NCBI RefSeq assembly: GCF_037892425.1
Contig: NZ_JBBKTT010000001.1
Coordinates: forward strand, 3,658,001-3,722,000
From: Lacibacter sp. H375
GTDB lineage: Bacteria; Bacteroidota; Bacteroidia; Chitinophagales; Chitinophagaceae
DNA length: 64,000 nt
Direction: 5' to 3'
Below are positions 1 to 64,000 of this stretch, in pieces. A program made the position numbers and the translations under genes. Position 1 is the first letter of the stretch, and each line of letters begins with the position of its first letter. Under the pieces are notes generated by a model. The model was not told where the DNA came from. It did not search any database and saw nothing but the letters and a program-made list of their open reading frames with translations.

Positions 1-765
1 TGCCTGAAACAATGCGGTGATAGCGATGGTTTCCGCAACAGTCATAGGTACATCGCAAATTCGAAACTCAATAGTGTTGAAGAAAGGATGCACACGCAAA
101 TCCCACCATATTTTTTTTGCATTGTCAATGCAGTTGGTTTTTATCAACAATGAAACATAATTCTCATACGCCTCAATACTGTCGAATGATTCAGGAATAC
201 CTGTACGAGGGAACTTGTCAAACACTTTTGTACGGAATGATTTATACCCAGTCATCCGTCCTTCCCAAAAAGGAGAGTTGGTGCTGAGTGCATACACATG
301 CGGTAAAAAATAACGGGCAGAGTTGGCTAGGTGAATAGCCATCTTCCTGTTCTCCATTCCAACGTGTACATGCAAACCAAAAATGAGGTTACTCCGTGCA
401 GCTTCCTGCAGTTCATTTACAATTTGATTATATCGTACATGATCTGTAATTAACTGATCCTGCCAATGGCTGAAGGGGTGTGTTCCACTTGCGCCTACCG
501 CTAAACCAAGATTGCCTGCAATACCGCTGATGGTTTTACGCAGTAATGAAACATCAGTAATAGCTTCATCAATGTCCTGGCAAATATCAGTGCCAACTTC
601 CACCACGGCCTGGTGCATCTCAGCTTTCACTTTGTCTTTAATTACTTTTTGGCCTTCGCTTACAATTTTCTGTTCATGGCTTTTTAATTCCCTTGTTGTG
701 GGATCATACACCATGTATTCTTCTTCAACACCTAATGTGAATTGTTTGAAATTAATGTTACCCAT
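1..765 (-). CDS. Carboxylate-amine ligase, GCS2/YbdK family (3' part cut off by window edge)
   Basis: Reading the minus strand from the ATG at 765 gives 255 residues that stay open to the window edge, so the C-terminus is missing. The protein starts MGNINFKQFTLGVEEEYMV; the GVEEE motif near residue 13 is the nucleotide/metal-binding signature of the glutamate-cysteine ligase type 2 fold. Further on are FGLHVHVG and a segment resembling the conserved FRICD of YbdK-like proteins. The family joins an amine to a carboxylate using ATP; true glutamate-cysteine ligase activity is usually weak in YbdK-like members, so the substrate is unknown. It lies 14 bases downstream of the ATP-grasp gene on the same strand, almost certainly one transcript, suggesting that two ligases act on the same small molecule or peptide. 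Confidence 0.85.
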   Translation of the reverse strand, partial: MGNINFKQFTLGVEEEYMVYDPTTRELKSHEQKIVSEGQKVIKDKVKAEMHQAVVEVGTDICQDIDEAITDVSLLRKTISGIAGNLGLAVGASGTHPFSHWQDQLITDHVRYNQIVNELQEAARSNLIFGLHVHVGMENRKMAIHLANSARYFLPHVYALSTNSPFWEGRMTGYKSFRTKVFDKFPRTGIPESFDSIEAYENYVSLLIKTNCIDNAKKIWWDLRVHPFFNTIEFRICDVPMTVAETIAITALFQA

Positions 766-779
766 TGTCGTTAATCAAA

Positions 780-1733
780 TTAATAAAGCGGTTGTTTATT
801 CGCACCACGTTTTACATATTCTCCCCAGGTTAAATTATCAGCACCATCTTTCTGTTCAAGAGCCCTTTCAATTGCATAGCTGGCAGATGCTTCAACTACC
901 CAATCAAAATTTTCCTGGCCTACACTTGCAAGATCGGCATCAGGGGCAGGGTTGCAAAAATCAATGGCATAAGGAACACCATCTCTTAATGCCAATTCAA
1001 CTGTATTAAAATCGTAACCAAGATAATTGTTGATACGGAGTACAATATCTGTCATCATGTTTAACTTCTCTGCGGATGGTTGAAAATCGGCAACGTAACG
1101 TAAATGATGTGGGTTGCGTGGTTCATAACTCATAATACGCACATGCTTACGTCCAATGCAATAACAACGATAGTATTCTTCAAACACAATTTCTTCCTGC
1201 AACAACATCACCAACTGATTTGTTTCTGCATGCTTTTCAAAAAACTCTTCCGCATTACGCAGCTTATAAACATTTTTCCATCCACCACCGGCAAATGGTT
1301 TCATGTAAGCAGGAAAACCAATATAATTGAACATGCCTTCCCAATCCATTGGATAAGCAAGGTTGCTGAACGATTCGTCGCTTGTATCATCGGGTCGTTC
1401 TTTTGAAGGAAGGATCACAGTTTTGGGAACAGGTACATCGATCTTTGTTGCGAGACAGTTATTAAAAAACTTATCATCAGCACTCCACCAAAACGGATTG
1501 TTGATCACAGCAGTTCCGGTAATGGCTTCGTTTTTTAGATATGCACGGTAATGCGGTACATCCTGCGAAATACGATCGATGATCACAGCATACCCGTTGT
1601 TTACGCCTTGCACCACTTTGTCTATAAGCACAGGTTCGGCCACAATGCCGGGAATATTTTTACTGTTGATCCTTTCAACAAAAGCAGTAGGAAAGGAGCG
1701 TTCTTTGCCATGAAGAATACCGATCTTTTTCAT
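780..1733 (-). CDS. ATP-grasp domain ligase
   Basis: A 317-residue cytosolic protein without signal peptide. The C-terminal two thirds have ATP-grasp features: an MKPFAGGG segment near residue 143 (ATP-binding lysine plus glycine-rich loop), LLQEEIV near 177 (adenine-contacting strand and acidic residue), and near 245-270 a strand-turn with NTVELALRDG and AIDFCNPAPDAD, carrying the acidic/Asn metal ligands. ATP-grasp enzymes form acyl-phosphates and couple them to amines or thiols. The gene is first in a minus-strand pair with the GCS2-type ligase (14 bases between them) and is divergent from an esterase gene 142 bases away. Together they suggest a small amide- or peptide-forming pathway. No closer family name is recognised and the product cannot be given. 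Confidence 0.8.
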   Translation of the reverse strand: MKKIGILHGKERSFPTAFVERINSKNIPGIVAEPVLIDKVVQGVNNGYAVIIDRISQDVPHYRAYLKNEAITGTAVINNPFWWSADDKFFNNCLATKIDVPVPKTVILPSKERPDDTSDESFSNLAYPMDWEGMFNYIGFPAYMKPFAGGGWKNVYKLRNAEEFFEKHAETNQLVMLLQEEIVFEEYYRCYCIGRKHVRIMSYEPRNPHHLRYVADFQPSAEKLNMMTDIVLRINNYLGYDFNTVELALRDGVPYAIDFCNPAPDADLASVGQENFDWVVEASASYAIERALEQKDGADNLTWGEYVKRGANKQPLY

Positions 1734-1862
1734 ATTTAATGTTTATGGTCTTGAAAATGATGTTGAAGTTGCAGGCAATGTTGCGGTTAATTATTGCTTT
1801 AATATAGTACACAATTCGCTAACATTAACTTGCACCGTAAAATAATTTTACCTGCATTTCCT

Positions 1863-1870
1863 TATTTTTG
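1863..1870 (+). promoter_or_regulatory. -7 promoter box of the esterase gene
   Basis: TATTTTTG matches the Bacteroidota -7 consensus TAnnTTTG exactly. It ends only five bases before the ATG at 1876, so transcription would start at or next to the start codon. No TTTG or TTG lies at the usual 17-23 base distance upstream, so the call rests on the -7 box alone. Confidence 0.4.
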
Positions 1871-1875
1871 AAAAT

Positions 1876-2688
1876 ATGCTTATGGAGAAATTGAAGCACA
1901 TGGTATTTGAATCGGTGCTGTTGAAGTCGGAGTTGCTTGAACGGGATATGAAAATTGATATGTATCTACCTACATCTGTACACGATCCTTCCGAGATGAG
2001 TTTATTGCTTATTAATGATGGACAGGATCTTCCAAAAATGCCTTTCAATGAAATGCTGGATGAATTGTACGGACAACAAAAAATTAAACCACTTTTTTGT
2101 GTGGGTATTCATTGCGGTGCCGATCGTAAAATGGAATACGGTATAGCCAGCCAGGCCGATTATCTTGGCAGGGGAGCAAAGGCAGGAGCGTATACCAATT
2201 TTATTTTTGATGAGTTACTTCCGTTCTTACGTAGCCAGTATCATGTGCCACAGTTTAAAGAGAAATCGTTTGCCGGTTTTTCCTTGGGAGGCTTAATGGC
2301 AATGGATATTGTATGGAATCATCCGCACGAGTTTAGTAAAGTGGGTGTTTTTTCAGGTTCGTTCTGGTGGCGGCAAAAAGCATATGAAGATGGGTATACT
2401 GATGAGGCTGATCGCATCATGCACAACCAGGTGAGAGAGGGTGTTGCTGCTCCCTGGTTAAAGTTTTTTTTCCAAACCGGATTGCTTGATGAAAAACTGG
2501 ATCGTAACAATAATGGCATTATCGATTCAATTGATGATGTACTTGACCTGATCGCTGCATTAAAAAAGAAGGGCTATAGTGACGAAGCCATCCGTTATCT
2601 TGAAATGATAGATGGTAAACACGATGTACCAACCTGGGCAAAGGCATTTCCAAAATTTTTGGAGTGGGGTTGGGGAAATGATGTTTAA
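1876..2688 (+). CDS. Alpha/beta hydrolase, esterase D-like, with an EF-hand-like loop
   Basis: 270 residues, no signal peptide. The nucleophile elbow GFSLGG puts the catalytic serine at about residue 136; the likely catalytic histidine is His249 in DGKHDVP. These fit the putative esterase family of esterase D/enterochelin esterase type (PF00756). Residues 209-221 read DRNNNGIIDSIDD, matching the calcium-binding loop pattern D-x-N-x-N-G-x-I-x-x-x-D, unusual inside such an enzyme. A second ATG at 1882 is an alternative start. The gene is divergent from the ATP-grasp/GCS2 ligase pair and shares their intergenic region, so it may release or deacylate their product (inference). It ends in a bidirectional terminator. 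Confidence 0.85.
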   Translation: MLMEKLKHMVFESVLLKSELLERDMKIDMYLPTSVHDPSEMSLLLINDGQDLPKMPFNEMLDELYGQQKIKPLFCVGIHCGADRKMEYGIASQADYLGRGAKAGAYTNFIFDELLPFLRSQYHVPQFKEKSFAGFSLGGLMAMDIVWNHPHEFSKVGVFSGSFWWRQKAYEDGYTDEADRIMHNQVREGVAAPWLKFFFQTGLLDEKLDRNNNGIIDSIDDVLDLIAALKKKGYSDEAIRYLEMIDGKHDVPTWAKAFPKFLEWGWGNDV

Positions 2689-2731
2689 TGTTTTGCTGTA
2701 GTGCTTTACTAATCGCTTAACGTAATTACAT

Positions 2732-2763
2732 AAAAAAGTCCCGAAATAATTCGGGACTTTTTT
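2732..2763. terminator. Bidirectional intrinsic terminator
   Basis: A 14-base perfect stem (2732-2745 with 2750-2763) around a four-base loop, with A-run and T-run at the two ends: AAAAAAGTCCCGAA and its complement. It lies between the convergent esterase and TonB-dependent receptor genes and can end transcription from both sides. Confidence 0.9.
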
Positions 2764-2778
2764 ATGTGTTCTGATTTA

Positions 2779-5700
2779 TCAGAATGTATAACGGATAGTT
2801 GCCTGACCTCTCCAACGTGAAGAGTTGTAAGCACCTGCCTGAAGATCCAGAATATCGGCTGCAGTTCTGTTTCCGGTATTTCTGTATGTCATATTAGGCT
2901 TCAATTGACCATTAACTAAAGTAGTGCTATAGTTTGTACTTTCAATATTGATTAACTGATATTGATCAACACCTGGGGTACGGTAAATGCGTCCCCAGTT
3001 TCTGTTGAGAAGGTTTGTGAAGTTGAAAACATCGAGAATAACAGAAAGCTTGTTGCTGATGTTGCCTGTTTTCAATACAAAATCCTGTTGAATTCTTGCA
3101 TCAACAATGTGACTGAATGGTAAAACTGCACCATTTCTTTCTGCAAATTGGCCTCTTCTTGAATTCAGATATTTATCATTACTGATATAAGCATCTAAAG
3201 CGGTCCACTGATCAGCTACTGAATAAGTAGTAGACCCTGAAGTATAAGGGACTGCCATGCGGCTCCAATCTGCCAGGTCTCTCGGTACATAAATCAGATC
3301 GTTGGTTTCATTGTTTACACCATTTCTGTCATAAATCAAACTACGTGTGTAAACATATGAATAAGGAGTACCTGATTGTCCATTGTAGAACGCTGTAACA
3401 GTTGTAGCCAGTTTATCTTCTAAGTAAGAGAACTTCTTAGAAACATATAAGTTGATTCTGTGCAATTGAGCAAAATCACTTCTGCTTAATTGAAGATCAC
3501 TTCTGCCTGTTGAAGTTTCCATGAAACGCCAGTTACTGTTGTTCTGACTGCTAGTGCCATCAAACACGCTGTATGAATCACCATAAGAATAATTGGCATT
3601 AAGCGCCCAGCCTTTAGAGAAGGCTTTATCAATTGCTACAGACAAGTTGTAAGAGAAACCTTTCTGTCCTTTAGCATTTGTAATGATGAAGATACCTTCC
3701 GAGTAAGGATTTTGGCTGCCTGCAACTGTACCGTTCATATCAATACGGTTATAAGTTGTGCTGTTTGAGAGATAGGTGGTTTGTCCCAAAATGTTAGTTA
3801 AACCTTTGTATGCAAAAACGTTCTTGTAATCAACCTCGTTGATGTTCTTTTGATATAAGATATCGGCAGAAAAATTCCATCTGTTACCAAGATCTTTTTC
3901 AATACCTAAAGATGCTTTCAACACTTTTGGTAATTTAAAATCAGGGGCAATCAAATCGATTTGGCCACTTGGAGGTCTGAATGTGAGACCAACATCCTGA
4001 GGCTTGTATTGATTAAATGGATCGGCTCGGAAAGTAAAACTTGGTAACGCATTAATTTGTGATGAGTTCAAACCAATACCACCGACGTTAACACCTGTAT
4101 TATTATAGGCGCCGCCAGGCCAAACTAAAGGAATACGGCCGGTAAACATACCAATACCACCTTTAATACGTAATTTTTGTTCACGGATGTTATATGTAAA
4201 TCCAATCCTAGGTGATAAACTTACTTGTGCATTTGGGCGAATGCCTGATCTTGCTCCAAGCAAATCATGATAAAGACTGATCTGTGGTACCGCATATTTG
4301 TTGAAAAATGTATCTTCGTTAGGTATGGTAAGGAATTCAAAATTATCAACACGCACACCATAATTCAATTGGAAATCGTTTGTGATATCCCATTGATCAG
4401 CTACAAAGAAGCCCATACGTAATGTATTGAACTCAGTACCGGCTGCACTACCGTCGCCAACTTTATCATCAACTAAAGAAAAGGAACGGTTATAAGTTGC
4501 AGGGCGTAAATCATCTAACCAAGCCTGTACACTGTTGTAAGTATATGAGCCGTAGTTCTGACGAACGAACAAATTATAGGAATTACTAAACTCCAGATCT
4601 ACTCCGGCCTTTAACTCATGACCTTTACCTAATCTTACTTTGAATTCATCAAAGAAAGCAATATTGTTTTGCTTAAGCTGGTTACCTGTAGAGAACTCTT
4701 CAGTACCAAACGTATAGCTTGATCCGTTAGCCGAATTCAATAATACACGTGGGAAATCTGCACCCAATGCATCCCTGTCATCAAGCACATTAGTGAATGT
4801 AAGCAATGCTTTATTTGAAATATTATTTGTAAAGTTTGAAAGCAATTCTGCAGAAGCAGAATGAGTAGTACTTGGGAAAAGGTAACCACCGTTAAAGAAA
4901 CGTATCTGTGTGCTTGTACTTGCTGATGTAAGAGAACGTTCTGAACCAGTATAACGGTAAGATACATTCAACTTATGTTTGTTGTTTAAATTAAAGGTGA
5001 ATTTGGAAGCAAGTTTATTACTTACAACTAAATCAGGAATATTTTCCCATGCACCTGGATCATAACTGAATGTCTTCAACTTGTCTACAATTCGTGCAAC
5101 TGTATCTCTAAAAGTAGAAACCCGGAAAGTTGATGCGTCAAAAGGCTGCGGTCTTTCATCATCCTGTCTTTCAAAACTAAGGAAGAAAAACGCTTTATTT
5201 TTAATGATCGGACCACCCAAAGTGATACCAAATGTTTGTGCAGTAAAGTCGGGAACTCCTGTTGCTGCATTTTTTAGTCCTGTTGGAGTTTTTCCAGCAA
5301 GTGATTGATTTCTGAAAATATAGTAAGCAGACCCCGTTAATTTATTTGTACCACTTTTTGTAGTTGCATTGATTGAACCTCCCGTAAAGTTACCTAATGA
5401 TACGTCGTAAGGTGAAACGCCAACCTGGAAGGCATCAATTGCATCAATACTTATGGGTGGTGAGCCGGTTTGTCCTCCATTTGAACCTGTTTCACTTATG
5501 CCAAATACATCGTTATTCACCGCTCCATCAATCATCAATTGATTGTAGCGATTATTTTGGCCGGCAATTGAAATGCCGCCACCATATGTAACACGGGCTT
5601 GCGGGGTTAAACGAACAAAATCAGTTAACTGACGTCCAACAGTTGGAAGATTGGCTAATCGATCTCTGCCAATATTTGTTTCCATGCCGCCTTTAGCGCC

Positions 5701-6084
5701 TGACCTTGTACGGCTTCCTGTAACTACTATTTCCTGGAGAGTTACATTAGCTGGTGCAAGAAGAAATTCTAAGCGGAAGGTTTCTCCAAGATTTAGGAAA
5801 ATATCTTCCTGTTTTTGTGCCTGTAAACCAGCATAGGTTACCTCGACAGTGTAGGGGCCGCCCGGAGCAATATTTGACAATGTGAAAGCCCCACGGGAAA
5901 TCGTGGTAGTTTGGTAAACAGAACCGGTGGGTTGATGTTTTGCAACCACAGTTGCGCCAACCAAAGGTTCCTTTTTGTCTGATTGGACAACCCCGGCTAA
6001 GTTACTCGTAGTTACCTGTGCCGCAACAGCAAGTGTGAAGAACATTGCTAATACCGCCAGCAGTAGTTTTCTGATTTTTAGCAT
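2779..6084 (-). CDS. TonB-dependent receptor, Oar-like
   Basis: 1101 residues. A signal peptide (about 1-22, ending AVAAQ) is followed by a carboxypeptidase-regulatory-like beta-sandwich (about 26-110), the segment LQEIVVTGSR at about 115 that starts the plug domain, the plug with the Oar-type phrase NLPTVGRQLTDFVRLTP, and a long outer-membrane beta-barrel ending in the aromatic terminus IRYTF. Oar-like receptors are large TonB-dependent outer-membrane transporters or secretion-related channels of Bacteroidota and myxobacteria. No SusD partner is adjacent, so it is not part of a Sus-type pair. It is monocistronic, between a bidirectional terminator and the divergent ribBA promoter region. The substrate is unknown. 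Confidence 0.92.
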   Translation of the reverse strand: MLKIRKLLLAVLAMFFTLAVAAQVTTSNLAGVVQSDKKEPLVGATVVAKHQPTGSVYQTTTISRGAFTLSNIAPGGPYTVEVTYAGLQAQKQEDIFLNLGETFRLEFLLAPANVTLQEIVVTGSRTRSGAKGGMETNIGRDRLANLPTVGRQLTDFVRLTPQARVTYGGGISIAGQNNRYNQLMIDGAVNNDVFGISETGSNGGQTGSPPISIDAIDAFQVGVSPYDVSLGNFTGGSINATTKSGTNKLTGSAYYIFRNQSLAGKTPTGLKNAATGVPDFTAQTFGITLGGPIIKNKAFFFLSFERQDDERPQPFDASTFRVSTFRDTVARIVDKLKTFSYDPGAWENIPDLVVSNKLASKFTFNLNNKHKLNVSYRYTGSERSLTSASTSTQIRFFNGGYLFPSTTHSASAELLSNFTNNISNKALLTFTNVLDDRDALGADFPRVLLNSANGSSYTFGTEEFSTGNQLKQNNIAFFDEFKVRLGKGHELKAGVDLEFSNSYNLFVRQNYGSYTYNSVQAWLDDLRPATYNRSFSLVDDKVGDGSAAGTEFNTLRMGFFVADQWDITNDFQLNYGVRVDNFEFLTIPNEDTFFNKYAVPQISLYHDLLGARSGIRPNAQVSLSPRIGFTYNIREQKLRIKGGIGMFTGRIPLVWPGGAYNNTGVNVGGIGLNSSQINALPSFTFRADPFNQYKPQDVGLTFRPPSGQIDLIAPDFKLPKVLKASLGIEKDLGNRWNFSADILYQKNINEVDYKNVFAYKGLTNILGQTTYLSNSTTYNRIDMNGTVAGSQNPYSEGIFIITNAKGQKGFSYNLSVAIDKAFSKGWALNANYSYGDSYSVFDGTSSQNNSNWRFMETSTGRSDLQLSRSDFAQLHRINLYVSKKFSYLEDKLATTVTAFYNGQSGTPYSYVYTRSLIYDRNGVNNETNDLIYVPRDLADWSRMAVPYTSGSTTYSVADQWTALDAYISNDKYLNSRRGQFAERNGAVLPFSHIVDARIQQDFVLKTGNISNKLSVILDVFNFTNLLNRNWGRIYRTPGVDQYQLINIESTNYSTTLVNGQLKPNMTYRNTGNRTAADILDLQAGAYNSSRWRGQATIRYTF

Positions 6085-6224
6085 ACTTTATAGTTTTACG
6101 TGTGCAAATAAACAACAATCTTACCTATGGAAAGCAAACAAATATTAACATTTCGTAAAGAAAGACAATGCCTTCCTGCATCATGCTGCAAAGGGAAATT
6201 TTATGATTCAACAGTTGGGGATGA

Positions 6225-6258
6225 TTTGTGGAAAGCCTGCTGTTTTCAACTAACTTTG
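6225..6258 (+). promoter_or_regulatory. ribBA promoter (TTTG-N22-TAACTTTG)
   Basis: TTTG at 6225-6228 and TAACTTTG at 6251-6258, separated by 22 bases, match the Bacteroidota -33/-7 promoter. The predicted transcription start lies around 6265, ten or so bases before the ATG at 6276. This decides the ribBA start: an in-frame GTG at 6228 would lie inside the promoter. Confidence 0.7.
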
Positions 6259-6275
6259 CGGCCTTAAATCTAATT

Positions 6276-7475
6276 ATGCTTCATACTATCGAAAGTGCGA
6301 TCGAGGATATCCGTAATGGTAAAATGGTGATTGTGGTGGATGACGAGGATCGTGAAAATGAGGGAGATTTCATTATTGCAGCCCGCCATGTTACGCCTGA
6401 AGTGATCAATTTTATGAGCAAAGAAGGACGTGGTCTCATTTGCGCTGCTATTACAGATGAGCGCTGTAATGAGTTGAAACTGGAACCGATGGTTTCATCA
6501 AATACATCTCTCCACGAAACTGCTTTTACAATTTCGGTCGATCTTACCGGTCCCGGCACCGGAACCGGTATTTCTGCACAGGACAGAGCTAAAACTATCC
6601 AGGCACTGATAAATAAGGATACAAAACCGGAAGATCTTGCCCGTCCCGGACATATATTCCCTCTTCGTGCAAAACCAGGAGGTGTACTTCGCCGCAGCGG
6701 ACACACAGAAGCTACCATTGATTTGGCCCGTTTGGCAGGACTCGAACCCGCCGGCGTGTTGGTGGAAATTATGAACGAGGATGGCAGCATGGCCCGTCTT
6801 CCTCAATTGGAGATCATTGCGGAGAAGTTTGATGTAAAGATCATATCCATAAAAGATCTTATTGAATACCGGCTGAAGATCGATTCACTCATTGAAGAGA
6901 TCGTTCGTGTCGAAATGCCGACAGCTTATGGTCATTTTCAACTGATCGCTTTCCGTGAAAAAGAAACGGCACAGGAACATCTTGCCTTAATAAAAGGAAC
7001 ATGGGAAAATGATGAACCAGTGTTGGTGCGTGTACATTCATCTTGTTTTACGGGTGATATTCTTGGTTCGCTTCGTTGCGATTGTGGTGATCAATTACAT
7101 TGTGCTATGCAAATGGTAGAAAAAGAAGGGAAGGGTGTAGTGTTGTATATGAACCAGGAGGGAAGAGGTATTGGACTGTTCAATAAACTGAAAGCTTATA
7201 AACTACAGGAAGAAGGTTTAGATACAGTAGAAGCAAATCTTCATTTGGGTTTGCCAATGGATGCAAGAGATTATGGTGTAGGTGCACAAATACTTCGCAC
7301 ACTAAATGTTTCTAAACTGAAACTCATCAGTAACAATCCCAAAAAGAGAGCTGGATTACTAGGTTATGGTTTAGAGATCGTGGAAACAGTTCCTGTCAGG
7401 ATCGCTCCAAACGAATACAATCAAAAATATCTCGAAACAAAGCGTGATAAATTAGGTCATGAAATTTTGAAGTAA
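6276..7475 (+). CDS. ribBA: Bifunctional 3,4-dihydroxy-2-butanone-4-phosphate synthase / GTP cyclohydrolase II
   Basis: 399 residues. The N-terminal half makes 3,4-dihydroxy-2-butanone 4-phosphate from ribulose 5-phosphate; its acidic active-site stretch [11 protein letters not shown] is at 22-32. The C-terminal half (from about 205) is GTP cyclohydrolase II, with the zinc cysteines C257, C268 and C270 in SSCFTGD and RCDCGD, and the QEGRGIGL loop. Together they supply both entry branches of riboflavin synthesis. The ATG at 6276 is chosen because the upstream in-frame codons overlap a well-formed promoter. No other rib gene is nearby. The stop codon is two bases from the end of the convergent TamB gene. 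Confidence 0.97.
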
Positions 7476-7477
7476 GA

Positions 7478-10400
7478 TCAGAATTCAAAATCTCTCACAT
7501 AAGAGAAACTGATACCGGTTCTGTTTGCTGCACGCCATTGCACATCGTACACACTGCGGTAAAAACCGATTAAGCGGAGTTTGCCATCGGGAGTAAGTAG
7601 CCATTCCAGGGTAAAGTCAGGCGTTAGCTGATTATTATTTTGAATAGGCGTGTTTTGTCCTGTGTTTACTAATAGGGAACCACCGGCTTTTAAAATTAGT
7701 TTACCATTTAATAAACGTTTGGTTACACCAAACCTGCTGGTGCCGCCAAAATTTTGTGTTTCAGCATCTGTGCCTGAAATTAATCCTGGTGTAAATGTTA
7801 CGTATGGGTCGAGGTTCAACTTGTTAATGCCTGGGATATTCTTTAAAATAATACCGAGACCCGATTGTACCTGTTGTGCTAAAAACTCGGTAAGCGTACC
7901 TGCAACGCTTGTGCCTATTCCACCAATAGCATTTGCAGCATTTGCATTGTTACTCAGGAATTGATTAAACACCAGCAATGAGAAGACCTGGTTGTTTAGT
8001 TCATTCGGATTGCTGTACATCCGTTGGAAACCACTCATCGTAATAGGGTTGGTACGACAGGGATGTCCTTGCGGTAATTCAAAACGAAATGAGATAACCG
8101 GGTTTGATAATGAACCTGAAAGATTACTGATTACTGTTAAAGAGTTTTGCTCGTTGCTGCTGCAAAGATCAGCAGGCAAAGCAACCCTGTCAATTTCATA
8201 ACGGGCATCAATATTAATGCGTGCGTTGTAGGGATCACCATTCCACTCAACAACTCCATTGTTAATGATAAATTGCTTTTTAATGAGGGCCTGCCAGTTA
8301 AACGTATAACGTCCTTTGGTGATGTTGTAACGGCCACTCATAGACGTGCCTTCGTTGGTGCTAACCCTGATGTTTAGATTGCCATCACCCTGTCCTTCGA
8401 TGATATCATTTGTGGCTTCATCAAGAATCAAATAAATTTTTGCAAGAGGATTTGGAAATACATCAAGATCAACGGTGAGGTTTGAAGATTCTTTTACTTT
8501 CGATTCAACCTTCATCTCTTTACCATATTGGCGGAACACAATAAAATCAGCAGTTCCGGTTACACGGGAATCAGATGTGGGCAGATAAACTTTAGAACTA
8601 TCTGTAGGAGTTCCCCTAAACTTCATTACAATGTTATCAACTTCTCCTCTGATAGTGCCGCTGGCATCAGCAACAACATGTCCATAGAAAAGACTGTTAT
8701 CTCTTTTAGTTGTATTCAAAACAAGAAAACCACGCCTTGTGTCATTTGCATGAAACTCCATATTAAATGCCATCTTCTTGAAAAACTGGTGATACATTTT
8801 TCCCGAAAAAGTAGCGGTGCGGTTAGCAGTATCTGTAAGAATCAGACGGCCGAAATCAATTTCTCCTTCTTTGAAAATGATCTCAGCACCTTCGTTCATT
8901 TTATAACGGCACTTGGTATAGTCAAGCACAAAAGATGCGTCACTTAATTTTACATTACCAATCAGGTCTGGAGCACTGGCATTTCCTTGCAAACGGATTA
9001 CTCCATTTGCTACACCTTTCATATCCGTCATAATAACAGAAAGATACTTTTCAAGAATACTCAACTTCAGATTCTTTGCATCAATCACCTGGTCAATGGT
9101 GGGGTTCTTTGGATCTTTGATATTGATTCTTCCACTGCTCAAAAATTCATATAACGGATTATCAGAAACAATGTTTGAATTTATCTCACCTGTTTCAACG
9201 TTATAATTACCCGTGATCTTCACTACGCCAATCGAATCATTATTAAAACGGAAACGTTCTGCATTTAGATCTGCGTCGATCCTGATTTTACCATATGGAT
9301 TAACAACGTTTATTTGTCCTGTTACCTGTCCTTCAAGCCGGGGATCTTTTAAAACATATGGCATTACATCTTCGAGGTGCACGTTATTAAGTTCAACCAC
9401 AAAATCTTCGGTTGTACCTGTCTCTGAAAACTTAGTATAAGCTTTGATCGATTCATTTCCCGATTCAAGTTTGATGCTTTCGGAATGGATCATTTTCTTA
9501 CCTATGAACAGATCGCTCTTGTCTTCAATATTCCATACCTTATCGTTAATGACTAAGGTAGAGGGTTGGAATACAATTTCAACACCATCTCTGTTGGTTT
9601 TGATCTTTGCATTCAGGTTCGCATCTTTCAATGTTTGCGATGCTCTTGTGCGTATGTTCACCGAACCTGTATCATTTGCAGCAGTAACAGTAAAAGTTGT
9701 TTGTGGCAAACTAAGACTGTCATTAAAAATTACTTCGCTGATTGCACCTTTCAGATCCAGTTTCTTATAATCGCCGGTAGCAGTAATAGCAATGCTGTTA
9801 AAACCGATGTCCTTGTATTTAAACTCAGGTACATCGGTTTGCAGATTGAATGAGCTTTCATTTGTGCTTATACGGCCTTTTATGATACTGTTGTTGAATC
9901 CTGTTACAGGTATATTGAGCATGTCAATGTACTCAGCAATATTCCTTGTAGTTATATCAAATGCAAAATCCTGGTTCTTTACCTGTCTCTTTGGTTGTGG
10001 AATATAGGCGGGGAAATAAATATTTAAAAAAGATAAAGCTGTGTTAGGGAGATCAAGGATGTTAAAATTACCAACAATGTTCACATCTGCTTCATTGCTG
10101 CGTGCAGCTAATTGTTTTTTGCCATCAACAATAATTGAAGAGAGTGAAAAATAATCGAATGAAAGTTGATTGGTGTCGTTTGTCAATACTGCATTTTGCA
10201 GGTTAGCAGTGCCAAGAAAATCGTCAATTGTTTTTCCTTTAAAATCAAGATTAACAAATGACTTTAAACGAAGCTTTGTTTTTGTAAGGCCAAGTTCCTT
10301 GAAGTTAATATTGTATACATCACCTGTAAGATTATAACTCGGAGTGTCTTTGCTTAAGTTCACCATCCCTGTTAAGTTAACCGAAAGGTTACTGTCATTA

Positions 10401-12148
10401 ACAAGAAAGGAACCATCAAACTTTCTTTTCTCGTAAACACCTTTTGCAGTAATATTTCTGTAAGTATATCCATCGAGATAAAATGCCTGGATATTGCCAT
10501 CAACTTCCGCAAACAATGTTTTTGGATTAAAGCCACGACCTTTCAGCGAGCCATCCATTACTATTGTTCCAAACAATGGATCTTTAATAAAAGTGCCCAA
10601 TGCAAAACCATTTGTTTTGATCTTGCCCGAATAGATAGGTTCACTTTTATCTGGAAGCTTCAGGTTAATATCGGTTACGAGCATACCAAGATTTGTTTGT
10701 AGTGTGCCGTAGGTTACAAAATCTTTAAAGAAACCTGTGAATGATCCGGCAAAATTGAGATAACTTATCTTGGAAATAGCGGGGTAAGTTATTTTTCGAA
10801 TTGGCGGATAAATTGATGCTGCGTCTTCATAGGAAGTTTGCAGCCTGTTTGCCTTCAGATCTAGAAAGGTGTTATTGATATCGGGAAGACCATCCATTGT
10901 AAAGCTTCCGTCAAGTACTGTTTGCCTTAATGTGTTGATGACAATATCGGTACCCTTCAAATGGTCAACTGTGCCTCTTACTTTTCCTTTAATACTGATC
11001 TTGTCATTCCAGTCTTTTAACACGGGAGCAAAGAATGCTATATCATCACTATGTAACTCGCTGTTTTCAAACTCACCTTCCATGCGTACATGCGTTATAA
11101 ACTCACTCATGTCGTGCTCAAATTGCTCAAACCGCATTGCAAAAAAATTACTTAACCTGCTCTTGTTGGTTCGGGCAGTTAAGTTTTTAAACTCCATTCC
11201 CTGGGGGTAAAACAGGAAATCGGCATCAAGCTGTTTTACTTCAAATCCACTTCTTTCTTTTGCTGTGAGTTGAATATTTGCTGTTAAACTGTCGCCAATG
11301 AACTGTACATTTTTAAACTGCCCGTTCAACTTTGTAAAACGAAGATGAGCACCATCAAAATATTCGAACGGTTCACGCTCTGTGAGATTATCGATCCTGA
11401 ATTCACCGTCGTCAATTTTCAAACTCTTAGCACTCATTTTCCATCCGGCTTCATTCCAATGTTGCACAATAACTTCACCTGTGTGATAAGCACTGTCTGG
11501 TTTACTTGCCCGTTTTGCTCTTTTTCCTATATACTTGTTAATAGAAAAGTAGGGTAAGGTTATTTCTATTGTTTCGGCTTCAATGATTTTTTTCGGGACA
11601 TCAAATGTTTTAAGATCAACAAGCAGGTAACCTAATTTTCCCGACATTGTTTGTCCGAGCCATTCATCTTTCTGAATAATAGTAATATTTTTTAGTTCAA
11701 CCTTTTTCAGGTCAAGCTCTGTTTGTGATTTCTTACCCGATGATTTTTTAGGAGATGAAAAATAATCGATAAGGAACTGGTAGTTCCAAACACTGTCTGT
11801 ACGGTGGGCAAACAAGTGCGTTTGTTCAAGACCAATATACTTGAGCTCAATCTTATCATTCAGAAAAAACCAATCAGCAAGATTGGTACTAAGCCGGCCA
11901 ATGTAGGCAAGCGTGTCTTTATTTTGATCTTTCACCAAGACGCCCTCAATTAGCGCCTTGTCAAACAAAGCAAAATCCACATGCTTAACCGAAACTTCCG
12001 TCTTTAATTCATTTGCCAGCCATTTCGCAGCTTTTCTGCTAAGCCAGTTTTGCATGAAACTTGTTTGAACAAGCAACCACACCGCTACCAGAAGCAGGAA
12101 CAGGACAAGTAAAGTGCGGGTTAGTATTTTTAAGATTTTTCTAGCCAA
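7478..12148 (-). CDS. TamB-like translocation/assembly module protein (DUF490)
   Basis: 1556 residues starting at a TTG codon (MARKILKIL); no ATG is available in frame upstream. A membrane anchor spans about residues 9-30. The long middle part consists of repeated beta-strand segments, as in AsmA/TamB bridge proteins. The C-terminal region holds the DUF490 (PF04357) domain, with phrases such as FGVTKRLLNGKL and LEWLLTPDGKLRL. TamB proteins span the periplasm and serve lipid transport or outer-membrane protein assembly. No TamA/BamA-type partner is adjacent. The length is usual for Bacteroidota TamB homologues. Confidence 0.9.
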   Translation of the reverse strand: MARKILKILTRTLLVLFLLLVAVWLLVQTSFMQNWLSRKAAKWLANELKTEVSVKHVDFALFDKALIEGVLVKDQNKDTLAYIGRLSTNLADWFFLNDKIELKYIGLEQTHLFAHRTDSVWNYQFLIDYFSSPKKSSGKKSQTELDLKKVELKNITIIQKDEWLGQTMSGKLGYLLVDLKTFDVPKKIIEAETIEITLPYFSINKYIGKRAKRASKPDSAYHTGEVIVQHWNEAGWKMSAKSLKIDDGEFRIDNLTEREPFEYFDGAHLRFTKLNGQFKNVQFIGDSLTANIQLTAKERSGFEVKQLDADFLFYPQGMEFKNLTARTNKSRLSNFFAMRFEQFEHDMSEFITHVRMEGEFENSELHSDDIAFFAPVLKDWNDKISIKGKVRGTVDHLKGTDIVINTLRQTVLDGSFTMDGLPDINNTFLDLKANRLQTSYEDAASIYPPIRKITYPAISKISYLNFAGSFTGFFKDFVTYGTLQTNLGMLVTDINLKLPDKSEPIYSGKIKTNGFALGTFIKDPLFGTIVMDGSLKGRGFNPKTLFAEVDGNIQAFYLDGYTYRNITAKGVYEKRKFDGSFLVNDSNLSVNLTGMVNLSKDTPSYNLTGDVYNINFKELGLTKTKLRLKSFVNLDFKGKTIDDFLGTANLQNAVLTNDTNQLSFDYFSLSSIIVDGKKQLAARSNEADVNIVGNFNILDLPNTALSFLNIYFPAYIPQPKRQVKNQDFAFDITTRNIAEYIDMLNIPVTGFNNSIIKGRISTNESSFNLQTDVPEFKYKDIGFNSIAITATGDYKKLDLKGAISEVIFNDSLSLPQTTFTVTAANDTGSVNIRTRASQTLKDANLNAKIKTNRDGVEIVFQPSTLVINDKVWNIEDKSDLFIGKKMIHSESIKLESGNESIKAYTKFSETGTTEDFVVELNNVHLEDVMPYVLKDPRLEGQVTGQINVVNPYGKIRIDADLNAERFRFNNDSIGVVKITGNYNVETGEINSNIVSDNPLYEFLSSGRINIKDPKNPTIDQVIDAKNLKLSILEKYLSVIMTDMKGVANGVIRLQGNASAPDLIGNVKLSDASFVLDYTKCRYKMNEGAEIIFKEGEIDFGRLILTDTANRTATFSGKMYHQFFKKMAFNMEFHANDTRRGFLVLNTTKRDNSLFYGHVVADASGTIRGEVDNIVMKFRGTPTDSSKVYLPTSDSRVTGTADFIVFRQYGKEMKVESKVKESSNLTVDLDVFPNPLAKIYLILDEATNDIIEGQGDGNLNIRVSTNEGTSMSGRYNITKGRYTFNWQALIKKQFIINNGVVEWNGDPYNARINIDARYEIDRVALPADLCSSNEQNSLTVISNLSGSLSNPVISFRFELPQGHPCRTNPITMSGFQRMYSNPNELNNQVFSLLVFNQFLSNNANAANAIGGIGTSVAGTLTEFLAQQVQSGLGIILKNIPGINKLNLDPYVTFTPGLISGTDAETQNFGGTSRFGVTKRLLNGKLILKAGGSLLVNTGQNTPIQNNNQLTPDFTLEWLLTPDGKLRLIGFYRSVYDVQWRAANRTGISFSYVRDFEF

Positions 12149-12264
12149 GGTATTCGATCTGTAAAAGTAACCATTCGGCCTGTTACGGCAAATTCAATAC
12201 CACTATTAACAAAACAAAAAATGCTGGGTGATATTGCAGCTTGCGTGTTAAAAGCCCCAAAATC

Positions 12265-13152
12265 TTAATGCAGGATTTCCTGTACGTGTTTTTTTATGTT
12301 GGAGGCGATTTTTTCCATTGGCAGATCGTTGGCATCAATACCAAACGGATCTTCAATTTCTTCAGCTACCAATTCAAGACTGGCCAATACGTAAAACACA
12401 AATGTTACAACCGGAATTACGTAATAGCCCATGGTAAACACATAACCAAAAGGGAGTGTCATTACATAGAAGAAGATAAATTTCTTAATGAACACACTGT
12501 ATGAAAAAGGGATGGGGGTATTTTTAATGCGCTCGCAGGCGCCGCATATTTCGGCAAATGATTGCAGCTCTGCATTGAGTATGATCAACTCGTCACCCGT
12601 AATTTTTCCCTGCTGATGCAGCAAGTACACCCGTTTAAAGAGTTGTGCTGCTATCTGGTTAGGAATGTGTTTTCCCTGATCAATAGTTGCCAACAGATGC
12701 CCATGATCATCCTCATCAAACAAAGCGGTTTTTGTTGACTCCTGCTGCAAATGGTTCATTAAGCTGTATGCATAGAAAGGAATACTGCTGCTGAAGAACA
12801 TCCGGTTATTCTTATCGTCTTCTTTCAGAATGGCAGCAAGCTTAATAGACAAGTTGCGACTGTTGTTTACAAGTGCCCCCCAGAGTTTACGACCTTCCCA
12901 CCAACGGTCATAGGCAGTATTGGTACGAAACACAAGTAACATTGAAATTGCAAAGCCCAGCAGGCTATGCATCATGGGGATATTCTTGAGATGATTGTTG
13001 TCGGAAAGATTGAAAACTTCCACTTCAAGCACAGCAATAACAGCAGAATAAACAGCTATGCCGAACAGCAATGGCGACAACTTACGGATGGTATCCGATT
13101 TATGTAACCGGAATATGAACGTGAACCACTCTTTGGGATTATACCTGATCAT
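12265..13152 (-). CDS. Bestrophin family membrane protein (anion channel-like)
   Basis: 295 residues with several hydrophobic helices. The motif RTNTAYDRWWEGR near residue 90 and the C-terminal segment EEIEDPFGIDANDLP are the hallmarks of bacterial bestrophins (UPF0187). Related bacterial proteins form pentameric channels in the inner membrane; ion selectivity cannot be read from the sequence. It lies on the minus strand 27 bases from the end of the upstream beta-barrel gene, so co-transcription with it is possible. Confidence 0.9.
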   Translation of the reverse strand: MIRYNPKEWFTFIFRLHKSDTIRKLSPLLFGIAVYSAVIAVLEVEVFNLSDNNHLKNIPMMHSLLGFAISMLLVFRTNTAYDRWWEGRKLWGALVNNSRNLSIKLAAILKEDDKNNRMFFSSSIPFYAYSLMNHLQQESTKTALFDEDDHGHLLATIDQGKHIPNQIAAQLFKRVYLLHQQGKITGDELIILNAELQSFAEICGACERIKNTPIPFSYSVFIKKFIFFYVMTLPFGYVFTMGYYVIPVVTFVFYVLASLELVAEEIEDPFGIDANDLPMEKIASNIKKHVQEILH

Positions 13153-13179
13153 AACAGTAACTGGTAAGCGACAAAGTTC

Positions 13180-13818
13180 TTACTTTTTCTTTCCGAACCA
13201 ATAACCAATTCCTGCACTGATTGTTCTGTATCTTAAATTGCCTGCATCATTTGTATTGATCATATTGCTCAAGCCATGAGAGTAGTTAAGTAATAAACGA
13301 AGCCCGTTCGTGGTTTCATATCCAAGGCCCAGATGCCACTCAGCATCAAACTGGCCGTAGCGTGTAAAACCATAATGCAGATCTCTGTCAACAGGGCTGC
13401 CGTTTTGATCTTGTTTGGTCTGCTTTCCAAGTAAGCCAAAGCCTAATGATGGACCTGTGCTGATGAACAACGTGTTTTCATTTCTGTCAGGATGTTTAAA
13501 ATCGATTTGCACCAGTGGCATTACTCTGAATTGCAGCTCGTTTACTTTGCTGAATTCATTGGGCACTAATGTTTTTGCTTTCATGCCACGGTAATTAAAA
13601 TCGACTTGTGGCGTAAAGAACAGGCGGTTGTCAAAAGGGATCTTCATCATTACTCCGGCATTGCCGCCATGTGTGCCTTCAGTTTTGGTTACAGTGTAAG
13701 CAGAAAGGACATAGCCATAACCACCTCGTACACCATAGTATATTTTACCAAGACCTTGAGATTTAGTAACAGACGAAATAACGGTACAGAAAGTAAGCAA
13801 TAGAAAGAACGATTTCAT
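13180..13818 (-). CDS. Outer-membrane beta-barrel protein (porin-like)
   Basis: 212 residues with a signal peptide (about 1-20, ending SVTKSQG) followed by alternating amphipathic strands, for instance IYYGVRGGYGYVLS and GNLRYRTISAGIGYWFG. It resembles the OMP_b-brl_2 group of small barrels common in Bacteroidota. The barrel ends in a short lysine tail. Function is unknown; its neighbours on the same strand are a bestrophin and a PLP enzyme. Confidence 0.75.
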   Translation of the reverse strand: MKSFFLLLTFCTVISSVTKSQGLGKIYYGVRGGYGYVLSAYTVTKTEGTHGGNAGVMMKIPFDNRLFFTPQVDFNYRGMKAKTLVPNEFSKVNELQFRVMPLVQIDFKHPDRNENTLFISTGPSLGFGLLGKQTKQDQNGSPVDRDLHYGFTRYGQFDAEWHLGLGYETTNGLRLLLNYSHGLSNMINTNDAGNLRYRTISAGIGYWFGKKK

Positions 13819-13851
13819 GTTATAAGTTAATTTAGTGATTGCCGCAATGGG

Positions 13852-14889
13852 TTAATACTGCTCAATTAGCTGAGCAAGTCTCTCAAGATCGGATCTTAAA
13901 TGGAGGGCATTCACAACAACCCGGTTTACCGGGTCGCTTTCAGGATGAGGATAGCCGAATGAAGATATGATAATATTGTTCTGTAACAGGTACGGAGCGA
14001 TGCCTTTTTTCGCTACTACAAATACAGGAGTTCCTTCACCGGCCACAAATGTATCGTTTGTTGTGAGTTTTTGCAAGTATTCAATGTTTTGCAGCAATAT
14101 TTCCCGTTGTTGAGTGAATAAATCACCTGCTTCGGTCCAGGCATAAGCTAAGGAAGGCATTAACGGAGTGCTGGTGGCAAAGTTCACATGCCTTCGCACA
14201 GCGGCTATCCATTTCCGTGAGCCGGTAATTGCGCCACCGTTAATATGAAATGCTTTTGATAAAGAGAAATTCAGCAACAGATCGAAATGTGAAGGCAGGT
14301 TTAATAATGAAGCAATGCCTTTTCCATTATTCCCCAGCCAGCCAATGCCATGCGAATCATCAACAATGAGTGTGATGTTGAAGTTTGTTGGTGTAGAAGC
14401 AAGAAATGAAAAATCATTGATGTGACCGGGAGTTGGGTTGATGCTGTCGGCAGCAACAGCAAATTGAAATTCACCCGCCGCAGCACATTCATCCAGGAAT
14501 TGTTGCCATGATAGTTTATCAGGTATTTTAATAATGCCCGGTAATGCGGATGAAGCGGGGTGGGTATGTGGCAAACAATAAACTTTCATTTCCTCACTAA
14601 CCACATCAACTGCTGTGCGTGCAGATAAAAAACCTGAAGAAAAAACAGCAGCATCTTGTGTTGATGTAAATGCAGCCAATTGCTCTTCCATTTTTGCATA
14701 GAGATCAAGTGCTGTATTGGAAATGCGTGATGACGGATAAACCACACCATACAGATCAATGCCTTTTTTTACAAGATCAGTAAACGTTCTGTTCAATCCC
14801 AAACCCAAATAGGAGTAGCCCGAAAAAAACAAGTGTTCTTTTCCATCAATGATGGTTGTTCTGCCCGGTGCTTGTGATAAAGTAACCAT
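13852..14889 (-). CDS. PLP-dependent alpha-oxoamine synthase-like enzyme (BioF/KBL family)
   Basis: 345 residues, somewhat shorter than the usual 385-400 of this family. The family condenses an amino acid with an acyl-CoA with loss of CO2 (8-amino-7-oxononanoate synthase, 2-amino-3-ketobutyrate ligase, serine palmitoyltransferase). Visible features are SGYSYLGLG at 23-31, DDSHGIGWLG at 177-186 (PLP aspartate and histidine) and the Schiff-base lysine K212 in FSLSKAFHINGGA. It overlaps the preceding DinB-fold gene by one base (TAATG), so the two are translationally coupled. No biotin genes are nearby, so BioF itself is not assumed. Confidence 0.85.
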   Translation of the reverse strand: MVTLSQAPGRTTIIDGKEHLFFSGYSYLGLGLNRTFTDLVKKGIDLYGVVYPSSRISNTALDLYAKMEEQLAAFTSTQDAAVFSSGFLSARTAVDVVSEEMKVYCLPHTHPASSALPGIIKIPDKLSWQQFLDECAAAGEFQFAVAADSINPTPGHINDFSFLASTPTNFNITLIVDDSHGIGWLGNNGKGIASLLNLPSHFDLLLNFSLSKAFHINGGAITGSRKWIAAVRRHVNFATSTPLMPSLAYAWTEAGDLFTQQREILLQNIEYLQKLTTNDTFVAGEGTPVFVVAKKGIAPYLLQNNIIISSFGYPHPESDPVNRVVVNALHLRSDLERLAQLIEQY

Positions 14890-15416
14890 TAAGGTTTTTG
14901 CATTTGATCATTGAATTGTTGTGATTGGCCTTTTGGTATTGAGAGGCTTTGCCACTGCTTATCTTTTATCATGCGTCCAATGTAAACGATTTGTCCAACA
15001 TGGTAGGGATAGTGTGCCAGCTGACGATTAAGAGCATCAACAACCGAAAGTTCTTCGCTTCTGATGGTGATTGTTTTCAGCAGATCATCTGCAGTAAGAT
15101 TTTTTACAGCGTAGAGATAACATGCCCAACCTTCTTCCCATCTTTTCAGCAAGGCTTCTTTGCTCAATTGCTGTTCTTCAAATTCAATATCACGGTTGCG
15201 CCATTCTTTTTCTCCATCGTCTGTTAAAAAGTTTGTGAAGCGACTAAGCATGTTACCAACAATATGCTGAATGATGATGGCAATGCTGTTGCTTGCTTCA
15301 TTTGGTTGATAATGAAAATCTGCTTCGTTTAATTGTGCAAATGTTTTATCGGCCAGCTCTTTGTAGTAAGTGCTGCGTTTAATGTAAGATGATAAAAAGG
15401 TTTCTGCTAAAGACAT
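14889..15416 (-). CDS. DinB-fold protein, DUF1572 family
   Basis: 175 residues forming a predicted four-helix bundle. Three histidines that could bind a metal in the DinB fold are visible: H51 in IIQHIVGN, and H135 and H139 in LAHYPYHVGQI. Proteins of this group often act as metal-dependent thiol transferases or are uncharacterised. Its stop codon shares a base with the ATG of the oxoamine synthase-like gene, so the two products are made together. The region upstream of it carries an AC-rich repeat. Confidence 0.85.
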   Translation of the reverse strand: MSLAETFLSSYIKRSTYYKELADKTFAQLNEADFHYQPNEASNSIAIIIQHIVGNMLSRFTNFLTDDGEKEWRNRDIEFEEQQLSKEALLKRWEEGWACYLYAVKNLTADDLLKTITIRSEELSVVDALNRQLAHYPYHVGQIVYIGRMIKDKQWQSLSIPKGQSQQFNDQMQKP

Positions 15417-15467
15417 TTCAGATATATGATTTAGGATGTTTGATTTCTGATTTAATATAGCAACTTG

Positions 15468-15515
15468 TGCTTTGTATTTTGTTTTTTGGCTTTTGGGTTT
15501 TCATCTTGTTCCTTT
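15468..15515 (-). repeat. Intergenic CAAG/CCAAAA repeat, inverted copy
   Basis: Read on the minus strand this stretch contains CCAAAAAACAAAAT followed by ACAAAGCACAAG, nearly the same as the segment at 63239-63272 (CCAAAAAACAAAATCCAAGG, then AACAAGGCACAAGG). It lies between gamma-glutamyltransferase and the DinB-fold gene and codes for nothing. Confidence 0.6.
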
Positions 15516-15519
15516 ACGG

Positions 15520-17205
15520 TCAATATCCTTCTGCATGATCATCGCCACGGTTATCAGCAACTGCTTCAACAACTCCGTTTATAACCTTAATTGCTTCAAA
15601 GCGACCAATATTACCACGCTCAGTAATTTTATAGCCCATCTCTTCCAGTTTTGTTCGTAACTCCATCGGGAAGGCTTTCTCAACATACACTACATCGGGC
15701 AGCCATTGGTGATGGAAACGAGGTTTCCAAACCGCATCTTCAAGACTCATATTAAACTCCAGTATGTTCAACAATACCTGGTAAACTTGTGTAGGAATAG
15801 TTGTTCCTCCAGGAGAACCAACGATCAAATAGGGTTTCCCATTTTTCAAAACAATAGTAGGCGTCATAGAACTCAGCATGCGTTTGTTTGGGGCAATGGC
15901 GTTGGCTTCAGTTCCTAATGCACCGTACATATTTGGTACGCCTGGTTTTATACTGAAATCATCCATCTCATTATTCAATATAAAACCCGCACCAGCAACA
16001 ACTGTTCTGCTTCCATAGCCACCATTTAGTGTTGTAGTAACTGAAACGGCATTACCCATCGCATCATACACAGATAGATGAGTGGTTTCTTCACTCTGGG
16101 GGTTCACATTACCATGCCCCGTTGTTTTACTATTTCCGGCTTTGCCAAATTCAAAATCGCTCATCCGTTGCTGTAAGTAAGAAGCTGAAGTAAGCTTTTT
16201 CACGGGCACTTTCACAAAATCTTTATCGCCTAAAAATTCTGCACGGTCGGCATAAGCCCTGCGTTCTGCTTCGATCATTAACTGAACAGCCTGCCATGAA
16301 TGAAAGCCGTATTGACCAATATTTCTGTTCTCCACCATGCCCATCATCTGTTGAATTAAAATGCCGCCGCTACTAACTAGTGGCATACCAACAATTGTAT
16401 AGTCTTTATACTTTGATACCATTGCTACACGTTTTGCCGTTTTATAGTTCTTAAGATCGGCTAACGTAATAAAACCTGCACCACGTTTCATTTCGGCCAC
16501 AATCAACCGTGCAGTTTCTCCTTCGTAAAATCCTTTCTGCCCAAAATCACGTATGCGTTTGAGTGTATTGCTTAATTCTTTTTGAATGAGCGTATCGCCT
16601 GCTTTCCATCCTCCATATTTTATAAAGGCTGATGATTTTGTACTGTAACGCACAAATTCGCCCATTGTATTATTTAAACTTCTTGCTTCTGATTCAGTGA
16701 TCACAAAACCTTTTTCTGCCAGATCAATGGCCGGTTGTATTAGCTGTTTAAACGGAAGTATTGCGTACGCATGTGCTGAGAACAAACCGGCCACAGTACC
16801 CGGTACACCTGATGCTAAATGACCATTCTGGCTCAGTTCAGTTTGAGCATTACCATCTTTATCAATATACATGTCTCTGCCTGCAGCGCCGGGAGCTTTC
16901 TCCCGGTAATCGAGAGCTAACTGTTCACCTTTACTTGTTACAGCTACCATAAAACCACCACCACCAATATTGCCAGCTCCCGGGTATACTACTGCCAGTG
17001 CTAATTGTGTGGCAATAGCCGCATCAAATGCATTACCGCCTTTCTTCATAATTAAAACACCTACTTTACTTGCAAGTGGGTGAGCGCTTACAACTGCAGC
17101 CTTACCGCCGCTTATTTTCTTTTCAATTGTATAATTGTAAGGATTGTATTGCGCAATTGATGGAAAGCATGCAATCAACAGAACTATGGCAACCAGTTTT
17201 CTCAT
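15520..17205 (-). CDS. ggt: Gamma-glutamyltransferase
   Basis: 561 residues with a signal peptide (about 1-18, ending FPSIAQ), so periplasmic. The enzyme hydrolyses or transfers the gamma-glutamyl group of glutathione and related peptides. It is made as a proenzyme that cuts itself before a threonine; here this is T374 in EETTHLSVYD, followed by NAVSVTTTLNGGYGS and GFILNNEMDDFS, the substrate-binding part of the small subunit. The large-subunit phrases GGNAFDAAIA and GGGGFMV are also present. Length is normal. It is divergent from an M14 carboxypeptidase gene, a context that fits peptide turnover. Confidence 0.96.
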   Translation of the reverse strand: MRKLVAIVLLIACFPSIAQYNPYNYTIEKKISGGKAAVVSAHPLASKVGVLIMKKGGNAFDAAIATQLALAVVYPGAGNIGGGGFMVAVTSKGEQLALDYREKAPGAAGRDMYIDKDGNAQTELSQNGHLASGVPGTVAGLFSAHAYAILPFKQLIQPAIDLAEKGFVITESEARSLNNTMGEFVRYSTKSSAFIKYGGWKAGDTLIQKELSNTLKRIRDFGQKGFYEGETARLIVAEMKRGAGFITLADLKNYKTAKRVAMVSKYKDYTIVGMPLVSSGGILIQQMMGMVENRNIGQYGFHSWQAVQLMIEAERRAYADRAEFLGDKDFVKVPVKKLTSASYLQQRMSDFEFGKAGNSKTTGHGNVNPQSEETTHLSVYDAMGNAVSVTTTLNGGYGSRTVVAGAGFILNNEMDDFSIKPGVPNMYGALGTEANAIAPNKRMLSSMTPTIVLKNGKPYLIVGSPGGTTIPTQVYQVLLNILEFNMSLEDAVWKPRFHHQWLPDVVYVEKAFPMELRTKLEEMGYKITERGNIGRFEAIKVINGVVEAVADNRGDDHAEGY

Positions 17206-17313
17206 GAACTTAATTTTACCGAAATTAATTTTTTACTGGGTAACTCCACTTATCTTAGGCATAAATTAAACCAACTGTATGATAAGCGGCTGACTCTATG
17301 TTGGTCGCTTTTT

Positions 17314-17321
17314 TAAATTTG
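17314..17321 (+). promoter_or_regulatory. -7 box of the M14 carboxypeptidase gene
   Basis: TAAATTTG matches TAnnTTTG exactly, 17 bases before the ATG. No clear TTTG is found at the -33 position, so this is a partial promoter match. Confidence 0.5.
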
Positions 17322-17338
17322 CAACCATAATTTAAAGT

Positions 17339-19843
17339 ATGAGAAATAATCTTTCCCTGTTAATTGCGCTGTGCATTTCCGTAACAGCAATGGCGCAAGT
17401 GCAAAGTCCTGAACAGTTTCTTGGTTATAAGATTGGCACACGGTACACGCCTCACTGGAAAGTGGTGAGCTATTTTCAGCATGTAGCGGCAAATGCGCCA
17501 AAAACAGTAAAGCTCCAGCAGTACGGTCAAACAAATGAAGGCCGTCCGTTGATGGTTGCATTTATTTCTTCAGAAGAAAACATGGGCAACCTTGAAGCCA
17601 TTCGTGTAAACAATTTACGACTTGCAAATCTTACAAAAGACAAGGCGGCACCAAATGAAACAGCACCTGCAATTGTATGGATGAGTTATAACGTGCATGG
17701 AAACGAAACATCAAGCAGTGAAGCAGCATTGATGACGGTGTATGCTTTGGTTGATCCTTCAAATACAAAAACAAAAGAATGGTTGAAGAATACAGTTGTG
17801 GTGATGGATCCTTGTATTAATCCTGACGGCCGTGACCGTTATGTGAACTGGTTCAATTCTGTTGTGGGTGTAAATGCAAATCCACGTATGGATACCCGTG
17901 AGCACCGTGATCCATGGCCGGGTGGTAGAACCAATCATTACAATTTTGATTTGAACCGTGACTGGGCCTGGCAGACACAGGTTGAAAGTCAGCAACGGTT
18001 GAAATTATACAATCAATGGATGCCACAGATACATGTGGATTATCATGAGCAGGGAATTAATGAACCGTATTATTTTGCTCCTGCAGCAGAACCTTTTCAT
18101 GAAGTGATCACACAATGGCAACGTGATTTTCAAACAACTATTGGTAAGAATCACGCAAAATACTTTGACGCCAATGGTTGGTTGTATTTCACCAAACTCC
18201 GTTTCGATTTATTCTATCCTTCTTATGGTGATACCTATCCCACATACAATGGAGCTATAGGTATGACCTATGAACAGGGTGGTGGACCTGCAGGTGGTGC
18301 AACTGCATTAACAGAAGAAGGTGATACCTTAACTCTGTTAGACAGAGCAACACATCATTTCACAACCGGACTAAGCACAGTTGAAATTTCTTCCATTAAT
18401 GCAAACAAACTCATCACTGAGTTCCGGAAGTTTTTTAATAAAGGAGTAAGCAGTGGTTTTGGTGAATACAAAACCTTTGTAATAAAGAACAATGCAAAAG
18501 ATGCCGATCGCATTGCTGCGTTAACACAATTACTCGATAAGAATGGTATTGAATACGGAACTGCTTCAGGTGCAGGTAAAGGCTACAACTATTTTACAGG
18601 CAAAGATGAAAGTTTCAATGTTGCCAATGGAGATCTCGTGATCAGTTCTTTTCAACCTCGCTCTGCCATGGTACAAGTGTTGTTTGAACCAAAATCAAAA
18701 CTAAGCGATTCTGCAACCTATGATATTACTGCATGGAGTTTACCTTATGCATATGGCTTGCAGGCTTTTGCTTCAAAAGATCGTATCACCACAAGTGCGT
18801 ATCAAAAACCTGCACAGGTAAATAATTCTTCTGCCGATGCATATGCATATGTAATTAAGTGGGAGAGTGTGCAAAGTGCGAAAGTGGTAGGTGATTTGCT
18901 GGAGAAAGGAATCAAGCTTCGTTATACTGATGTGCCGTTTGAAGTTGGCGGACAGAAATTTGATCGTGGTTCTATCATCGTCATGAAAACAAGTAACCAA
19001 TCATTTGGAACACAATTGTGGAAGCATGTTGCTGATGCTGCTAATGCAGCAAACGTAAAAACCTATCCTATTTCTACAGGTTTTGTTGATGCCGGTGGTG
19101 ATTTGGGGAGTGATCTTGTTACTCCCATCAAATTTAAAAATGTGGTATTGCTTACGGGTGAAGGTGTGAATGGAAATGCAGCAGGTGAGATATGGCATTT
19201 CTTCGATAAGCAATTGGAATATCCTGTTTCGTTGGTATATGCAAATGATATCAGTCGCATTAATTGGCAGCAAACAGATGTGATCATTATGCCCGATGGT
19301 AACTATCGTTTCCTTGCTGATAAGGCTTCGGCTGATCAATTGAAAGATTGGGTAAGCAAAGGGGGTAAAGTAATTGCGCTGGAAGGTGCGGCTTCTTCAT
19401 TCGCAAGGTTAGATTGGGGTTTGAAATCAAAGAAAACAGATGAGGTGGCAAGCAAAGATCCGTACGATCCATTACGTTCGTTCGAAAATCGTGAGCGTGA
19501 TTTTGTGCGTAACATGACACCTGGGTCTATTTACAAAGTTGAACTAGATAATACACATCCATTGGCATTCGGTTATCCTAATTACTATTTCACGTTAAAA
19601 ATGGATGACAACATTTTCGACTTCTTTAATAACACCGGTTGGAATGTTGGTGTGATCAAGAAAGAAGGCCAGCTTGCAGGTTTTGTTGGTTCTAAGCTCA
19701 AAGACCGTTTGAAAGATGGATTATTGTTTGGTGCACAAAACATTGGTCGTGGATCAGTCGTGTATATCACTGATGATATTATGTTCCGTAATTTCTGGGA
19801 AAACGGGAAGTTGATGTTGTGTAATGCGGTGTTTTTTAATTAA
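17339..19843 (+). CDS. M14 family zinc carboxypeptidase, secreted
   Basis: 834 residues. Signal peptide about 1-19 (ending TAMAQ). The zinc-binding pair H120 and E123 lies in NVHGNETSSSEA, with a later histidine, H236 in VDYHEQG, as probable third ligand; INPDGRDRY and FDLNRDWAW are typical substrate-binding phrases of the family. The catalytic part occupies about residues 25-350. A large C-terminal part (about 400-834) looks like a glutamine-amidotransferase-like fold, as in many Bacteroidota M14 proteins. It probably removes C-terminal residues from peptides in the periplasm. It is monocistronic and ends in a strong stem-loop. Confidence 0.92.
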   Translation: MRNNLSLLIALCISVTAMAQVQSPEQFLGYKIGTRYTPHWKVVSYFQHVAANAPKTVKLQQYGQTNEGRPLMVAFISSEENMGNLEAIRVNNLRLANLTKDKAAPNETAPAIVWMSYNVHGNETSSSEAALMTVYALVDPSNTKTKEWLKNTVVVMDPCINPDGRDRYVNWFNSVVGVNANPRMDTREHRDPWPGGRTNHYNFDLNRDWAWQTQVESQQRLKLYNQWMPQIHVDYHEQGINEPYYFAPAAEPFHEVITQWQRDFQTTIGKNHAKYFDANGWLYFTKLRFDLFYPSYGDTYPTYNGAIGMTYEQGGGPAGGATALTEEGDTLTLLDRATHHFTTGLSTVEISSINANKLITEFRKFFNKGVSSGFGEYKTFVIKNNAKDADRIAALTQLLDKNGIEYGTASGAGKGYNYFTGKDESFNVANGDLVISSFQPRSAMVQVLFEPKSKLSDSATYDITAWSLPYAYGLQAFASKDRITTSAYQKPAQVNNSSADAYAYVIKWESVQSAKVVGDLLEKGIKLRYTDVPFEVGGQKFDRGSIIVMKTSNQSFGTQLWKHVADAANAANVKTYPISTGFVDAGGDLGSDLVTPIKFKNVVLLTGEGVNGNAAGEIWHFFDKQLEYPVSLVYANDISRINWQQTDVIIMPDGNYRFLADKASADQLKDWVSKGGKVIALEGAASSFARLDWGLKSKKTDEVASKDPYDPLRSFENRERDFVRNMTPGSIYKVELDNTHPLAFGYPNYYFTLKMDDNIFDFFNNTGWNVGVIKKEGQLAGFVGSKLKDRLKDGLLFGAQNIGRGSVVYITDDIMFRNFWENGKLMLCNAVFFN

Positions 19844-19856
19844 GTACTTTATTTCA

Positions 19857-19900
19857 ATAACAGAAAGCCCAGAGGAATTATCGCCGGGGCTTTCTGTTAT
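19857..19900. terminator. Stem-loop terminator after the carboxypeptidase gene
   Basis: ATAACAGAAAGCCC at 19857-19870 pairs perfectly with GGGCTTTCTGTTAT at 19887-19900 around a 16-base loop. The T-run is short, so termination may be only partly intrinsic. Starts for the next gene placed at 19900 would fall inside this element and are unlikely. Confidence 0.7.
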
Positions 19901-19954
19901 TGCAAAGTCAAGCTTTCGCCAATAGTTTTCCACATTCCTGCAAGTTGTTGAGAG

Positions 19955-19989
19955 TTTGTGCGGTTTTATGCAGCATTTTAGTACATTTA
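19955..19989 (+). promoter_or_regulatory. Promoter candidate of the DeoR gene and Sus operon
   Basis: TTTG at 19955-19958 and TACATTTA at 19982-19989 (one mismatch to TAnnTTTG) are separated by 23 bases. The predicted start of transcription lies just before the TTG at 20011. Confidence 0.45.
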
Positions 19990-20010
19990 TTGCACGCCAA
20001 AACCAAAGCA

Positions 20011-20760
20011 TTGCTTAAGAAAGAACGACATGCCTTCATCATGCATCAGCTAAACCTTCACAACAAGGTTTTGTCAAACGATCTATGCCAAACCATGGAC
20101 GTATCAGAAGATACGATACGAAGAGATTTGCAGGAACTTTCAGCTGCAGAAAAATTAATTAAGGTTCACGGCGGTGCCCTATCGCTTTCGTTTAATGAAG
20201 TACAATTTTCAACTGATCATTTATATTCTCCTGAAAATAAGCGAATCATTGCTCAAAAAGCAGTGTCTTTAGTTACTAATGGCATGTTTGTTTTAACAGG
20301 AGGTGGAACCACTATTGTTGAAATGGCCAAAGTGCTGCCACCACAACTGCGTGCAACATTTATTACAGGCAGTATCCCCGCTGTAAATGAATACCTGAAA
20401 CATCCTTCGATAGATATTGTGATGATTGGTGATAAGTTACTTAAAGATTCAAAGATCACTTGTGGCTCTGAAGCCATCAGCAAAATACGTCAGCTTAATG
20501 CCGATATCTGTTTTTTAGGAATTAATGCCATCGATATTAAAAGTGGTGTAACGGAAAATGATTGGGAAGTTGCAAACCTGAAACGTGAAATGATCGAAGC
20601 TTCAAAGAAAGTAGTGTGTTTGAGTATATCGGAAAAGCTAAATAGTTCGCAACCATTACGGATCTGTGGGTTGGATAAGATCACACATCTTATTACGGAA
20701 CTGTCGCCTGATGATAAACGATTGAATGATTACCGGCAAGCCGGAATTACTGTTTTATAA
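20011..20760 (+). CDS. DeoR family transcriptional regulator
   Basis: 249 residues from the TTG at 20011 (MLKKERHAFIMHQLN); this start fits the family pattern, in which the winged helix-turn-helix begins directly. An ATG at 20041 is the alternative, but it would cut into the first helix. DNA-binding features are VLSNDLCQTMDVSEDTIRRD and KVHGGAL; the C-terminal two thirds is a DeoR sensor domain of phosphosugar-isomerase-like fold, with GGGTTIVEMAK and GSIPAVNEY. Such regulators usually sense phosphorylated sugars or nucleosides. The gene is 34 bases upstream of SusC on the same strand and is probably co-transcribed with it, so it is the likely local regulator of this uptake system. Confidence 0.88.
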   Translation: MLKKERHAFIMHQLNLHNKVLSNDLCQTMDVSEDTIRRDLQELSAAEKLIKVHGGALSLSFNEVQFSTDHLYSPENKRIIAQKAVSLVTNGMFVLTGGGTTIVEMAKVLPPQLRATFITGSIPAVNEYLKHPSIDIVMIGDKLLKDSKITCGSEAISKIRQLNADICFLGINAIDIKSGVTENDWEVANLKREMIEASKKVVCLSISEKLNSSQPLRICGLDKITHLITELSPDDKRLNDYRQAGITVL

Positions 20761-20794
20761 CGTGTATTCTTAAACTACCAAATAAACAAAGATT

Positions 20795-23700
20795 ATGAGA
20801 AAACTCTTGCAATGTAAAGACAAGCTGTTATTGCTGTTTTTCTGGTTACCCGTATTCGTTTTCGGGCAAGACAGAGCAATAACAGGCACTGTCATTTCCG
20901 ATGATAATACTCCATTACCGGGAGCTACTATTTCGGTAAGGGGTACTAACCGTTCTGTAACATCGAATGCATCGGGTGTGTTTACTATTAATGCGGCAAG
21001 TGGTGCCGTGTTAGTTATAAGCTACATTGGTTTTGAACAGCAAACTGTAAGGGTAGGTACCAGCACAACGCTTACAATTACACTTCGTGCATCTAAAAGC
21101 AGCTTAGGCGAAGTGGTAGTAACGGCGTATGGTATCAGAAGAGAAAAGAAATCACTTGGATATTCAACACAGGTGGTTGATGGGGAAGATATTGCTAATA
21201 CCCGCCGTGAAAACTTTATTAACTCACTTGCCGGTCGTGTGGCAGGTGCCACAATAACACCTTCGTCGGGTGTGCCGGGTGCATCTTCACAAATTGTACT
21301 ACGTGGTGCTACATCTATTGGTGGTAACAACCAGCCTCTATTCGTTGTGGATGGAATCCCTTACGATAACCAAACATTGAACCAGGAAAATCTTGTTGGT
21401 GGTTCGGTTTCTTTTGCTAACAGAAATTCCGACTATGGCAACCGTGCGATGGATATTAATCCAGATGATATAGAAAATGTTACCATCTTAAAAGGACCTG
21501 AAGCAACGGCTCTTTATGGCGCAGATGGTGCATCGGGTGCAATTGTGATCACCACAAGAAAAGGCAGATCAGGCAAAGCAAGTGTATCGTATGATAACTC
21601 GTTTCGAGTAGAGAATGTGTACCGTTTCCCTGAGGTACAAAAAATGTACACGCTTGGAAACAATGGTATTTATGATCCTAATTATATAACAAATCCCTTT
21701 CTTGTACTTGGTTCTGCGGCAGGTGCAGGTATCCCTGCAGCTTTTGGTCCTAAGATTGAACCAGGTACTGCAACATTCAATAATGCAGAGAATTTTTTCA
21801 AAAACGGGTTTACGCAACAACACAATCTAAACGTTGAAGGAGGAAGTGACATTGCTACTTACCGTTTCTCGACCAACTATACAGACCAAACAGGTGTAGT
21901 ACCAAATACAGGTTTTGAAAAATTCTCAGCACGTTTAATGGGGTCAACAAAGATTGGTAATAAACTGCGGTTGACTACCAGCATGAATTATGTAACAAAT
22001 ACAACAACCAAGGCAAGTAAAGGTGCGGGTGGATATTTGCTTACTTTGTTAACATGGCCAACAACATCTGACGTTCGTAATTTCCAAAAGCCAGATGGTA
22101 CAAAAATCCCTCTGCGGAATATTACAAACTATTCATTGGAATATGATAATCCATTATGGGATGTTTATAAAAATCCTGGTATGGATAAGGTTGACCGCTT
22201 GACAGGAAACCTTAATCTTTCTTATGATGTAACAAGTTGGTTAAACCTTGGTGCTGTTACAGGTATTGATTATTACACACAATATGGTACACTGGCTGTT
22301 CATCCTCTATCACGCTTTGGTGTTGCAGGTAATGGTTTTTATTCTTTGTACCAGCAAACAACACGCAACTTCAGTAATACACTCAAAGCAACTGCAACCA
22401 AAAAGTTTGGTGATTTCAGTAACTCGTTTACAGTTGGATTTTATACAGAGAATAACTATACGAAAGTTGAATCGCAAAAAGGGGAACGCTTTTACGAACG
22501 TGACTTCCTCGGTATTAATAATACTGACCCTCTTTCACGTGATGCACGCACTGCTATTTCACAAGTACGTAAAGTGCGTTTCTTTGGAAACTATATTTTA
22601 GGTTATAAATACGTTTATCTCTCATTAGCAGGAAGCCGTGAGGGTTCTTCAACATTCATGTCGAAAGTTGTAAATAAAGATCCTTTCTTTAACTATGGCT
22701 CTTCTTCACTCAGTTTTGTTGCATCCGACATTCCTGCTGTTAAAGAAGCTTTGCCTTGGCTCAACCTTGCAAAAGGGCGTATTTCTTATGCAACAACAGG
22801 TAAAAGCCCTTCATCACCCTACATCATCGACTATCGTTTTACCAGCCAGATCACTACAGGCGGTGGTTTTGCATATGATGTTACTGGTAACAATTTCGAT
22901 CTGGTACCTGAACGTTCTAACAATCTCGAATACGGAGCGGAGTTTTCAATGTTTAAAGGGCGCCTCCGTATGGATATTGCCCGTTATCATTTGCTTAGCA
23001 AAAACCAGATACTGGCGGCGAGAGCTTCTTACGGAACAGGGTTTGTAATTAAATGGTTTAACGGTGGAGAAGTAGAAAATAAAGGTATTGAGGTGCAACT
23101 GTCTGGTACTCCAGTTGAATCGAAAGATTTCAGGTGGGAAACAACTATCAACTTCGATCGCAATGTTGGTACTGTAAAAACGATGCCTGCTAGTTTACCT
23201 ACTTACTACGATTCTGATACATGGGTTTTCGGAAATCTTCGCTCACAATATTTTCCCGGTGCTAAGATTGGAAACATGGCAGCAAATACTGTTAGCAGAA
23301 ACAATGCAGGGCAAGTGTTGATAAGCCCAACAACAGGATTGCCTGTTCGTAACAATGATTTCAAAACAGTAGGAGACCGACAACCAGATTTCAAAATAGG
23401 TTGGGTTAACTCGATACGTTACAAGCAATTTGACTTGTCGTTTAATATCGATTTCAGAAAAGGCGGAGACGTGTTTAATGCAACAGAATATTTTCTTTAC
23501 CTGACCGGGTACAGTGTTAAAACACTTGATCGTGATAAACCACGTGTAATTGAAGGTGTGTTGCTGGATGGTTTTGAAAATACGGCCAACCCAACAAAGA
23601 ACACGATATCTATTACACCTATGCATAACTCAGCGTTCTATTCAAGCACAACAGCTGCCACTGAGGAAGATTTTGTTGAAAATGTAAACTGGGCACGCTT

Positions 23701-23941
23701 GCGTGATGTAACTCTTCGTTACACATTGCCTGCAAGAATGCTTTCAGGTGTAAAATTCATTAAATCAGCTTCGATCTATTTTACGGGAACAGATCTGTTG
23801 ATGATCACAAACTATAGTGGAGCCGATCCTGCTGTAAATGCTAACACTGCATCGAACCGTGGTTTTGGTGGTGCAGGTATCGATTACGGAGCATTAAGTA
23901 TTCCACGTGGTTTCAACTTTGGTTGTGCTATTAAATTTTAA
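20795..23941 (+). CDS. SusC/RagA family TonB-linked outer membrane protein
   Basis: 1048 residues. Signal peptide about 1-24 (ending VFVFGQ), carboxypeptidase-regulatory-like domain about 27-105 with ITGTVISDDNTPLPGATI, the motif EVVVTAYG near 110, a plug domain with DGIPYDNQ and GPEATALYGADGASGAIVI, then the barrel. SusC proteins form the TonB-driven channel through the outer membrane for oligosaccharides or peptides captured by SusD. It is followed by SusD after 11 bases. No glycoside hydrolase is in the operon, so the substrate cannot be inferred from enzymes. Confidence 0.96.
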   Translation: MRKLLQCKDKLLLLFFWLPVFVFGQDRAITGTVISDDNTPLPGATISVRGTNRSVTSNASGVFTINAASGAVLVISYIGFEQQTVRVGTSTTLTITLRASKSSLGEVVVTAYGIRREKKSLGYSTQVVDGEDIANTRRENFINSLAGRVAGATITPSSGVPGASSQIVLRGATSIGGNNQPLFVVDGIPYDNQTLNQENLVGGSVSFANRNSDYGNRAMDINPDDIENVTILKGPEATALYGADGASGAIVITTRKGRSGKASVSYDNSFRVENVYRFPEVQKMYTLGNNGIYDPNYITNPFLVLGSAAGAGIPAAFGPKIEPGTATFNNAENFFKNGFTQQHNLNVEGGSDIATYRFSTNYTDQTGVVPNTGFEKFSARLMGSTKIGNKLRLTTSMNYVTNTTTKASKGAGGYLLTLLTWPTTSDVRNFQKPDGTKIPLRNITNYSLEYDNPLWDVYKNPGMDKVDRLTGNLNLSYDVTSWLNLGAVTGIDYYTQYGTLAVHPLSRFGVAGNGFYSLYQQTTRNFSNTLKATATKKFGDFSNSFTVGFYTENNYTKVESQKGERFYERDFLGINNTDPLSRDARTAISQVRKVRFFGNYILGYKYVYLSLAGSREGSSTFMSKVVNKDPFFNYGSSSLSFVASDIPAVKEALPWLNLAKGRISYATTGKSPSSPYIIDYRFTSQITTGGGFAYDVTGNNFDLVPERSNNLEYGAEFSMFKGRLRMDIARYHLLSKNQILAARASYGTGFVIKWFNGGEVENKGIEVQLSGTPVESKDFRWETTINFDRNVGTVKTMPASLPTYYDSDTWVFGNLRSQYFPGAKIGNMAANTVSRNNAGQVLISPTTGLPVRNNDFKTVGDRQPDFKIGWVNSIRYKQFDLSFNIDFRKGGDVFNATEYFLYLTGYSVKTLDRDKPRVIEGVLLDGFENTANPTKNTISITPMHNSAFYSSTTAATEEDFVENVNWARLRDVTLRYTLPARMLSGVKFIKSASIYFTGTDLLMITNYSGADPAVNANTASNRGFGGAGIDYGALSIPRGFNFGCAIKF

Positions 23942-23952
23942 ATCTTTTGAAC

Positions 23953-25590
23953 ATGAAAAAGAAACTTCTTCATATACTTCTTCTTTCAGCTGTGTTGATC
24001 AATACAACAGGCTGTAAGAAATATCTTGATATCAATGCTGATCCGGATACACCGCAGCAGCCAGATGTATCGTCGGTATTTCCTGCAATGCTCTCGGGTA
24101 TTCCCAGGGGTACTCAGTTTGATGCCCGTTACATTTCAAAGTATATCCAAAACTTTGCGCAAAATGCTGCAGCGAATGCCTGGGATACTCATGGGCATCA
24201 GAACTATCCAAACCCCTCCGATATTGGAGGCGATATCTGGCGTCAGTGCTATTATGGTTTAGGTGCAAATCTGAATTATATTATTGATAATGGTAAGCGA
24301 AAAGGACAATGGGACTATGTTGGTGCTGCCTACGCTCTTAAAGCCATGATGTTCCAGATGGCAACTGATCAATACGGCGAAATTATTTACACCGAAGCCT
24401 TTAAAGAAAATACATCTTTGTTTAAGTACGACAACCAGGATGTTGTTTATAGAGGTGTGGATTCATTATGTCGTCTTGCATTGATTTACCTTCAAAGAAC
24501 TGATCTAAGTCCATCTAACTCTTTACTGTCAAGAGGTGATTTTGTGTATGATGGCAGCACTGCAAAGTGGATAAAATTTGTAAATGGCTTATTAGCTAAG
24601 AACTTTCATCGTGTTACCAACAAGACATCCTATAATGCAGATTCGGTAATCTATTATGTGGACCGTTCGTTTACAAACGGCAACGACGATTTTTTGGTGC
24701 CATTTGATGCAACAAAAAATGACGATACAAACTTCTTTGGAACTTATCGTGATAATCTTACTTCATTCAGGCAAACCAAAATGATCGTTCAGTTACTTGA
24801 CGGAACTACGCTTGCAGGAAGTGCTGCCGGTTATAACAGAGACCCAAGAATGCGGCACATGATCAGTGCATCAAATGATACAACAAATGGCAATGGCGGG
24901 TATTACTCACTTGAGCCCGGATTAGCTGATCCTAACACACTTAATAAGCGTGTGTCTACACCTTTTGGAGACTCGTTATATGCCAACCCCAGTGCAAGCC
25001 GTTACGATCCTTCACGTGGTAAATATTTATTCCGTGACAAGGCCGTTTCGCCTGTGATGTCATATAGTGAGTTACAGTTTATAAAAGCTGAAGCTGCATA
25101 TAAAAAGGCAGGCGGTGGAGATGCGGTTGCATACCAGGCTTACCTGAATGGAATCAACGGCCATTTTGATTTTATCAATCGTTCAACTTATCCAAGAAGC
25201 AATGTACCGATCTACAATACAACTGTTATCTCATCAACACAACGTTCAGCTTATTTAGCGAGTGCAAACGTGAAAGCGAGTGCCGCAACACTTACACTTA
25301 CCGACATCATGCTGCAGAAATATATAGCTTTATGGGGTTGGGGTTTTCTTGAAACATGGGTAGATATGCGTCGTTATCATTACACCGATAATGATCCTGT
25401 TACTATGCAGCCAGTGTATAAAGGATTTATTGTTCCAACGGCTATCCCTTCCACAAATAATGGCAGACTGGCGTATCGTATCAGGCCTCGTTTTAATTCA
25501 GAATACGTATGGAACCTCGATGAATTAATTCGAATAGGCGGAACGACGGTTGATTATCATACAAAAGAAATGTGGTTCAGTCTACCTTAA
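23953..25590 (+). CDS. SusD/RagB family nutrient-binding lipoprotein
   Basis: 545 residues from the ATG at 23953; an in-frame TTG six bases earlier is less likely. The lipobox ends INTTGC, with the lipidated cysteine at residue 21, so it is an outer-membrane lipoprotein. The sequence (KYLDINADPDTP, then many alpha-helical TPR-like segments, ATDQYGEIIYTEAF, PVMSYSELQFIKAEA) fits the SusD-like_2 type (PF12771). It caps the SusC channel and binds the ligand on the cell surface. It sits between SusC and a DUF4397 lipoprotein gene in one operon. Confidence 0.94.
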   Translation: MKKKLLHILLLSAVLINTTGCKKYLDINADPDTPQQPDVSSVFPAMLSGIPRGTQFDARYISKYIQNFAQNAAANAWDTHGHQNYPNPSDIGGDIWRQCYYGLGANLNYIIDNGKRKGQWDYVGAAYALKAMMFQMATDQYGEIIYTEAFKENTSLFKYDNQDVVYRGVDSLCRLALIYLQRTDLSPSNSLLSRGDFVYDGSTAKWIKFVNGLLAKNFHRVTNKTSYNADSVIYYVDRSFTNGNDDFLVPFDATKNDDTNFFGTYRDNLTSFRQTKMIVQLLDGTTLAGSAAGYNRDPRMRHMISASNDTTNGNGGYYSLEPGLADPNTLNKRVSTPFGDSLYANPSASRYDPSRGKYLFRDKAVSPVMSYSELQFIKAEAAYKKAGGGDAVAYQAYLNGINGHFDFINRSTYPRSNVPIYNTTVISSTQRSAYLASANVKASAATLTLTDIMLQKYIALWGWGFLETWVDMRRYHYTDNDPVTMQPVYKGFIVPTAIPSTNNGRLAYRIRPRFNSEYVWNLDELIRIGGTTVDYHTKEMWFSLP

Positions 25591-25609
25591 CTAATATAAA
25601 TTATTGAAT

Positions 25610-26392
25610 ATGCGTAACAGAATTATTCAACTCTTATGTTTTTCAACAACAGTATTAATGTTGTTGACATCATGCGAGAAAAATGAACTCAACACAACAG
25701 AAGTAAATAAACTAAAAGACAATGAAGCGGAAGTAAAAGTGATGTTTGCTTCTTTCTACCGTTCAAATCCACGTATTTACATTAAGATTAACGATCAGTT
25801 GGTAAGCAGTGTACTTACAACGTTTACACCATTTCCTGGTGGGGGGTTGAATACAGGTGGTGGAAGTACTGCCGATTATCTGCGTGCTACAGCTGGGCAA
25901 AATAAATTTTCAGTGGCCGTGCCAAAGTTTGGTACAAATGAAGACTCACTTCAGTTAGCCTCTGTACAACATAGCTTGACAGCAGGGAAAAAATATTCTC
26001 TATATTTTGCTGATACAAGCACCACTACAACCAGCCTTTTAGTAGAGGATTCATTAACAGCACCTGACTCCGGTTATGTAAGATTTAAATTTGTAAACAT
26101 GATGCCTGATGCACCCGGCGGTCTTGACTTATACATCGGAACGGTAAAAGTAGCTTCGGCTATTCCGTACAAGGGAGTAAGCCCTTCCTTTGTATTGCCA
26201 ACCAATAATGCTTCGTCAACCTGGGCTATAAGGGAGGCGGGTGGAACAACAAACCGTGTAACGTATGCAAATGCATCATCACTTTCCAACCAGCGGGTGT
26301 TTACTGTAATTGCAAGAGGATATTATTCTATTTCATCCACTTCTACAGCAGAGCCACGACGACGACTGATAAGTCTTATCTACAACCAATAA
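25610..26392 (+). CDS. DUF4397 domain lipoprotein
   Basis: 260 residues from the ATG at 25610. The lipobox LLTSC places the lipidated cysteine at residue 22. The rest is beta-rich with two related halves, including VMFASFYRSNPRIYIKIND and FKFVNMMPDAPGGLDLYIG, the second being the typical DUF4397 opening. It is the third gene of the SusC-SusD operon, 19 bases after SusD, where Bacteroidota often encode an extra surface glycan- or peptide-binding lipoprotein; that role is inferred. A strong terminator follows. Confidence 0.85.
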   Translation: MRNRIIQLLCFSTTVLMLLTSCEKNELNTTEVNKLKDNEAEVKVMFASFYRSNPRIYIKINDQLVSSVLTTFTPFPGGGLNTGGGSTADYLRATAGQNKFSVAVPKFGTNEDSLQLASVQHSLTAGKKYSLYFADTSTTTTSLLVEDSLTAPDSGYVRFKFVNMMPDAPGGLDLYIGTVKVASAIPYKGVSPSFVLPTNNASSTWAIREAGGTTNRVTYANASSLSNQRVFTVIARGYYSISSTSTAEPRRRLISLIYNQ

Positions 26393-26397
26393 TAAAC

Positions 26398-26433
26398 AAA
26401 GGGTGTGTTGAAAAACACACCCTTTTCTTTTTT
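26398..26433 (+). terminator. Intrinsic terminator of the SusC-SusD-DUF4397 operon
   Basis: AAAGGGTGTGTT at 26398-26409 pairs with AACACACCCTTT at 26414-26425 around a GAAA tetraloop, followed by a T-rich run. A GTG in this hairpin is in frame with the next gene but is not a credible start. Confidence 0.92.
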
Positions 26434-26479
26434 AAGAATAAAAATCATTGCTTTGCATTTAAACCTGCAAATACAAAAA

Positions 26480-27466
26480 TTGAAACGCAGCGACCTCTTC
26501 TACATCCGCCTCTCTTTCTTTTTCAGCACGCTCATATGTGCGGTAAAATTTGTTGCGTGGATTATAACCGGTTCATTGGTGATCTTATCCGATGCGTTGG
26601 AATCCATTATTAATGTAGTGGCAGCGGCGTTTGCCTGGTACAGTATATATCTTTCGAACAAACCCAGAGATACTGAACATCCATATGGACATGGCAAAAT
26701 TGAATTCTTCTCCATCGGCTTTGAAGGGGCAATGATTTTAATTGCTGGGTTTGGCATTTTGATACAAGCCATCCTTTTCTTTTTCAATCCCCCGGAATTA
26801 CATGCATTAACAGCAGGTTTGTGGTTAACACTTGCTGGTGGTGCGGCTAATTTTATGTTAGGGTTCTTTTTGTTGAAAAAAGGAAGGCAGAACAACAGCT
26901 TAACGCTGCAGGGAAACGGGAAACATATTTTAAGCGACAGTTATTCAAGTATAGGTGTTGTGGTAGCGATCGTATTGATATTGCTCACGGGTTATAAATG
27001 GATCGACCCGATTGCATCGGCGGTTGCAGCGGCAATTATTATTTACACCGGGTTTAAACTTATGAGTAAATCTGTACGAGGACTGATGGATGAAGTGGAT
27101 ATGAAAATTGTAGATGAACTGGTCGAGATACTGAAAGACAAACGGCAACCCGACTGGATAGATATGCACAACCTGCGTGTACAACGATATGGCAGTTTGT
27201 ACCACGTGGATTGCCATGTAACGATGCCTTATTACTTTTCCTTAGAAGAAGTGCATGAAGAGATTACAAAGCTTGACAAAGTGCTGAATTCAAATTTTCA
27301 AAAGGGTAGTATCGAATTTTTCATTCATACCGATCCTTGTATTACTTCAAGCTGCACACACTGCCAGTTAGCTGAATGCAAAGTGCGGACACAACCATTT
27401 ATTCAAAAGATTGAATGGAGTAAAGAAAATTTGTTACCGAACAGGAAACATTCTTTTTCAGATTAA
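26480..27466 (+). CDS. Cation diffusion facilitator (metal efflux) with a C-terminal cysteine tail
   Basis: 328 residues from a TTG at 26480 (MKRSDLFYIRLSFFF); another TTG at 26453 is possible, and the longer frame begins inside a terminator. Six transmembrane helices are predicted. Metal-site residues typical of the family are seen: SDALES in helix 2, HPYGHGKIE in the loop, and HILSDSYSS in helix 5. The cytosolic C-terminal domain is present. Unusually, the last 46 residues carry four cysteines (C287, C292, C295, C300) spaced C-x4-C-x2-C-x4-C, which could bind a metal. It probably exports Zn2+, Fe2+ or Mn2+ by proton antiport; the metal cannot be told. Confidence 0.88.
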   Translation: MKRSDLFYIRLSFFFSTLICAVKFVAWIITGSLVILSDALESIINVVAAAFAWYSIYLSNKPRDTEHPYGHGKIEFFSIGFEGAMILIAGFGILIQAILFFFNPPELHALTAGLWLTLAGGAANFMLGFFLLKKGRQNNSLTLQGNGKHILSDSYSSIGVVVAIVLILLTGYKWIDPIASAVAAAIIIYTGFKLMSKSVRGLMDEVDMKIVDELVEILKDKRQPDWIDMHNLRVQRYGSLYHVDCHVTMPYYFSLEEVHEEITKLDKVLNSNFQKGSIEFFIHTDPCITSSCTHCQLAECKVRTQPFIQKIEWSKENLLPNRKHSFSD

Positions 27467-27469
27467 ATC

Positions 27470-28633
27470 CTATTCTTCTCCATAACTGAATTTCAGCGGA
27501 GTTAATGCTTCGATCAATGGTTTCACCCTGTAAATATTCCTGTTGAATTTATTGCCAAGAATAATAATCGTGAGTGAATCAGGAAGCACACGGTAAAACG
27601 TTGAATTATTACCATGCCACCAGCCATTGTGATAAATGATCTTGTTATTATTTGCTAATGTGTACATTCTCCAGCCAAAACCATAATTATGAATGCCGGG
27701 CTTCTCAAAACTGTAAGGTTGAAATGCTGAATCGAGAGTTGATTGTTTAAAGAGTTTATTTCCATACAGTGCCTGATCCCATTTCAACAGATCTTTCACC
27801 GTGCTGTAAATATTTTTATCACCATAAGTTACATCCAAATAAGTAAATGCTTCCTGCACACCATTCCACATATAAGAAGGTGTAGCCGTTGCAGAATCGT
27901 TACGGTTAAACACTTTGGTGTTGGTCATTTGCAGTGGAGTGAAAAATGTTTCCTGCAAATAATCTGCATACGATTTGCCTGATACACGTTCAATGATCAA
28001 CGCCAGTAATACGAAATTTGTATTTGAATAATTGAAACGTCTGTTAACAGCGTTTTGAAGATCCGGTTTGTGTTGAATTAACGTTTGCAATACATCTTCA
28101 TTGGTAACTTTTACATTGTCGTCCCAATTTATCTTTTCAAGATAGTAAGCGTAATTAGGTAAACCACTTCGTTGGTTCAATAAAATTTTAACCGTCATAC
28201 CTTCATAAGGAAAACCGGGAAAGAATTTTTGCAAAGAATCATTGATGTTCAGTTTGCCTTCTTCTGCCAGCTTCAACACAGCCATAGCTGTAAATGTTTT
28301 AGTAGTAGAAGCAATATGAAACGGTGTGTTGGCAGTAATAGAATCTTTCCCTTTCAAATGAGCAAAGCCATTGTATTGTTCAAACACCACCTGGCCTTTT
28401 TTGGCAACCAGCATAGCTCCATTGAACCCGGTTCGCTTCAACGATGAATCATAAAAATCCTCAGCAATACGTCTGCATCTTTCAGCCTCAGCTTTTGAAA
28501 GGCTGCTTGCAGCTACATTAATAATATCCTGTTCTGCCTTATTTTTCTTTTTTGTGGAAGACGCACCGCAGCCCGAAAGTAACAGGGTAGCGGCGATATA
28601 ATAAAAGAACGTTCGTTTTCTAACCAATGTCAT
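27470..28633 (-). CDS. Serine hydrolase, beta-lactamase class C-like lipoprotein
   Basis: 387 residues; the lipobox LLLSGC gives a lipidated cysteine at residue 22. Active-site motifs of the class C beta-lactamase/DD-peptidase fold are complete: S109-x-x-K112 (STTK), Y203-S-N205 (YSN) and HNG in the C-terminal part. The protein is thus an envelope-anchored hydrolase or peptidase of unknown substrate. It is convergent with the cation efflux gene (three bases between them) and divergent from serA. Confidence 0.92.
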   Translation of the reverse strand: MTLVRKRTFFYYIAATLLLSGCGASSTKKKNKAEQDIINVAASSLSKAEAERCRRIAEDFYDSSLKRTGFNGAMLVAKKGQVVFEQYNGFAHLKGKDSITANTPFHIASTTKTFTAMAVLKLAEEGKLNINDSLQKFFPGFPYEGMTVKILLNQRSGLPNYAYYLEKINWDDNVKVTNEDVLQTLIQHKPDLQNAVNRRFNYSNTNFVLLALIIERVSGKSYADYLQETFFTPLQMTNTKVFNRNDSATATPSYMWNGVQEAFTYLDVTYGDKNIYSTVKDLLKWDQALYGNKLFKQSTLDSAFQPYSFEKPGIHNYGFGWRMYTLANNNKIIYHNGWWHGNNSTFYRVLPDSLTIIILGNKFNRNIYRVKPLIEALTPLKFSYGEE

Positions 28634-28731
28634 GCTTTAAATTCGGTCGTTTGGATTGAATAATAACGGTGATTGTTTGTCCTTATTTTGAAAATTTCAA
28701 AACAACCCAATTCTATTGTTGTTCAGTGGAC

Positions 28732-28739
28732 TATCTTTG
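28732..28739 (+). promoter_or_regulatory. -7 box of serA
   Basis: TATCTTTG matches TAnnTTTG exactly and lies 32 bases before the ATG at 28772. A well-spaced -33 TTTG is not seen. It places transcription start downstream of the longer in-frame start codons and supports the 28772 start. Confidence 0.55.
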
Positions 28740-28771
28740 CGCTGCAAAATAAGCAAATCATACATACGATC

Positions 28772-30010
28772 ATGGCAGAAAAAAAGACTACCAGTTACCC
28801 CAAAGACAAGATCAATATTTTATTGCTTGAAAATATCAGCGAAGCAGCTGTGCAAAATATAAAAGACAGCGGATATGCAAGTGTTAAAAAACTCAGCGGT
28901 GCTTTAAGTGAAGAAGAACTTATCAAAGAAATAAAAGATGTGCACCTGCTTGGTATCCGTTCAAAAACACAGATCACGCAGAAGGTGCTTGATGCTGCCA
29001 ATAAACTTCAAGCAATTGGTTGTTTTTGTATTGGTGTAAACCAGGTGAATTTGAAAGCCGCTACGTCCAAAGGAGTAGTTGTGATGAATGCACCTTATAG
29101 TAATACACGTAGTGTGGCCGAATTAGTAATTGGTTTAAGTATCATTCTCATCCGTCGCATTATTGATAAGAACAAAGCGGCACATGAAGGAATCTGGAAC
29201 AAGGACGCAAAGGGAAGTTATGAATTGCGTGGTAAAACGCTTGGCATTATCGGTTATGGAAATATTGGAAGCCAGGTAAGTGTATTGGCAGAAGCTCTTG
29301 GTATGAAAGTGATCTACTATGATGTTGTAACAAAATTGCCATTGGGTAATGCTGTTCAGTACAGGCATATGAAAGATGTGTTGAACAAAGCTGATATTGT
29401 ATCGTTGCATGTACCGGAAACAAGTCAAACAAAGAACCTCATCAATAAAGCAGCCCTTAAACAATTTAAAAAGGGAGCGATTCTTTTAAACTATGCAAGG
29501 GGAGAAGTGGTTGATCTTGATGCATTGCGCCAGGCATTACTTGATAAACATTTATCAGGAGCAGCAATTGACGTATTCCCTTGGGAGCCTGAGAAAAATG
29601 GAGATCGTTTTCAAACACCATTACAGGATCTGCCAAATGTTATTCTTACTCCACATATTGGAGGAAGTACAGAAGAAGCTCAGGAGAATATTGGTGAAGA
29701 TGTAAGTAATAAACTGGTGAAGTATCTGGAAGGTGGTACCACTATAGGCTCACACACAGTGCCTGAGTTAGCATTACCTGTGCAGGAAGGTACACACCGC
29801 ATTTTGCATATTCATAAAAATGTACCGGGTGTACTGAGCCAGATCAATACACAACTCAGTAAACACAACATCAACATACTTGGTCAATATTTAAAAACAA
29901 ACGACCAGATCGGTTATGTGGTGTTAGATGTTGACAGTAAACTCTCTAAGAAAGCAGTTGAGCTTTTGAAAGAAGTAAAAGAAACGATTAAGGTGAGGAT
30001 GGTGTATTAA
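28772..30010 (+). CDS. serA: D-3-phosphoglycerate dehydrogenase
   Basis: 412 residues, close to the 410 of E. coli SerA. It oxidises 3-phosphoglycerate with NAD+ in the first step of serine synthesis. The NAD-binding motif GYGNIGSQV begins at residue 161, RGEVVD carries the substrate-side arginine region, and LTPHIGGSTEEAQ holds the catalytic histidine. The C-terminal ACT domain (about 340-412, LHIHKNVPGVLSQIN) is the serine feedback-inhibition site in homologues. The ATG at 28772 is chosen because the -7 box lies just before it. Confidence 0.96.
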   Translation: MAEKKTTSYPKDKINILLLENISEAAVQNIKDSGYASVKKLSGALSEEELIKEIKDVHLLGIRSKTQITQKVLDAANKLQAIGCFCIGVNQVNLKAATSKGVVVMNAPYSNTRSVAELVIGLSIILIRRIIDKNKAAHEGIWNKDAKGSYELRGKTLGIIGYGNIGSQVSVLAEALGMKVIYYDVVTKLPLGNAVQYRHMKDVLNKADIVSLHVPETSQTKNLINKAALKQFKKGAILLNYARGEVVDLDALRQALLDKHLSGAAIDVFPWEPEKNGDRFQTPLQDLPNVILTPHIGGSTEEAQENIGEDVSNKLVKYLEGGTTIGSHTVPELALPVQEGTHRILHIHKNVPGVLSQINTQLSKHNINILGQYLKTNDQIGYVVLDVDSKLSKKAVELLKEVKETIKVRMVY

Positions 30011-30032
30011 AACGAAACTTCCACAAAATGAG

Positions 30033-30056
30033 GCCCCGTTCTTGCGGGGCTTTTTT
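30033..30056 (+). terminator. Intrinsic terminator of serA
   Basis: GCCCCG (30033-30038) pairs with CGGGGC (30045-30050) around a six-base loop, followed by six T. Confidence 0.92.
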
Positions 30057-30105
30057 ATGGGCAATTAAATTATTCCGATATTTTCAAAAAATATTGAAAA
30101 CTTCG

Positions 30106-30113
30106 TAACTTTA
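30106..30113 (+). promoter_or_regulatory. -7 box candidate of the NDH-2 gene
   Basis: TAACTTTA has one mismatch to TAnnTTTG and lies 18 bases before the ATG at 30132. No properly spaced -33 box is seen. Confidence 0.35.
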
Positions 30114-30131
30114 CAACATCAAACAAACAAT

Positions 30132-31415
30132 ATGAAACTCATCATACTCGGTGGCGGCTTCGGTGGTTTACGGTTAGCGAATCTTCTCAGCAATAAAGAA
30201 GGGATCGACATTACTCTCATTGACAGGTTTAACTATCACCAGTTTCAACCTTTGTTTTACCAGGTGGCAACAGCAGGGCTAGATGCATCGAACATTTCGT
30301 TCCCTCTACGTAAAGCTTTTCAAAAAAGTAAGAATGTGCGTATCCGTATGGCAGAAGTGGAGCGTATTGATACAGTTGCCAAACAAGTGATCACAAATGA
30401 AGACACTTATACCTACGATTATCTTGTAATTGCTACCGGTGTTTCCACCAACTTCTTCGGCAATAAGAACCTGGAAGAACATGCATTCCCAATGAAAAGT
30501 ACTGTGGAAGCATTACAGCTGCGTCATAAACTCATACACAATTTTGAAGATGCATTGCATGCAGACAATAAAGATGAATTACAACGCTTAATGAATGTGG
30601 TGGTTGTGGGTGGCGGACCAACAGGTGTGGAACTGAGTGGCGCTATTGCTGAAATGAAAAAATATGTGTTGCCGAAAGATTATCCTGAACTCGATTTCAG
30701 CATGATGAATATTTATTTGCTCGAAGGCACAGGCAAAACTCTTGCAGCCATGAGTGAACAAAGCAGTGCACATAGTTTAAACTATCTGCAACGATTGGGT
30801 GTTACCGTTATGACCAATTCTTTGCTGCAGGATTATGATGGCGAAAATGTAACTCTGAAAGATGGTACAAGCATTCCTTCTAAATTAGTCATATGGGCGG
30901 CAGGTATCAAAGGAAATATTCCGGCAGGTATTGACCCTTCCTTAATTGCACGAGGCAACCGTATTAAAGTAGATGAGTTCAATTTTGTGCAGGGACTTAA
31001 CAATGTATTTGCCATCGGCGATATTGCATATATGGAAGAAGAACAATTTCCCAATGGTCATCCACAGGTTGCACCCGTTGCCATACAGCAGGCCACATTA
31101 CTGGCAGCAAATTTGCTGAATCTGCGACAAGGAAAAATTGCAAAAGCATTCCGATACAAAGACAAAGGTGCTATGGCAACTGTTGGTCGCAACCTTGCTG
31201 TGGTGGATGTGCCAAAACCAAAGCTCCACTTCGGTGGTTTCTTTGCATGGCTCATCTGGATGGGTCTGCACCTCATGTTGATCCTTGGTGTAAAGAACAG
31301 GTTCTTTGTGTTTACAAACTGGTTGTATAATTATTTTACTTACGATCAGAGCTTGCGGTTGATCTTTAAAGAGTTTTATAGAAGAGAAGGAGAGGAGAAG
31401 GGAATTGGGAATTAG
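30132..31415 (+). CDS. ndh: Type II NADH dehydrogenase (NAD(P)/FAD-dependent oxidoreductase)
   Basis: 427 residues. FAD-binding GGGFGG at 7-12, NAD-binding VVVGGGPTGVELSG near 157-170, and the second FAD phrase VFAIGDIAYM near 295 define the NDH-2 group. The C-terminal hydrophobic helices (FFAWLIWMGLHLMLILG and after) anchor it to the inner face of the membrane. It oxidises NADH and reduces quinone without pumping protons. The last residues and the stop codon (GGAATTGGGAATTAG) are part of a short direct repeat that continues downstream. Confidence 0.93.
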   Translation: MKLIILGGGFGGLRLANLLSNKEGIDITLIDRFNYHQFQPLFYQVATAGLDASNISFPLRKAFQKSKNVRIRMAEVERIDTVAKQVITNEDTYTYDYLVIATGVSTNFFGNKNLEEHAFPMKSTVEALQLRHKLIHNFEDALHADNKDELQRLMNVVVVGGGPTGVELSGAIAEMKKYVLPKDYPELDFSMMNIYLLEGTGKTLAAMSEQSSAHSLNYLQRLGVTVMTNSLLQDYDGENVTLKDGTSIPSKLVIWAAGIKGNIPAGIDPSLIARGNRIKVDEFNFVQGLNNVFAIGDIAYMEEEQFPNGHPQVAPVAIQQATLLAANLLNLRQGKIAKAFRYKDKGAMATVGRNLAVVDVPKPKLHFGGFFAWLIWMGLHLMLILGVKNRFFVFTNWLYNYFTYDQSLRLIFKEFYRREGEEKGIGN

Positions 31416-31443
31416 GATTTGGGAATTAGGATTTGGGAATTAG
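31407..31443 (+). repeat. 14-base tandem repeat overlapping the ndh stop codon
   Basis: GGGAATTAGGATTT occurs at 31407-31420 and 31421-31434 and again partly (GGGAATTAG) at 31435-31443; a further GGGAATT precedes it at 31400. The first unit supplies the ndh stop codon. Confidence 0.85.
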
Positions 31444-31530
31444 TAATTAGTAAGCAGGTAGATAAGTATAGATGTAGATAAGTATTCAGTCGGAAGCTTG
31501 TCAATTTTCTGAATAAAAGTAATTGATGAA

Positions 31531-32259
31531 ATGAGTGATAAAAAAACAGAAACAAAAGCATTTCTTACAGGCGAATGGCGGAACCTGGTGATGATGAATT
31601 TTGTGGTACCGGAACATGTATTAAAACCTCATCTTCCCAATGGAGTTGAGCTCGATGCGTTTGATGGGAAATGTTATGTAAGTTTTGTGGCCTTTCATTT
31701 TCTTGATACCAAAGTAAAGGGTATCGGCTTTCCGTTTCATAAAGATTTTGAAGAGATCAATCTCCGGTTCTATGTAAAATATCCTTCGGCTCAGGGAATG
31801 AAACGTGGTGTTGTGTTCATCAGTGAACTGGTGCCCAAACGCATGATTGCGTGGATCGCTAAACTTATTTACCAGGAAAAATATTCTTATTCTCCAATCA
31901 AAAGTAAGATTGAACAAACCAATGAACGTTACCTCACTTTTGAATGGGGTAGGGAACGGGAACATGAGTTGAAAGTTGAAACAGCCATACAGGTAAAGCC
32001 GATTGCAAAAGGCAGCAAAGAAGAATTCATCTTTGAACATTACTGGGGTTATACATCGCTGTCAGCTTTTCGCACAGGTGAGTATAAAGTTGAACATCCA
32101 CGCTGGAATATTTATCCCGTCAATAATTTTTCTTACAAGATCGATTTTGGAAAACTTTATGGCGAAGGTTTTTCTTTTCTCAACGATAAGCAACCCGATT
32201 CGTTGTTTGTGGCCGAAGGTTCGGAAGTGAGCGTGTATGAACGTACGATACTCAAATAA
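31531..32259 (+). CDS. DUF2071 (YqjF-like) protein
   Basis: 242 residues, no signal peptide. It has the usual DUF2071 phrases: EWRNLVMMNFVVPEHVLKPH at the N-terminus, VSFVAFHFLDTKVKGIGFPF, NLRFYVKYP and HYWGYTS. The family is widespread and uncharacterised; the fold is related to acetoacetate decarboxylase-like barrels. Length is usual. No operon partner is evident; DUF2200 follows 96 bases later on the same strand. Confidence 0.88.
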   Translation: MSDKKTETKAFLTGEWRNLVMMNFVVPEHVLKPHLPNGVELDAFDGKCYVSFVAFHFLDTKVKGIGFPFHKDFEEINLRFYVKYPSAQGMKRGVVFISELVPKRMIAWIAKLIYQEKYSYSPIKSKIEQTNERYLTFEWGREREHELKVETAIQVKPIAKGSKEEFIFEHYWGYTSLSAFRTGEYKVEHPRWNIYPVNNFSYKIDFGKLYGEGFSFLNDKQPDSLFVAEGSEVSVYERTILK

Positions 32260-32355
32260 TAGCTATTACTGCAGCATCCTGTTTTAACAGCTGACTGTTG
32301 AAGACCTGTCTGGTAATAAAAAAATCAGCTAACTTTCCCTGTAAAAACATTCGGC

Positions 32356-32721
32356 ATGAAAACAACTCCCGAACATGATGAACGCATTGCAAAAATGATC
32401 TTTGCATCAGTATATCCGCATTATGTAACAAAGGTTGAAAGTAAAGGCAGAACAAAAAAAGAACTCCACCAGGTAATAGAATGGCTCACCGGTTTCGATG
32501 AAAAAAAACTGCAGACACTTATTGATGAACGAGTAACGTTTGAAACTTTTTTTAAAAAAGCAAAACTCAATCCCAATGCTCAACTCATTACAGGCATGAT
32601 CTGTGGTTATCGCATCGAAGAAATTGAAACTCCCTTAACAAAACAAGCCCGTTATCTAGATAAGCTGGTAGATGAATTAGCCAAAGGCAAAAAAATTGAA
32701 AAGATATTGCGGGTGGCGTAA
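32356..32721 (+). CDS. DUF2200 family protein
   Basis: 121 residues. The family signature is clear: HDERIAKMIFASVYPHYVTK, KGRTKKELHQVIEWLTGF, and a middle part with ITGMICGYRIEEIE. The family is small, cytosolic and without known function. Its stop codon (GCGTAA) opens the long non-coding stretch that leads into the first attC-like site, so it may itself be the cargo of an older cassette. Confidence 0.9.
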   Translation: MKTTPEHDERIAKMIFASVYPHYVTKVESKGRTKKELHQVIEWLTGFDEKKLQTLIDERVTFETFFKKAKLNPNAQLITGMICGYRIEEIETPLTKQARYLDKLVDELAKGKKIEKILRVA

Positions 32722-32817
32722 CTGATAGAACAGCATCTAAACTGTTATCATTTCTTTATGGTGTGCTTCAGCAAAAAATAAGGTTCATCAGCAGCAAATC
32801 GCTACTGTTCATCATCC

Positions 32818-32943
32818 GGGCTTGACGGAATTCTGTTCATCAATTTATTGTTAACTTCAACTTTTTAACCATTATTCGGCTGCAGTTCCGGGCGGACACA
32901 ACAACAATTATCCCGCCTTCGGCAATACTAGGCCGTTGTACGC
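32818..32943 (+). repeat. attC-like recombination site A
   Basis: The stretch begins with the block GGGCTTGACGGA (32818-32829), contains the short inverted pair GGCGG / CCGCC near 32891-32917, and ends in GTTGTACGC (32935-32943) just before the serine hydrolase gene. The same end sequence and the same central block occur in site B; site C shares the central block GGGCTTGAC. Its left arm is poorly preserved; GCGTAAC at 32716 by the DUF2200 stop codon may be the remnant. Confidence 0.45.
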
Positions 32944-32973
32944 AAATTTAGCCAAGCCTCAATCAACATCAGT

Positions 32974-34074
32974 ATGAATATACGTACCTTCCGAAAGGTT
33001 GTTTCTATTGTAACTTGTATTGCTTTTTGCTTGATATCCTATTGTCAACGACCCGACTCTCTTAAAATTCGTGCAGTAGATAGCCTGCTCAATGGCAGTA
33101 TGAAATCAATGAGCATTCCAGGTCTTTCGATATCGGTGTTGAAGAAAGGGAAGGTCATTTATAAAAAAGCCTTTGGCTACAGTAATATTGAACTAAAGTC
33201 TCCATCGACAATCCAGTCAAACTATCTCATTGGCTCTGTTACAAAAACATTTACAGCAGTTGCAGCAATGTTGTTATGGGAACAGGAAAAATTCAAGCTT
33301 GATGATGACATAGGCACTTATTTACCAGACCTCCCATCTCATTGGAAGCCTGTCACTATCAGGCAGCTTTTGAATCATACTTCAGGTATCACCACTAATC
33401 TGGAAAAGCCCGACTCCTTCTGTAAGTTTAATTATACAATTGAGAACTATACACATCGAAATGTCATCGAAGAAACAGCTTGTCTTCCTTTACGTTTTGC
33501 ACCGGGATCAAAATTTGAATATAGCGGTAGAAATTATTTTTTGATTGGAATGTTGATTGAAAAGCTGGCGGGAAAGCCATACGAAGAGTTTTTGAGGGAG
33601 AACATCTTTCTTCCATTGGTCATGGACAAGACAAGTATGATTAATTATGAAAAACTTATTTCGAATAGAGCGGATGGGTATAATCTGGACAACGGTATTT
33701 TTATTAATAGTCAGCAAATGAACCCCGTTATTGAATTTTCCGATGGCGGGCTGGTTTCAACAATTGAAGACTTAGAAAAATGGATGGTTGGGCTAAAATC
33801 AGGTAACGTGTTGAAGCAAGCTACCTTAGATATGATGTGGAGTAATCCTGTCCTATCAGACGGTAAAACAGCACCATACGGTATCGGATTTGGATTGTCA
33901 CCCTATAATGGACAGCGAAGAGTTGGGCATACCGGTGGAATCCCTGGTTATTCCAGTTGCATAACTCATTTTATAGATTCAGACGTTATTGTAATTCTGT
34001 TATCGAACACTTACCATGAAAACTATAATGTAGGACTTCTCGGTAACCGTGTTGCCGAGCTATTTGGCAAATAA
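32974..34074 (+). CDS. Serine hydrolase, class C beta-lactamase-like, secreted (cassette-borne)
   Basis: 366 residues with an N-terminal signal peptide (about 1-24, ending LISYCQ). The first active-site motif is S88-V-T-K91; the second reads Y183-S-G185 instead of the usual Y-S-N; the third is HTGG in the C-terminal part. Such enzymes are DD-peptidases, esterases or beta-lactamase relatives acting in the periplasm. The gene lies between two attC-like sites: GTTGTACGC ends 30 bases before the ATG, and GCGTACAAC begins 3 bases after the stop. It therefore has the layout of an integron cassette. The altered Y-S-G motif may change activity. Confidence 0.9.
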   Translation: MNIRTFRKVVSIVTCIAFCLISYCQRPDSLKIRAVDSLLNGSMKSMSIPGLSISVLKKGKVIYKKAFGYSNIELKSPSTIQSNYLIGSVTKTFTAVAAMLLWEQEKFKLDDDIGTYLPDLPSHWKPVTIRQLLNHTSGITTNLEKPDSFCKFNYTIENYTHRNVIEETACLPLRFAPGSKFEYSGRNYFLIGMLIEKLAGKPYEEFLRENIFLPLVMDKTSMINYEKLISNRADGYNLDNGIFINSQQMNPVIEFSDGGLVSTIEDLEKWMVGLKSGNVLKQATLDMMWSNPVLSDGKTAPYGIGFGLSPYNGQRRVGHTGGIPGYSSCITHFIDSDVIVILLSNTYHENYNVGLLGNRVAELFGK

Positions 34075-34214
34075 GCTGCGTACAACAGCAGTTTTGCAGA
34101 AGCTGGGCTGACGGACTAAATTTAAACTGTCAATCACTATCCATCATTTGTGCATAGGTTGAGCTGACGAATTACAAATAACCAACCTTCGCAAAGCTGA
34201 TAGACGTTGTACGC
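34075..34214 (+). repeat. attC-like recombination site B
   Basis: About 140 bases bounded by GCGTACAAC (34078-34086) and its exact complement GTTGTACGC (34206-34214). Inner arms at 34088-34106 and 34182-34200 pair over most of their length (CAG.TTTGC.GAAG..TGG against its complement) with unpaired extra bases, as in folded attC hairpins. GGGCTGACGGA at 34105-34115 is shared with site A. It starts directly after one gene and ends 33 bases before the next, exactly where an attC site would lie. Confidence 0.55.
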
Positions 34215-34247
34215 TACCAATTGACAGTCCAAATTATTCATCATCGT

Positions 34248-34679
34248 ATGACTGACTTTCTCAAAAAATACTTTCACGATACAGTCGATAATGTAAATAA
34301 ATTTAACTCACCTGCAACAGATGGACAGATTTTGCAGTTAGAAAATCAATTGCAAATAATTCTGCCAGAAGATTACAAAGAATTTCTGCAACAGACAAAC
34401 GGGTTTAAAGGACTCGTAAACGAATTCATTGTAGACTTTGACTCGACTGACAAAATCTACCAAAGCACGCAGGATGCTTTGGCTCAATTTTTTCCTTGGG
34501 CTATTTATATAGGCACGAACGGTGGCGGAGAAATGTTTATTATTGACAAGCGACAAACTCCTTATCAATTTGGGCTTTTACCCAACATTGCGGACGAGAA
34601 GGATTTTCTTCCGTTGGGCGACACGTTTGCAAAGTTTATTCAACGGCTTTATAATGACACAGCGTTTGACAAAATATAG
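34248..34679 (+). CDS. SMI1/KNR4 (SUKH) family protein
   Basis: 143 residues from the ATG at 34248; an in-frame TTG at 34221 would overlap an inverted repeat and is less likely. SUKH features are IQLENQLQIILPEDYKEFL-like spacing (here ILQLENQLQIILPEDYKEFL), then LQQTNGF, and a central IGTNGGGEMFIID. Bacterial SUKH proteins are often immunity proteins against secreted polymorphic toxins or contact-dependent nucleases. No toxin gene is adjacent, so it is an orphan. It sits between attC-like sites B and C, and a 10-base inverted repeat (GACAGTCCAA at 34223, TTGGACTGTC at 34680) flanks it. Base composition is more AT-rich than most neighbours. Confidence 0.85.
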   Translation: MTDFLKKYFHDTVDNVNKFNSPATDGQILQLENQLQIILPEDYKEFLQQTNGFKGLVNEFIVDFDSTDKIYQSTQDALAQFFPWAIYIGTNGGGEMFIIDKRQTPYQFGLLPNIADEKDFLPLGDTFAKFIQRLYNDTAFDKI

Positions 34680-34697
34680 TTGGACTGTCCGAAGGCA

Positions 34698-34821
34698 GCG
34701 TACAAAATTGGGTTTTATGTAAGTTGGGCTTGACAAGCAAACTTCAGCCAATTGCAAATCCAAGTTGTGGTTCGATTTGGATAAACAACTTTCAACTTTA
34801 GTTCTTACATTCAATTTTGTA
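34698..34821 (+). repeat. attC-like recombination site C (degenerate right end)
   Basis: GCGTACAAAATTG (34698-34710) and ATGTAAG pair with CTTACAT (34804-34810) and CAATTTTGTA (34812-34821). The block GGGCTTGAC at 34726-34734 matches site A. The right end reads TTTTGTATTTT rather than GTTGTACGC, so this copy is probably decayed. It begins 18 bases after the stop codon of the SUKH gene. Confidence 0.5.
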
Positions 34822-34915
34822 TTTTATTCTGCAGCGGTTACAGGCGATCGGAATAGTATTTCCTAATCTTCAAAAAGCGCATGGCCCTGCTTTTAATTTA
34901 CTGGCCCTTTAAGAA

Positions 34916-36325
34916 ATGCATAAACTTTTTTGTTACATACCGATTTTACTTTCTGTCTTTTCCTGTAAGCAATCAGTTACCGGAGATATTTTAATTGAAA
35001 ATGTGAATGTAATTGACATGGAAGCCGGTAAAATTATTCCTAGCCAGGATGTAGTTATTACCGCAAATAAAATAACAAACATCGTATATCATGGCGATAT
35101 TGATATTCATTCAAACACTGTTATTAACGGCAGTAATCAATATCTCATTCCCGGGTTTTGGGATATGCATGAACATATGATGCGGTACCAATGGTACAAA
35201 TCACAAATGCCACTGTTACGGGCAAATGGCATTACCGGGTTTCGTGAAATGTGGGGCGATCTTACTATTGCAACCTACGTACAATCCCAAATTCAAAACG
35301 ATAGCTTGCCTTACTTCCGTTTTGTTGCGTCCGGACATATTCTGGATGGAAAAAAAGCTTTCTGGGAAGGCTCAATACCTGTTGCAACTAAAGTCGCCGC
35401 TATAAAAATTGTTGATTCATTGCGAAACGCTAAAGTAGATTTTATTAAAACGTATAGCTTTTTGTCGCCTGATGTGTTTTATACAATTGCAGAAAGATGT
35501 AAGGAAAATAAGTTTCCATTTGCCGGGCATGTACCTCACACTGTATGGTTAACAGAAGCATCGGATGCAGGAATGGCATCGATGGAACATTTATATGGTT
35601 TTTTAACGGAGGCTTGTTCAAATAGTGATTCAGCCATGGCACTTATGAAACGATCGGTAGCAGCATTTGAAAGCGGTAACAAAGAAGAAAGGGCAAAAAT
35701 ATCCCTACTTTTTCATTCCCTTGTTCTAAATAATTTTTCAGAAGAAAAATTAATAACTATTGCAAAGAGATTGAGAAAGAACAATACTTACATCGTACCA
35801 ACTCTTGTAACGTTGCGGGGGCAATATTTTACTAACGACACGTCATTCACCAATGACCCAAGATTGAAGTATATGTCAAAGGAAACGCTTGAATACTGGA
35901 AAGAACAAACCAGAAATGATCTGGAGAAGAATACCGACATTCAATGGCAGAATATGCGAAAACGCTGGCAGATAGAGAAACAGATAATGAGGATATTAAT
36001 TTCAGAGAAAGTTCCCATAATGGCAGGTACCGATGCTGATAATCCGTATGCATTCCCGGGCTTCAGCCTCCACGATGAAATGGCTTTATATGTTGAGTGT
36101 GGAATGACGCCATTAGAAGCCTTACGCTCGGCAATAACTGTCCCGGTAAAATTTCTTAAAATGTCCGATTCATTAGGAACTATTAAAAAAGACAAACTTG
36201 CAGATTTGGTTTTATTAGAAGCAAATCCACTTGACGACATAAAAAACACAACGAAGATAAATACGGTTATTGCGAACGGCAGGTTGTATGACAAAAAGTA
36301 TATTAATTCAATTTTAAAAAAGTAA
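34916..36325 (+). CDS. Amidohydrolase family lipoprotein
   Basis: 469 residues. The lipobox LSVFSC gives a lipidated cysteine near residue 17. The amidohydrolase fold is shown by the metal-binding HEH in FWDMHEHMM (the family usually has HxH here), FAGHVPH and SMEHLYGF for the next histidines, and AGTDADNPY with the metal-side aspartate, followed by HDEMALYVECGMTPLEALR. It resembles imidazolonepropionase-like and prolidase-like amidohydrolases. The substrate is unknown. It lies just outside the last attC-like site and ends before a GC-rich palindrome. Confidence 0.9.
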   Translation: MHKLFCYIPILLSVFSCKQSVTGDILIENVNVIDMEAGKIIPSQDVVITANKITNIVYHGDIDIHSNTVINGSNQYLIPGFWDMHEHMMRYQWYKSQMPLLRANGITGFREMWGDLTIATYVQSQIQNDSLPYFRFVASGHILDGKKAFWEGSIPVATKVAAIKIVDSLRNAKVDFIKTYSFLSPDVFYTIAERCKENKFPFAGHVPHTVWLTEASDAGMASMEHLYGFLTEACSNSDSAMALMKRSVAAFESGNKEERAKISLLFHSLVLNNFSEEKLITIAKRLRKNNTYIVPTLVTLRGQYFTNDTSFTNDPRLKYMSKETLEYWKEQTRNDLEKNTDIQWQNMRKRWQIEKQIMRILISEKVPIMAGTDADNPYAFPGFSLHDEMALYVECGMTPLEALRSAITVPVKFLKMSDSLGTIKKDKLADLVLLEANPLDDIKNTTKINTVIANGRLYDKKYINSILKK

Positions 36326-36338
36326 TCAATTCCGTCGG

Positions 36339-36366
36339 CCCGGGGTCTGGTGCAACCGACCCCGGG
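36339..36366. repeat. GC-rich palindrome, REP-like copy 1
   Basis: CCCGGGGTC (36339-36347) pairs with GACCCCGGG (36358-36366); the inner GGT-GCA-ACC can also pair. The right half, GCAACCGACCCCGGGAGT, recurs with one deletion at 38031-38047. Confidence 0.75.
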
Positions 36367-36434
36367 AGTTAGAATGCTTAAACAAGGTTTGACAAGAACT
36401 CCAAATCCAACAATTAAACAACAACATTCGATAC

Positions 36435-36932
36435 ATGAGCATGATTGCCAATTTACTTCGGGTTACAACTTCTGAGCTTGAAGAATATTTGAAAGACAGC
36501 TCTTTACTGGAGAGCAGAATTTATAATGATGAGACTGACGAAGAAGACCCCAACTTAGTTGACATCGATCAATCATGGGACGGTATTGTCTTTTTATTAA
36601 CCGGGAATAGTTTTGAAAATAATACACATCCTTTGGCGAACGTGTTATTCAGCGACCAGGTGATAGACGAAGAACAGGATCTTGGTTACGGGCCGGGGCA
36701 GTATTTAACTGCAGAACAGGTAAAAGAGCTGCATGCACAAATTGCAACCATTTCAACCGAAGAGCTAAAGAAGAGATTTGATGCCGGCAAAATGAAGGAG
36801 GTGGGCGTTTTTCCAGATGTGTGGGATAACCCGGATACAGTTGATTACCTGATTGAATATTTCGAAACCATTAAGGAAGTGTATGCACTGGCGGCTAAAA
36901 ACCATGAAGCACTTATTACGTTTATAAATTAG
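36435..36932 (+). CDS. DUF1877 (YfbM-like) protein
   Basis: 165 residues, acidic and cytosolic. DUF1877 features are MSMIANLLRVTTSELEEYL, the phrase DIDQSWDGIVFLLTG, and GYGPGQYLTAEQVKELHA. E. coli YfbM is the structural example; function is unknown. Homologues are often found in accessory regions. It is flanked upstream by a GC-rich palindrome and followed 44 bases later by a membrane protein gene on the same strand. Confidence 0.88.
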   Translation: MSMIANLLRVTTSELEEYLKDSSLLESRIYNDETDEEDPNLVDIDQSWDGIVFLLTGNSFENNTHPLANVLFSDQVIDEEQDLGYGPGQYLTAEQVKELHAQIATISTEELKKRFDAGKMKEVGVFPDVWDNPDTVDYLIEYFETIKEVYALAAKNHEALITFIN

Positions 36933-36976
36933 GATGAACAGCCAAACAACCTTTATAAATACCTTACCCAATACGA

Positions 36977-37507
36977 ATGCTCAGGAATCTTTATAAAACA
37001 CTCTACAAAACATTTTACTACAATCATTTTGTGTATGTGGTGCACGCTCCGTTGGAAACTGTGATTGAGCAGCTTGATCATTTGTTCAGGGAAAAGTCGG
37101 GGCTTTTCAAATCGCCCAATTTAAGCGGCAGGTTTATAAGTTTCCCCGGTAGTTTCCGGATGACAGCAAAATGGTCGCTTGGCATTATTCAAAACTTCGA
37201 AAAAGACCCTGCCATTTTAAAAGGACTTTTATCCAGTGCCGGCGATACAAAGACAAGGATCGACATTTCAATTCGTCCCAACTCTGTGTTTTTGATTCTA
37301 TCCATCTTTTTTTTACCCATCGGTTTGTACAATCTTTATCAAGCGGCCACAACAAAAGACGCAAACAGCTTACTCATCGGTTTGTGGATGACGTTTGTTG
37401 CAATTCCGGTTTTATTTTTCTTTGCAAGAGGCGCATCAAACGCACTTCGAAAAAATTTTCAACAATATATGAATGTAAGACCCGCCAGTGAAGACGAATT
37501 GTTGTAA
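36977..37507 (+). CDS. Uncharacterised membrane protein, two transmembrane helices
   Basis: 176 residues. The N-terminal 100 residues are soluble and basic (YVVHAPLETVIEQLDHLF, SLGIIQNFEKDP). Two hydrophobic helices follow at about 104-122 (VFLILSIFFLPIGLYNLY) and 133-150 (GLWMTFVAIPVLFFFARG), with a short tail. No family is recognised. It may be co-transcribed with the DUF1877 gene. A second GC-rich palindrome follows its stop codon. Confidence 0.65.
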   Translation: MLRNLYKTLYKTFYYNHFVYVVHAPLETVIEQLDHLFREKSGLFKSPNLSGRFISFPGSFRMTAKWSLGIIQNFEKDPAILKGLLSSAGDTKTRIDISIRPNSVFLILSIFFLPIGLYNLYQAATTKDANSLLIGLWMTFVAIPVLFFFARGASNALRKNFQQYMNVRPASEDELL

Positions 37508-37531
37508 TGGTAAAGCTTTAGAATATATAAA

Positions 37532-37559
37532 TCCCGGGGTCCACTGCGTGATACCCCGG
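37532..37559. repeat. GC-rich palindrome, REP-like copy 2 / possible terminator
   Basis: CCCGGGGT (37532-37539) pairs with ACCCCGGG (37552-37559); inside, CAC-TGC-GTG adds a short stem. It lies between convergent genes and may also act as a terminator, though no T-run follows. The stem matches copy 1 at 36339. Confidence 0.7.
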
Positions 37560-37591
37560 GCATACAACGTAAATTAAAAGCAGGGTAGTGC

Positions 37592-37939
37592 TTACGTTGC
37601 ACTGGTTGTCACCGCAGCTGTTACAGCAGCCTGTGTTGCAGCTGAGGCGGCAGCAGCCGATTCGTTTGTAACGCCAGCCATACTAATGAAGTTATAACCC
37701 CATCCTTTCAGTTCGTTTACCCATATGAGTGAGCCATCTTTTGCACTTAAGCAAAACAAGATACCCGATGAGGCAACAAAAATTTTGTCGGCTTCAACAG
37801 AAATTTGTCCGTAGTTATACCCGTTACTGTTTTTATGGTACTCTTTCAGTTTAATTTCCCAAACAATGGAGCCATCTTTTTTATTTACTGCGGCTACTTT
37901 TCCTTTTGACAGAATATAGAGGTGATTGACAGGTTTCAT
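37592..37939 (-). CDS. Short PQQ-like beta-propeller fragment with an Ala/Thr tail
   Basis: 115 residues from the ATG at 37939; longer in-frame starts would run through the repeat at 38020-38050. It contains two PQQ-type blade strands, KGKVAAVNKKDGSIVWEIKL and FCLSAKDGSLIWVNEL, each with the DGS-I-W signature. Complete PQQ-like propellers have seven or eight blades, so this is a fragment or a tiny stand-alone version. The last 24 residues are almost only Ala, Thr, Val and Ser. No signal peptide. Whether it is functional is uncertain. Confidence 0.6.
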   Translation of the reverse strand: MKPVNHLYILSKGKVAAVNKKDGSIVWEIKLKEYHKNSNGYNYGQISVEADKIFVASSGILFCLSAKDGSLIWVNELKGWGYNFISMAGVTNESAAAASAATQAAVTAAVTTSAT

Positions 37940-38017
37940 GTTTTTTTTATAAAAATAGGAAATACGCCTGAAGAGAGGTGAAGGAGTTGGTTGGCTATAA
38001 AAAAACAATCCGTAAAT

Positions 38018-38048
38018 CTGGGGGACTGTTGCAACCGACCCGGGAGTC
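38018..38048. repeat. GC-rich repeat, copy 3 (degenerate palindrome)
   Basis: CTGGGGGACTGTTGCAACC followed by GACCCGGGAGTC corresponds to the right half and loop of copy 1 at 36347-36369 with a few changes. The left half has decayed, so the hairpin is weaker. Confidence 0.6.
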
Positions 38049-38106
38049 AACGTATGAAAATCCGGTCACCATTATTTGAGACCACGGGCAGATGAAAAAG
38101 TGCTGT

Positions 38107-38418
38107 CTAAGCTTTATTTAAAATTTGCCTTTTCGTTTCCTCATCACGCTTGCTTAAATAATTATCAATTGCATCCTGCATATCACGCACTGCCATTGAT
38201 ACTTCCTGGTAATTTGTGCTGTTAATCTCGGCCTTGGTTACTTTCCATTTTTGCCGTTTTAATTCGATTCTTTTTTCCATTAAAATAAAGCGGTCGCTCT
38301 TTCCTTTTATTTTAAAACGCTCTACCTGTGGGCTGCTGTAATAATGTTCCACTTCCATACGAAAGCGGCCCTTGGTTGTTGTATCAACCGTTATATAAAA
38401 ACTTACGTTGATATTCAT
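38107..38418 (-). CDS. Uncharacterised 103-residue protein coupled to SRAP
   Basis: Its ATG overlaps the stop codon of the SRAP gene by four bases (ATGA), so translation is coupled. It begins with a beta-rich half (MNINVSFYITVDTTTKGRF, HYYSSPQVERFKIKG) and ends in a charged helix (VSMAVRDMQDAIDNYLSKRDE). No signal peptide or cysteine. No family is recognised. The coupling suggests a role in the same process as SRAP, protection or repair of abasic sites, but this is inference only. Confidence 0.7.
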   Translation of the reverse strand: MNINVSFYITVDTTTKGRFRMEVEHYYSSPQVERFKIKGKSDRFILMEKRIELKRQKWKVTKAEINSTNYQEVSMAVRDMQDAIDNYLSKRDEETKRQILNKA

Positions 38419-39191
38419 AGAGACGGCAGATTGTCATAATGAAATTCTTTTGTCGGGTCATCGGCATACAGAAAGTTTTTGGCAACAGGCCATGCTTTTA
38501 TTTTAACAGGATCGTATTGATGGGTTGCCAATTTTGCAATGCGTTCTTCCGTTAAATCGTTCTGTATCCATTCAAATGCCAGTTCTGGTGGAAGAATAAC
38601 AGGCATGCGTTTTTTGGTATTGTGTATCTGAATCATGGGGCCCACGGCATTGGTTGTAACAACCGCAAAGGTGGCTGCTTTCTGATCTATTTCGAGATTA
38701 TGCCACACTCGTGAAACCCCCGCCATAAAAAAATATTCTTCATTATTGTCAACCGTTATATAGTAAGGTATCTTCTCTGTTTCTTTTAACGGTTGCCCAC
38801 GTTTGCCAATTTTCGGAATATGCCGCCATTCAAAGAATCCGGTTGAAAGTGCCAGTACTCGTCCCTCTAATGCCCCTTCACGATACATCGATTCTCGTCC
38901 TTTTTCATTGATGAGAATGTTTTCGCCTTTAGCATTGAGCCAGGTAAATTTTTTACGTGCTGCACTCAGCTCATCAGCATCATGAATTGATTCGGGAATA
39001 TATTCCCAATGCATCAGCTGTATATCAACATCAGTTCCGTTACCGACAGGTACAATCACCGGCCAGTCACGATATTCGAATCCGTTTTGTACGGGGCGGT
39101 TTAAAAAAAGAAGATTCTTTATTTCTTTTTCAATGGCCATAAGGCGTAAGTATTCGGCACGGGTAACCCGGCAACCATTGTAGTAACACAT
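38415..39191 (-). CDS. SOS response-associated peptidase (SRAP; YedK/HMCES family)
   Basis: 258 residues from the ATG at 39191. This start is decided by function: Cys2, exposed after removal of Met1, is the catalytic residue that forms a thiazolidine crosslink with abasic sites in single-stranded DNA. E121 in GFFEWRHIP and H190 in IQIHNTKKRMPVIL are the other conserved active-site residues. SRAP proteins shield abasic sites from strand breakage. The gene overlaps the next one by four bases. Confidence 0.94.
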   Translation of the reverse strand: MCYYNGCRVTRAEYLRLMAIEKEIKNLLFLNRPVQNGFEYRDWPVIVPVGNGTDVDIQLMHWEYIPESIHDADELSAARKKFTWLNAKGENILINEKGRESMYREGALEGRVLALSTGFFEWRHIPKIGKRGQPLKETEKIPYYITVDNNEEYFFMAGVSRVWHNLEIDQKAATFAVVTTNAVGPMIQIHNTKKRMPVILPPELAFEWIQNDLTEERIAKLATHQYDPVKIKAWPVAKNFLYADDPTKEFHYDNLPSL

Positions 39192-39336
39192 AGTATAAAG
39201 ATAATTTTTATTCCTGTCAACGATTTTCAAATGATAACAATAAAGTACATGCACACACTTATGCCCCGTTGCATAGTACAGTTAACAACGACATCAGCTA
39301 ATCGCAATGACACTAACTGGTAACACTTCTAAGAAA

Positions 39337-39873
39337 CTAGTGACTTAAATTTCCTGCTATAATATCTGTATCAGTTTCAAATAAGTTGAGTACCCAGTCA
39401 GGCGGTTTCTTATGTAGGTTTTTTACACCGGCGCTTTCGAGTATTTGCCGTAATAGTTGAGGTTTGTCTTTTTTCCATATTAAGGCTCTTGTAATACCCA
39501 CAGCTTTTGTTTCTTCCTGTTGTTCAAATTTATGGATATGGTACACCCATTTTTCATCCCAGCCCGCTGTGGTTACTTTAAGTGTAAATTTTGTCCAGCG
39601 TTTTAGTGGTTTTCTGTAAATGATTTTTTGTGAGCCAAGAGTAGGCGCTAAACCCTTCAAGACAATTTCACGATAAAGTTTTGAACGGGCAATCATCTCC
39701 CAACGTATAAAGTCCATATACGCTGCATATTTGAATGCGGTCATCACACGCAACCCATCACAGTCAAATAGTCGAACTGTAAATGTTCTGCTCAGTTCTG
39801 CCTCAACGTCTATTTGTTTCTGAAAATTTTTCGCAATTAGAATCCTGATAATACGATACCAATAGTAGAACAT
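39337..39873 (-). CDS. Thioesterase-like hotdog protein (4HBT_2 / THEM6-like)
   Basis: 178 residues from the ATG at 39873 (MFYYWYRIIRILIAK), matching the hydrophobic start of THEM6-like proteins; an ATG at 39903 would add ten residues. The hotdog fold is suggested by TFTVRLFDCDGLRVMTAFKY, where DCDGLRVM holds the place of the usual active-site loop, and the strands KIIYRKPLKRW and YHIHKFEQQ. Substrate unknown; acyl-CoA thioesterase activity is possible but the catalytic aspartate is not certain. It is monocistronic. Confidence 0.75.
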   Translation of the reverse strand: MFYYWYRIIRILIAKNFQKQIDVEAELSRTFTVRLFDCDGLRVMTAFKYAAYMDFIRWEMIARSKLYREIVLKGLAPTLGSQKIIYRKPLKRWTKFTLKVTTAGWDEKWVYHIHKFEQQEETKAVGITRALIWKKDKPQLLRQILESAGVKNLHKKPPDWVLNLFETDTDIIAGNLSH

Positions 39874-40118
39874 ACATGATATGTTTTGGTGGTGGGGAAA
39901 CAAGAGAACGCTTAACTCTTAAATATACGCAGCGCCCTTTAAATTCTTACCTCGTTTTGTCGAGCAAAAGTCTTGTGTAGCCAATCTTGCGAGTTCTACT
40001 ATATAAATCCAGGTATCCAATAAGTGACAGCACGGGCGTACAAAAGCAAACTGATGTATGGTTCATAAATGATTGGCACGATATTCACACCCTGCATTAA
40101 AAAATAACAACTTAATTT

Positions 40119-41432
40119 ATGAAGAATATTTTCTTACTGCTGTCAGGTATCATCATTACCTGTAGCATACAGGCGCAAAATAGCCAGTCGCAAAGAACAG
40201 GTGCGGTATATATTACTGTAAACGGGAACAAAAATCTACAGGTTGCCATTGATGGGGTTGTAAAAACATTTATCAGCACAGCCAGTACAAGCACTGTTAA
40301 TAAAACTGCTCCCATTGCCAATCTTGAAGCAGGTATGCATACCCTCACTTTTCCCGGAACAGGGGCAAACAATAACCGCACAGGTGAAAACATGACAACA
40401 GAATTTAACCTGAGACGGAATTTTGATATGCATATTAATGTTAATGCGGATGGCAGCATTGAATTGATTGAAAAACGAAAAGCAGGTGGGGGCAGCAATG
40501 CTTCGCAGTTCAATACCACGCTGCGGAACCTGAAAGCACAAACAACCAATCAAAGCAGGAATGCATATTTAAACTCATTATTTAACACGCCTAATACTTA
40601 TTTTACATCTATACAGGTTGTACAATTGCTGCAACAAATACGTGTAGAGGCCGACAGATTGCCTTTGGCTAAATTATCGTTCCGTACGGTAACAGATCCG
40701 GCTAATTTCAGCCCGGTATATGGTTTATTTAATGTGCAGGCAAACAGAACCGAACTGGAGAATTATGTAAACTATTATGATGCAAACACTGCTGGTTCTG
40801 CAACAACAACTAATGGCACGGCGATGTCAGACAGTTATTTCAACAGCTTATATCAAAACATCAGGTACCAGTCGCCCGTTTCAACACAGGTAGCTTCAAT
40901 CAACAATGCATTTAATGTATCAGGTAATTATTTTACATCCAGCCAGGTGGTGCAATTGCTGCAATTGATTACGGCGGAAACAAGCAGGTTACAATTGGCA
41001 AAAGCATCTTATCGCACAGTTGTTGATCCAGTAAATTTTACAGCCGTTTCTAATTTATTGTATACACAAAGCAGTCGTGATGAACTTTCGGCGTATATCA
41101 ATAATGGTGCTACAGGAACCACTACTGCAGGTGCAGCAATGTCGGAGGCAGATTATACAACTTTACACCGTTCCATCAGCTCTCAGTTTATGCCCTTTTC
41201 AAAAATAACCATGCTCACCAATACCTTTAATAACACTGCTTATTATTTTACCAGCAGCCAGGTGAGAGGTCTTTTATTATTAATCAGCAGCGAGACAAAC
41301 AGGCTGCAGTTAGCTAAAAAGGCTTATCGTAATACAGTTGACCGTGTAAATTATACGCAGTTAAACGACTTGTTTACCACTGCAAGTTATAAAGATGATT
41401 TAACTGCCTATGTAAAGGCCTACAGAGATTAA
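40119..41432 (+). CDS. Secreted protein with three DUF4476 repeats
   Basis: 437 residues. Signal peptide about 1-19 (ending CSIQAQ). Residues 24-115 form a beta-rich domain (VYITVNGNKNLQVAIDG). Then come three copies of a helical unit of about 85 residues, each with YFTS-Q-V-LL-I-E-RL-LAK and D-NF or D-NY, at about 150-235, 265-345 and 360-437. The unit is DUF4476 (PF14771), found in secreted Bacteroidota proteins of unknown role. Linkers between the copies are rich in Ala, Thr and Gly. Most homologues have one or two units. A terminator follows. Confidence 0.85.
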   Translation: MKNIFLLLSGIIITCSIQAQNSQSQRTGAVYITVNGNKNLQVAIDGVVKTFISTASTSTVNKTAPIANLEAGMHTLTFPGTGANNNRTGENMTTEFNLRRNFDMHINVNADGSIELIEKRKAGGGSNASQFNTTLRNLKAQTTNQSRNAYLNSLFNTPNTYFTSIQVVQLLQQIRVEADRLPLAKLSFRTVTDPANFSPVYGLFNVQANRTELENYVNYYDANTAGSATTTNGTAMSDSYFNSLYQNIRYQSPVSTQVASINNAFNVSGNYFTSSQVVQLLQLITAETSRLQLAKASYRTVVDPVNFTAVSNLLYTQSSRDELSAYINNGATGTTTAGAAMSEADYTTLHRSISSQFMPFSKITMLTNTFNNTAYYFTSSQVRGLLLLISSETNRLQLAKKAYRNTVDRVNYTQLNDLFTTASYKDDLTAYVKAYRD

Positions 41433-41455
41433 ATAGTTACTATCTGTTCTTATGG

Positions 41456-41502
41456 AAGGGTCGTTCTTTTTTAATGGAAGGGAATGATCCTTTTTATTTT
41501 TT
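41456..41502 (+). terminator. Intrinsic terminator of the DUF4476 gene
   Basis: AAGGGTCGTTC (41456-41466) pairs with GAATGATCCTT (41482-41492) with two G-T pairs, followed by a T-rich run to 41502. Confidence 0.75.
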
Positions 41503-41526
41503 CGGCAACTTTGTTACGGTTCCATA

Positions 41527-42105
41527 TTAGGATTTTTTCAAAAATGTGAGCGGTGGGCCAATATGTTCAAACCCATGTGCTTTCCTTGCTTTATCTTTTT
41601 CTTCTTCCGTCATTTTTGCAATTTCACCATTGTGTACACGGTTAAACCATTCTTCCATTTTACCTGCGGGTTGAAATAACATGAGCAGTTTACTTTCTCC
41701 CTTACCCACTTTTGCAAATGTATGTGGCACACCACGTGGGCCAAACACACAATCGCCGGCTTTTGCATGATAAAGTTCATCACCCACTTTTATCATATAC
41801 TCTCCTGAAATGATGTACCACCATTCGTCCTGTTCATAGTGAAAATGTAATGCCGGACCTCCTTCTTTCAATCTGGTTGAATCAAAGATGTACAGATCGC
41901 CATCTGTATCCTTGCCCGATACTTTACAATAAAACTTATCGCCTTCAAAAAGCGACAGGGGTTTGTTAAAACGGTCATTGCCGTTTTTAACCATAATGCC
42001 TTTGCCAACCCTGGTTTTTTGTTTTCTACCTGCTTCTGTTTTAAAAGGCGCTGCTGCTATGCTGCCTATGGCCAAACAAAACTTTAGAAAAGAACTACGT
42101 TTCAT
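41527..42105 (-). CDS. Cupin domain protein with N-terminal export-like segment
   Basis: 192 residues. The first 20 residues (MKRSSFLKFCLAIGSIAAAP) look like a signal peptide; a twin arginine is not present. The single cupin domain (about 55-150) has the metal-site pattern HFHYEQDEWWYIISGE and, further on, FGPRGVPHTFAKVG. Small secreted or periplasmic cupins of this kind are often quercetin-dioxygenase-like, but the substrate is unknown. It is convergent with the DUF4476 gene and divergent from a serine hydrolase. Confidence 0.88.
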   Translation of the reverse strand: MKRSSFLKFCLAIGSIAAAPFKTEAGRKQKTRVGKGIMVKNGNDRFNKPLSLFEGDKFYCKVSGKDTDGDLYIFDSTRLKEGGPALHFHYEQDEWWYIISGEYMIKVGDELYHAKAGDCVFGPRGVPHTFAKVGKGESKLLMLFQPAGKMEEWFNRVHNGEIAKMTEEEKDKARKAHGFEHIGPPLTFLKKS

Positions 42106-42294
42106 AAAACTTGTTTTTGGCTGAAGAAAGAGTGTTGTTTAAAGCTACTTCATTTTCTTCGTTAACACAATGGCCCCCGCAGGTTTTGTTAATTGAAAGA
42201 TGTTGCGTAAACTAGCGGAATGTATGTGTTGGTAAGCATGGGTAGTTAAACTGCCCGCACAGGTTTTATCAATTTAAACTACACGTAAATCAAT

Positions 42295-43533
42295 ATGAAC
42301 GGCACGCTACGTTATTTGTTAACAATCAGTTTTATCCTCTGGAAGTTTAGCAGCTCTGCGCAACAATTACATTATACTGCAACGCAAACTGAACTTATAC
42401 ACGACAGTATCAGTAAAAGCAGGTGGGATATTGGCGGAAGTTTATCGCAATACAGTTTCAGGTATATGTCGGAGTTTTTTCCGGTTAGTATAATTCGTAA
42501 ATCAAACCAGGCTTATGTATTCAGAGCGAACAACAAAAAATCAGTTGACAATATTGTTGTGAAGTCTGGAAAGAATACACTCACGCTCGAAAACTATTTA
42601 AAGCAATTACATTTTGCAGGTTTTATTGTTGTGCATAAAGGCGCCATTGCTTATGAAAAGTATTTCTCCATGCTTCCCGAAGATCAGCATACACTGCAAT
42701 CGGTAACCAAAGTAATTACTTCGCTCTTAATTACCGGATTGATCAATGAAGGTAAAATTGATATGAACCAGTCAGTTGAAAAATACATTAGCGATTTAAA
42801 AGGTTCTGACTGGCAGGGTATATCGGTAAAAGATATTCTGAATATGCGTTCGGGCATGGACAGTTATTCGATCGATTTCGCAAGTGGACCGTTTACAAAT
42901 CCCTTGCATAAAAATTATCAGCTTGAGTCTTCACTGGGTGTGTTGCCAAAAGCGAACAAAACGCCGCTTTCTCCTTACAAATTCATTGCAGGTATAAAAA
43001 AAGACAAGATGCCCGGTTTAAATGCCGAATACTCAAATCTTAATACGTTTGTTTTAGGATGGCTTGCCGAAACTGTTACAGGTAAAAAGTATGCTGACCT
43101 TGTATCAGAAAGAATATGGAAGCCGATGGGTGCATCATCCAATGCGTATGTATGTGTTTCTGATAAAGGTATTCCATGGACGCATGGAGGTATGTCGGCC
43201 ACACTCAGAGATCTTGCACGTTTCGGAATGCTTTTTACCAACAGCGAAATCAAAGCAAGAAAAGAAAACCTGATCAGTTTTAAGCAGGTAAAAGAGATTT
43301 TTGATGCGCCACCAATAACCAATTCCTTTGCGCCATTTAAATGGGCTTATCAATGGGATCTTGCCAGTGATGGCATTATGATGAAAAGTGGTTTTGGCGG
43401 ACAGGCTTTATACATTCATCCGGAAAAAGAAATCGTTATTGCCTGTTATAATTATATTGACAGCGATTGGAGTATTATGAACACTATTTCTGATGCGGTG
43501 ATCAATGATATTATAAAAGCGGTTGAGAAGTGA
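42295..43533 (+). CDS. Serine hydrolase, class C beta-lactamase-like, secreted
   Basis: 412 residues with a signal peptide (about 1-22, ending SSSAQ). The catalytic domain starts near residue 95 after an extra N-terminal region of about 70 residues. Motifs are S136-V-T-K139, Y246-S-N248 and KSG near the C-terminus (MMKSGFGGQALYIHP), the last resembling the KTG triad of penicillin-binding proteins. It differs from the other hydrolases in the window in its third motif (KSG against HxG), so it belongs to another subgroup. The gene is followed 62 bases later by a RibD-type reductase on the same strand. Confidence 0.92.
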   Translation: MNGTLRYLLTISFILWKFSSSAQQLHYTATQTELIHDSISKSRWDIGGSLSQYSFRYMSEFFPVSIIRKSNQAYVFRANNKKSVDNIVVKSGKNTLTLENYLKQLHFAGFIVVHKGAIAYEKYFSMLPEDQHTLQSVTKVITSLLITGLINEGKIDMNQSVEKYISDLKGSDWQGISVKDILNMRSGMDSYSIDFASGPFTNPLHKNYQLESSLGVLPKANKTPLSPYKFIAGIKKDKMPGLNAEYSNLNTFVLGWLAETVTGKKYADLVSERIWKPMGASSNAYVCVSDKGIPWTHGGMSATLRDLARFGMLFTNSEIKARKENLISFKQVKEIFDAPPITNSFAPFKWAYQWDLASDGIMMKSGFGGQALYIHPEKEIVIACYNYIDSDWSIMNTISDAVINDIIKAVEK

Positions 43534-43595
43534 CGCTTGTGAAAAGTAATCATTCTTAAACCGACAAGAATAAACACAATAAAAAGCAAAACCAA

Positions 43596-44165
43596 ATGAG
43601 AAAAATTATTTCATTTATGCATATGTCGCTTGACGGATTTGTAGCAGGACCGAACGGAGAAATGGATTGGATCAAAGTTGATGAAGAAATTTTTGATCAT
43701 GTTGGTAAACGGATAAGCAAAGGGGACACTGCATTATATGGACGTGTAACTTTTGAAATGATGGAAAGTTACTGGCCTACGGCAGCAGACAAGCCAACTG
43801 CGACCAAGCACGACATTGAACATTCAAAATGGTATAGCAAAGTGTACAAAGTTGTTTTATCAAAAACATTGAATGACGAAGGTTTTACTAATACACAAAT
43901 TATCAGCGACAATCTTACTGACAGAATAAATGAAATAAAACAAGGGGAAGGTGAAGATATCCTGCTTTTTGGCAGCCCCACAGCAACACATTCTCTTATT
44001 CAATTAAACTTAATTGATGGCTACTGGCTGTTTGTTAATCCAATTATTCTTGGGCGTGGCATTCCTTTGTTTACAAACACCAAAGAGAAAATAAAATTGA
44101 ACCTTTTAACTACCAGACCATTTACTTGCGGAGTAACTCAACTGAATTACACAGTAGACAAATAA
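43596..44165 (+). CDS. Dihydrofolate reductase-like (RibD C-terminal domain) protein
   Basis: 189 residues. The RibD_C fold is shown by the start MRKIISFMHMSLDGFVAGPNGEMDW-type opening (here split: IISFMHMSLDGFVAG), ALYGRVTFEMM, and DILLFGSPTATHSLIQLNLID. Such stand-alone proteins bind NADPH and reduce unknown substrates; they are not the housekeeping dihydrofolate reductase. Possibly co-transcribed with the preceding hydrolase. Confidence 0.9.
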   Translation: MRKIISFMHMSLDGFVAGPNGEMDWIKVDEEIFDHVGKRISKGDTALYGRVTFEMMESYWPTAADKPTATKHDIEHSKWYSKVYKVVLSKTLNDEGFTNTQIISDNLTDRINEIKQGEGEDILLFGSPTATHSLIQLNLIDGYWLFVNPIILGRGIPLFTNTKEKIKLNLLTTRPFTCGVTQLNYTVDK

Positions 44166-44292
44166 TAATTATTTGCAGTTGATGGTGTTAGCCTGCTCGG
44201 ATTTAACTTCAGCATGCTATAATCAAATATGAAAAAGATTTGCAGAGGCTAGGAGACGTGCCCAGGTTCATGTATTCATAGATTTAAGTAAA

Positions 44293-44808
44293 TTACCGTT
44301 CCCTCTTCTTTAAAATCTTCTTCGCCCTTGAATGAAACGCCGCTGTTTCATAATCCCATCGTTCTTCAATAACAGTAATGATCTCGGGTAATATCTCAGG
44401 ATATTCTTTAGCTAACTGTTCAAGTATGGTTAAGGAGAATGCTTTCACCGCTGCTTTTTCCTGCACATCGCAGATGAAAGAGAAACAGGCATCCATTACA
44501 TCGCCCTTCAATGCTTCAGGAATGGTGATGTATTGCAGCAGTCTTGTAATATTTCTGCGCACTGCATTGTGGAGGCCGGGCTTTCGTAATAATGCTACAA
44601 AGACGGGTAGATGTTTCTTCAGCAACTGTGGTTGTGTTTCGGCAATAGTTCCAATGGGCCAGGCTGCCCGTTGCACCACACGGTACTCATCGGTAAGAAA
44701 TAAGTGAACCAATTCATCAAAACGTTTTTGTGAACTGCCGATCCATGCAATGATCTTATTGGTTTGCTCTTTGGAATGTTTGGCTAATATTTCTTCACGG
44801 AGATTCAA
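44293..44808 (-). CDS. HEAT-repeat-like alpha-helical protein
   Basis: 171 residues, all helical, with repeated helix pairs such as YRVVQRAAWPIGTIAETQP and KAAVKAFSLTILEQLAKEYPE that fit HEAT or ARM repeats. Such proteins are usually binding scaffolds. It is the last gene of a minus-strand group with cutC (48 bases upstream) and a glycosylasparaginase. No named family is recognised. Confidence 0.75.
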   Translation of the reverse strand: MNLREEILAKHSKEQTNKIIAWIGSSQKRFDELVHLFLTDEYRVVQRAAWPIGTIAETQPQLLKKHLPVFVALLRKPGLHNAVRRNITRLLQYITIPEALKGDVMDACFSFICDVQEKAAVKAFSLTILEQLAKEYPEILPEIITVIEERWDYETAAFHSRAKKILKKRER

Positions 44809-44856
44809 AACCTGAGCTAAGAGATTAAAGTGAGGAAAAAGATAAGGAGAAAAGAG

Positions 44857-45594
44857 TTAAGAGGTTTGCTGGAGTCTGTTTAATTCGGCCAGGCAGGCAA
44901 TCACTTCATTGCTGTCAACAGTAACTGCAGTTAAATTTTCATTCATCTGATCATTGATGTATTGCATGCCCGTAGCAACATTCGTTCTTGCTGATGTATG
45001 AAACTCAACAGCACCAGTAAACTGAGCAAGCTCCGCAATCATGTTATGTCTTACACCGCTGCCCGGCATAATGATGATGCGTTCATCGGCTGTTGTTACC
45101 AATTGTTTCAGCAACTGTTTGCCGCCGGTAACATTGGGCATTAAGCCGGATGTTAGCACACGTTCGCAACCAATATCTATTAGAGTATCCAATGCTTCAA
45201 ATGCATCACGCACTCGATCAAATGCACGGTGAAAAGTTACACCCATAGGATAAGCCAGTTCAACCAAAGCAGCGGCACGGGCTTTATCAACAGTGCCATC
45301 AGCATTCAATAAACCAAACACCACACCATCGCAGCCGAGTTTTTTACAATGTTTAATATCTTCTTTCATTGCATCAAACTCATCAGCAGTATATAGAAAA
45401 TCACCACCACGTGGACGGATCATTGTATATAATTCAATTGATGCAAGTTCTCTCGCTTTCTTAATAAAACCAAAGGAGGGAGTAGTGCCACCTTCGCCGG
45501 GATTATCGCATAACTCAATACGATGCGCACCCGCCTGCTGAATAAGTGAACAGGATTCAATGCTGAAGGCGATTACTTCGAGTTTGTAATTCAT
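44857..45594 (-). CDS. cutC: CutC family protein (TIM barrel)
   Basis: 245 residues. CutC features: LEVIAFSIESCSLIQQAGA, RIELCDNPGEGGTTPS, TMIRPRGGDFLY, GVTFHRAFDRV and MPGSGVRHNMIAELA. The name copper homeostasis protein is historical, and a metal role in bacteria is disputed. Here it lies between a glycosylasparaginase gene and a HEAT-repeat gene on the same strand, which hints at glycan or amino-sugar catabolism rather than copper (inference). Confidence 0.93.
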   Translation of the reverse strand: MNYKLEVIAFSIESCSLIQQAGAHRIELCDNPGEGGTTPSFGFIKKARELASIELYTMIRPRGGDFLYTADEFDAMKEDIKHCKKLGCDGVVFGLLNADGTVDKARAAALVELAYPMGVTFHRAFDRVRDAFEALDTLIDIGCERVLTSGLMPNVTGGKQLLKQLVTTADERIIIMPGSGVRHNMIAELAQFTGAVEFHTSARTNVATGMQYINDQMNENLTAVTVDSNEVIACLAELNRLQQTS

Positions 45595-45715
45595 TTGAAA
45601 TACAGTTAAAAGTTTTGGGTTACGGGTTGCCGGTTTCGCAGTTTTTGTTGATTAGTAAGTGTTGGAGTTTAAATGTATTTCACCTTTAACCCGTACTATT
45701 ACTTCTAAACTTCCT

Positions 45716-46744
45716 TTAGCTAAACCAACACTTTGGTGTTACTGATTTTTCAAAACCAGCTTTTGTTACAGCCATATCAAAATTCTTCAAAACAGAATAG
45801 CCGCCATAGTCGCCTTTTTTATTGATGGCAATAAAACCAACCTGCACATTCTTTGCATTGGTTCCATTGTTCTTTACAATTCTTCTTACCGCTTCTTTGC
45901 AGGCTGCTTCAGGAGTTGCACCGTTGCGCATCATTTCAACCACAGTATGTGCACCACATATCTTAACTACTTCTTCTCCAACACCTGTAGCCGATGCAGC
46001 ACCTACTTCATTATCTACAAACAAACCTGCACCAATAATAGGAGAGTCGCCAACACGTCCACGCATTTTATAAGCCATCCCGCTTGTTGTACAGGCGCCA
46101 CTTAAATTTCCTTTGGCATCAAGCGCTACCATACCGATGGTATCATGATTCAGCAAAGCAACCGGCCATGGGTAAGGTTCAGGTTCATTCTTTTCATTTT
46201 GCTTTTTTTCTAACAGGTTAGGAATGATCATGGGGTCGTACTTCGATGTCTTTAACCATTCCTTCCACATTTTTTCGGCTTCTTCTGTTAACAGGTTTTC
46301 TTTTTTAAAACCCTTGCTTAATGCAAACTGCAAAGCACCATCACCCACCAATTGCACATGTGGTGTTTGTTCCATCACCAATCTTGCAACATTTATGGGA
46401 TGCATTATATGTTCAAGGTGCATCACAGCACCGCATTGTCCTTTCTCGTTCATGATGCAAGCGTCAAGCGTAACTCGTCCATCACGGTCGGGGAGACCAC
46501 CATAACCCACGCTGATATCAGCAGGGTCTGCCTCAGGCACCATCACGCCTGCTTCCACCGCATCAAGGGCACGGCCGCCTTTACTTAAAATCTTCCAGGC
46601 ATCCTTGTTGGCTTTCAGGTTGGCTCCCCAGGTTGATACTACAATCGGGCCTTTACCCGATTGGGCACTGCCGGCAAAGCTTTCGGTTGATAATAAAGCA
46701 GTTGAGAGACCGGTGAGCTGTATAAATCGTCTTCTGTTTAGCAT
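45716..46744 (-). CDS. N4-(beta-N-acetylglucosaminyl)-L-asparaginase (isoaspartyl peptidase/asparaginase 2 family)
   Basis: 342 residues with a twin-arginine signal (NRRRFIQLTG) at residues 3-12, so exported folded. Ntn-hydrolase: the proenzyme cuts itself before T202 in NHDTIGMVALDAKG, giving alpha and beta chains; GACTTSGMAYKMRGRVGDSP supplies the substrate-binding residues. The enzyme splits the GlcNAc-Asn bond left over from N-glycoproteins. Length fits glycosylasparaginase. It heads a minus-strand group with cutC and a HEAT-repeat gene. Confidence 0.93.
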   Translation of the reverse strand: MLNRRRFIQLTGLSTALLSTESFAGSAQSGKGPIVVSTWGANLKANKDAWKILSKGGRALDAVEAGVMVPEADPADISVGYGGLPDRDGRVTLDACIMNEKGQCGAVMHLEHIMHPINVARLVMEQTPHVQLVGDGALQFALSKGFKKENLLTEEAEKMWKEWLKTSKYDPMIIPNLLEKKQNEKNEPEPYPWPVALLNHDTIGMVALDAKGNLSGACTTSGMAYKMRGRVGDSPIIGAGLFVDNEVGAASATGVGEEVVKICGAHTVVEMMRNGATPEAACKEAVRRIVKNNGTNAKNVQVGFIAINKKGDYGGYSVLKNFDMAVTKAGFEKSVTPKCWFS

Positions 46745-46878
46745 AGATTTCAGATGTTAATGAGCGGTGAATGTAAGATGATTTTAAAATTTTTCAAGCT
46801 TTCCTTTAAACCTTCTTGATGGGCTGTGGTCTGTAATTACGTATCTGAAAACAAAATAAAAAACTTAAAAATCACCAC

Positions 46879-47271
46879 ATGAAGAAGCTTATCATTTTAT
46901 CCGTAGTTGCAATGGCAGCCTTTGTTTTTTCAATTAATGAATCTGCTGCACAAACCAGGCGCAAGCTTGATCGTAAAGAAAACCGTGTTGATCGTCGTGA
47001 AGACGTTCGTGACCGAAAAGAAGATGTACGTGACCGTCGTGAAGATGTAAAGGACCGCAGAGAAGACGTTCGTGATCGCAGAGAAGATGTACGTGATGCG
47101 AAGCACAATGGTGGCCGCAGAGATCGTATTGAAGATGTACGTGACCGTCGTGAAGATGTGAGAGATCGTAAAGAAGATGTTCGTGATCGTCGTGAAGACA
47201 AGCATGACCGCAGAGAAGATGTGCGTGACCGTAAGGAAGATCGCAGAGACCGTAAGCGTGGCCGTTTCTAA
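46879..47271 (+). CDS. Secreted low-complexity protein of charged seven-residue repeats
   Basis: 130 residues. Signal peptide about 1-24 (MKKLIILSVVAMAAFVFSIN, then ESAAQ). The mature part is built of about 14 repeats of seven residues, D-R-[RK]-E-D-V-[RK], broken once by KHNGGRRDRI near residues 75-83, and ends KRGRF. Arg, Lys, Asp and Glu make up most of it; there is no aromatic residue except the last. At DNA level the unit is 21 bases. It could form a long single alpha-helix with alternating charge or an unordered polyampholyte in the periplasm. No family name is recognised. Its own terminator follows, so it is monocistronic. Confidence 0.8.
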   Translation: MKKLIILSVVAMAAFVFSINESAAQTRRKLDRKENRVDRREDVRDRKEDVRDRREDVKDRREDVRDRREDVRDAKHNGGRRDRIEDVRDRREDVRDRKEDVRDRREDKHDRREDVRDRKEDRRDRKRGRF

Positions 47272-47312
47272 TCATATAAAACCCTATGCTAGTGAACTCT
47301 TCCCATATCCTG

Positions 47313-47346
47313 GGGTAACATGAAAATGTTACCCTTTTCTATTTTT
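47313..47346 (+). terminator. Intrinsic terminator after the charged-repeat gene
   Basis: GGGTAACAT (47313-47321) pairs with ATGTTACCC (47326-47334) around a four-base loop, followed by TTTTCTATTTTT. Confidence 0.9.
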
Positions 47347-47405
47347 AGTCGGAACTGTAGGTGAGATAGAAAAAGGCTGTTGTCCGTCCGAGAGGGCGTA
47401 ATAAA

Positions 47406-48017
47406 TCAATGAATCCTGTCGCCCCTTATCTCCATCCGTTGCATCAACTCTTTTTCAAACGCCAACCATTCTTTCCATCGGTCACGCACTTTCTTTTTAG
47501 GAAGATAATGTTCAGCCATGGTGATGAACAAGGTATAATGTCCGGCTTCGCTTTCCATAAACTTGCGGTAGAATTTGCGTAGATAAGCATCGTTCAATCC
47601 TTCGCTCAATCGTTTAAAACGTTCGCAACTGCGGGCCTCAATTAATGCCATTGTCAATAGTTCATCAAGAAAACGATCATCCACGTGTCCACCTTTTTTC
47701 TGGAAGGTCAATAACTCATTTACATAAATATCTTTTCGTTGACGACCGAGTTTCAATCCACGTTTGTGCAGCTCAGCAAGTACGGCACGGAAATGTCCCC
47801 ACTCTTCAGTAACAATAGGAGCCAGCTCCGTTATCAGCAATTCATATTGACTATAACGTTGAATAAGTGTAATGCAGGTGGTGGCGGCTTTCTGCTCACA
47901 ATAAGCATGATCGGTTAATATATCTTCCAGTGAAATGGCCGTAAGATCGACCCAGCGTGGATCGCTGGGTAGCTGCAGGCCGAGTATGTTTTTTACATCA
48001 ATTGATTCCTTCTCCAT
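47406..48017 (-). CDS. miaE: tRNA-(ms2io6A)-hydroxylase, MiaE-like
   Basis: 203 residues. A ferritin-like diiron enzyme that hydroxylates the isopentenyl group of the modified adenosine at tRNA position 37. Diiron ligands are visible: E41 in YCEQKAA, E72 and H75 in EEWGHFR, E127 in LIEARSCERF, and E157 and H160 in ESEAGHY. Length is usual. A perfect -7 box (TATTTTTG) ends four bases before the ATG and a hairpin lies just behind it. Confidence 0.93.
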   Translation of the reverse strand: MEKESIDVKNILGLQLPSDPRWVDLTAISLEDILTDHAYCEQKAATTCITLIQRYSQYELLITELAPIVTEEWGHFRAVLAELHKRGLKLGRQRKDIYVNELLTFQKKGGHVDDRFLDELLTMALIEARSCERFKRLSEGLNDAYLRKFYRKFMESEAGHYTLFITMAEHYLPKKKVRDRWKEWLAFEKELMQRMEIRGDRIH

Positions 48018-48021
48018 GCTG

Positions 48022-48052
48022 CAAAAATAAAGCTCTCTTAAGAAGAGAGCTT
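48022..48052 (-). promoter_or_regulatory. miaE -7 box with adjoining hairpin
   Basis: On the minus strand TATTTTTG (48029-48022) matches TAnnTTTG and is followed by four bases and the ATG, suggesting a leaderless transcript. Directly upstream AAGCTCTCTT and AAGAGAGCTT (48030-48052) form a ten-base perfect stem around AAG, where the -33 region would be expected. The hairpin might be a protein-binding palindrome. Confidence 0.4.
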
Positions 48053-48392
48053 ACTTACTTTTCAAAACTTGCTGATGAGAAGGTTGTTTATCATAGGTCT
48101 GCAACAGACCACGATTAAGAATGAAAGGTGTAATGGTTAGCTGATTGCACAGCAAAGTGAACGATAATTTTGAATATGAACAATACCTCAAAGCGGGTAT
48201 AAGCAACACCTTTTTGTTAAGCAAACAGGCTATCTGCTATTCTCACAGTTTAACAAACCAGGTAATTATTATTTTATCAAGAAATCTCTTGCTGTTGCAT
48301 TTGTAATTAACATTTAATCCTTATTGTTATCAATTAGCAGCTGTGCAAATACTTTTTTTAGCTAATTTTCATTTTTTATACCCCCACAGACT
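48053..48392. other. Intergenic stretch between miaE and the penicillin acylase gene
   Basis: 340 bases, AT-rich, between divergent genes. No open frame of convincing coding character, no tRNA and no repeat of the other intergenic families is seen. It must hold the promoter of the plus-strand gene, but no clear TTTG/TAnnTTTG pair is found. Confidence 0.5.
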
Positions 48393-50837
48393 ATGCGTTT
48401 AATTCCATTCCTGCTTGCAACAACCGTAACCGTTACCCTGGTAATAGTGCTTAACACAAGAATAGGCCCGGCACCTGCACTCGGCAAATTTTTAAGTCCT
48501 CAACACGGGTTTTGGCAGAATGCTGACCGTGCATCACAAAGTTTTACAGAAGAACTCAGCTTTCCTCAACTCAATGGAACTGCAAATGTATATTTCGATG
48601 AACGGTTAGTGCCGCATGTAGTTGCGGAGAATGATGCAGATGCTTATTTCATACAAGGATACCTGCATGCAAAATTCCGGTTATGGCAAATGGAATTTTC
48701 AACACGTGCTGCTGCAGGTCGCATTAGTGAAGTAATTGGCGAACGTGCAGTGAACTTTGATAAAGAACAACGCCGCATCGGGATGGTATTTGCGGCAGAG
48801 AATATGTTGAAGGAGATGGAAGCAAATGAATTTACAAAATTGTCGGTTGATAATTATACAAAAGGAGTGAATGCTTTTATCGAAAACCTCACTGAAAGCG
48901 CAATGCCTATCGAATACAAAATACTCGGTTACCAACCGGAGAAATGGAATAATCTTAAAACGGCTCTCTTCATCAAACAGATGACGAAGACACTTGCTTT
49001 CTCGGTTGATGATCTTCCATTAACGGCCTTGCGTAAAGTATTCAGTGACGATCAGATCGAAATTCTTTACCCGCAATTACAGGATTCGTTAGATCCAATT
49101 GTTCCAAAAGGAACAGTGTTTGATCCGCCTGCAGCTGCTGCTGTTGCACCGGCAAGTGTTGATTCATTATACCTGCAGAAAAAAGATTCAGCATTGAAAG
49201 TGGCAATGGTTGATCAACCATCCAAAGATAATGGCAGTAACAACTGGGCAGTAAGTGGAACAAAAACAAAAAGTGGTGCACCTATTCTTTGTAATGATCC
49301 GCATCTTGAATTAAGCTTACCTGCCATCTGGTATGAAATGCAGATCACCACAAAAAATATGAATGCTTATGGGGTGTCTTTTCCTGGAATACCCGGTGTA
49401 GTGATTGGATTTAACGACAGCATTGCATTTGGATTTACAAACGCAGGAAGAGATGTGCGTGATTTTTATGAGATCAAATTTAAAGATGAAACAAAGAAGC
49501 AATATTGGTTCAATAATGAATGGCGTGAAGCTCCGCAACGTGTGGAAGAAATAAAAGTAAAAGGCAAACCTTCGGTATTTGATACAGTAGCTTATACGGT
49601 ATTCGGCCCTGTAACTTATGATGAAAGTTTTTCGACGCCGCTCACCAATAAAAAAGCAATTGCAACGAGATGGATCGCTCATGATCCAAGCAATGAATTA
49701 CTGATGTGGCATTATCTTGATCGTGCAAAGAATTATGATGATTACTACAATGCCATCAAATATTTCACCGTGCCTGCACAGAACATGATCTTTGCGAGCA
49801 AACGTGGCGATATTGCTATCTGGCAGCAAGGGCATTTTCCTTTAAGATGGAATAAACAGGGCTTGTTTGTTATGCCGGGCGAAGACAGCAGTTATATGTG
49901 GCAGGGTATTATTCCGCCGGCTGAAAATCCGCACCAGGTTAATCCTGAACGTGGTTTTGTAAGCAGCGCCAACCAACGTCCTGTTGATGGAACTTATCCT
50001 TATTTTATTCCCGGTGGTTATGATGTATATCGTGGAGTGGAGATTAACCGGCGTTTAACCAGCATGAGCAATATAACGCCGCAGGATATGCAGCGTTTAC
50101 AGAATGTAAATTATAATCCGTTGGCAGAAGTGGTAACAAAGCTGATGAAGAAATATACAAACGAAGCTGATCTTGGCGCAGATGAAAAACGTTTCTTCAA
50201 TATGATCAAAACCTGGGATCTGCAAAACATCGCTGATTCAAAAGCTGCAACTGTTTTCCAGGTTTGGTATGATAGCCTGGAACGTAATGTTTGGTATGAT
50301 GAGTTAACGCAAAAAGATTCGGTGGTGTATGAGTGGCCGTATGAATATACATTGGCTGATGCACTAACAAAAGATTCCCTGTTTTCATTTATTGATGATG
50401 TGCGAACGCCAACAACCGAAACCATTTTCCAGGTGTTTGCATCGTCATTAAAAAAAGCAACTGTTGAATTGCTGCAAATGGAAAAGGAAAACACATTGGA
50501 TTGGGCGGTGCATAAAAACACAACGGTCTATCACATCTTAAAAGATGCAGTGATGCCTTTTGCACGAAAGGGTTTGCAGATTGGTGGTGGCAAGCACATT
50601 ATCAATGCAACGCAACATAGTCATGGCCCCAGCTGGCGCATGGTTGTGCATCTCACCAATGAAACAGAAGCGTATGTTGTTTACCCCGGTGGACAAAGTG
50701 GCAATCCTGGAAGCAAATATTACGACCAGTTTATTGACACATGGGCCGCCGGTCAATATTACAAAGCATGGGTGATGAAGACAGGAGAGGAAAAGAGTGA
50801 AAAAGTAAAATGGACAATGACGTTTAAAAAAGCATAA
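48393..50837 (+). CDS. Penicillin acylase family protein (Ntn-hydrolase)
   Basis: 814 residues with an N-terminal hydrophobic signal/anchor (about 4-21). The proenzyme is cut before the catalytic serine S282 in DNGSNNWAVSG; upstream are the alpha-chain phrases HVVAENDADAYFIQGY and RLWQMEF, downstream NDPHLELSLPAIWYEM and FPGIPGVVIGFND. The family includes penicillin G acylase, AHL acylases and cephalosporin acylases. The natural substrate here is unknown; periplasmic N-acyl compounds such as acyl-homoserine lactones or lipid amides are candidates (family knowledge). Followed by a small membrane protein gene on the same strand. Confidence 0.94.
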   Translation: MRLIPFLLATTVTVTLVIVLNTRIGPAPALGKFLSPQHGFWQNADRASQSFTEELSFPQLNGTANVYFDERLVPHVVAENDADAYFIQGYLHAKFRLWQMEFSTRAAAGRISEVIGERAVNFDKEQRRIGMVFAAENMLKEMEANEFTKLSVDNYTKGVNAFIENLTESAMPIEYKILGYQPEKWNNLKTALFIKQMTKTLAFSVDDLPLTALRKVFSDDQIEILYPQLQDSLDPIVPKGTVFDPPAAAAVAPASVDSLYLQKKDSALKVAMVDQPSKDNGSNNWAVSGTKTKSGAPILCNDPHLELSLPAIWYEMQITTKNMNAYGVSFPGIPGVVIGFNDSIAFGFTNAGRDVRDFYEIKFKDETKKQYWFNNEWREAPQRVEEIKVKGKPSVFDTVAYTVFGPVTYDESFSTPLTNKKAIATRWIAHDPSNELLMWHYLDRAKNYDDYYNAIKYFTVPAQNMIFASKRGDIAIWQQGHFPLRWNKQGLFVMPGEDSSYMWQGIIPPAENPHQVNPERGFVSSANQRPVDGTYPYFIPGGYDVYRGVEINRRLTSMSNITPQDMQRLQNVNYNPLAEVVTKLMKKYTNEADLGADEKRFFNMIKTWDLQNIADSKAATVFQVWYDSLERNVWYDELTQKDSVVYEWPYEYTLADALTKDSLFSFIDDVRTPTTETIFQVFASSLKKATVELLQMEKENTLDWAVHKNTTVYHILKDAVMPFARKGLQIGGGKHIINATQHSHGPSWRMVVHLTNETEAYVVYPGGQSGNPGSKYYDQFIDTWAAGQYYKAWVMKTGEEKSEKVKWTMTFKKA

Positions 50838-50850
50838 TTCCTAACACGCT

Positions 50851-50874
50851 CCGTCTGACGCCATCGTCTGACGG
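50851..50874 (+). terminator. Hairpin after the penicillin acylase gene
   Basis: CCGTCTGACG (50851-50860) and CGTCTGACGG (50865-50874) pair except for a central T-T mismatch; loop CCAT. No T-run follows, so it may only slow transcription into the next gene 15 bases on. Confidence 0.4.
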
Positions 50875-50888
50875 ATTAATTAAAATAC

Positions 50889-51245
50889 ATGAAATTCTTA
50901 GTTGCCTTTATACTCACTGCTCTCTTAAGTTACGCTGCTGGTTTTTATTTTCCCTGGTGGAGTATTGCTATTGCCTCATTTGTTGTGGCGACTGTAATTC
51001 CGCAGAAGCCCTTTAAAGCATTTCTGGCTGGCTTTCTCTCCTTGTTTTTTATGTGGCTCATCCTTGCATTGTATATCGATATGGGCAACCAGCATATTCT
51101 CTCCATGAAAATTGCTGAACTGTTGTTTAAATCTCATTCGCATGCACTCATTATGAGTGTCACCGGTTTGGTAGCAGGTTTGGTGGGAGGTTTTGCGGCC
51201 TTGAGTGGGTCGTATCTGCGACAAACAAAGAAAGCAACAACATAG
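50889..51245 (+). CDS. Small integral membrane protein
   Basis: 118 residues with four probable transmembrane helices: about 2-20 (FLVAFILTALLSYAAGFYF), 22-38, 44-63 (FLAGFLSLFFMWLILALYI) and 87-107 (ALIMSVTGLVAGLVGGFAALSG). A PWW motif follows helix 1. No family is recognised with confidence; similar small proteins are common in Bacteroidota. It lies 51 bases after the penicillin acylase gene and may share its transcript. Confidence 0.75.
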   Translation: MKFLVAFILTALLSYAAGFYFPWWSIAIASFVVATVIPQKPFKAFLAGFLSLFFMWLILALYIDMGNQHILSMKIAELLFKSHSHALIMSVTGLVAGLVGGFAALSGSYLRQTKKATT

Positions 51246-51376
51246 CCTTTTTTGGTGCTGAGAAGGTAGAGCATAGAGATGCCCTCTGTGTTTATTTTTT
51301 TCTCATATTCTCTCCGACCAAATTCTCAATAAGAATTAGTTTTTTCCTAACAACAGCACAAGTACTTTCGTGTACC

Positions 51377-53836
51377 ATGCGCATATTATTCCTGCTGTTT
51401 ACAGTTTGTATTACCTTGTCATCTTACGCCGGAAAAATCACCGGTACTGTCACAAACGAAAAAGGTGAGCCATTACCTTATTCTTCACTCAACATTAAAG
51501 GAAGCAAAGAAGGTACATCGGCCAACAGCCTCGGTGTTTATTTTTTTCAATTGTCCGCAGGTACCTATACCATCATATGCAGGCATGTTGGTTACGAACG
51601 ACAGGAGAAAACGATCACTGTTAGCAATGAAGATGTACAGTTGAATTTTGTGTTGAAAGAACAAACAGTTAGCCTTAGTGAAGTAGTGGTGAAGGCCGGA
51701 GCAGAAGATCCTGCATATGCCATCATCCGTAAAGCTATTAAGAAACGTAAGGAATATGTGAACGAAAACGATAGTTATAGTTGCGAAGTGTATAGTAAGG
51801 GCACTATGAACCTGCGTGATTATCCGAAAAAATTTATGGGTGAGAAGGTTGATTTTGAAGATGGCGATACAAGTAAAAAGAAAATGATCTATCTCTCTGA
51901 AACCGTATCAAAACTTTCAGTTGATAAACCCAATAAAATAAAGATCGATGTACTGAGTACGAGAGTGAGCGGACAAAGCGACGGCTTTGGTTTTGCCGGT
52001 GCCCGTTTCTTTTCGTTTTATGAAAACAATGTGCAGATCAGTAATTCACTCAATCCACGTGGTTTTGTTTCACCCATTGCAGAAAATGCAATGCACTTCT
52101 ACAAATATAAATATGAAGGAGCTTTCAGTGAAGAAGGTAAGCTCATCAGCAAAATCAAAGTAACACCAAAGCGTTTGTATGAACCTTGTTTCAGTGGCTA
52201 CATTAATATTGTGGAAGATGAATGGCGTATCCACAGTCTTGAACTGAGTATCACCAAACAAAACCAGATGAACTTTGCTGATACAGTTCGTATTGAACAA
52301 CTGTACAGGCAAATGGGAACAAACTTCTGGGTAATGCAAAGCCAACTGTTATACCCCGCTGTTAAGTTTTTTGGATTTGATGCTTATGGCAGCTTTGCTA
52401 ATGTATATCGTAACTACAACACAGAACCTGCTTTCGATAAAAAATACTTTGGCAACACCATCTTAAAGTATGAAAAGGGCAGCAACAAAAAATCGATTAA
52501 CTATTGGGATAGTATTCGTCCGCTTGCGTTAACAAAAGATGAGCAAAAAGATTATGTCAAAAAAGATAGCCTTGAGCAGCTGCGGAAAGATCCGGCATAT
52601 CTTGATTCACTTGATCGCATCAGTAACAAAGTCAAATTCAATCATATTCTGCTTAGTGGTAAAACATTCAATAAACAAAGTAAGAAGTTGAGTATTGGGT
52701 TGCCGGGCCTGCTCTCTGCTGCCAGTTTTAATACAGTGGAAGGGTTGGTGCTGGATGTGCCTGTGACAATCCGCAAAGAATTTACTGATCGAAAAAACCT
52801 TACGGTCATACCTCATTTCCGTTATGGCTTCAGTAATGAACGTTTTAATGCATGGGCAACTGCAAGATATAATTTCGGTAATAAATTTTTATCATCTGTA
52901 AGTATCGGCGGGGGTAAGCGGGTATTTCAATTGAACAATGAAAATCCTATAGAGCCACTATCGAATACAATTGCCACTCTGTTTTACAAAAACAATTTTA
53001 TGAAGTTGTATGCTGCTGATTATGCACGCATCAATTTCAGCAAAGGAATAGGTGGAGGAGTTACTATCAACGCTGCACTTCAATACCAAAACAGGCAACC
53101 ATTAAAAAATACAACTGAGTACAACTGGGCGAATAAAAGTACCAAGCAATACAATCCTAACTATCCTGTGGAGTTAATGTCGCAGAATTTTGATGCACAC
53201 CAGGCAGCTGTTATAACACTTGGCATAAGTGTTCAGCCGGGAGCAAGGTATATTGAGTTTCCTGATCGTGTGGTGAACGTTGGTAACAAATGGCCCGTGT
53301 TTAATTTGCAATACAGCAAGGGATTAAAGAATGTGTTCAAGAGTGACGTTGATTACGATAAATGGCAGTTTACGGTAAGAGATAATCTCAACTTAAAAAT
53401 GATCGGCCGTTTTAATTACCGTGCACAAACCGGTGGTTTCTTAAATCGTAATGCTGTATTTGTTCAAGACCTAAAGCATTTTCCCGGGAATCGTTTATTC
53501 CGTGCAACAGATTTTATGACCACTTTTCAACTGCCGCAATATTATCAATACAGCAACGCCGACAAAATGTATGCAGCGGTATTTACTGAACATCATTTCA
53601 ATGGGTTCATCACAAATAAAATTCCCGGGTTGAAACAATTGAACTGGCACCTCGTAAGTGGTGTAAGTTCACTATGGTTGCCAAAACATACTTATGCTGA
53701 ATGGCATGTTGGGTTAGAAAACATTTTCCGTTTCTTTCGTGTAGATGTAGTAACCGGTTATCAACAAACAATGCGTCCGAGAATGGAACTAAGGATCGGT
53801 ACAACTATTAATGTGGGAGGAAATTCTACAGACTAA
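51377..53836 (+). CDS. DUF5686 outer-membrane protein with carboxypeptidase-like regulatory domain
   Basis: 819 residues. Signal peptide about 1-18 (ending SSYAG). A carboxypeptidase-regulatory-like beta-sandwich (about 20-105; KITGTVTNEKGEPLPYSSL) is followed by DPAYAIIRKAIKKRKEY, the start of DUF5686, and a C-terminal beta-barrel ending RPRMELRIGTTINVGG. The family is typical of Bacteroidota and of unknown function, probably a non-TonB outer-membrane transporter or receptor. A weak -7 box (TACTTTCG at 51363) lies upstream. No operon partner is evident. Confidence 0.9.
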   Translation: MRILFLLFTVCITLSSYAGKITGTVTNEKGEPLPYSSLNIKGSKEGTSANSLGVYFFQLSAGTYTIICRHVGYERQEKTITVSNEDVQLNFVLKEQTVSLSEVVVKAGAEDPAYAIIRKAIKKRKEYVNENDSYSCEVYSKGTMNLRDYPKKFMGEKVDFEDGDTSKKKMIYLSETVSKLSVDKPNKIKIDVLSTRVSGQSDGFGFAGARFFSFYENNVQISNSLNPRGFVSPIAENAMHFYKYKYEGAFSEEGKLISKIKVTPKRLYEPCFSGYINIVEDEWRIHSLELSITKQNQMNFADTVRIEQLYRQMGTNFWVMQSQLLYPAVKFFGFDAYGSFANVYRNYNTEPAFDKKYFGNTILKYEKGSNKKSINYWDSIRPLALTKDEQKDYVKKDSLEQLRKDPAYLDSLDRISNKVKFNHILLSGKTFNKQSKKLSIGLPGLLSAASFNTVEGLVLDVPVTIRKEFTDRKNLTVIPHFRYGFSNERFNAWATARYNFGNKFLSSVSIGGGKRVFQLNNENPIEPLSNTIATLFYKNNFMKLYAADYARINFSKGIGGGVTINAALQYQNRQPLKNTTEYNWANKSTKQYNPNYPVELMSQNFDAHQAAVITLGISVQPGARYIEFPDRVVNVGNKWPVFNLQYSKGLKNVFKSDVDYDKWQFTVRDNLNLKMIGRFNYRAQTGGFLNRNAVFVQDLKHFPGNRLFRATDFMTTFQLPQYYQYSNADKMYAAVFTEHHFNGFITNKIPGLKQLNWHLVSGVSSLWLPKHTYAEWHVGLENIFRFFRVDVVTGYQQTMRPRMELRIGTTINVGGNSTD

Positions 53837-53837
53837 A

Positions 53838-53905
53838 ACAGTTCTGAGTTTTGTAGTTCTTAGTTCTTAAGTTGTGGTTAAGAGTTATGAGTTGCGGGTA
53901 TTGCA
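53838..53905 (+). repeat. Intergenic TTAGTTCTTAAG-type low-complexity repeat
   Basis: Degenerate short repeats of GAGTTTTG, TAGTTCTTAG, TTCTTAAGTTG and AAGAGTTATGAGTTG fill this stretch. A related stretch (AAAAGTTTTGGGTTACGGGTTG) lies at 45608-45629. It carries no gene. Confidence 0.5.
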
Positions 53906-53951
53906 ACACTCGTTCTTTAATCTCCTGTTTTTTCTTCCTAGGTTTTAGGGT

Positions 53952-53983
53952 TTTGGTTCTTGTATCTGGTTCATTTATCTTTG
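53952..53983 (+). promoter_or_regulatory. trhO promoter (TTTG-N20-TATCTTTG)
   Basis: TTTG at 53952-53955 and TATCTTTG at 53976-53983 with 20 bases between them match the Bacteroidota promoter. The predicted leader is about 63 bases. The -33 box lies in a T/G-rich stretch that continues the low-complexity repeat upstream. Confidence 0.7.
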
Positions 53984-54053
53984 CTCCGCTTTCGGATTTT
54001 GCCCAACCTGCAATTGGGGTTCAAAGCAGATTTACTGAACTAAAATTCAAACA

Positions 54054-55088
54054 ATGGCCGTATTACACAACCGTATCTCCCGCAAGGAGCTTAAAGAGCG
54101 TATTATTAACGATCCTACACCACGCACCACCATTTCTTTTTATTGTTATTTTAAAATTGAAGAGCCAAAAGCTTTCCGTGATCAACTGTACAAAGATTTT
54201 ACAGCATTGGGTGTGTTAGGTCGTATTTACCTGGCGCATGAAGGCATCAATGCACAGATCAGTTTACCAACTGCAAATATGGATGCGTTTCGAACCTATC
54301 TCTATGCTATTGAACCACTCAATGGATTGCGGTTGAATGTAGCAGTGGATGATGATGGCAAAAGTTTTTATGTACTCGACATAAAAGTGCGTAACAAAAT
54401 TGTGGCTGATGGTATTGATGATCCGACATTTGATATGGCCAACAAAGGCAAGTATGTAAATGCGGAACAATTCAATCAACTCACAAATGATCCCAACACG
54501 GTAGTGATCGATATGAGGAATCATTATGAATTTGAAGTGGGGCATTTTGAAAAAGCCATAGAAATTCCCAGTGATACTTTTCGTGAACAATTACCCATGG
54601 CTGCTGATATGATGGATGCAGATAAAAACAAGAACATCATCATGTATTGCACAGGTGGCATCCGTTGTGAGAAAGCAAGTGCTTATATGCTGCACAAAGG
54701 TTTCAAAAATGTATTTCATCTTGAAGGTGGCATTATCAACTATGTAAACCAGGTAAAAGAAAAGGGTCTAGATAATAAATTCCATGGAAAGAATTTTGTA
54801 TTTGATCAACGGTTGGGTGAACGGGTAACTGAAGAAATCATTTCCAGCTGTCATCAATGCGGCAAACCTGCCGATACCCATGTGAACTGTGTAAACGATG
54901 CCTGTCATCTTTTATTCATTCAATGCGATGAATGCAAAGAAAAAATGGCAGGTACCTGCAGCAAAGAATGTTATGATTTCATTCACCTTCCTGAAGAAGA
55001 ACAGAAGCGGTTACGCAGCGGTATTGATAAGGGAAGAAATGTGTTTAATAAAGCCAAGTCGAGATTGAAGGATTTGAAAGTGGAGTAG
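54054..55088 (+). CDS. trhO: tRNA uridine(34) hydroxylase TrhO (YceA), rhodanese-type
   Basis: 344 residues, similar to E. coli YceA/TrhO (350). The N-terminal domain (about 1-125) is acylphosphatase-like, with [14 protein letters not shown]. The rhodanese domain has the active-site loop CTGGIRC, with C199 as catalytic cysteine and C205 nearby. The C-terminal part is cysteine-rich ([27 protein letters not shown]) and probably binds zinc. TrhO makes 5-hydroxyuridine at tRNA position 34 with oxygen. The gene has its own promoter. Confidence 0.95.
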
Positions 55089-55139
55089 GGGTAGCGATTT
55101 TCAACTTTCATCCCACTGAATAAGTTTTATCTTCATTAC

Positions 55140-55919
55140 ATGGTATTAGTATTTCAGATCATAACCGTTTTGTTGCTGATCGTGCTTATCATCATCATTG
55201 CATTCCGCATCAGGCGGGCAAAGCTGCACAGCCAATTACCTGAAAATTACAAAGAGTTGTTGGCCGACTATGTGAAGTTCTACCGTCAATTAGATGATGA
55301 AGGAAAAGTGGCATTCGAAAAAAGAGTAGAGCAATTCTTAGCTGCCGTAAAAATTACCGGCGTCAATGCAGAAGTAGAAGATCTGGATAAAATACTCATT
55401 GCAGCAGGCGCTATCATTCCCGTTTATTCCATTCATGATTGGCAGTATATCAACCTGCATGAAGTGTTGTTATACCCCGGCGCATTTAATAACGATTTCG
55501 ATCAACATGGCGACGACAGGAATATCGCAGGTATGGTGGGTACAGGTGCTTTGCAGAATGTAATGGTGATCACCAAATGGCAACTACGGCAAGGCTTCAT
55601 CAACAACAACGATGCACGCAACACAGCCATCCATGAGTTTGTACACCTCGTTGATAAAATGGATGGAACAGTTGATGGTGTGCCCGAAATTATTCTTGAA
55701 CGCAAGTACACAGGACAATGGAAAAACCTGATGGAAGCAACAATACTGCAAATGAAAACACACGGTTCAGATATTGATATGTATGGCGCCACCAACACAG
55801 CTGAGTTTTTTGCTGTGATCTCCGAATACTTTTTTGAACAACCGGAATCCTTGCAAGCCAATCATCCGGATTTGTTTTATATGCTGAAACGCATTTACAG
55901 AACTGAAATAAGCAGTTGA
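55140..55919 (+). CDS. mtfA: Zinc-dependent peptidase, MtfA family (M90)
   Basis: 259 residues. A membrane helix spans about 4-22. The zinc motif H165-E166-F-V-H169 lies in AIHEFVHLVDKMDG; NTAEFFAVISEYFFEQP gives the third ligand glutamate. In E. coli MtfA is cytosolic and interacts with the regulator Mlc; the N-terminal anchor is usual in Bacteroidota versions. It follows trhO by 51 bases on the same strand and may be co-transcribed. Confidence 0.92.
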   Translation: MVLVFQIITVLLLIVLIIIIAFRIRRAKLHSQLPENYKELLADYVKFYRQLDDEGKVAFEKRVEQFLAAVKITGVNAEVEDLDKILIAAGAIIPVYSIHDWQYINLHEVLLYPGAFNNDFDQHGDDRNIAGMVGTGALQNVMVITKWQLRQGFINNNDARNTAIHEFVHLVDKMDGTVDGVPEIILERKYTGQWKNLMEATILQMKTHGSDIDMYGATNTAEFFAVISEYFFEQPESLQANHPDLFYMLKRIYRTEISS

Positions 55920-56170
55920 CAAAACCAGCCATCAACAAATCGATGATTAATAATCTGCTATTGCTTTACATGCAATTGGATCAGGTTATTGTCTTTATGA
56001 ATGGCTGCCCAAAAAAGTCAATTAAATGAATGCTTTCATTAAACAGTGAGTATAAATTTTCACATCTTTATGTGATTGGTATGGCTGTTTCAATTTGTTT
56101 TCTTTGTTAGTGAATAATTGCATCCCGGTTTCTAAGGATAGAGGTGTGCGTTTCTTCCATTGTACTTTTA

Positions 56171-57289
56171 ATGATTGTTATGCAGGACATTCAACGGGTT
56201 TTAGAGCGTGAAGTAAAAGCGGGTAAAACTCCATCTGTTCAATATTATCTTTTTACAAAAGATGCCATCCTGGAGGAGTTTCGTTATGGATTTGCAGATG
56301 TTGAAAAGCAAACATCCATTACAGCTGATCATTCATATACTGCCTACTCTGTTACAAAAACGTTTACAGCCTTAGCTATACTCCAGCTGGCCGAAAAAAA
56401 GCAATTGGATCTATGCGATTGTGTTGTTGATCATTTGCCCGATTTTCCATACGGTCATTTAGTTACAATCAGGCATTTGCTGAACCATACAGCAGGTATT
56501 CCAAATCCAATTCCATTAAGCTGGATCCATTTAAGTCATGAACACCGTTCATTTAATGCAGCAGCTTTTTTTAAACATATCATTTCGAAAAACAAAAAAC
56601 CAAAAGCAAAGCCGGGCGAACGTTTTGCCTATTCGAACCTCGGTTATATTTTTCTCGGACAGATCATTGAAAAAGTAACGGGTAAACGTTATGAAGATTA
56701 TGTCAACGAATTTATAATTGACAAATTACCTGCAGACAGCAGCGATTTAGGATTTGAAACAACCGTTATCAGTAAGCAGGCAAGGGGCTATCATAAACGG
56801 TTTAGTTTTACAAACCTTATACTTGGTTTATTTTTAGATAAGCGCAAGTACATGGATAAAGCTGTTGGCAATTGGAAGCCCTTTAAATCTTTTTATGTAA
56901 ATGGTGCGGCGTATGGCGGCTTAATTGGAAAGCCGTCTGCTTTTGTAAAATATATTCAGGTATTGTTGAAATGTAATTGTCAACTTATTTCAAGTCCGTA
57001 TAATAAATTGTTATTCCAGGAATACAAATTGAACAACGGGCATAAAACCGGAATGTGTATATCGTGGTTTAAAGGAGAGTTGAACGGACGAACTTATTTT
57101 GCACATGCAGGCGGTGGTGGTGGTTACTATTGTGAAATCAGGATATATCCTGAACATAATATTGGCAGCGTGGTTTTCTTTAACCGCACAGGTATGACTG
57201 ATGAACGGTTTTTAGATAAAACAGACGCACTTTATTTTTCCAGATCTGTGTTGAGCGAAGACACAAGTAACCTGGTTTATTCTTTGTAA
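56171..57289 (+). CDS. Serine hydrolase, class C beta-lactamase-like
   Basis: 372 residues from the ATG at 56171; another ATG at 56180 and a GTG at 56144 are possible. Motifs are S60-V-T-K63, Y154-S-N156 and HAGGGGGYY as the third motif. No clear signal peptide, unlike the other serine hydrolases in this window, so it may be cytosolic or the start may lie elsewhere. Substrate unknown. It is convergent with another serine hydrolase; a terminator lies between. Confidence 0.88.
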   Translation: MIVMQDIQRVLEREVKAGKTPSVQYYLFTKDAILEEFRYGFADVEKQTSITADHSYTAYSVTKTFTALAILQLAEKKQLDLCDCVVDHLPDFPYGHLVTIRHLLNHTAGIPNPIPLSWIHLSHEHRSFNAAAFFKHIISKNKKPKAKPGERFAYSNLGYIFLGQIIEKVTGKRYEDYVNEFIIDKLPADSSDLGFETTVISKQARGYHKRFSFTNLILGLFLDKRKYMDKAVGNWKPFKSFYVNGAAYGGLIGKPSAFVKYIQVLLKCNCQLISSPYNKLLFQEYKLNNGHKTGMCISWFKGELNGRTYFAHAGGGGGYYCEIRIYPEHNIGSVVFFNRTGMTDERFLDKTDALYFSRSVLSEDTSNLVYSL

Positions 57290-57348
57290 TGACGAAATAT
57301 AGATGGTCTGCAATTAATTTATCTTTTGAAGAGAAACTTAAGTATAAA

Positions 57349-57378
57349 AAACGGGCAGAAGATATCATCTGCCCGTTT
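57349..57378. terminator. Bidirectional terminator between two serine hydrolase genes
   Basis: AAACGGGCAGA (57349-57359) pairs with TCTGCCCGTTT (57368-57378) around an eight-base loop, with an A-run on the left side. Confidence 0.85.
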
Positions 57379-57401
57379 CATGTATTGTATAGATGATCTG
57401 T

Positions 57402-59057
57402 TTATTCTTTCTTCGCCGGCATTTCTCTTCCACCCTGGTATAATACCAACGATTCGGTTTTGCCTTCCGCATTTTGTTTGAACTCGATCTTAGCGTCAAC
57501 ACCTTTTGTCTGGAACATTGTCTTACTGATGGCTTGCAGTTCAAGTCTCTGCTGTCCTGTTGCCTGTGCAAACAACTGGCTGCCTTCATGCGTAATCGTG
57601 AGTATAAAACCAGGTGCCAATGTATAATTGCCCACATAACCAGCCAGCACCGATGCATCAACTGTTATGAATGTAACGGCTGCGGGTAAGGGCTTGCTGC
57701 TTTTTTTCCATGTACTTTCTTCGGTGTTACTTTTAAAGATCAACGATTCAACAGCACCTCTTTGGTTTCGTGTAAATTCAATGATTGAAACAGAATTTTC
57801 GAAAAAGAATCTATCCTTCTCAAATTTTTCGATCACGAACTGTGTTCCACTGCCACGTTGCGACGTAAGCTTCCCGTTTGCATAACGGATAACACGTTCT
57901 TCTCCCTCATCATTTACATAAACAGCTTCGTATGCTTTTGCATCTGTTTCTGAAATGGGGATAGCTTTAAAATTCAGCGGCTTGCCAATTGCAAGAGCAG
58001 CCATTTTATAGGTAACATTGTTAGGAGACTTACATCCGCAATTGCTGAATACGGCCACAAATACATCTTCGGCAGGTAAGTAAATAGCATCGGTTAAGAA
58101 ACCGGGAATACCACCACCATGTTCAATGGCTTTACTGCCCTGCACAAGATTTATCGATAAGCCATAACCATATCTTGTTGACTTTCCATTGGGCAGCACG
58201 TAAGGAGTAGTGGCTTTATCAACCCATTCTTTTTTTATGAATTTATAACTGTACAAGGCTTTGTTCCATTTCCAGAGATCTTCAACTGTTGAAAGCAGGG
58301 AACCACCGGCATAAGGTAAGGTCATGCTGATGTAATCAGAATTCTGAAACGTGTTTTTTTCCTTTTCATAACCTTTAGCCCTGTTTTTAATGATCTTCGA
58401 TTCACTGCCGTAATATGAATTATTCATTCCCGCAGGTGCAAATAAATTTTGCTGTACATATTCTTCATAAGTTTTGCCACTCAGCTTTTCAATAATGTAA
58501 CCGAGTATGATGTAACCTGTGTTATTGTAATTCCATTTTGTACCCGGTTTAAACTCAAGTGTGTCTTTTGATGTAAGATGGATGATCTCCATTGGCTTCA
58601 TGTCGGTACGCATCTTTGATGGAAAATCTGCTTTATTCGTGTAACTCACAATGCCACTTGTATGATTAAGCAAATGCTCTACTGTAATGTTTTCTTTAAA
58701 CGTTAGTTCAGGAACAAATTTTTTAATATCATCCTGCAGCGAAAGCTTTCCCTGTTCAGCAAGTTGCAGAATAGCTACGGCGGTAAATTGTTTTGTGATA
58801 GAACCAATACGAAAGATCATATCGGCCTGCAGCGGAACATTCAGTTCCATATCGGCCATGCCAATGGCTTTTTTATAAATCACCTGGCCTTTACGCACCA
58901 CGATGGCCGTAGCACCCGGTTCGCCAGATTTAAATTCTTTGTTGAGAAGTGTGTCGAACGAGGCTGTAAGAAGCTGATCTGTTTTAGTTGATGTTTGTGC
59001 AGTAGTAGTGAAGACTGTCAACAACAAGCACAAACAGGAGATAAGGGTCAAGCGCAT
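57402..59057 (-). CDS. Serine hydrolase with C-terminal DUF3471-like domain, secreted
   Basis: 551 residues; signal peptide about 1-20 (ending TTTAQ). The catalytic domain (about 25-370) has S86-I-T-K89, Y177-N-N179 and HGGGIPGF. The remaining 180 residues are two beta-rich units; the last (LAGYVGNYTLAPGFILTIT, then LFAQATGQ) is typical of the DUF3471 lipocalin-like tail found on such hydrolases. Probably a periplasmic peptidase or esterase. Monocistronic. Confidence 0.92.
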   Translation of the reverse strand: MRLTLISCLCLLLTVFTTTAQTSTKTDQLLTASFDTLLNKEFKSGEPGATAIVVRKGQVIYKKAIGMADMELNVPLQADMIFRIGSITKQFTAVAILQLAEQGKLSLQDDIKKFVPELTFKENITVEHLLNHTSGIVSYTNKADFPSKMRTDMKPMEIIHLTSKDTLEFKPGTKWNYNNTGYIILGYIIEKLSGKTYEEYVQQNLFAPAGMNNSYYGSESKIIKNRAKGYEKEKNTFQNSDYISMTLPYAGGSLLSTVEDLWKWNKALYSYKFIKKEWVDKATTPYVLPNGKSTRYGYGLSINLVQGSKAIEHGGGIPGFLTDAIYLPAEDVFVAVFSNCGCKSPNNVTYKMAALAIGKPLNFKAIPISETDAKAYEAVYVNDEGEERVIRYANGKLTSQRGSGTQFVIEKFEKDRFFFENSVSIIEFTRNQRGAVESLIFKSNTEESTWKKSSKPLPAAVTFITVDASVLAGYVGNYTLAPGFILTITHEGSQLFAQATGQQRLELQAISKTMFQTKGVDAKIEFKQNAEGKTESLVLYQGGREMPAKKE

Positions 59058-59155
59058 ATGTTATGGTTTTAAATGAACTGAGGCTAAAAGGTAAAACATG
59101 TTTTTGATTTTTTATTTATGGGCTGCAAAATTTACAGCTATCCGGAAGGGTAACT

Positions 59156-59186
59156 TTTGGCAAACCTGTTTTTACCGTTACATTTG
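59156..59186 (+). promoter_or_regulatory. Promoter of the DUF2059 gene (TTTG-N19-TACATTTG)
   Basis: TTTG at 59156-59159 and TACATTTG at 59179-59186 with 19 bases between them, an exact match to the Bacteroidota -33/-7 promoter. The predicted leader is about 13 bases. Confidence 0.75.
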
Positions 59187-59205
59187 GTAAACAAAAATCG
59201 TTACT

Positions 59206-59643
59206 ATGAAGCTGCTGTATGTATTGATATTCTTTTTTCTTGTTGCAGTAAACACAAATGCGCAAACCGATACAAAAGGAAAACTCATTAAGGAAATGCT
59301 TGAACTTTCGGGGGCAAAGAAGATGGCCCTCCAAACAATGGAGATGATGATAGCTTCCTATAAAAAGCAATTGCCTGCGGTGGATACTGATTTTTGGGAT
59401 GAGTTTATGAAAGAAGCCCAGGCCGGCGACCTTATTGATATGATAGCACCTGTGTATGCCAAACATTTCACTGAAGCTGAAATAAAGGAACTTGTTGCCT
59501 TTTATAAAACGCCCATTGGTAAAAAGCTGGTGGATAAACTTCCGGTTATTACGCAGGAATCGTATGGCATTGGTGAAGAGTGGGGGAAGGCACTGGGTGA
59601 AAAAGTTGCTGCTAAACTAAAAGCAGCAGGATATTTCCAATAG
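59206..59643 (+). CDS. DUF2059 domain protein, secreted
   Basis: 145 residues. Signal peptide about 1-19 (ending NTNAQ). The helical DUF2059 domain has MIAPVYAKHFTEAEIKELVAFYKTPIGKKL-type sequence (key parts YAKHFTEAEIKEL and FYKTPIGKKLVDKLP). The family is periplasmic and uncharacterised. Monocistronic, with a clear promoter and terminator. Confidence 0.92.
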   Translation: MKLLYVLIFFFLVAVNTNAQTDTKGKLIKEMLELSGAKKMALQTMEMMIASYKKQLPAVDTDFWDEFMKEAQAGDLIDMIAPVYAKHFTEAEIKELVAFYKTPIGKKLVDKLPVITQESYGIGEEWGKALGEKVAAKLKAAGYFQ

Positions 59644-59655
59644 CATTTTAAAAAC

Positions 59656-59685
59656 AACAAAGCCTCACAATTGTGAGGCTTTGTT
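59656..59685. terminator. Bidirectional terminator, perfect palindrome
   Basis: A 30-base perfect palindrome: AACAAAGCCTCACAA and its complement, centred on CAATTG, between the convergent DUF2059 and RRM genes. Confidence 0.88.
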
Positions 59686-59706
59686 TAATAAGGCAATATA
59701 TTAAAA

Positions 59707-60015
59707 TTAATATCTGTTCTTATTGTAGCTGTTGCCATTGTTGTAACCACCACCGCTGCGAGCAGGACGATCTTCTTTAGGCTTAGCTTCTACTACTTTA
59801 ATAGCACGACCTTCAACAGTTGCGCCATCGAGTTCAGCGATTGCTTTTTTAGAAGCAGCATCATCACTCATTTCAACGAAACCGAAACCACGTGAGCGGC
59901 CGCTTTCTCTGTCGTTAATGATTTTTGCTGAAGTTACTTCTCCGTAAGGAGTGAAAAATTCTCTTAAGTCTTCATCTTGTACGTTGAAGCTCAAGTTTGA
60001 AACATAAATGTTCAT
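59707..60015 (-). CDS. RNA-binding protein with one RRM domain
   Basis: 102 residues. RNP2 is IYVSNLSF (3-10) and RNP1 is SRGFGFVE (41-48), with the aromatic residues that stack on RNA bases. The RRM ends near residue 77; a low-complexity tail rich in Gly, Asn, Arg and Tyr follows. Bacteroidota, which lack Hfq in many lineages, use such small RRM proteins as RNA chaperones or cold-shock proteins. The mRNA has a leader of about 110 bases behind a perfect -7 box. Confidence 0.95.
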   Translation of the reverse strand: MNIYVSNLSFNVQDEDLREFFTPYGEVTSAKIINDRESGRSRGFGFVEMSDDAASKKAIAELDGATVEGRAIKVVEAKPKEDRPARSGGGYNNGNSYNKNRY

Positions 60016-60133
60016 GTTCTTGGAAAAATTAAAATTGAAAATGCTTGAGGCACAAGAAGTAAAAAACTAACTAAGATGCAGATTACTGAGCAGACTAATT
60101 AACTATACTGATGCGAGACTCAAATTAACGATG

Positions 60134-60141
60134 CAAATATA
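60134..60141 (-). promoter_or_regulatory. -7 box of the RRM gene
   Basis: TATATTTG on the minus strand matches TAnnTTTG exactly. It implies a leader of about 110 bases before the ATG at 60015. No -33 TTTG is seen at the proper spacing. Confidence 0.5.
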
Positions 60142-60288
60142 GGGGTTCTTTTGATGTGAGCGATTAAATCTTTCACATACATCCATATTATGGACCTTAT
60201 GCAACCACACAACTGCATCTTAAATACTCAACAATAACAAACTAACTGCCGCAGGCTAAGCCTGTTACAACCTAACCTGCAGCAATTG

Positions 60289-60537
60289 TTAATTTAATAA
60301 ATGTTGCAGCGAAATTTCTTCTAAATAAGGTTCTAAGGGAGCGGTGTTCTCAAACATGCGGTATTCGGTAACCGACCGGTTTGCAACATTGCACCATGTT
60401 TCTACATAATAAGCTCCGAGCTGAAATAGAAATACGAGACTGGTTTCCTCCGTGCGTTTTGCAACAAGTACACCCCGGTGCAAAACCGTGTGCTGCTTTT
60501 CCGCTTCGCCTAACAAGATAAATTCAGAAAGCTTCAT
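60289..60537 (-). CDS. Uncharacterised 82-residue protein
   Basis: Starts MKLSEFILLGEAEKQHTVLHRGVLVAKR and has a beta-rich middle (LVFLFQLGAYYVETWCNVAN) and an acidic end. No signal peptide and no recognised family; it looks like a small one-domain cytosolic protein of the kind found scattered in this phylum. It lies 270 bases upstream of the RRM gene on the same strand, beyond that gene's own promoter. Confidence 0.55.
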   Translation of the reverse strand: MKLSEFILLGEAEKQHTVLHRGVLVAKRTEETSLVFLFQLGAYYVETWCNVANRSVTEYRMFENTAPLEPYLEEISLQHLLN

Positions 60538-60986
60538 CGTACAATTGTTTAAAAGTGTGAACTGATAAATACAATACTGACGCTAACGATACTGAACTGA
60601 TAACCTGACTAAACTAACATGTAATACTGATGCTGAAACTGAGCACTCACCGGCAACGTTGTAACAAGAATCTGTGAGGCAGTTGCTTGCCGGTTTAATT
60701 AGAGACTTGGTGAAGATACGGAAAGTAAAAAGGAAATGGCAAAAAAGAAGGCACAAGGTACAAGGGACAAGGTGCAAGAAGGAAAATCCAAAATCCAAAA
60801 AAGAAGGCGCAAGGTACAGGGGACAAGGTGGAAGGAACAAGAGCCAAAGCCCGATAAACAACCTCCAAAAAAAGGATTGTTTATTATAATTCGGCGGTCG
60901 TTGTTGTACGTAAAGTTAATCGTGGTTTTGTAGGTTTGTTTTATAACCTTCAATTCAAAAAACAATCACTACATACGAAATCTGCC
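60538..60986. other. Intergenic stretch with low-complexity sequence and a hairpin
   Basis: 449 bases. 60550-60650 is rich in ACTGA-like words; ACCGGCAA (60649) and TTGCCGGT (60687) form an eight-base inverted pair; 60741-60848 is a CAAG-type repeat; ATAAACAACCT (about 60854) pairs with AGGATTGTTTAT (about 60871) with one bulge. Open frames on both strands here are made by the repeat and are not genes. Confidence 0.6.
60741..60848 (+). repeat. Intergenic CAAGGTACAAGG-type repeat
   Basis: Two internal copies of GAAGGCACAAGGTACAAGGG-like sequence (about 60747 and 60803) separated by AATCCAAAATCCAAAA. AAGGTGCAAGAAGGAA at 60769-60784 recurs exactly at 63284-63299. Confidence 0.75.
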
Positions 60987-61745
60987 ATGAACAGAAAATA
61001 CAAATCCTTGTTGCCGGTTATTGCTTTTGTGGTTTTATCATTCTTACAAATAATTACCATTAACGCATTTGCGCAGGCGCCGGGTCAGCCACCAAGGCCA
61101 TCACTGCCGCCCATACCCATTAAAGGCGATACCTCTCATACTCTTTCTAAACATTTTATAGTAGCATCGCCCGCTAAAAAAACACCCAATGCCAAAGGAT
61201 TTATTCAACGTTGGTTGGTGCTTGAACCGGTGAAGAAAGACATTGCCCGGAATAATATATTCACCGACAATTATCTCAAAACAGCTTTTTCAACTGATAA
61301 TTTTTCCAACGATTACAACACAGTTCCCAAACATGGTGAAATGATAAAACTGGGAAACCAGGAATTGAAATGGCATGCGTTAGAGAGCAAAACATTCAAC
61401 TTTAATTTATACCATTTTACATATGCTTTAAACAAACCAACTTACGGCATACTTGTTTGGCTTGTTACTGTTATTGATAGCCCGGAAGAAATGAAAAATG
61501 TAAGAATGACAGCGGGATGTAATTCAGGAAGCATGTGGTGGCTGAATGGACAGGAAGCACTTATGCTTTCAGGCGACAGGGATATGATTGTTGATAATGT
61601 TACCTCTTCACGTTTAACACTTAAAAAGGGAAAGAACATCATCCGTGGCGCAGTAATAAACGGACCCGGTATGGCTAACTTCTGTGTTCGCTTTTTAGAT
61701 GAAAAAGGAGCACCAATCAAAAACTTCACCATCAGTTACCAATAA
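60987..61745 (+). CDS. Secreted jelly-roll-like protein paired with GH43
   Basis: 252 residues from the ATG at 60987 (MNRKYKSLLPVIAF); a longer frame starts in non-coding sequence. Signal peptide about 1-29 (ending NAFAQ). A proline-rich linker (APGQPPRPSLPPIP) is followed by a domain of about 190 residues with FIQRWLVLEP, WHALESKTFNFNLYHF and SGSMWWLNGQEALMLSGDR. The last phrase resembles the beta-sandwich modules that accompany carbohydrate enzymes, where a WWLNG turn is common. No catalytic motif is seen. Forty-six bases separate it from the GH43 gene, so both are likely one operon acting on the same polysaccharide. Confidence 0.7.
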   Translation: MNRKYKSLLPVIAFVVLSFLQIITINAFAQAPGQPPRPSLPPIPIKGDTSHTLSKHFIVASPAKKTPNAKGFIQRWLVLEPVKKDIARNNIFTDNYLKTAFSTDNFSNDYNTVPKHGEMIKLGNQELKWHALESKTFNFNLYHFTYALNKPTYGILVWLVTVIDSPEEMKNVRMTAGCNSGSMWWLNGQEALMLSGDRDMIVDNVTSSRLTLKKGKNIIRGAVINGPGMANFCVRFLDEKGAPIKNFTISYQ

Positions 61746-61791
61746 CATTTGCCACACGGTTCAAGCTATCAATTATTCTGAAATCATTATT

Positions 61792-63228
61792 ATGAAACGA
61801 ATGAAAACAATTATAACTGCATTGCTGGCAGTATTCACACAAATAACATCAGCCCAGGTAGGAAGACCATTTATTCATGATCCGTCAACCATTGTTGAAT
61901 GTGAAGGAAAGTATTACACATTTGGCACCGGCGGTGGCGGGTTAATATCAACAGATGGTTGGACATGGTATGGCGGCGCTGTACGTCCCGGTGGTGGTGC
62001 TGCACCCGATGCCATAAAAATTGGCGACCGCTATCTTGTAATCTATGGAGCAACAGGAGGCTCAAGCAATCATAAGGGCGCCATACTCACCATGTGGAAT
62101 AAAACACTTGATCCAACATCACCCGACTTTAAATATTCTGAACCAATTGTAGTTGCAACTTCTGATGGTTATGAAGAAAATGATGCCATCGATCCGGGGG
62201 TAATGTTAGACCCTAATACAGGACGTCTTTGGCTCACCTACGGTACTTATTTTGGATTCACCCGTTTGATTGAATTAGATCCCAAAACCGGTAAACTCAA
62301 AGAAGGTAATAAACCTGTTGATGTAGCTATTGTATGTGAAGCTTCTACATTAGTTTATCGTGATGGTTGGTATTACTTACTCGCTACTCATGGAAGTTGT
62401 TGCGATGGTGCTAACTCCACTTATAATGTAGTGGTAGGTCGTTCAAAACAAATAACAGGTCCTTACATAGATAATGTAGGAAGAAGTATGTTAGAAGGTG
62501 GCGGTAAAATGGTGGTTGCCACACGTGGAGGATTAATTGGCCCGGGACATTTTGGTCACATGATTCTTGAGAAAGGAGTGGAGAAAATGTCGTTGCATTA
62601 TGAAGCAGATCTGGAGCAGGGCGGTCGGAGTGTACTAGGCATACTTCCCGTCGTTTGGAAAGATGGATGGCCCATTGCCGGTGAGAAGTTTAAAGAAGGC
62701 ACATATGAAATTGAATCGGTAAGAAGAGGATATGCGTTAGAGCTGGCAGTTGATTTTACAAGAATGCCGGGTGGCCCTCGTGGATTTGGACAGCCCAACA
62801 ACGAACCAATAAAACCCGTTGCTCCCCAGGAACTGGCCGATTTAATGAAGAACTGGCCAACAGGAAATATCAATCTGCGGATAGGGGATTATATGTCCCG
62901 CCCTCATCAGAAATGGACCATAACAGATGCTCCTGATACAACAGGGTATTTAGGCGGACCGTATTACAAAATTGTATTAGCAGGAACCGACCGCACTTTA
63001 GCAGCCACTGCCGATGCAGAAGTAATAACAGTGCCAGCATTTACAGGTGCTCCTGAACAGTTATGGAGGATTGATCAGTTGACCGATGGCAGCTACAGAA
63101 TAATGCCGAAGATTGTTCCCAATTCAGGAAAGAAGTTAGCATTGGTATCTTCAGGAGACAGTACACCCACACTTGCAGAATTTGATTTTACCAGTGATAA
63201 TTCGAAATGGAATTTTAAGGCTCACTAA
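61792..63228 (+). CDS. GH43 family arabinan endo-1,5-alpha-L-arabinosidase-like enzyme
   Basis: 478 residues from the ATG at 61792. Signal peptide about 1-21 (ending ITSAQ). The five-bladed propeller holds the GH43 triad: base D30 in FIHDPSTIVE, D134 in DAIDPGVM, and acid E183 in VCEASTLVYRDG. HGSCCDG at 200-206 is typical of arabinanases. From about residue 370 a beta-trefoil-like (ricin-type) module follows, with QKWTITDAP, EQLWRIDQLTDGSYRI and SKWNF. It probably cuts arabinan or a related arabinose polymer outside the cytoplasm. No SusC/SusD pair is next to it. Confidence 0.9.
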   Translation: MKRMKTIITALLAVFTQITSAQVGRPFIHDPSTIVECEGKYYTFGTGGGGLISTDGWTWYGGAVRPGGGAAPDAIKIGDRYLVIYGATGGSSNHKGAILTMWNKTLDPTSPDFKYSEPIVVATSDGYEENDAIDPGVMLDPNTGRLWLTYGTYFGFTRLIELDPKTGKLKEGNKPVDVAIVCEASTLVYRDGWYYLLATHGSCCDGANSTYNVVVGRSKQITGPYIDNVGRSMLEGGGKMVVATRGGLIGPGHFGHMILEKGVEKMSLHYEADLEQGGRSVLGILPVVWKDGWPIAGEKFKEGTYEIESVRRGYALELAVDFTRMPGGPRGFGQPNNEPIKPVAPQELADLMKNWPTGNINLRIGDYMSRPHQKWTITDAPDTTGYLGGPYYKIVLAGTDRTLAATADAEVITVPAFTGAPEQLWRIDQLTDGSYRIMPKIVPNSGKKLALVSSGDSTPTLAEFDFTSDNSKWNFKAH

Positions 63229-63325
63229 GGAACCAAAATCCAAAAAACAAAATCCAAGGAACAAGGCACAAGGCAAAGGGGATAAGGTGCAAGAAGGAAT
63301 CCAAAAGACAAAACCCCAAAAAAAA
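63229..63325 (+). repeat. Intergenic CCAAAA/CAAGG repeat
   Basis: Contains CCAAAAAACAAAATCCAAGG, AACAAGGCACAAGG and AAGGTGCAAGAAGGAA (63284-63299), the last identical to 60769-60784. It starts at the stop codon of the GH43 gene. Confidence 0.75.
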
Positions 63326-63503
63326 TGTGAACGCAGTTATTATTAGAAGCAATTGTGCAATCCACAATCTAAAAAGCGTATATAGCAGCTGATGAAAATC
63401 AAATGGTTGGAAATTTTGAAATTAGTTCGGGTGCGAATATTTATGTCTTAGCAGTAATTATACAACGACTCTTCTGTATTGATAAACAATTTGAAAATCC
63501 AAT

Positions 63504-63986
63504 ATGATATTCAACCTTAAATTAGAAGACCGACTTAATAAATTCAAGTCTTTAAAATTAACAGGAGTAACAATTTTGGCTTTAGAACTATTATTTGGTG
63601 CAGATAGTTTGACACCGAAATTGAACCATTTAAGAACATTACAATTTGGGACAGTTGGTAAAGCAATTGCAGATTTGCTTGACAAAAGACAATACAGGTT
63701 AATACCCAAATTTGAGAATCACGATTTAAAACATATAGTTTTGGAATATGAGATGACAATGCAAGACGAAATCAGAATGCAAGCTTATTTGGTGGGTAAT
63801 GGCAACCTTACTTTACCTTGTTTAACTTTTCTTTCTTTAGGACTATTTTATCCAAGAATTTGGAAAGACTTACCAAAACATTTTAGACAAGGACAAGCTT
63901 CAAACTCGATCTATTATCTAACATTAGAACAATGTTTGGACAAAGACTTGATAGAAGTTAGAAATCTTTACGGCCGAAAAAAATAA
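63504..63986 (+). CDS. Coq4-family protein
   Basis: 160 residues. The Coq4 signature HDxxH-x11-E is present exactly: H73-D74, H77 and E89 in NHDLKHIVLEYEMTMQDE. Other family phrases are LRTLQFGTVGKAIADLLD and LVGNGN. In eukaryotes and proteobacteria-like systems Coq4 binds zinc and acts in ubiquinone synthesis (ring decarboxylation in recent work). Bacteroidota normally use menaquinone, so the role here is open. It is shorter than typical Coq4 (about 220-265 residues) and AT-rich. No signal peptide. Confidence 0.8.
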   Translation: MIFNLKLEDRLNKFKSLKLTGVTILALELLFGADSLTPKLNHLRTLQFGTVGKAIADLLDKRQYRLIPKFENHDLKHIVLEYEMTMQDEIRMQAYLVGNGNLTLPCLTFLSLGLFYPRIWKDLPKHFRQGQASNSIYYLTLEQCLDKDLIEVRNLYGRKK

Positions 63987-64000
63987 CTACCATCTCAGGC

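Follow-up and report, generated by a model that had tools for sequence, protein, structure and literature searches.

Positions 46879–47271 (+) of the window, i.e. of the whole 64,000-nt stretch of Lacibacter sp. H375 DNA analysed here, are occupied by a complete gene coding for a protein of 130 amino acids (plus stop codon) that contains two arrays of charged heptads. The start originally proposed for this gene, 46951, corresponds to codon 25 (Q), while its open reading frame actually begins at 46879. Both flanking genes, coding for an asparaginase (45716–46744) and for MiaE (47406–48017), are located on the opposite strand, so the gene is monocistronic by layout, as had been predicted. The predicted terminator likewise has a counterpart in a stem-loop resembling an intrinsic terminator, followed by a T run, at 47312–47335 (+). 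Its stem is kept in six aligned relatives from the genus, some of which show changes on both sides (judged by eye and unscored). A search of the genome indicated that the heptad gene is present in a single copy.

The N-terminus of the protein is hydrophobic and reads as a signal peptide comprising residues 1–24 (46879–46950, +) and ending in ...ESAA|QT, with an AQ dipeptide at the putative cleavage site. According to the available part of PMC5837995, signal peptides of Bacteroidota are followed by Q at position +1 (“Q-rule”), an export pattern which the protein, with its predicted signal peptide, fits. Hydrophobic N-termini were found in all 43 Bacteroidota members of the family and in 35 of the 36 other members by a simple hydrophobicity score, which had partly guided the choice of start codons as well. 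An AQ dipeptide at residues 16–40 was matched by a lax pattern in 43 of 43 Bacteroidota members, and a lipobox-like pattern in one of the 43 and in one of the 36 others. The signal-peptide-like N-termini across the family support the prediction that the protein is exported.

The predicted mature chain contains arm 1 (residues 31–72; 46969–47094), a nine-residue hinge with the sequence DAKHNGGRR (residues 73–81; 47095–47121), arm 2 (residues 82–123; 47122–47247), and the C-terminal tail DRKRGRF (47248–47268), all encoded on the forward strand. A single run of about 14 heptads had been predicted; the heptads are indeed present, but as twelve full units of the pattern D..E[DN].., six on each side of the hinge, plus a partial 13th unit. 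The hinge shifts the heptad register by two residues. It went unmentioned in the original prediction, as did the symmetry of the arms, the promoter motif and the spread of the family. Tandem Repeats Finder detected a 21-nt period, equivalent to seven amino acids, on either side of the hinge. In other parts of the window, the same program reported a short tandem array with a 56-nt unit with AAGGCACAAGGTAC (60740–60848) and tandem 7/14-nt GGGAATT units (31400–31450).

Pairwise comparison of eight copies from the genus gave dN/dS values of 0.045–0.18 for the repeat region in 25 of 28 pairs, the remaining three pairs being saturated. Among the twelve units of the window gene, synonymous divergence (pS 0.68) exceeds nonsynonymous divergence (pN 0.21), suggesting that the protein pattern rather than the DNA repeat is conserved. 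Both observations argue against a chance repeat, and the gene is real and under purifying selection. Frameshifts within the repeat of homologues, which had been named as evidence against the prediction, were not seen in the genus copies, and the one genus member without a hinge (L008/L114) lost it, along with several heptads, in frame.

Relatives of the heptad protein and symmetry of their arms

A scan of GTDB contigs yielded 89 relatives, of which 80 were kept. Judging by record titles, these comprise 43 from Bacteroidota, 17 from Omnitrophota, eight from Planctomycetota, five from Proteobacteria, one each from Lentisphaeria, Thermoanaerobaculia, Gemmatimonadaceae and Elusimicrobia, and three without a phylum name. 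The search for the same heptad in related genomes, as suggested in the original prediction, thus returned relatives in the genus, in the bacterial family, and in several phyla. Matches were obtained in 10 of 14 genus genomes at E ≤ 1e-3, one of them (G008) spurious. In a sample of 296 genomes from the phylum, seven had a match at E ≤ 1e-6, and three of these matches are weak. For the bacterial family, the 55 of 294 genomes matched represent an upper bound, because matches at E of about 1e-9 to 1e-3 partly reflect other heptad styles or low complexity. The distribution of the gene is patchy. Many of the members from Planctomycetota and Omnitrophota are longer than the window protein.

Five weak matches from the same bacterial family (L029–L033) have two arms built from other heptads (DRRDIHQ, DKKDINA) around different hinges, and may be convergent or very distant. 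The copy from a genome labelled Thermoanaerobaculia (L079) resembles those of Saprospiraceae, possibly due to a binning error or a transfer. In the Omnitrophota genome that harbors locus L070, a second profile match (L139; E 1.9e-25, open frame of 438 aa) is located on another contig; in the other 15 genomes of that comparison, the matches lie within one gene each. Several long Omnitrophota members (L061, L070, L073, L092, L104) carry N-terminal charged repeats, LRxxNPExFxE and HPExAxKxY, which look like separate uncharacterised repeat families.

The view that the protein belongs to no known family agrees with the database searches. No Pfam or NCBIfam model matched the window protein at cut-off, weak sub-cut-off matches being the only ones, and a sequence search of the PDB gave no match. 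The strings REDVRD, EDVRDAKHDGG, RREDVRDRRED, DRREDRRDRRED and DAKHDGG were not found in the literature searched, which likewise yielded nothing on the heptad protein or on DUF3106.

For the analysis of arm lengths, 14 repeats of proteins already counted were removed from 115 loci. Among the 101 distinct proteins left, 17 were set aside, namely nine with fewer than five heptads, six cut by contig ends, and two with a single run (L008, L115). In the remaining 84 proteins, parsed with the pattern D..E[DNG].., the arms are equal in 67, ranging from 3+3 to 10+10 heptads, and unequal in 17; in 77 they differ by at most one heptad. Shuffling of the second arms among the proteins (10,000 trials) produced a mean of 17.1 and a maximum of 31 equal pairs. 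In a thinned set, 55 of 69 proteins have equal arms, compared to 13.4 on average and at most 27 after shuffling. A hinge is found between the arms in nearly all relatives, across phyla. It is typically nine residues long, with the motif AxHxGG; nine members have hinges of 10, 15 or 44–48 residues, and eight of these nine are still equal-armed.

Comparison of the 59 members whose nearest relative has other arm lengths revealed the same difference in both arms in 33 cases, a difference in one arm only in 15, and unequal differences in both arms in 11, the tally counting members, not independent events. Since both arms mostly differ by the same number of units, the heptad copy number is not free. 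The idea that the DNA unit allows copy-number change therefore holds insofar as heptad number varies between species, but not in the sense of free variation. We know of no mutational process that would make two arms equal. Equal arms of 3–10 heptads are what a hairpin would require, and together with the hinge they suggest an antiparallel helical hairpin rather than one free helix.

Charge pattern and predicted fold

The mature chain has a fraction of charged residues of 0.78 and a net charge of +9 (46 K+R, 37 D+E), consistent with its description as a highly charged polyampholyte; it lacks Cys. In the window heptads, acidic residues occupy positions 1, 4 and 5 (apart from a single N at position 5), positions 2, 3 and 7 are mostly basic, and position 6 is mostly V; family-wide, the acidic nature of positions 1, 4 and 5 is partly built in by the D..E[DNG] parse. 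The charges had been described as alternating. Instead, they segregate to two faces of the helix, with charge moments of 0.51 and 0.53 for the two arms, as compared to maxima of 0.39 and 0.38 in 2,000 shuffles. Charge pairs at i+3/i+4 are mostly repulsive (arm 1: 18 favorable, 33 unfavorable; arm 2: 20 favorable, 36 unfavorable); shuffled arms have 27–29 favorable pairs, i.e. more than the real ones, and an ideal EEEEKKKK helix of equal length has 67 favorable and 10 unfavorable pairs. The stable single helix considered originally was rejected on these grounds in its ER/K form, because opposite charges four residues apart do not give a net favorable balance. The face-segregated charges and repulsive pairs would rather indicate a helix that depends on a partner, be it within its own chain or in another.

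With an alignment of 40 sequences, AlphaFold predicted a helix at residues 2–77, a break at 78–79 (GG) and a second helix at 80–127 for the full-length protein (mean pLDDT 89.5, pTM 0.45). The same two helices were predicted from a 93-residue arm–hinge–arm alignment of 44 sequences (pLDDT 65, pTM 0.33). The models thus predict helix–GG–helix but do not show the arms to be packed; neither had a match in a Foldseek search against the PDB. Two equal heptad helices connected by a turn, the layout of an antiparallel coiled-coil hairpin, are found in the arm counts (67/84) and in the models, the second of which is of low confidence.

Covariation between the arms is suggestive only. At heptad position 5, the choice between D and N in unit i of arm 1 is correlated with that in unit i+1 of arm 2 for i = 3, 4 and 5 (phi 0.85, 0.89 and 0.59); for i = 2 phi is −0.02. 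The four strongest inter-arm information pairs have residue sums of 157–164; those of the fifth and eighth pairs are 171 and 124. Mean coupling along the fixed distances 23, 30 and 58 exceeds that of the best mirror sum, as would be typical of direct repeats. Among the 720 permutations of the arm-2 units, mirror order ranks 42 when all positions are pooled, and 12, 28 (at another offset), 54, 420 and 498 for positions 2, 7, 5, 6 and 3, respectively; with 25 sequences chosen more strictly, the corresponding ranks are 49 for all positions and 4, 214, 54, 452 and 441.

A predicted ECF sigma factor promoter

Upstream of the window gene, a −35-like element, TTAAACC (46806–46812, +), and a −10-like element, GTC (as part of GTCTG; 46829–46831, +), 16 nt after AACC and 47 nt before the ATG, constitute a predicted ECF sigma factor promoter. 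The base preceding GTC is G, not C. In the genus orthologues, the spacing between the two elements is constant, whereas the motif lies at varying distances from the ATG. As far as the available parts of the sources go, ECF sigma promoters have AAC at −35 and CGT at −10 (PMC8103513, PMC3426412), with a spacer of 16 ± 1 nt in one ECF group (PMC3426412), and a CGT-box motif of a flavobacterium has been ascribed to an ECF sigma factor (PMC9723704). The TTAAACC-N16-GTC of the window conforms to this pattern (AAC at −35, CGT/GTC at −10, 16 ± 1 nt).

The motif is enriched in the family. AACC-N16-GTC was found in 34 of 90 family upstream regions and in 3 of 314 controls (Fisher p 1e-21), the latter being upstream regions of ORFs of at least 180 aa at the same loci, with uncurated starts. 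At spacings of 12, 14, 15, 17, 18 and 20 nt, the two elements occur in 0, 0, 0, 1, 2 and 0 of the 90 regions; when spacings of 15–17 nt were allowed, 35 occurrences were found as compared to 2.1 expected from shuffled upstream regions. The variant TAAAC-N17-GTC is present in 48 of 90 family but 6 of 314 control regions, and within the family in 43 of 54 regions from Bacteroidota but 5 of 36 from elsewhere. TAAAC-N18-GTC occurs in seven of 90 and in none of 314, indicating that the spacing is not fully strict. In a leave-one-out matrix analysis, 38 of the 90 family regions scored above the value reached by 1% of the controls. From the form and the enrichment of the motif we infer that the heptad gene is probably switched on by envelope-stress ECF sigma factors.

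The genome of strain H375 contains 11 matches to TTAAACC-N16-GTC and nine to the reversed control, which means that the raw count says little. Of the 11, for which alone the position relative to genes was determined, seven, including the one of the window gene, are situated 22–82 nt before a gene, and all seven genes code for exported proteins or lipoproteins, as judged from their N-termini by eye. The stricter pattern TAAACC-N16-GTCTR has six matches against one in the control, and five of the six belong to those seven. At 224.5 kb of contig C1 (L155), a gene coding for a secreted-looking protein of 242 aa with T/V/K repeats (VNLNLNSTTSAVTKATVSTTKVADVV...) is preceded by TTAAACC-N16-GTCTG at a distance of 62 nt and may be a member of the same regulon.

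Outside the Bacteroidota, some members of the family are genetically linked to genes of predicted sigma and anti-sigma factors. An ECF sigma gene lies at most 1.8 kb away, in the same orientation, at 8 of 35 non-Bacteroidota loci examined (a raw count over part of the ORFs present), i.e. L054, L061, L066, L070 and L099 from Omnitrophota and L081, L095 and L115 from Proteobacteria; the sigma neighbor at L095 matches region 4 alone. A zf-HC2 anti-sigma gene follows the sigma gene at L054, L066 and L070, with scores over the cut-off, and at L099 with a score just under it (21.2 vs 22.2 bits). A gene of the DUF3106 family lies between the anti-sigma gene and the heptad gene at L054, L066 and L070. 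EF-hand genes adjoin at L081 and L095, and the sigma cluster of L081 includes a Metal_resist gene. L061 and L092 also have the promoter motif; L092 and L099 are from one assembly and are perhaps two ends of one gene.

Among the neighbors examined in Bacteroidota, no conserved operon was seen. The families listed, 25 of 53 for 68 Bacteroidota neighbors and 25 of 42 for 37 further neighboring ORFs, include no sigma family; the commonest Bacteroidota neighbors listed are a deoxyhypusine synthase-like protein (7/68), peptidase M28 (six) and asparaginase (four). In the genome of strain H375, 28 matches to sigma-70 region 2 (27 over cut-off) were checked without finding a cognate ECF sigma/anti-sigma pair. 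Five of the 28 genes have a lax motif match upstream, and one of them, L169, was judged plausible. It was rejected because its orthologues do not co-occur with the heptad gene across the genus: L169 orthologues (E ≤ 1e-60) are present in five of 14 (G000, G003, G004, G008, G011), including G004, which lacks the heptad gene, and G008 with its spurious match, whereas L169 is missing from six genomes with the heptad gene (G001, G002, G006, G009, G010, G013).

Possible function of the proposed charged hairpin

The explanation we favor, to which we would give about an even chance, is that the heptad protein is an exported, antiparallel charged hairpin which is induced by an ECF sigma factor and serves as an ATP-independent effector of the envelope stress response; arm packing, sigma factor use and activity are all proposed from the patterns described above. 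Damage to the envelope would be sensed and would release an ECF sigma factor, which in turn would have the heptad gene transcribed on demand, and the small charged hairpin would accumulate outside the inner membrane, in the periplasm or further out. Its two equal, charge-segregated arms, joined by the conserved turn, would bind one another or a neighboring molecule, held mainly by salt bridges instead of a hydrophobic core. The hairpin would then shield or hold unfolded or aggregating material, most likely as a charged shield or a chaperone-like rod resembling Spy, which is an ATP-independent periplasmic chaperone. Spy, CpxP and Metal_resist proteins (LTXXQ-type) are small, exported, helical and charged, and are tied to envelope or metal stress. 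The heptad protein is likewise small, charged and exported-looking, and a member of its family (L081) lies next to a sigma cluster that contains a Metal_resist gene; however, the window protein does not match those Pfam models and differs in its strict heptad array and equal arms. DUF3106 (PF11304) proteins, encoded next to family members at the three Omnitrophota loci mentioned, are also exported-looking and have charged repeats, but the repeat is another one, the gene is separate, and the window protein has no DUF3106 match.

Because EF-hands recur with the family, the main rival is a role in binding and buffering divalent cations or metals, which we regard as unlikely. The ligands for Ca2+, Mg2+ or a transition metal would come from the acidic stripe D1-E4-D5 that runs along each arm and from the hinge His. 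Cations may also zip up the two arms, and metal or divalent stress may be what the ECF system senses. EF-hands are fused to 9 of the 30 non-Bacteroidota members scanned, D and E prevail where the alignment of 40 members is invariant, and the EF-hand genes next to L081 and L095 and the Metal_resist gene of the L081 cluster point in the same direction. The window protein itself, however, is rich in basic residues, has no Cys and no Pfam EF-hand match, and has a hinge which on our own reading is unlike the canonical EF-hand loop; moreover, some members have another residue in place of this His, e.g. V in L086 and F in L025.

A structural rod of the envelope or matrix would be in keeping with the charge-segregated helix faces, with changes in arm length by whole heptads that mostly keep the symmetry, and with the Gly-rich or repeat extensions of some long members. 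Stacked through faces of opposite charge, the hairpins would build fibres or layers; alternatively, they would bridge polyanions such as LPS or capsule. The number of heptads would set the length of the rod. Its probability is low nonetheless, given the absence of an obvious anchor (the lipobox-like pattern being confined to the two members noted above) and the patchy presence of the gene in the genus and in the phylum sample.

A disordered polyampholyte acting in hydration or in protection from acid or desiccation, with an incidental hinge, would account for the high fraction of charged residues, and secreted stress proteins of such composition exist. Group 3 LEA and Asr-type polyampholytes resemble the heptad protein in their very high charge and stress context. 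Equal arms, a recurring hinge, a strict register and non-random charge faces would be unexpected in a disordered chain, and the “hydrated tangle” envisaged originally leaves the first two of these unexplained. In addition, the repeat of group 3 LEA proteins (LEA_4) is an 11-mer (PMC12871917, available part), while the heptad protein has a period of 21 nt or seven amino acids, a hinge and symmetric arms, and no LEA family is among its Pfam matches up to E = 1; we consider such a protectant improbable. A free single α-helix (the earlier suggestion), of ER/K type and serving as a spacer, is hardly credible: like known single α-helix proteins, the heptad protein has a long charged repeat and long helices predicted by AlphaFold, but its charges are face-segregated with net repulsive intrahelical pairs, the GG break is predicted mid-chain, and the arms are equal around a central hinge. 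By the tests made, the heptad protein is thus classified as neither an ER/K helix nor a LEA protein nor an LTXXQ/Metal_resist protein.

Beyond the charged envelope-stress hairpin favored above, a more far-reaching proposal, tentative and in our opinion rather doubtful, is that the protein represents a new architecture, a charge zipper without a core, in which equal arms of 3–10 heptads would pair antiparallel through salt bridges between their charge-segregated faces, around a conserved His-x-Gly-Gly turn. Selection would keep the arms equal while their length drifts. Depending on ions or pH in the envelope, the rod would assemble or fall apart, and would thereby combine the roles of sensor and shield within an ECF sigma circuit that spans phyla. 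Hairpins of natural origin, graded from 3+3 to 10+10 heptads, would allow charge-driven helix pairing to be tested in the absence of a hydrophobic core. What marks out the family, which is absent from the family libraries searched, is the equal length of the heptad arms on both sides of a conserved hinge, together with the kind of regulator predicted. It appears to be an undescribed group of helical stress proteins that are exported, and its promoter motif could serve to map the envelope-stress regulon of Chitinophagaceae.
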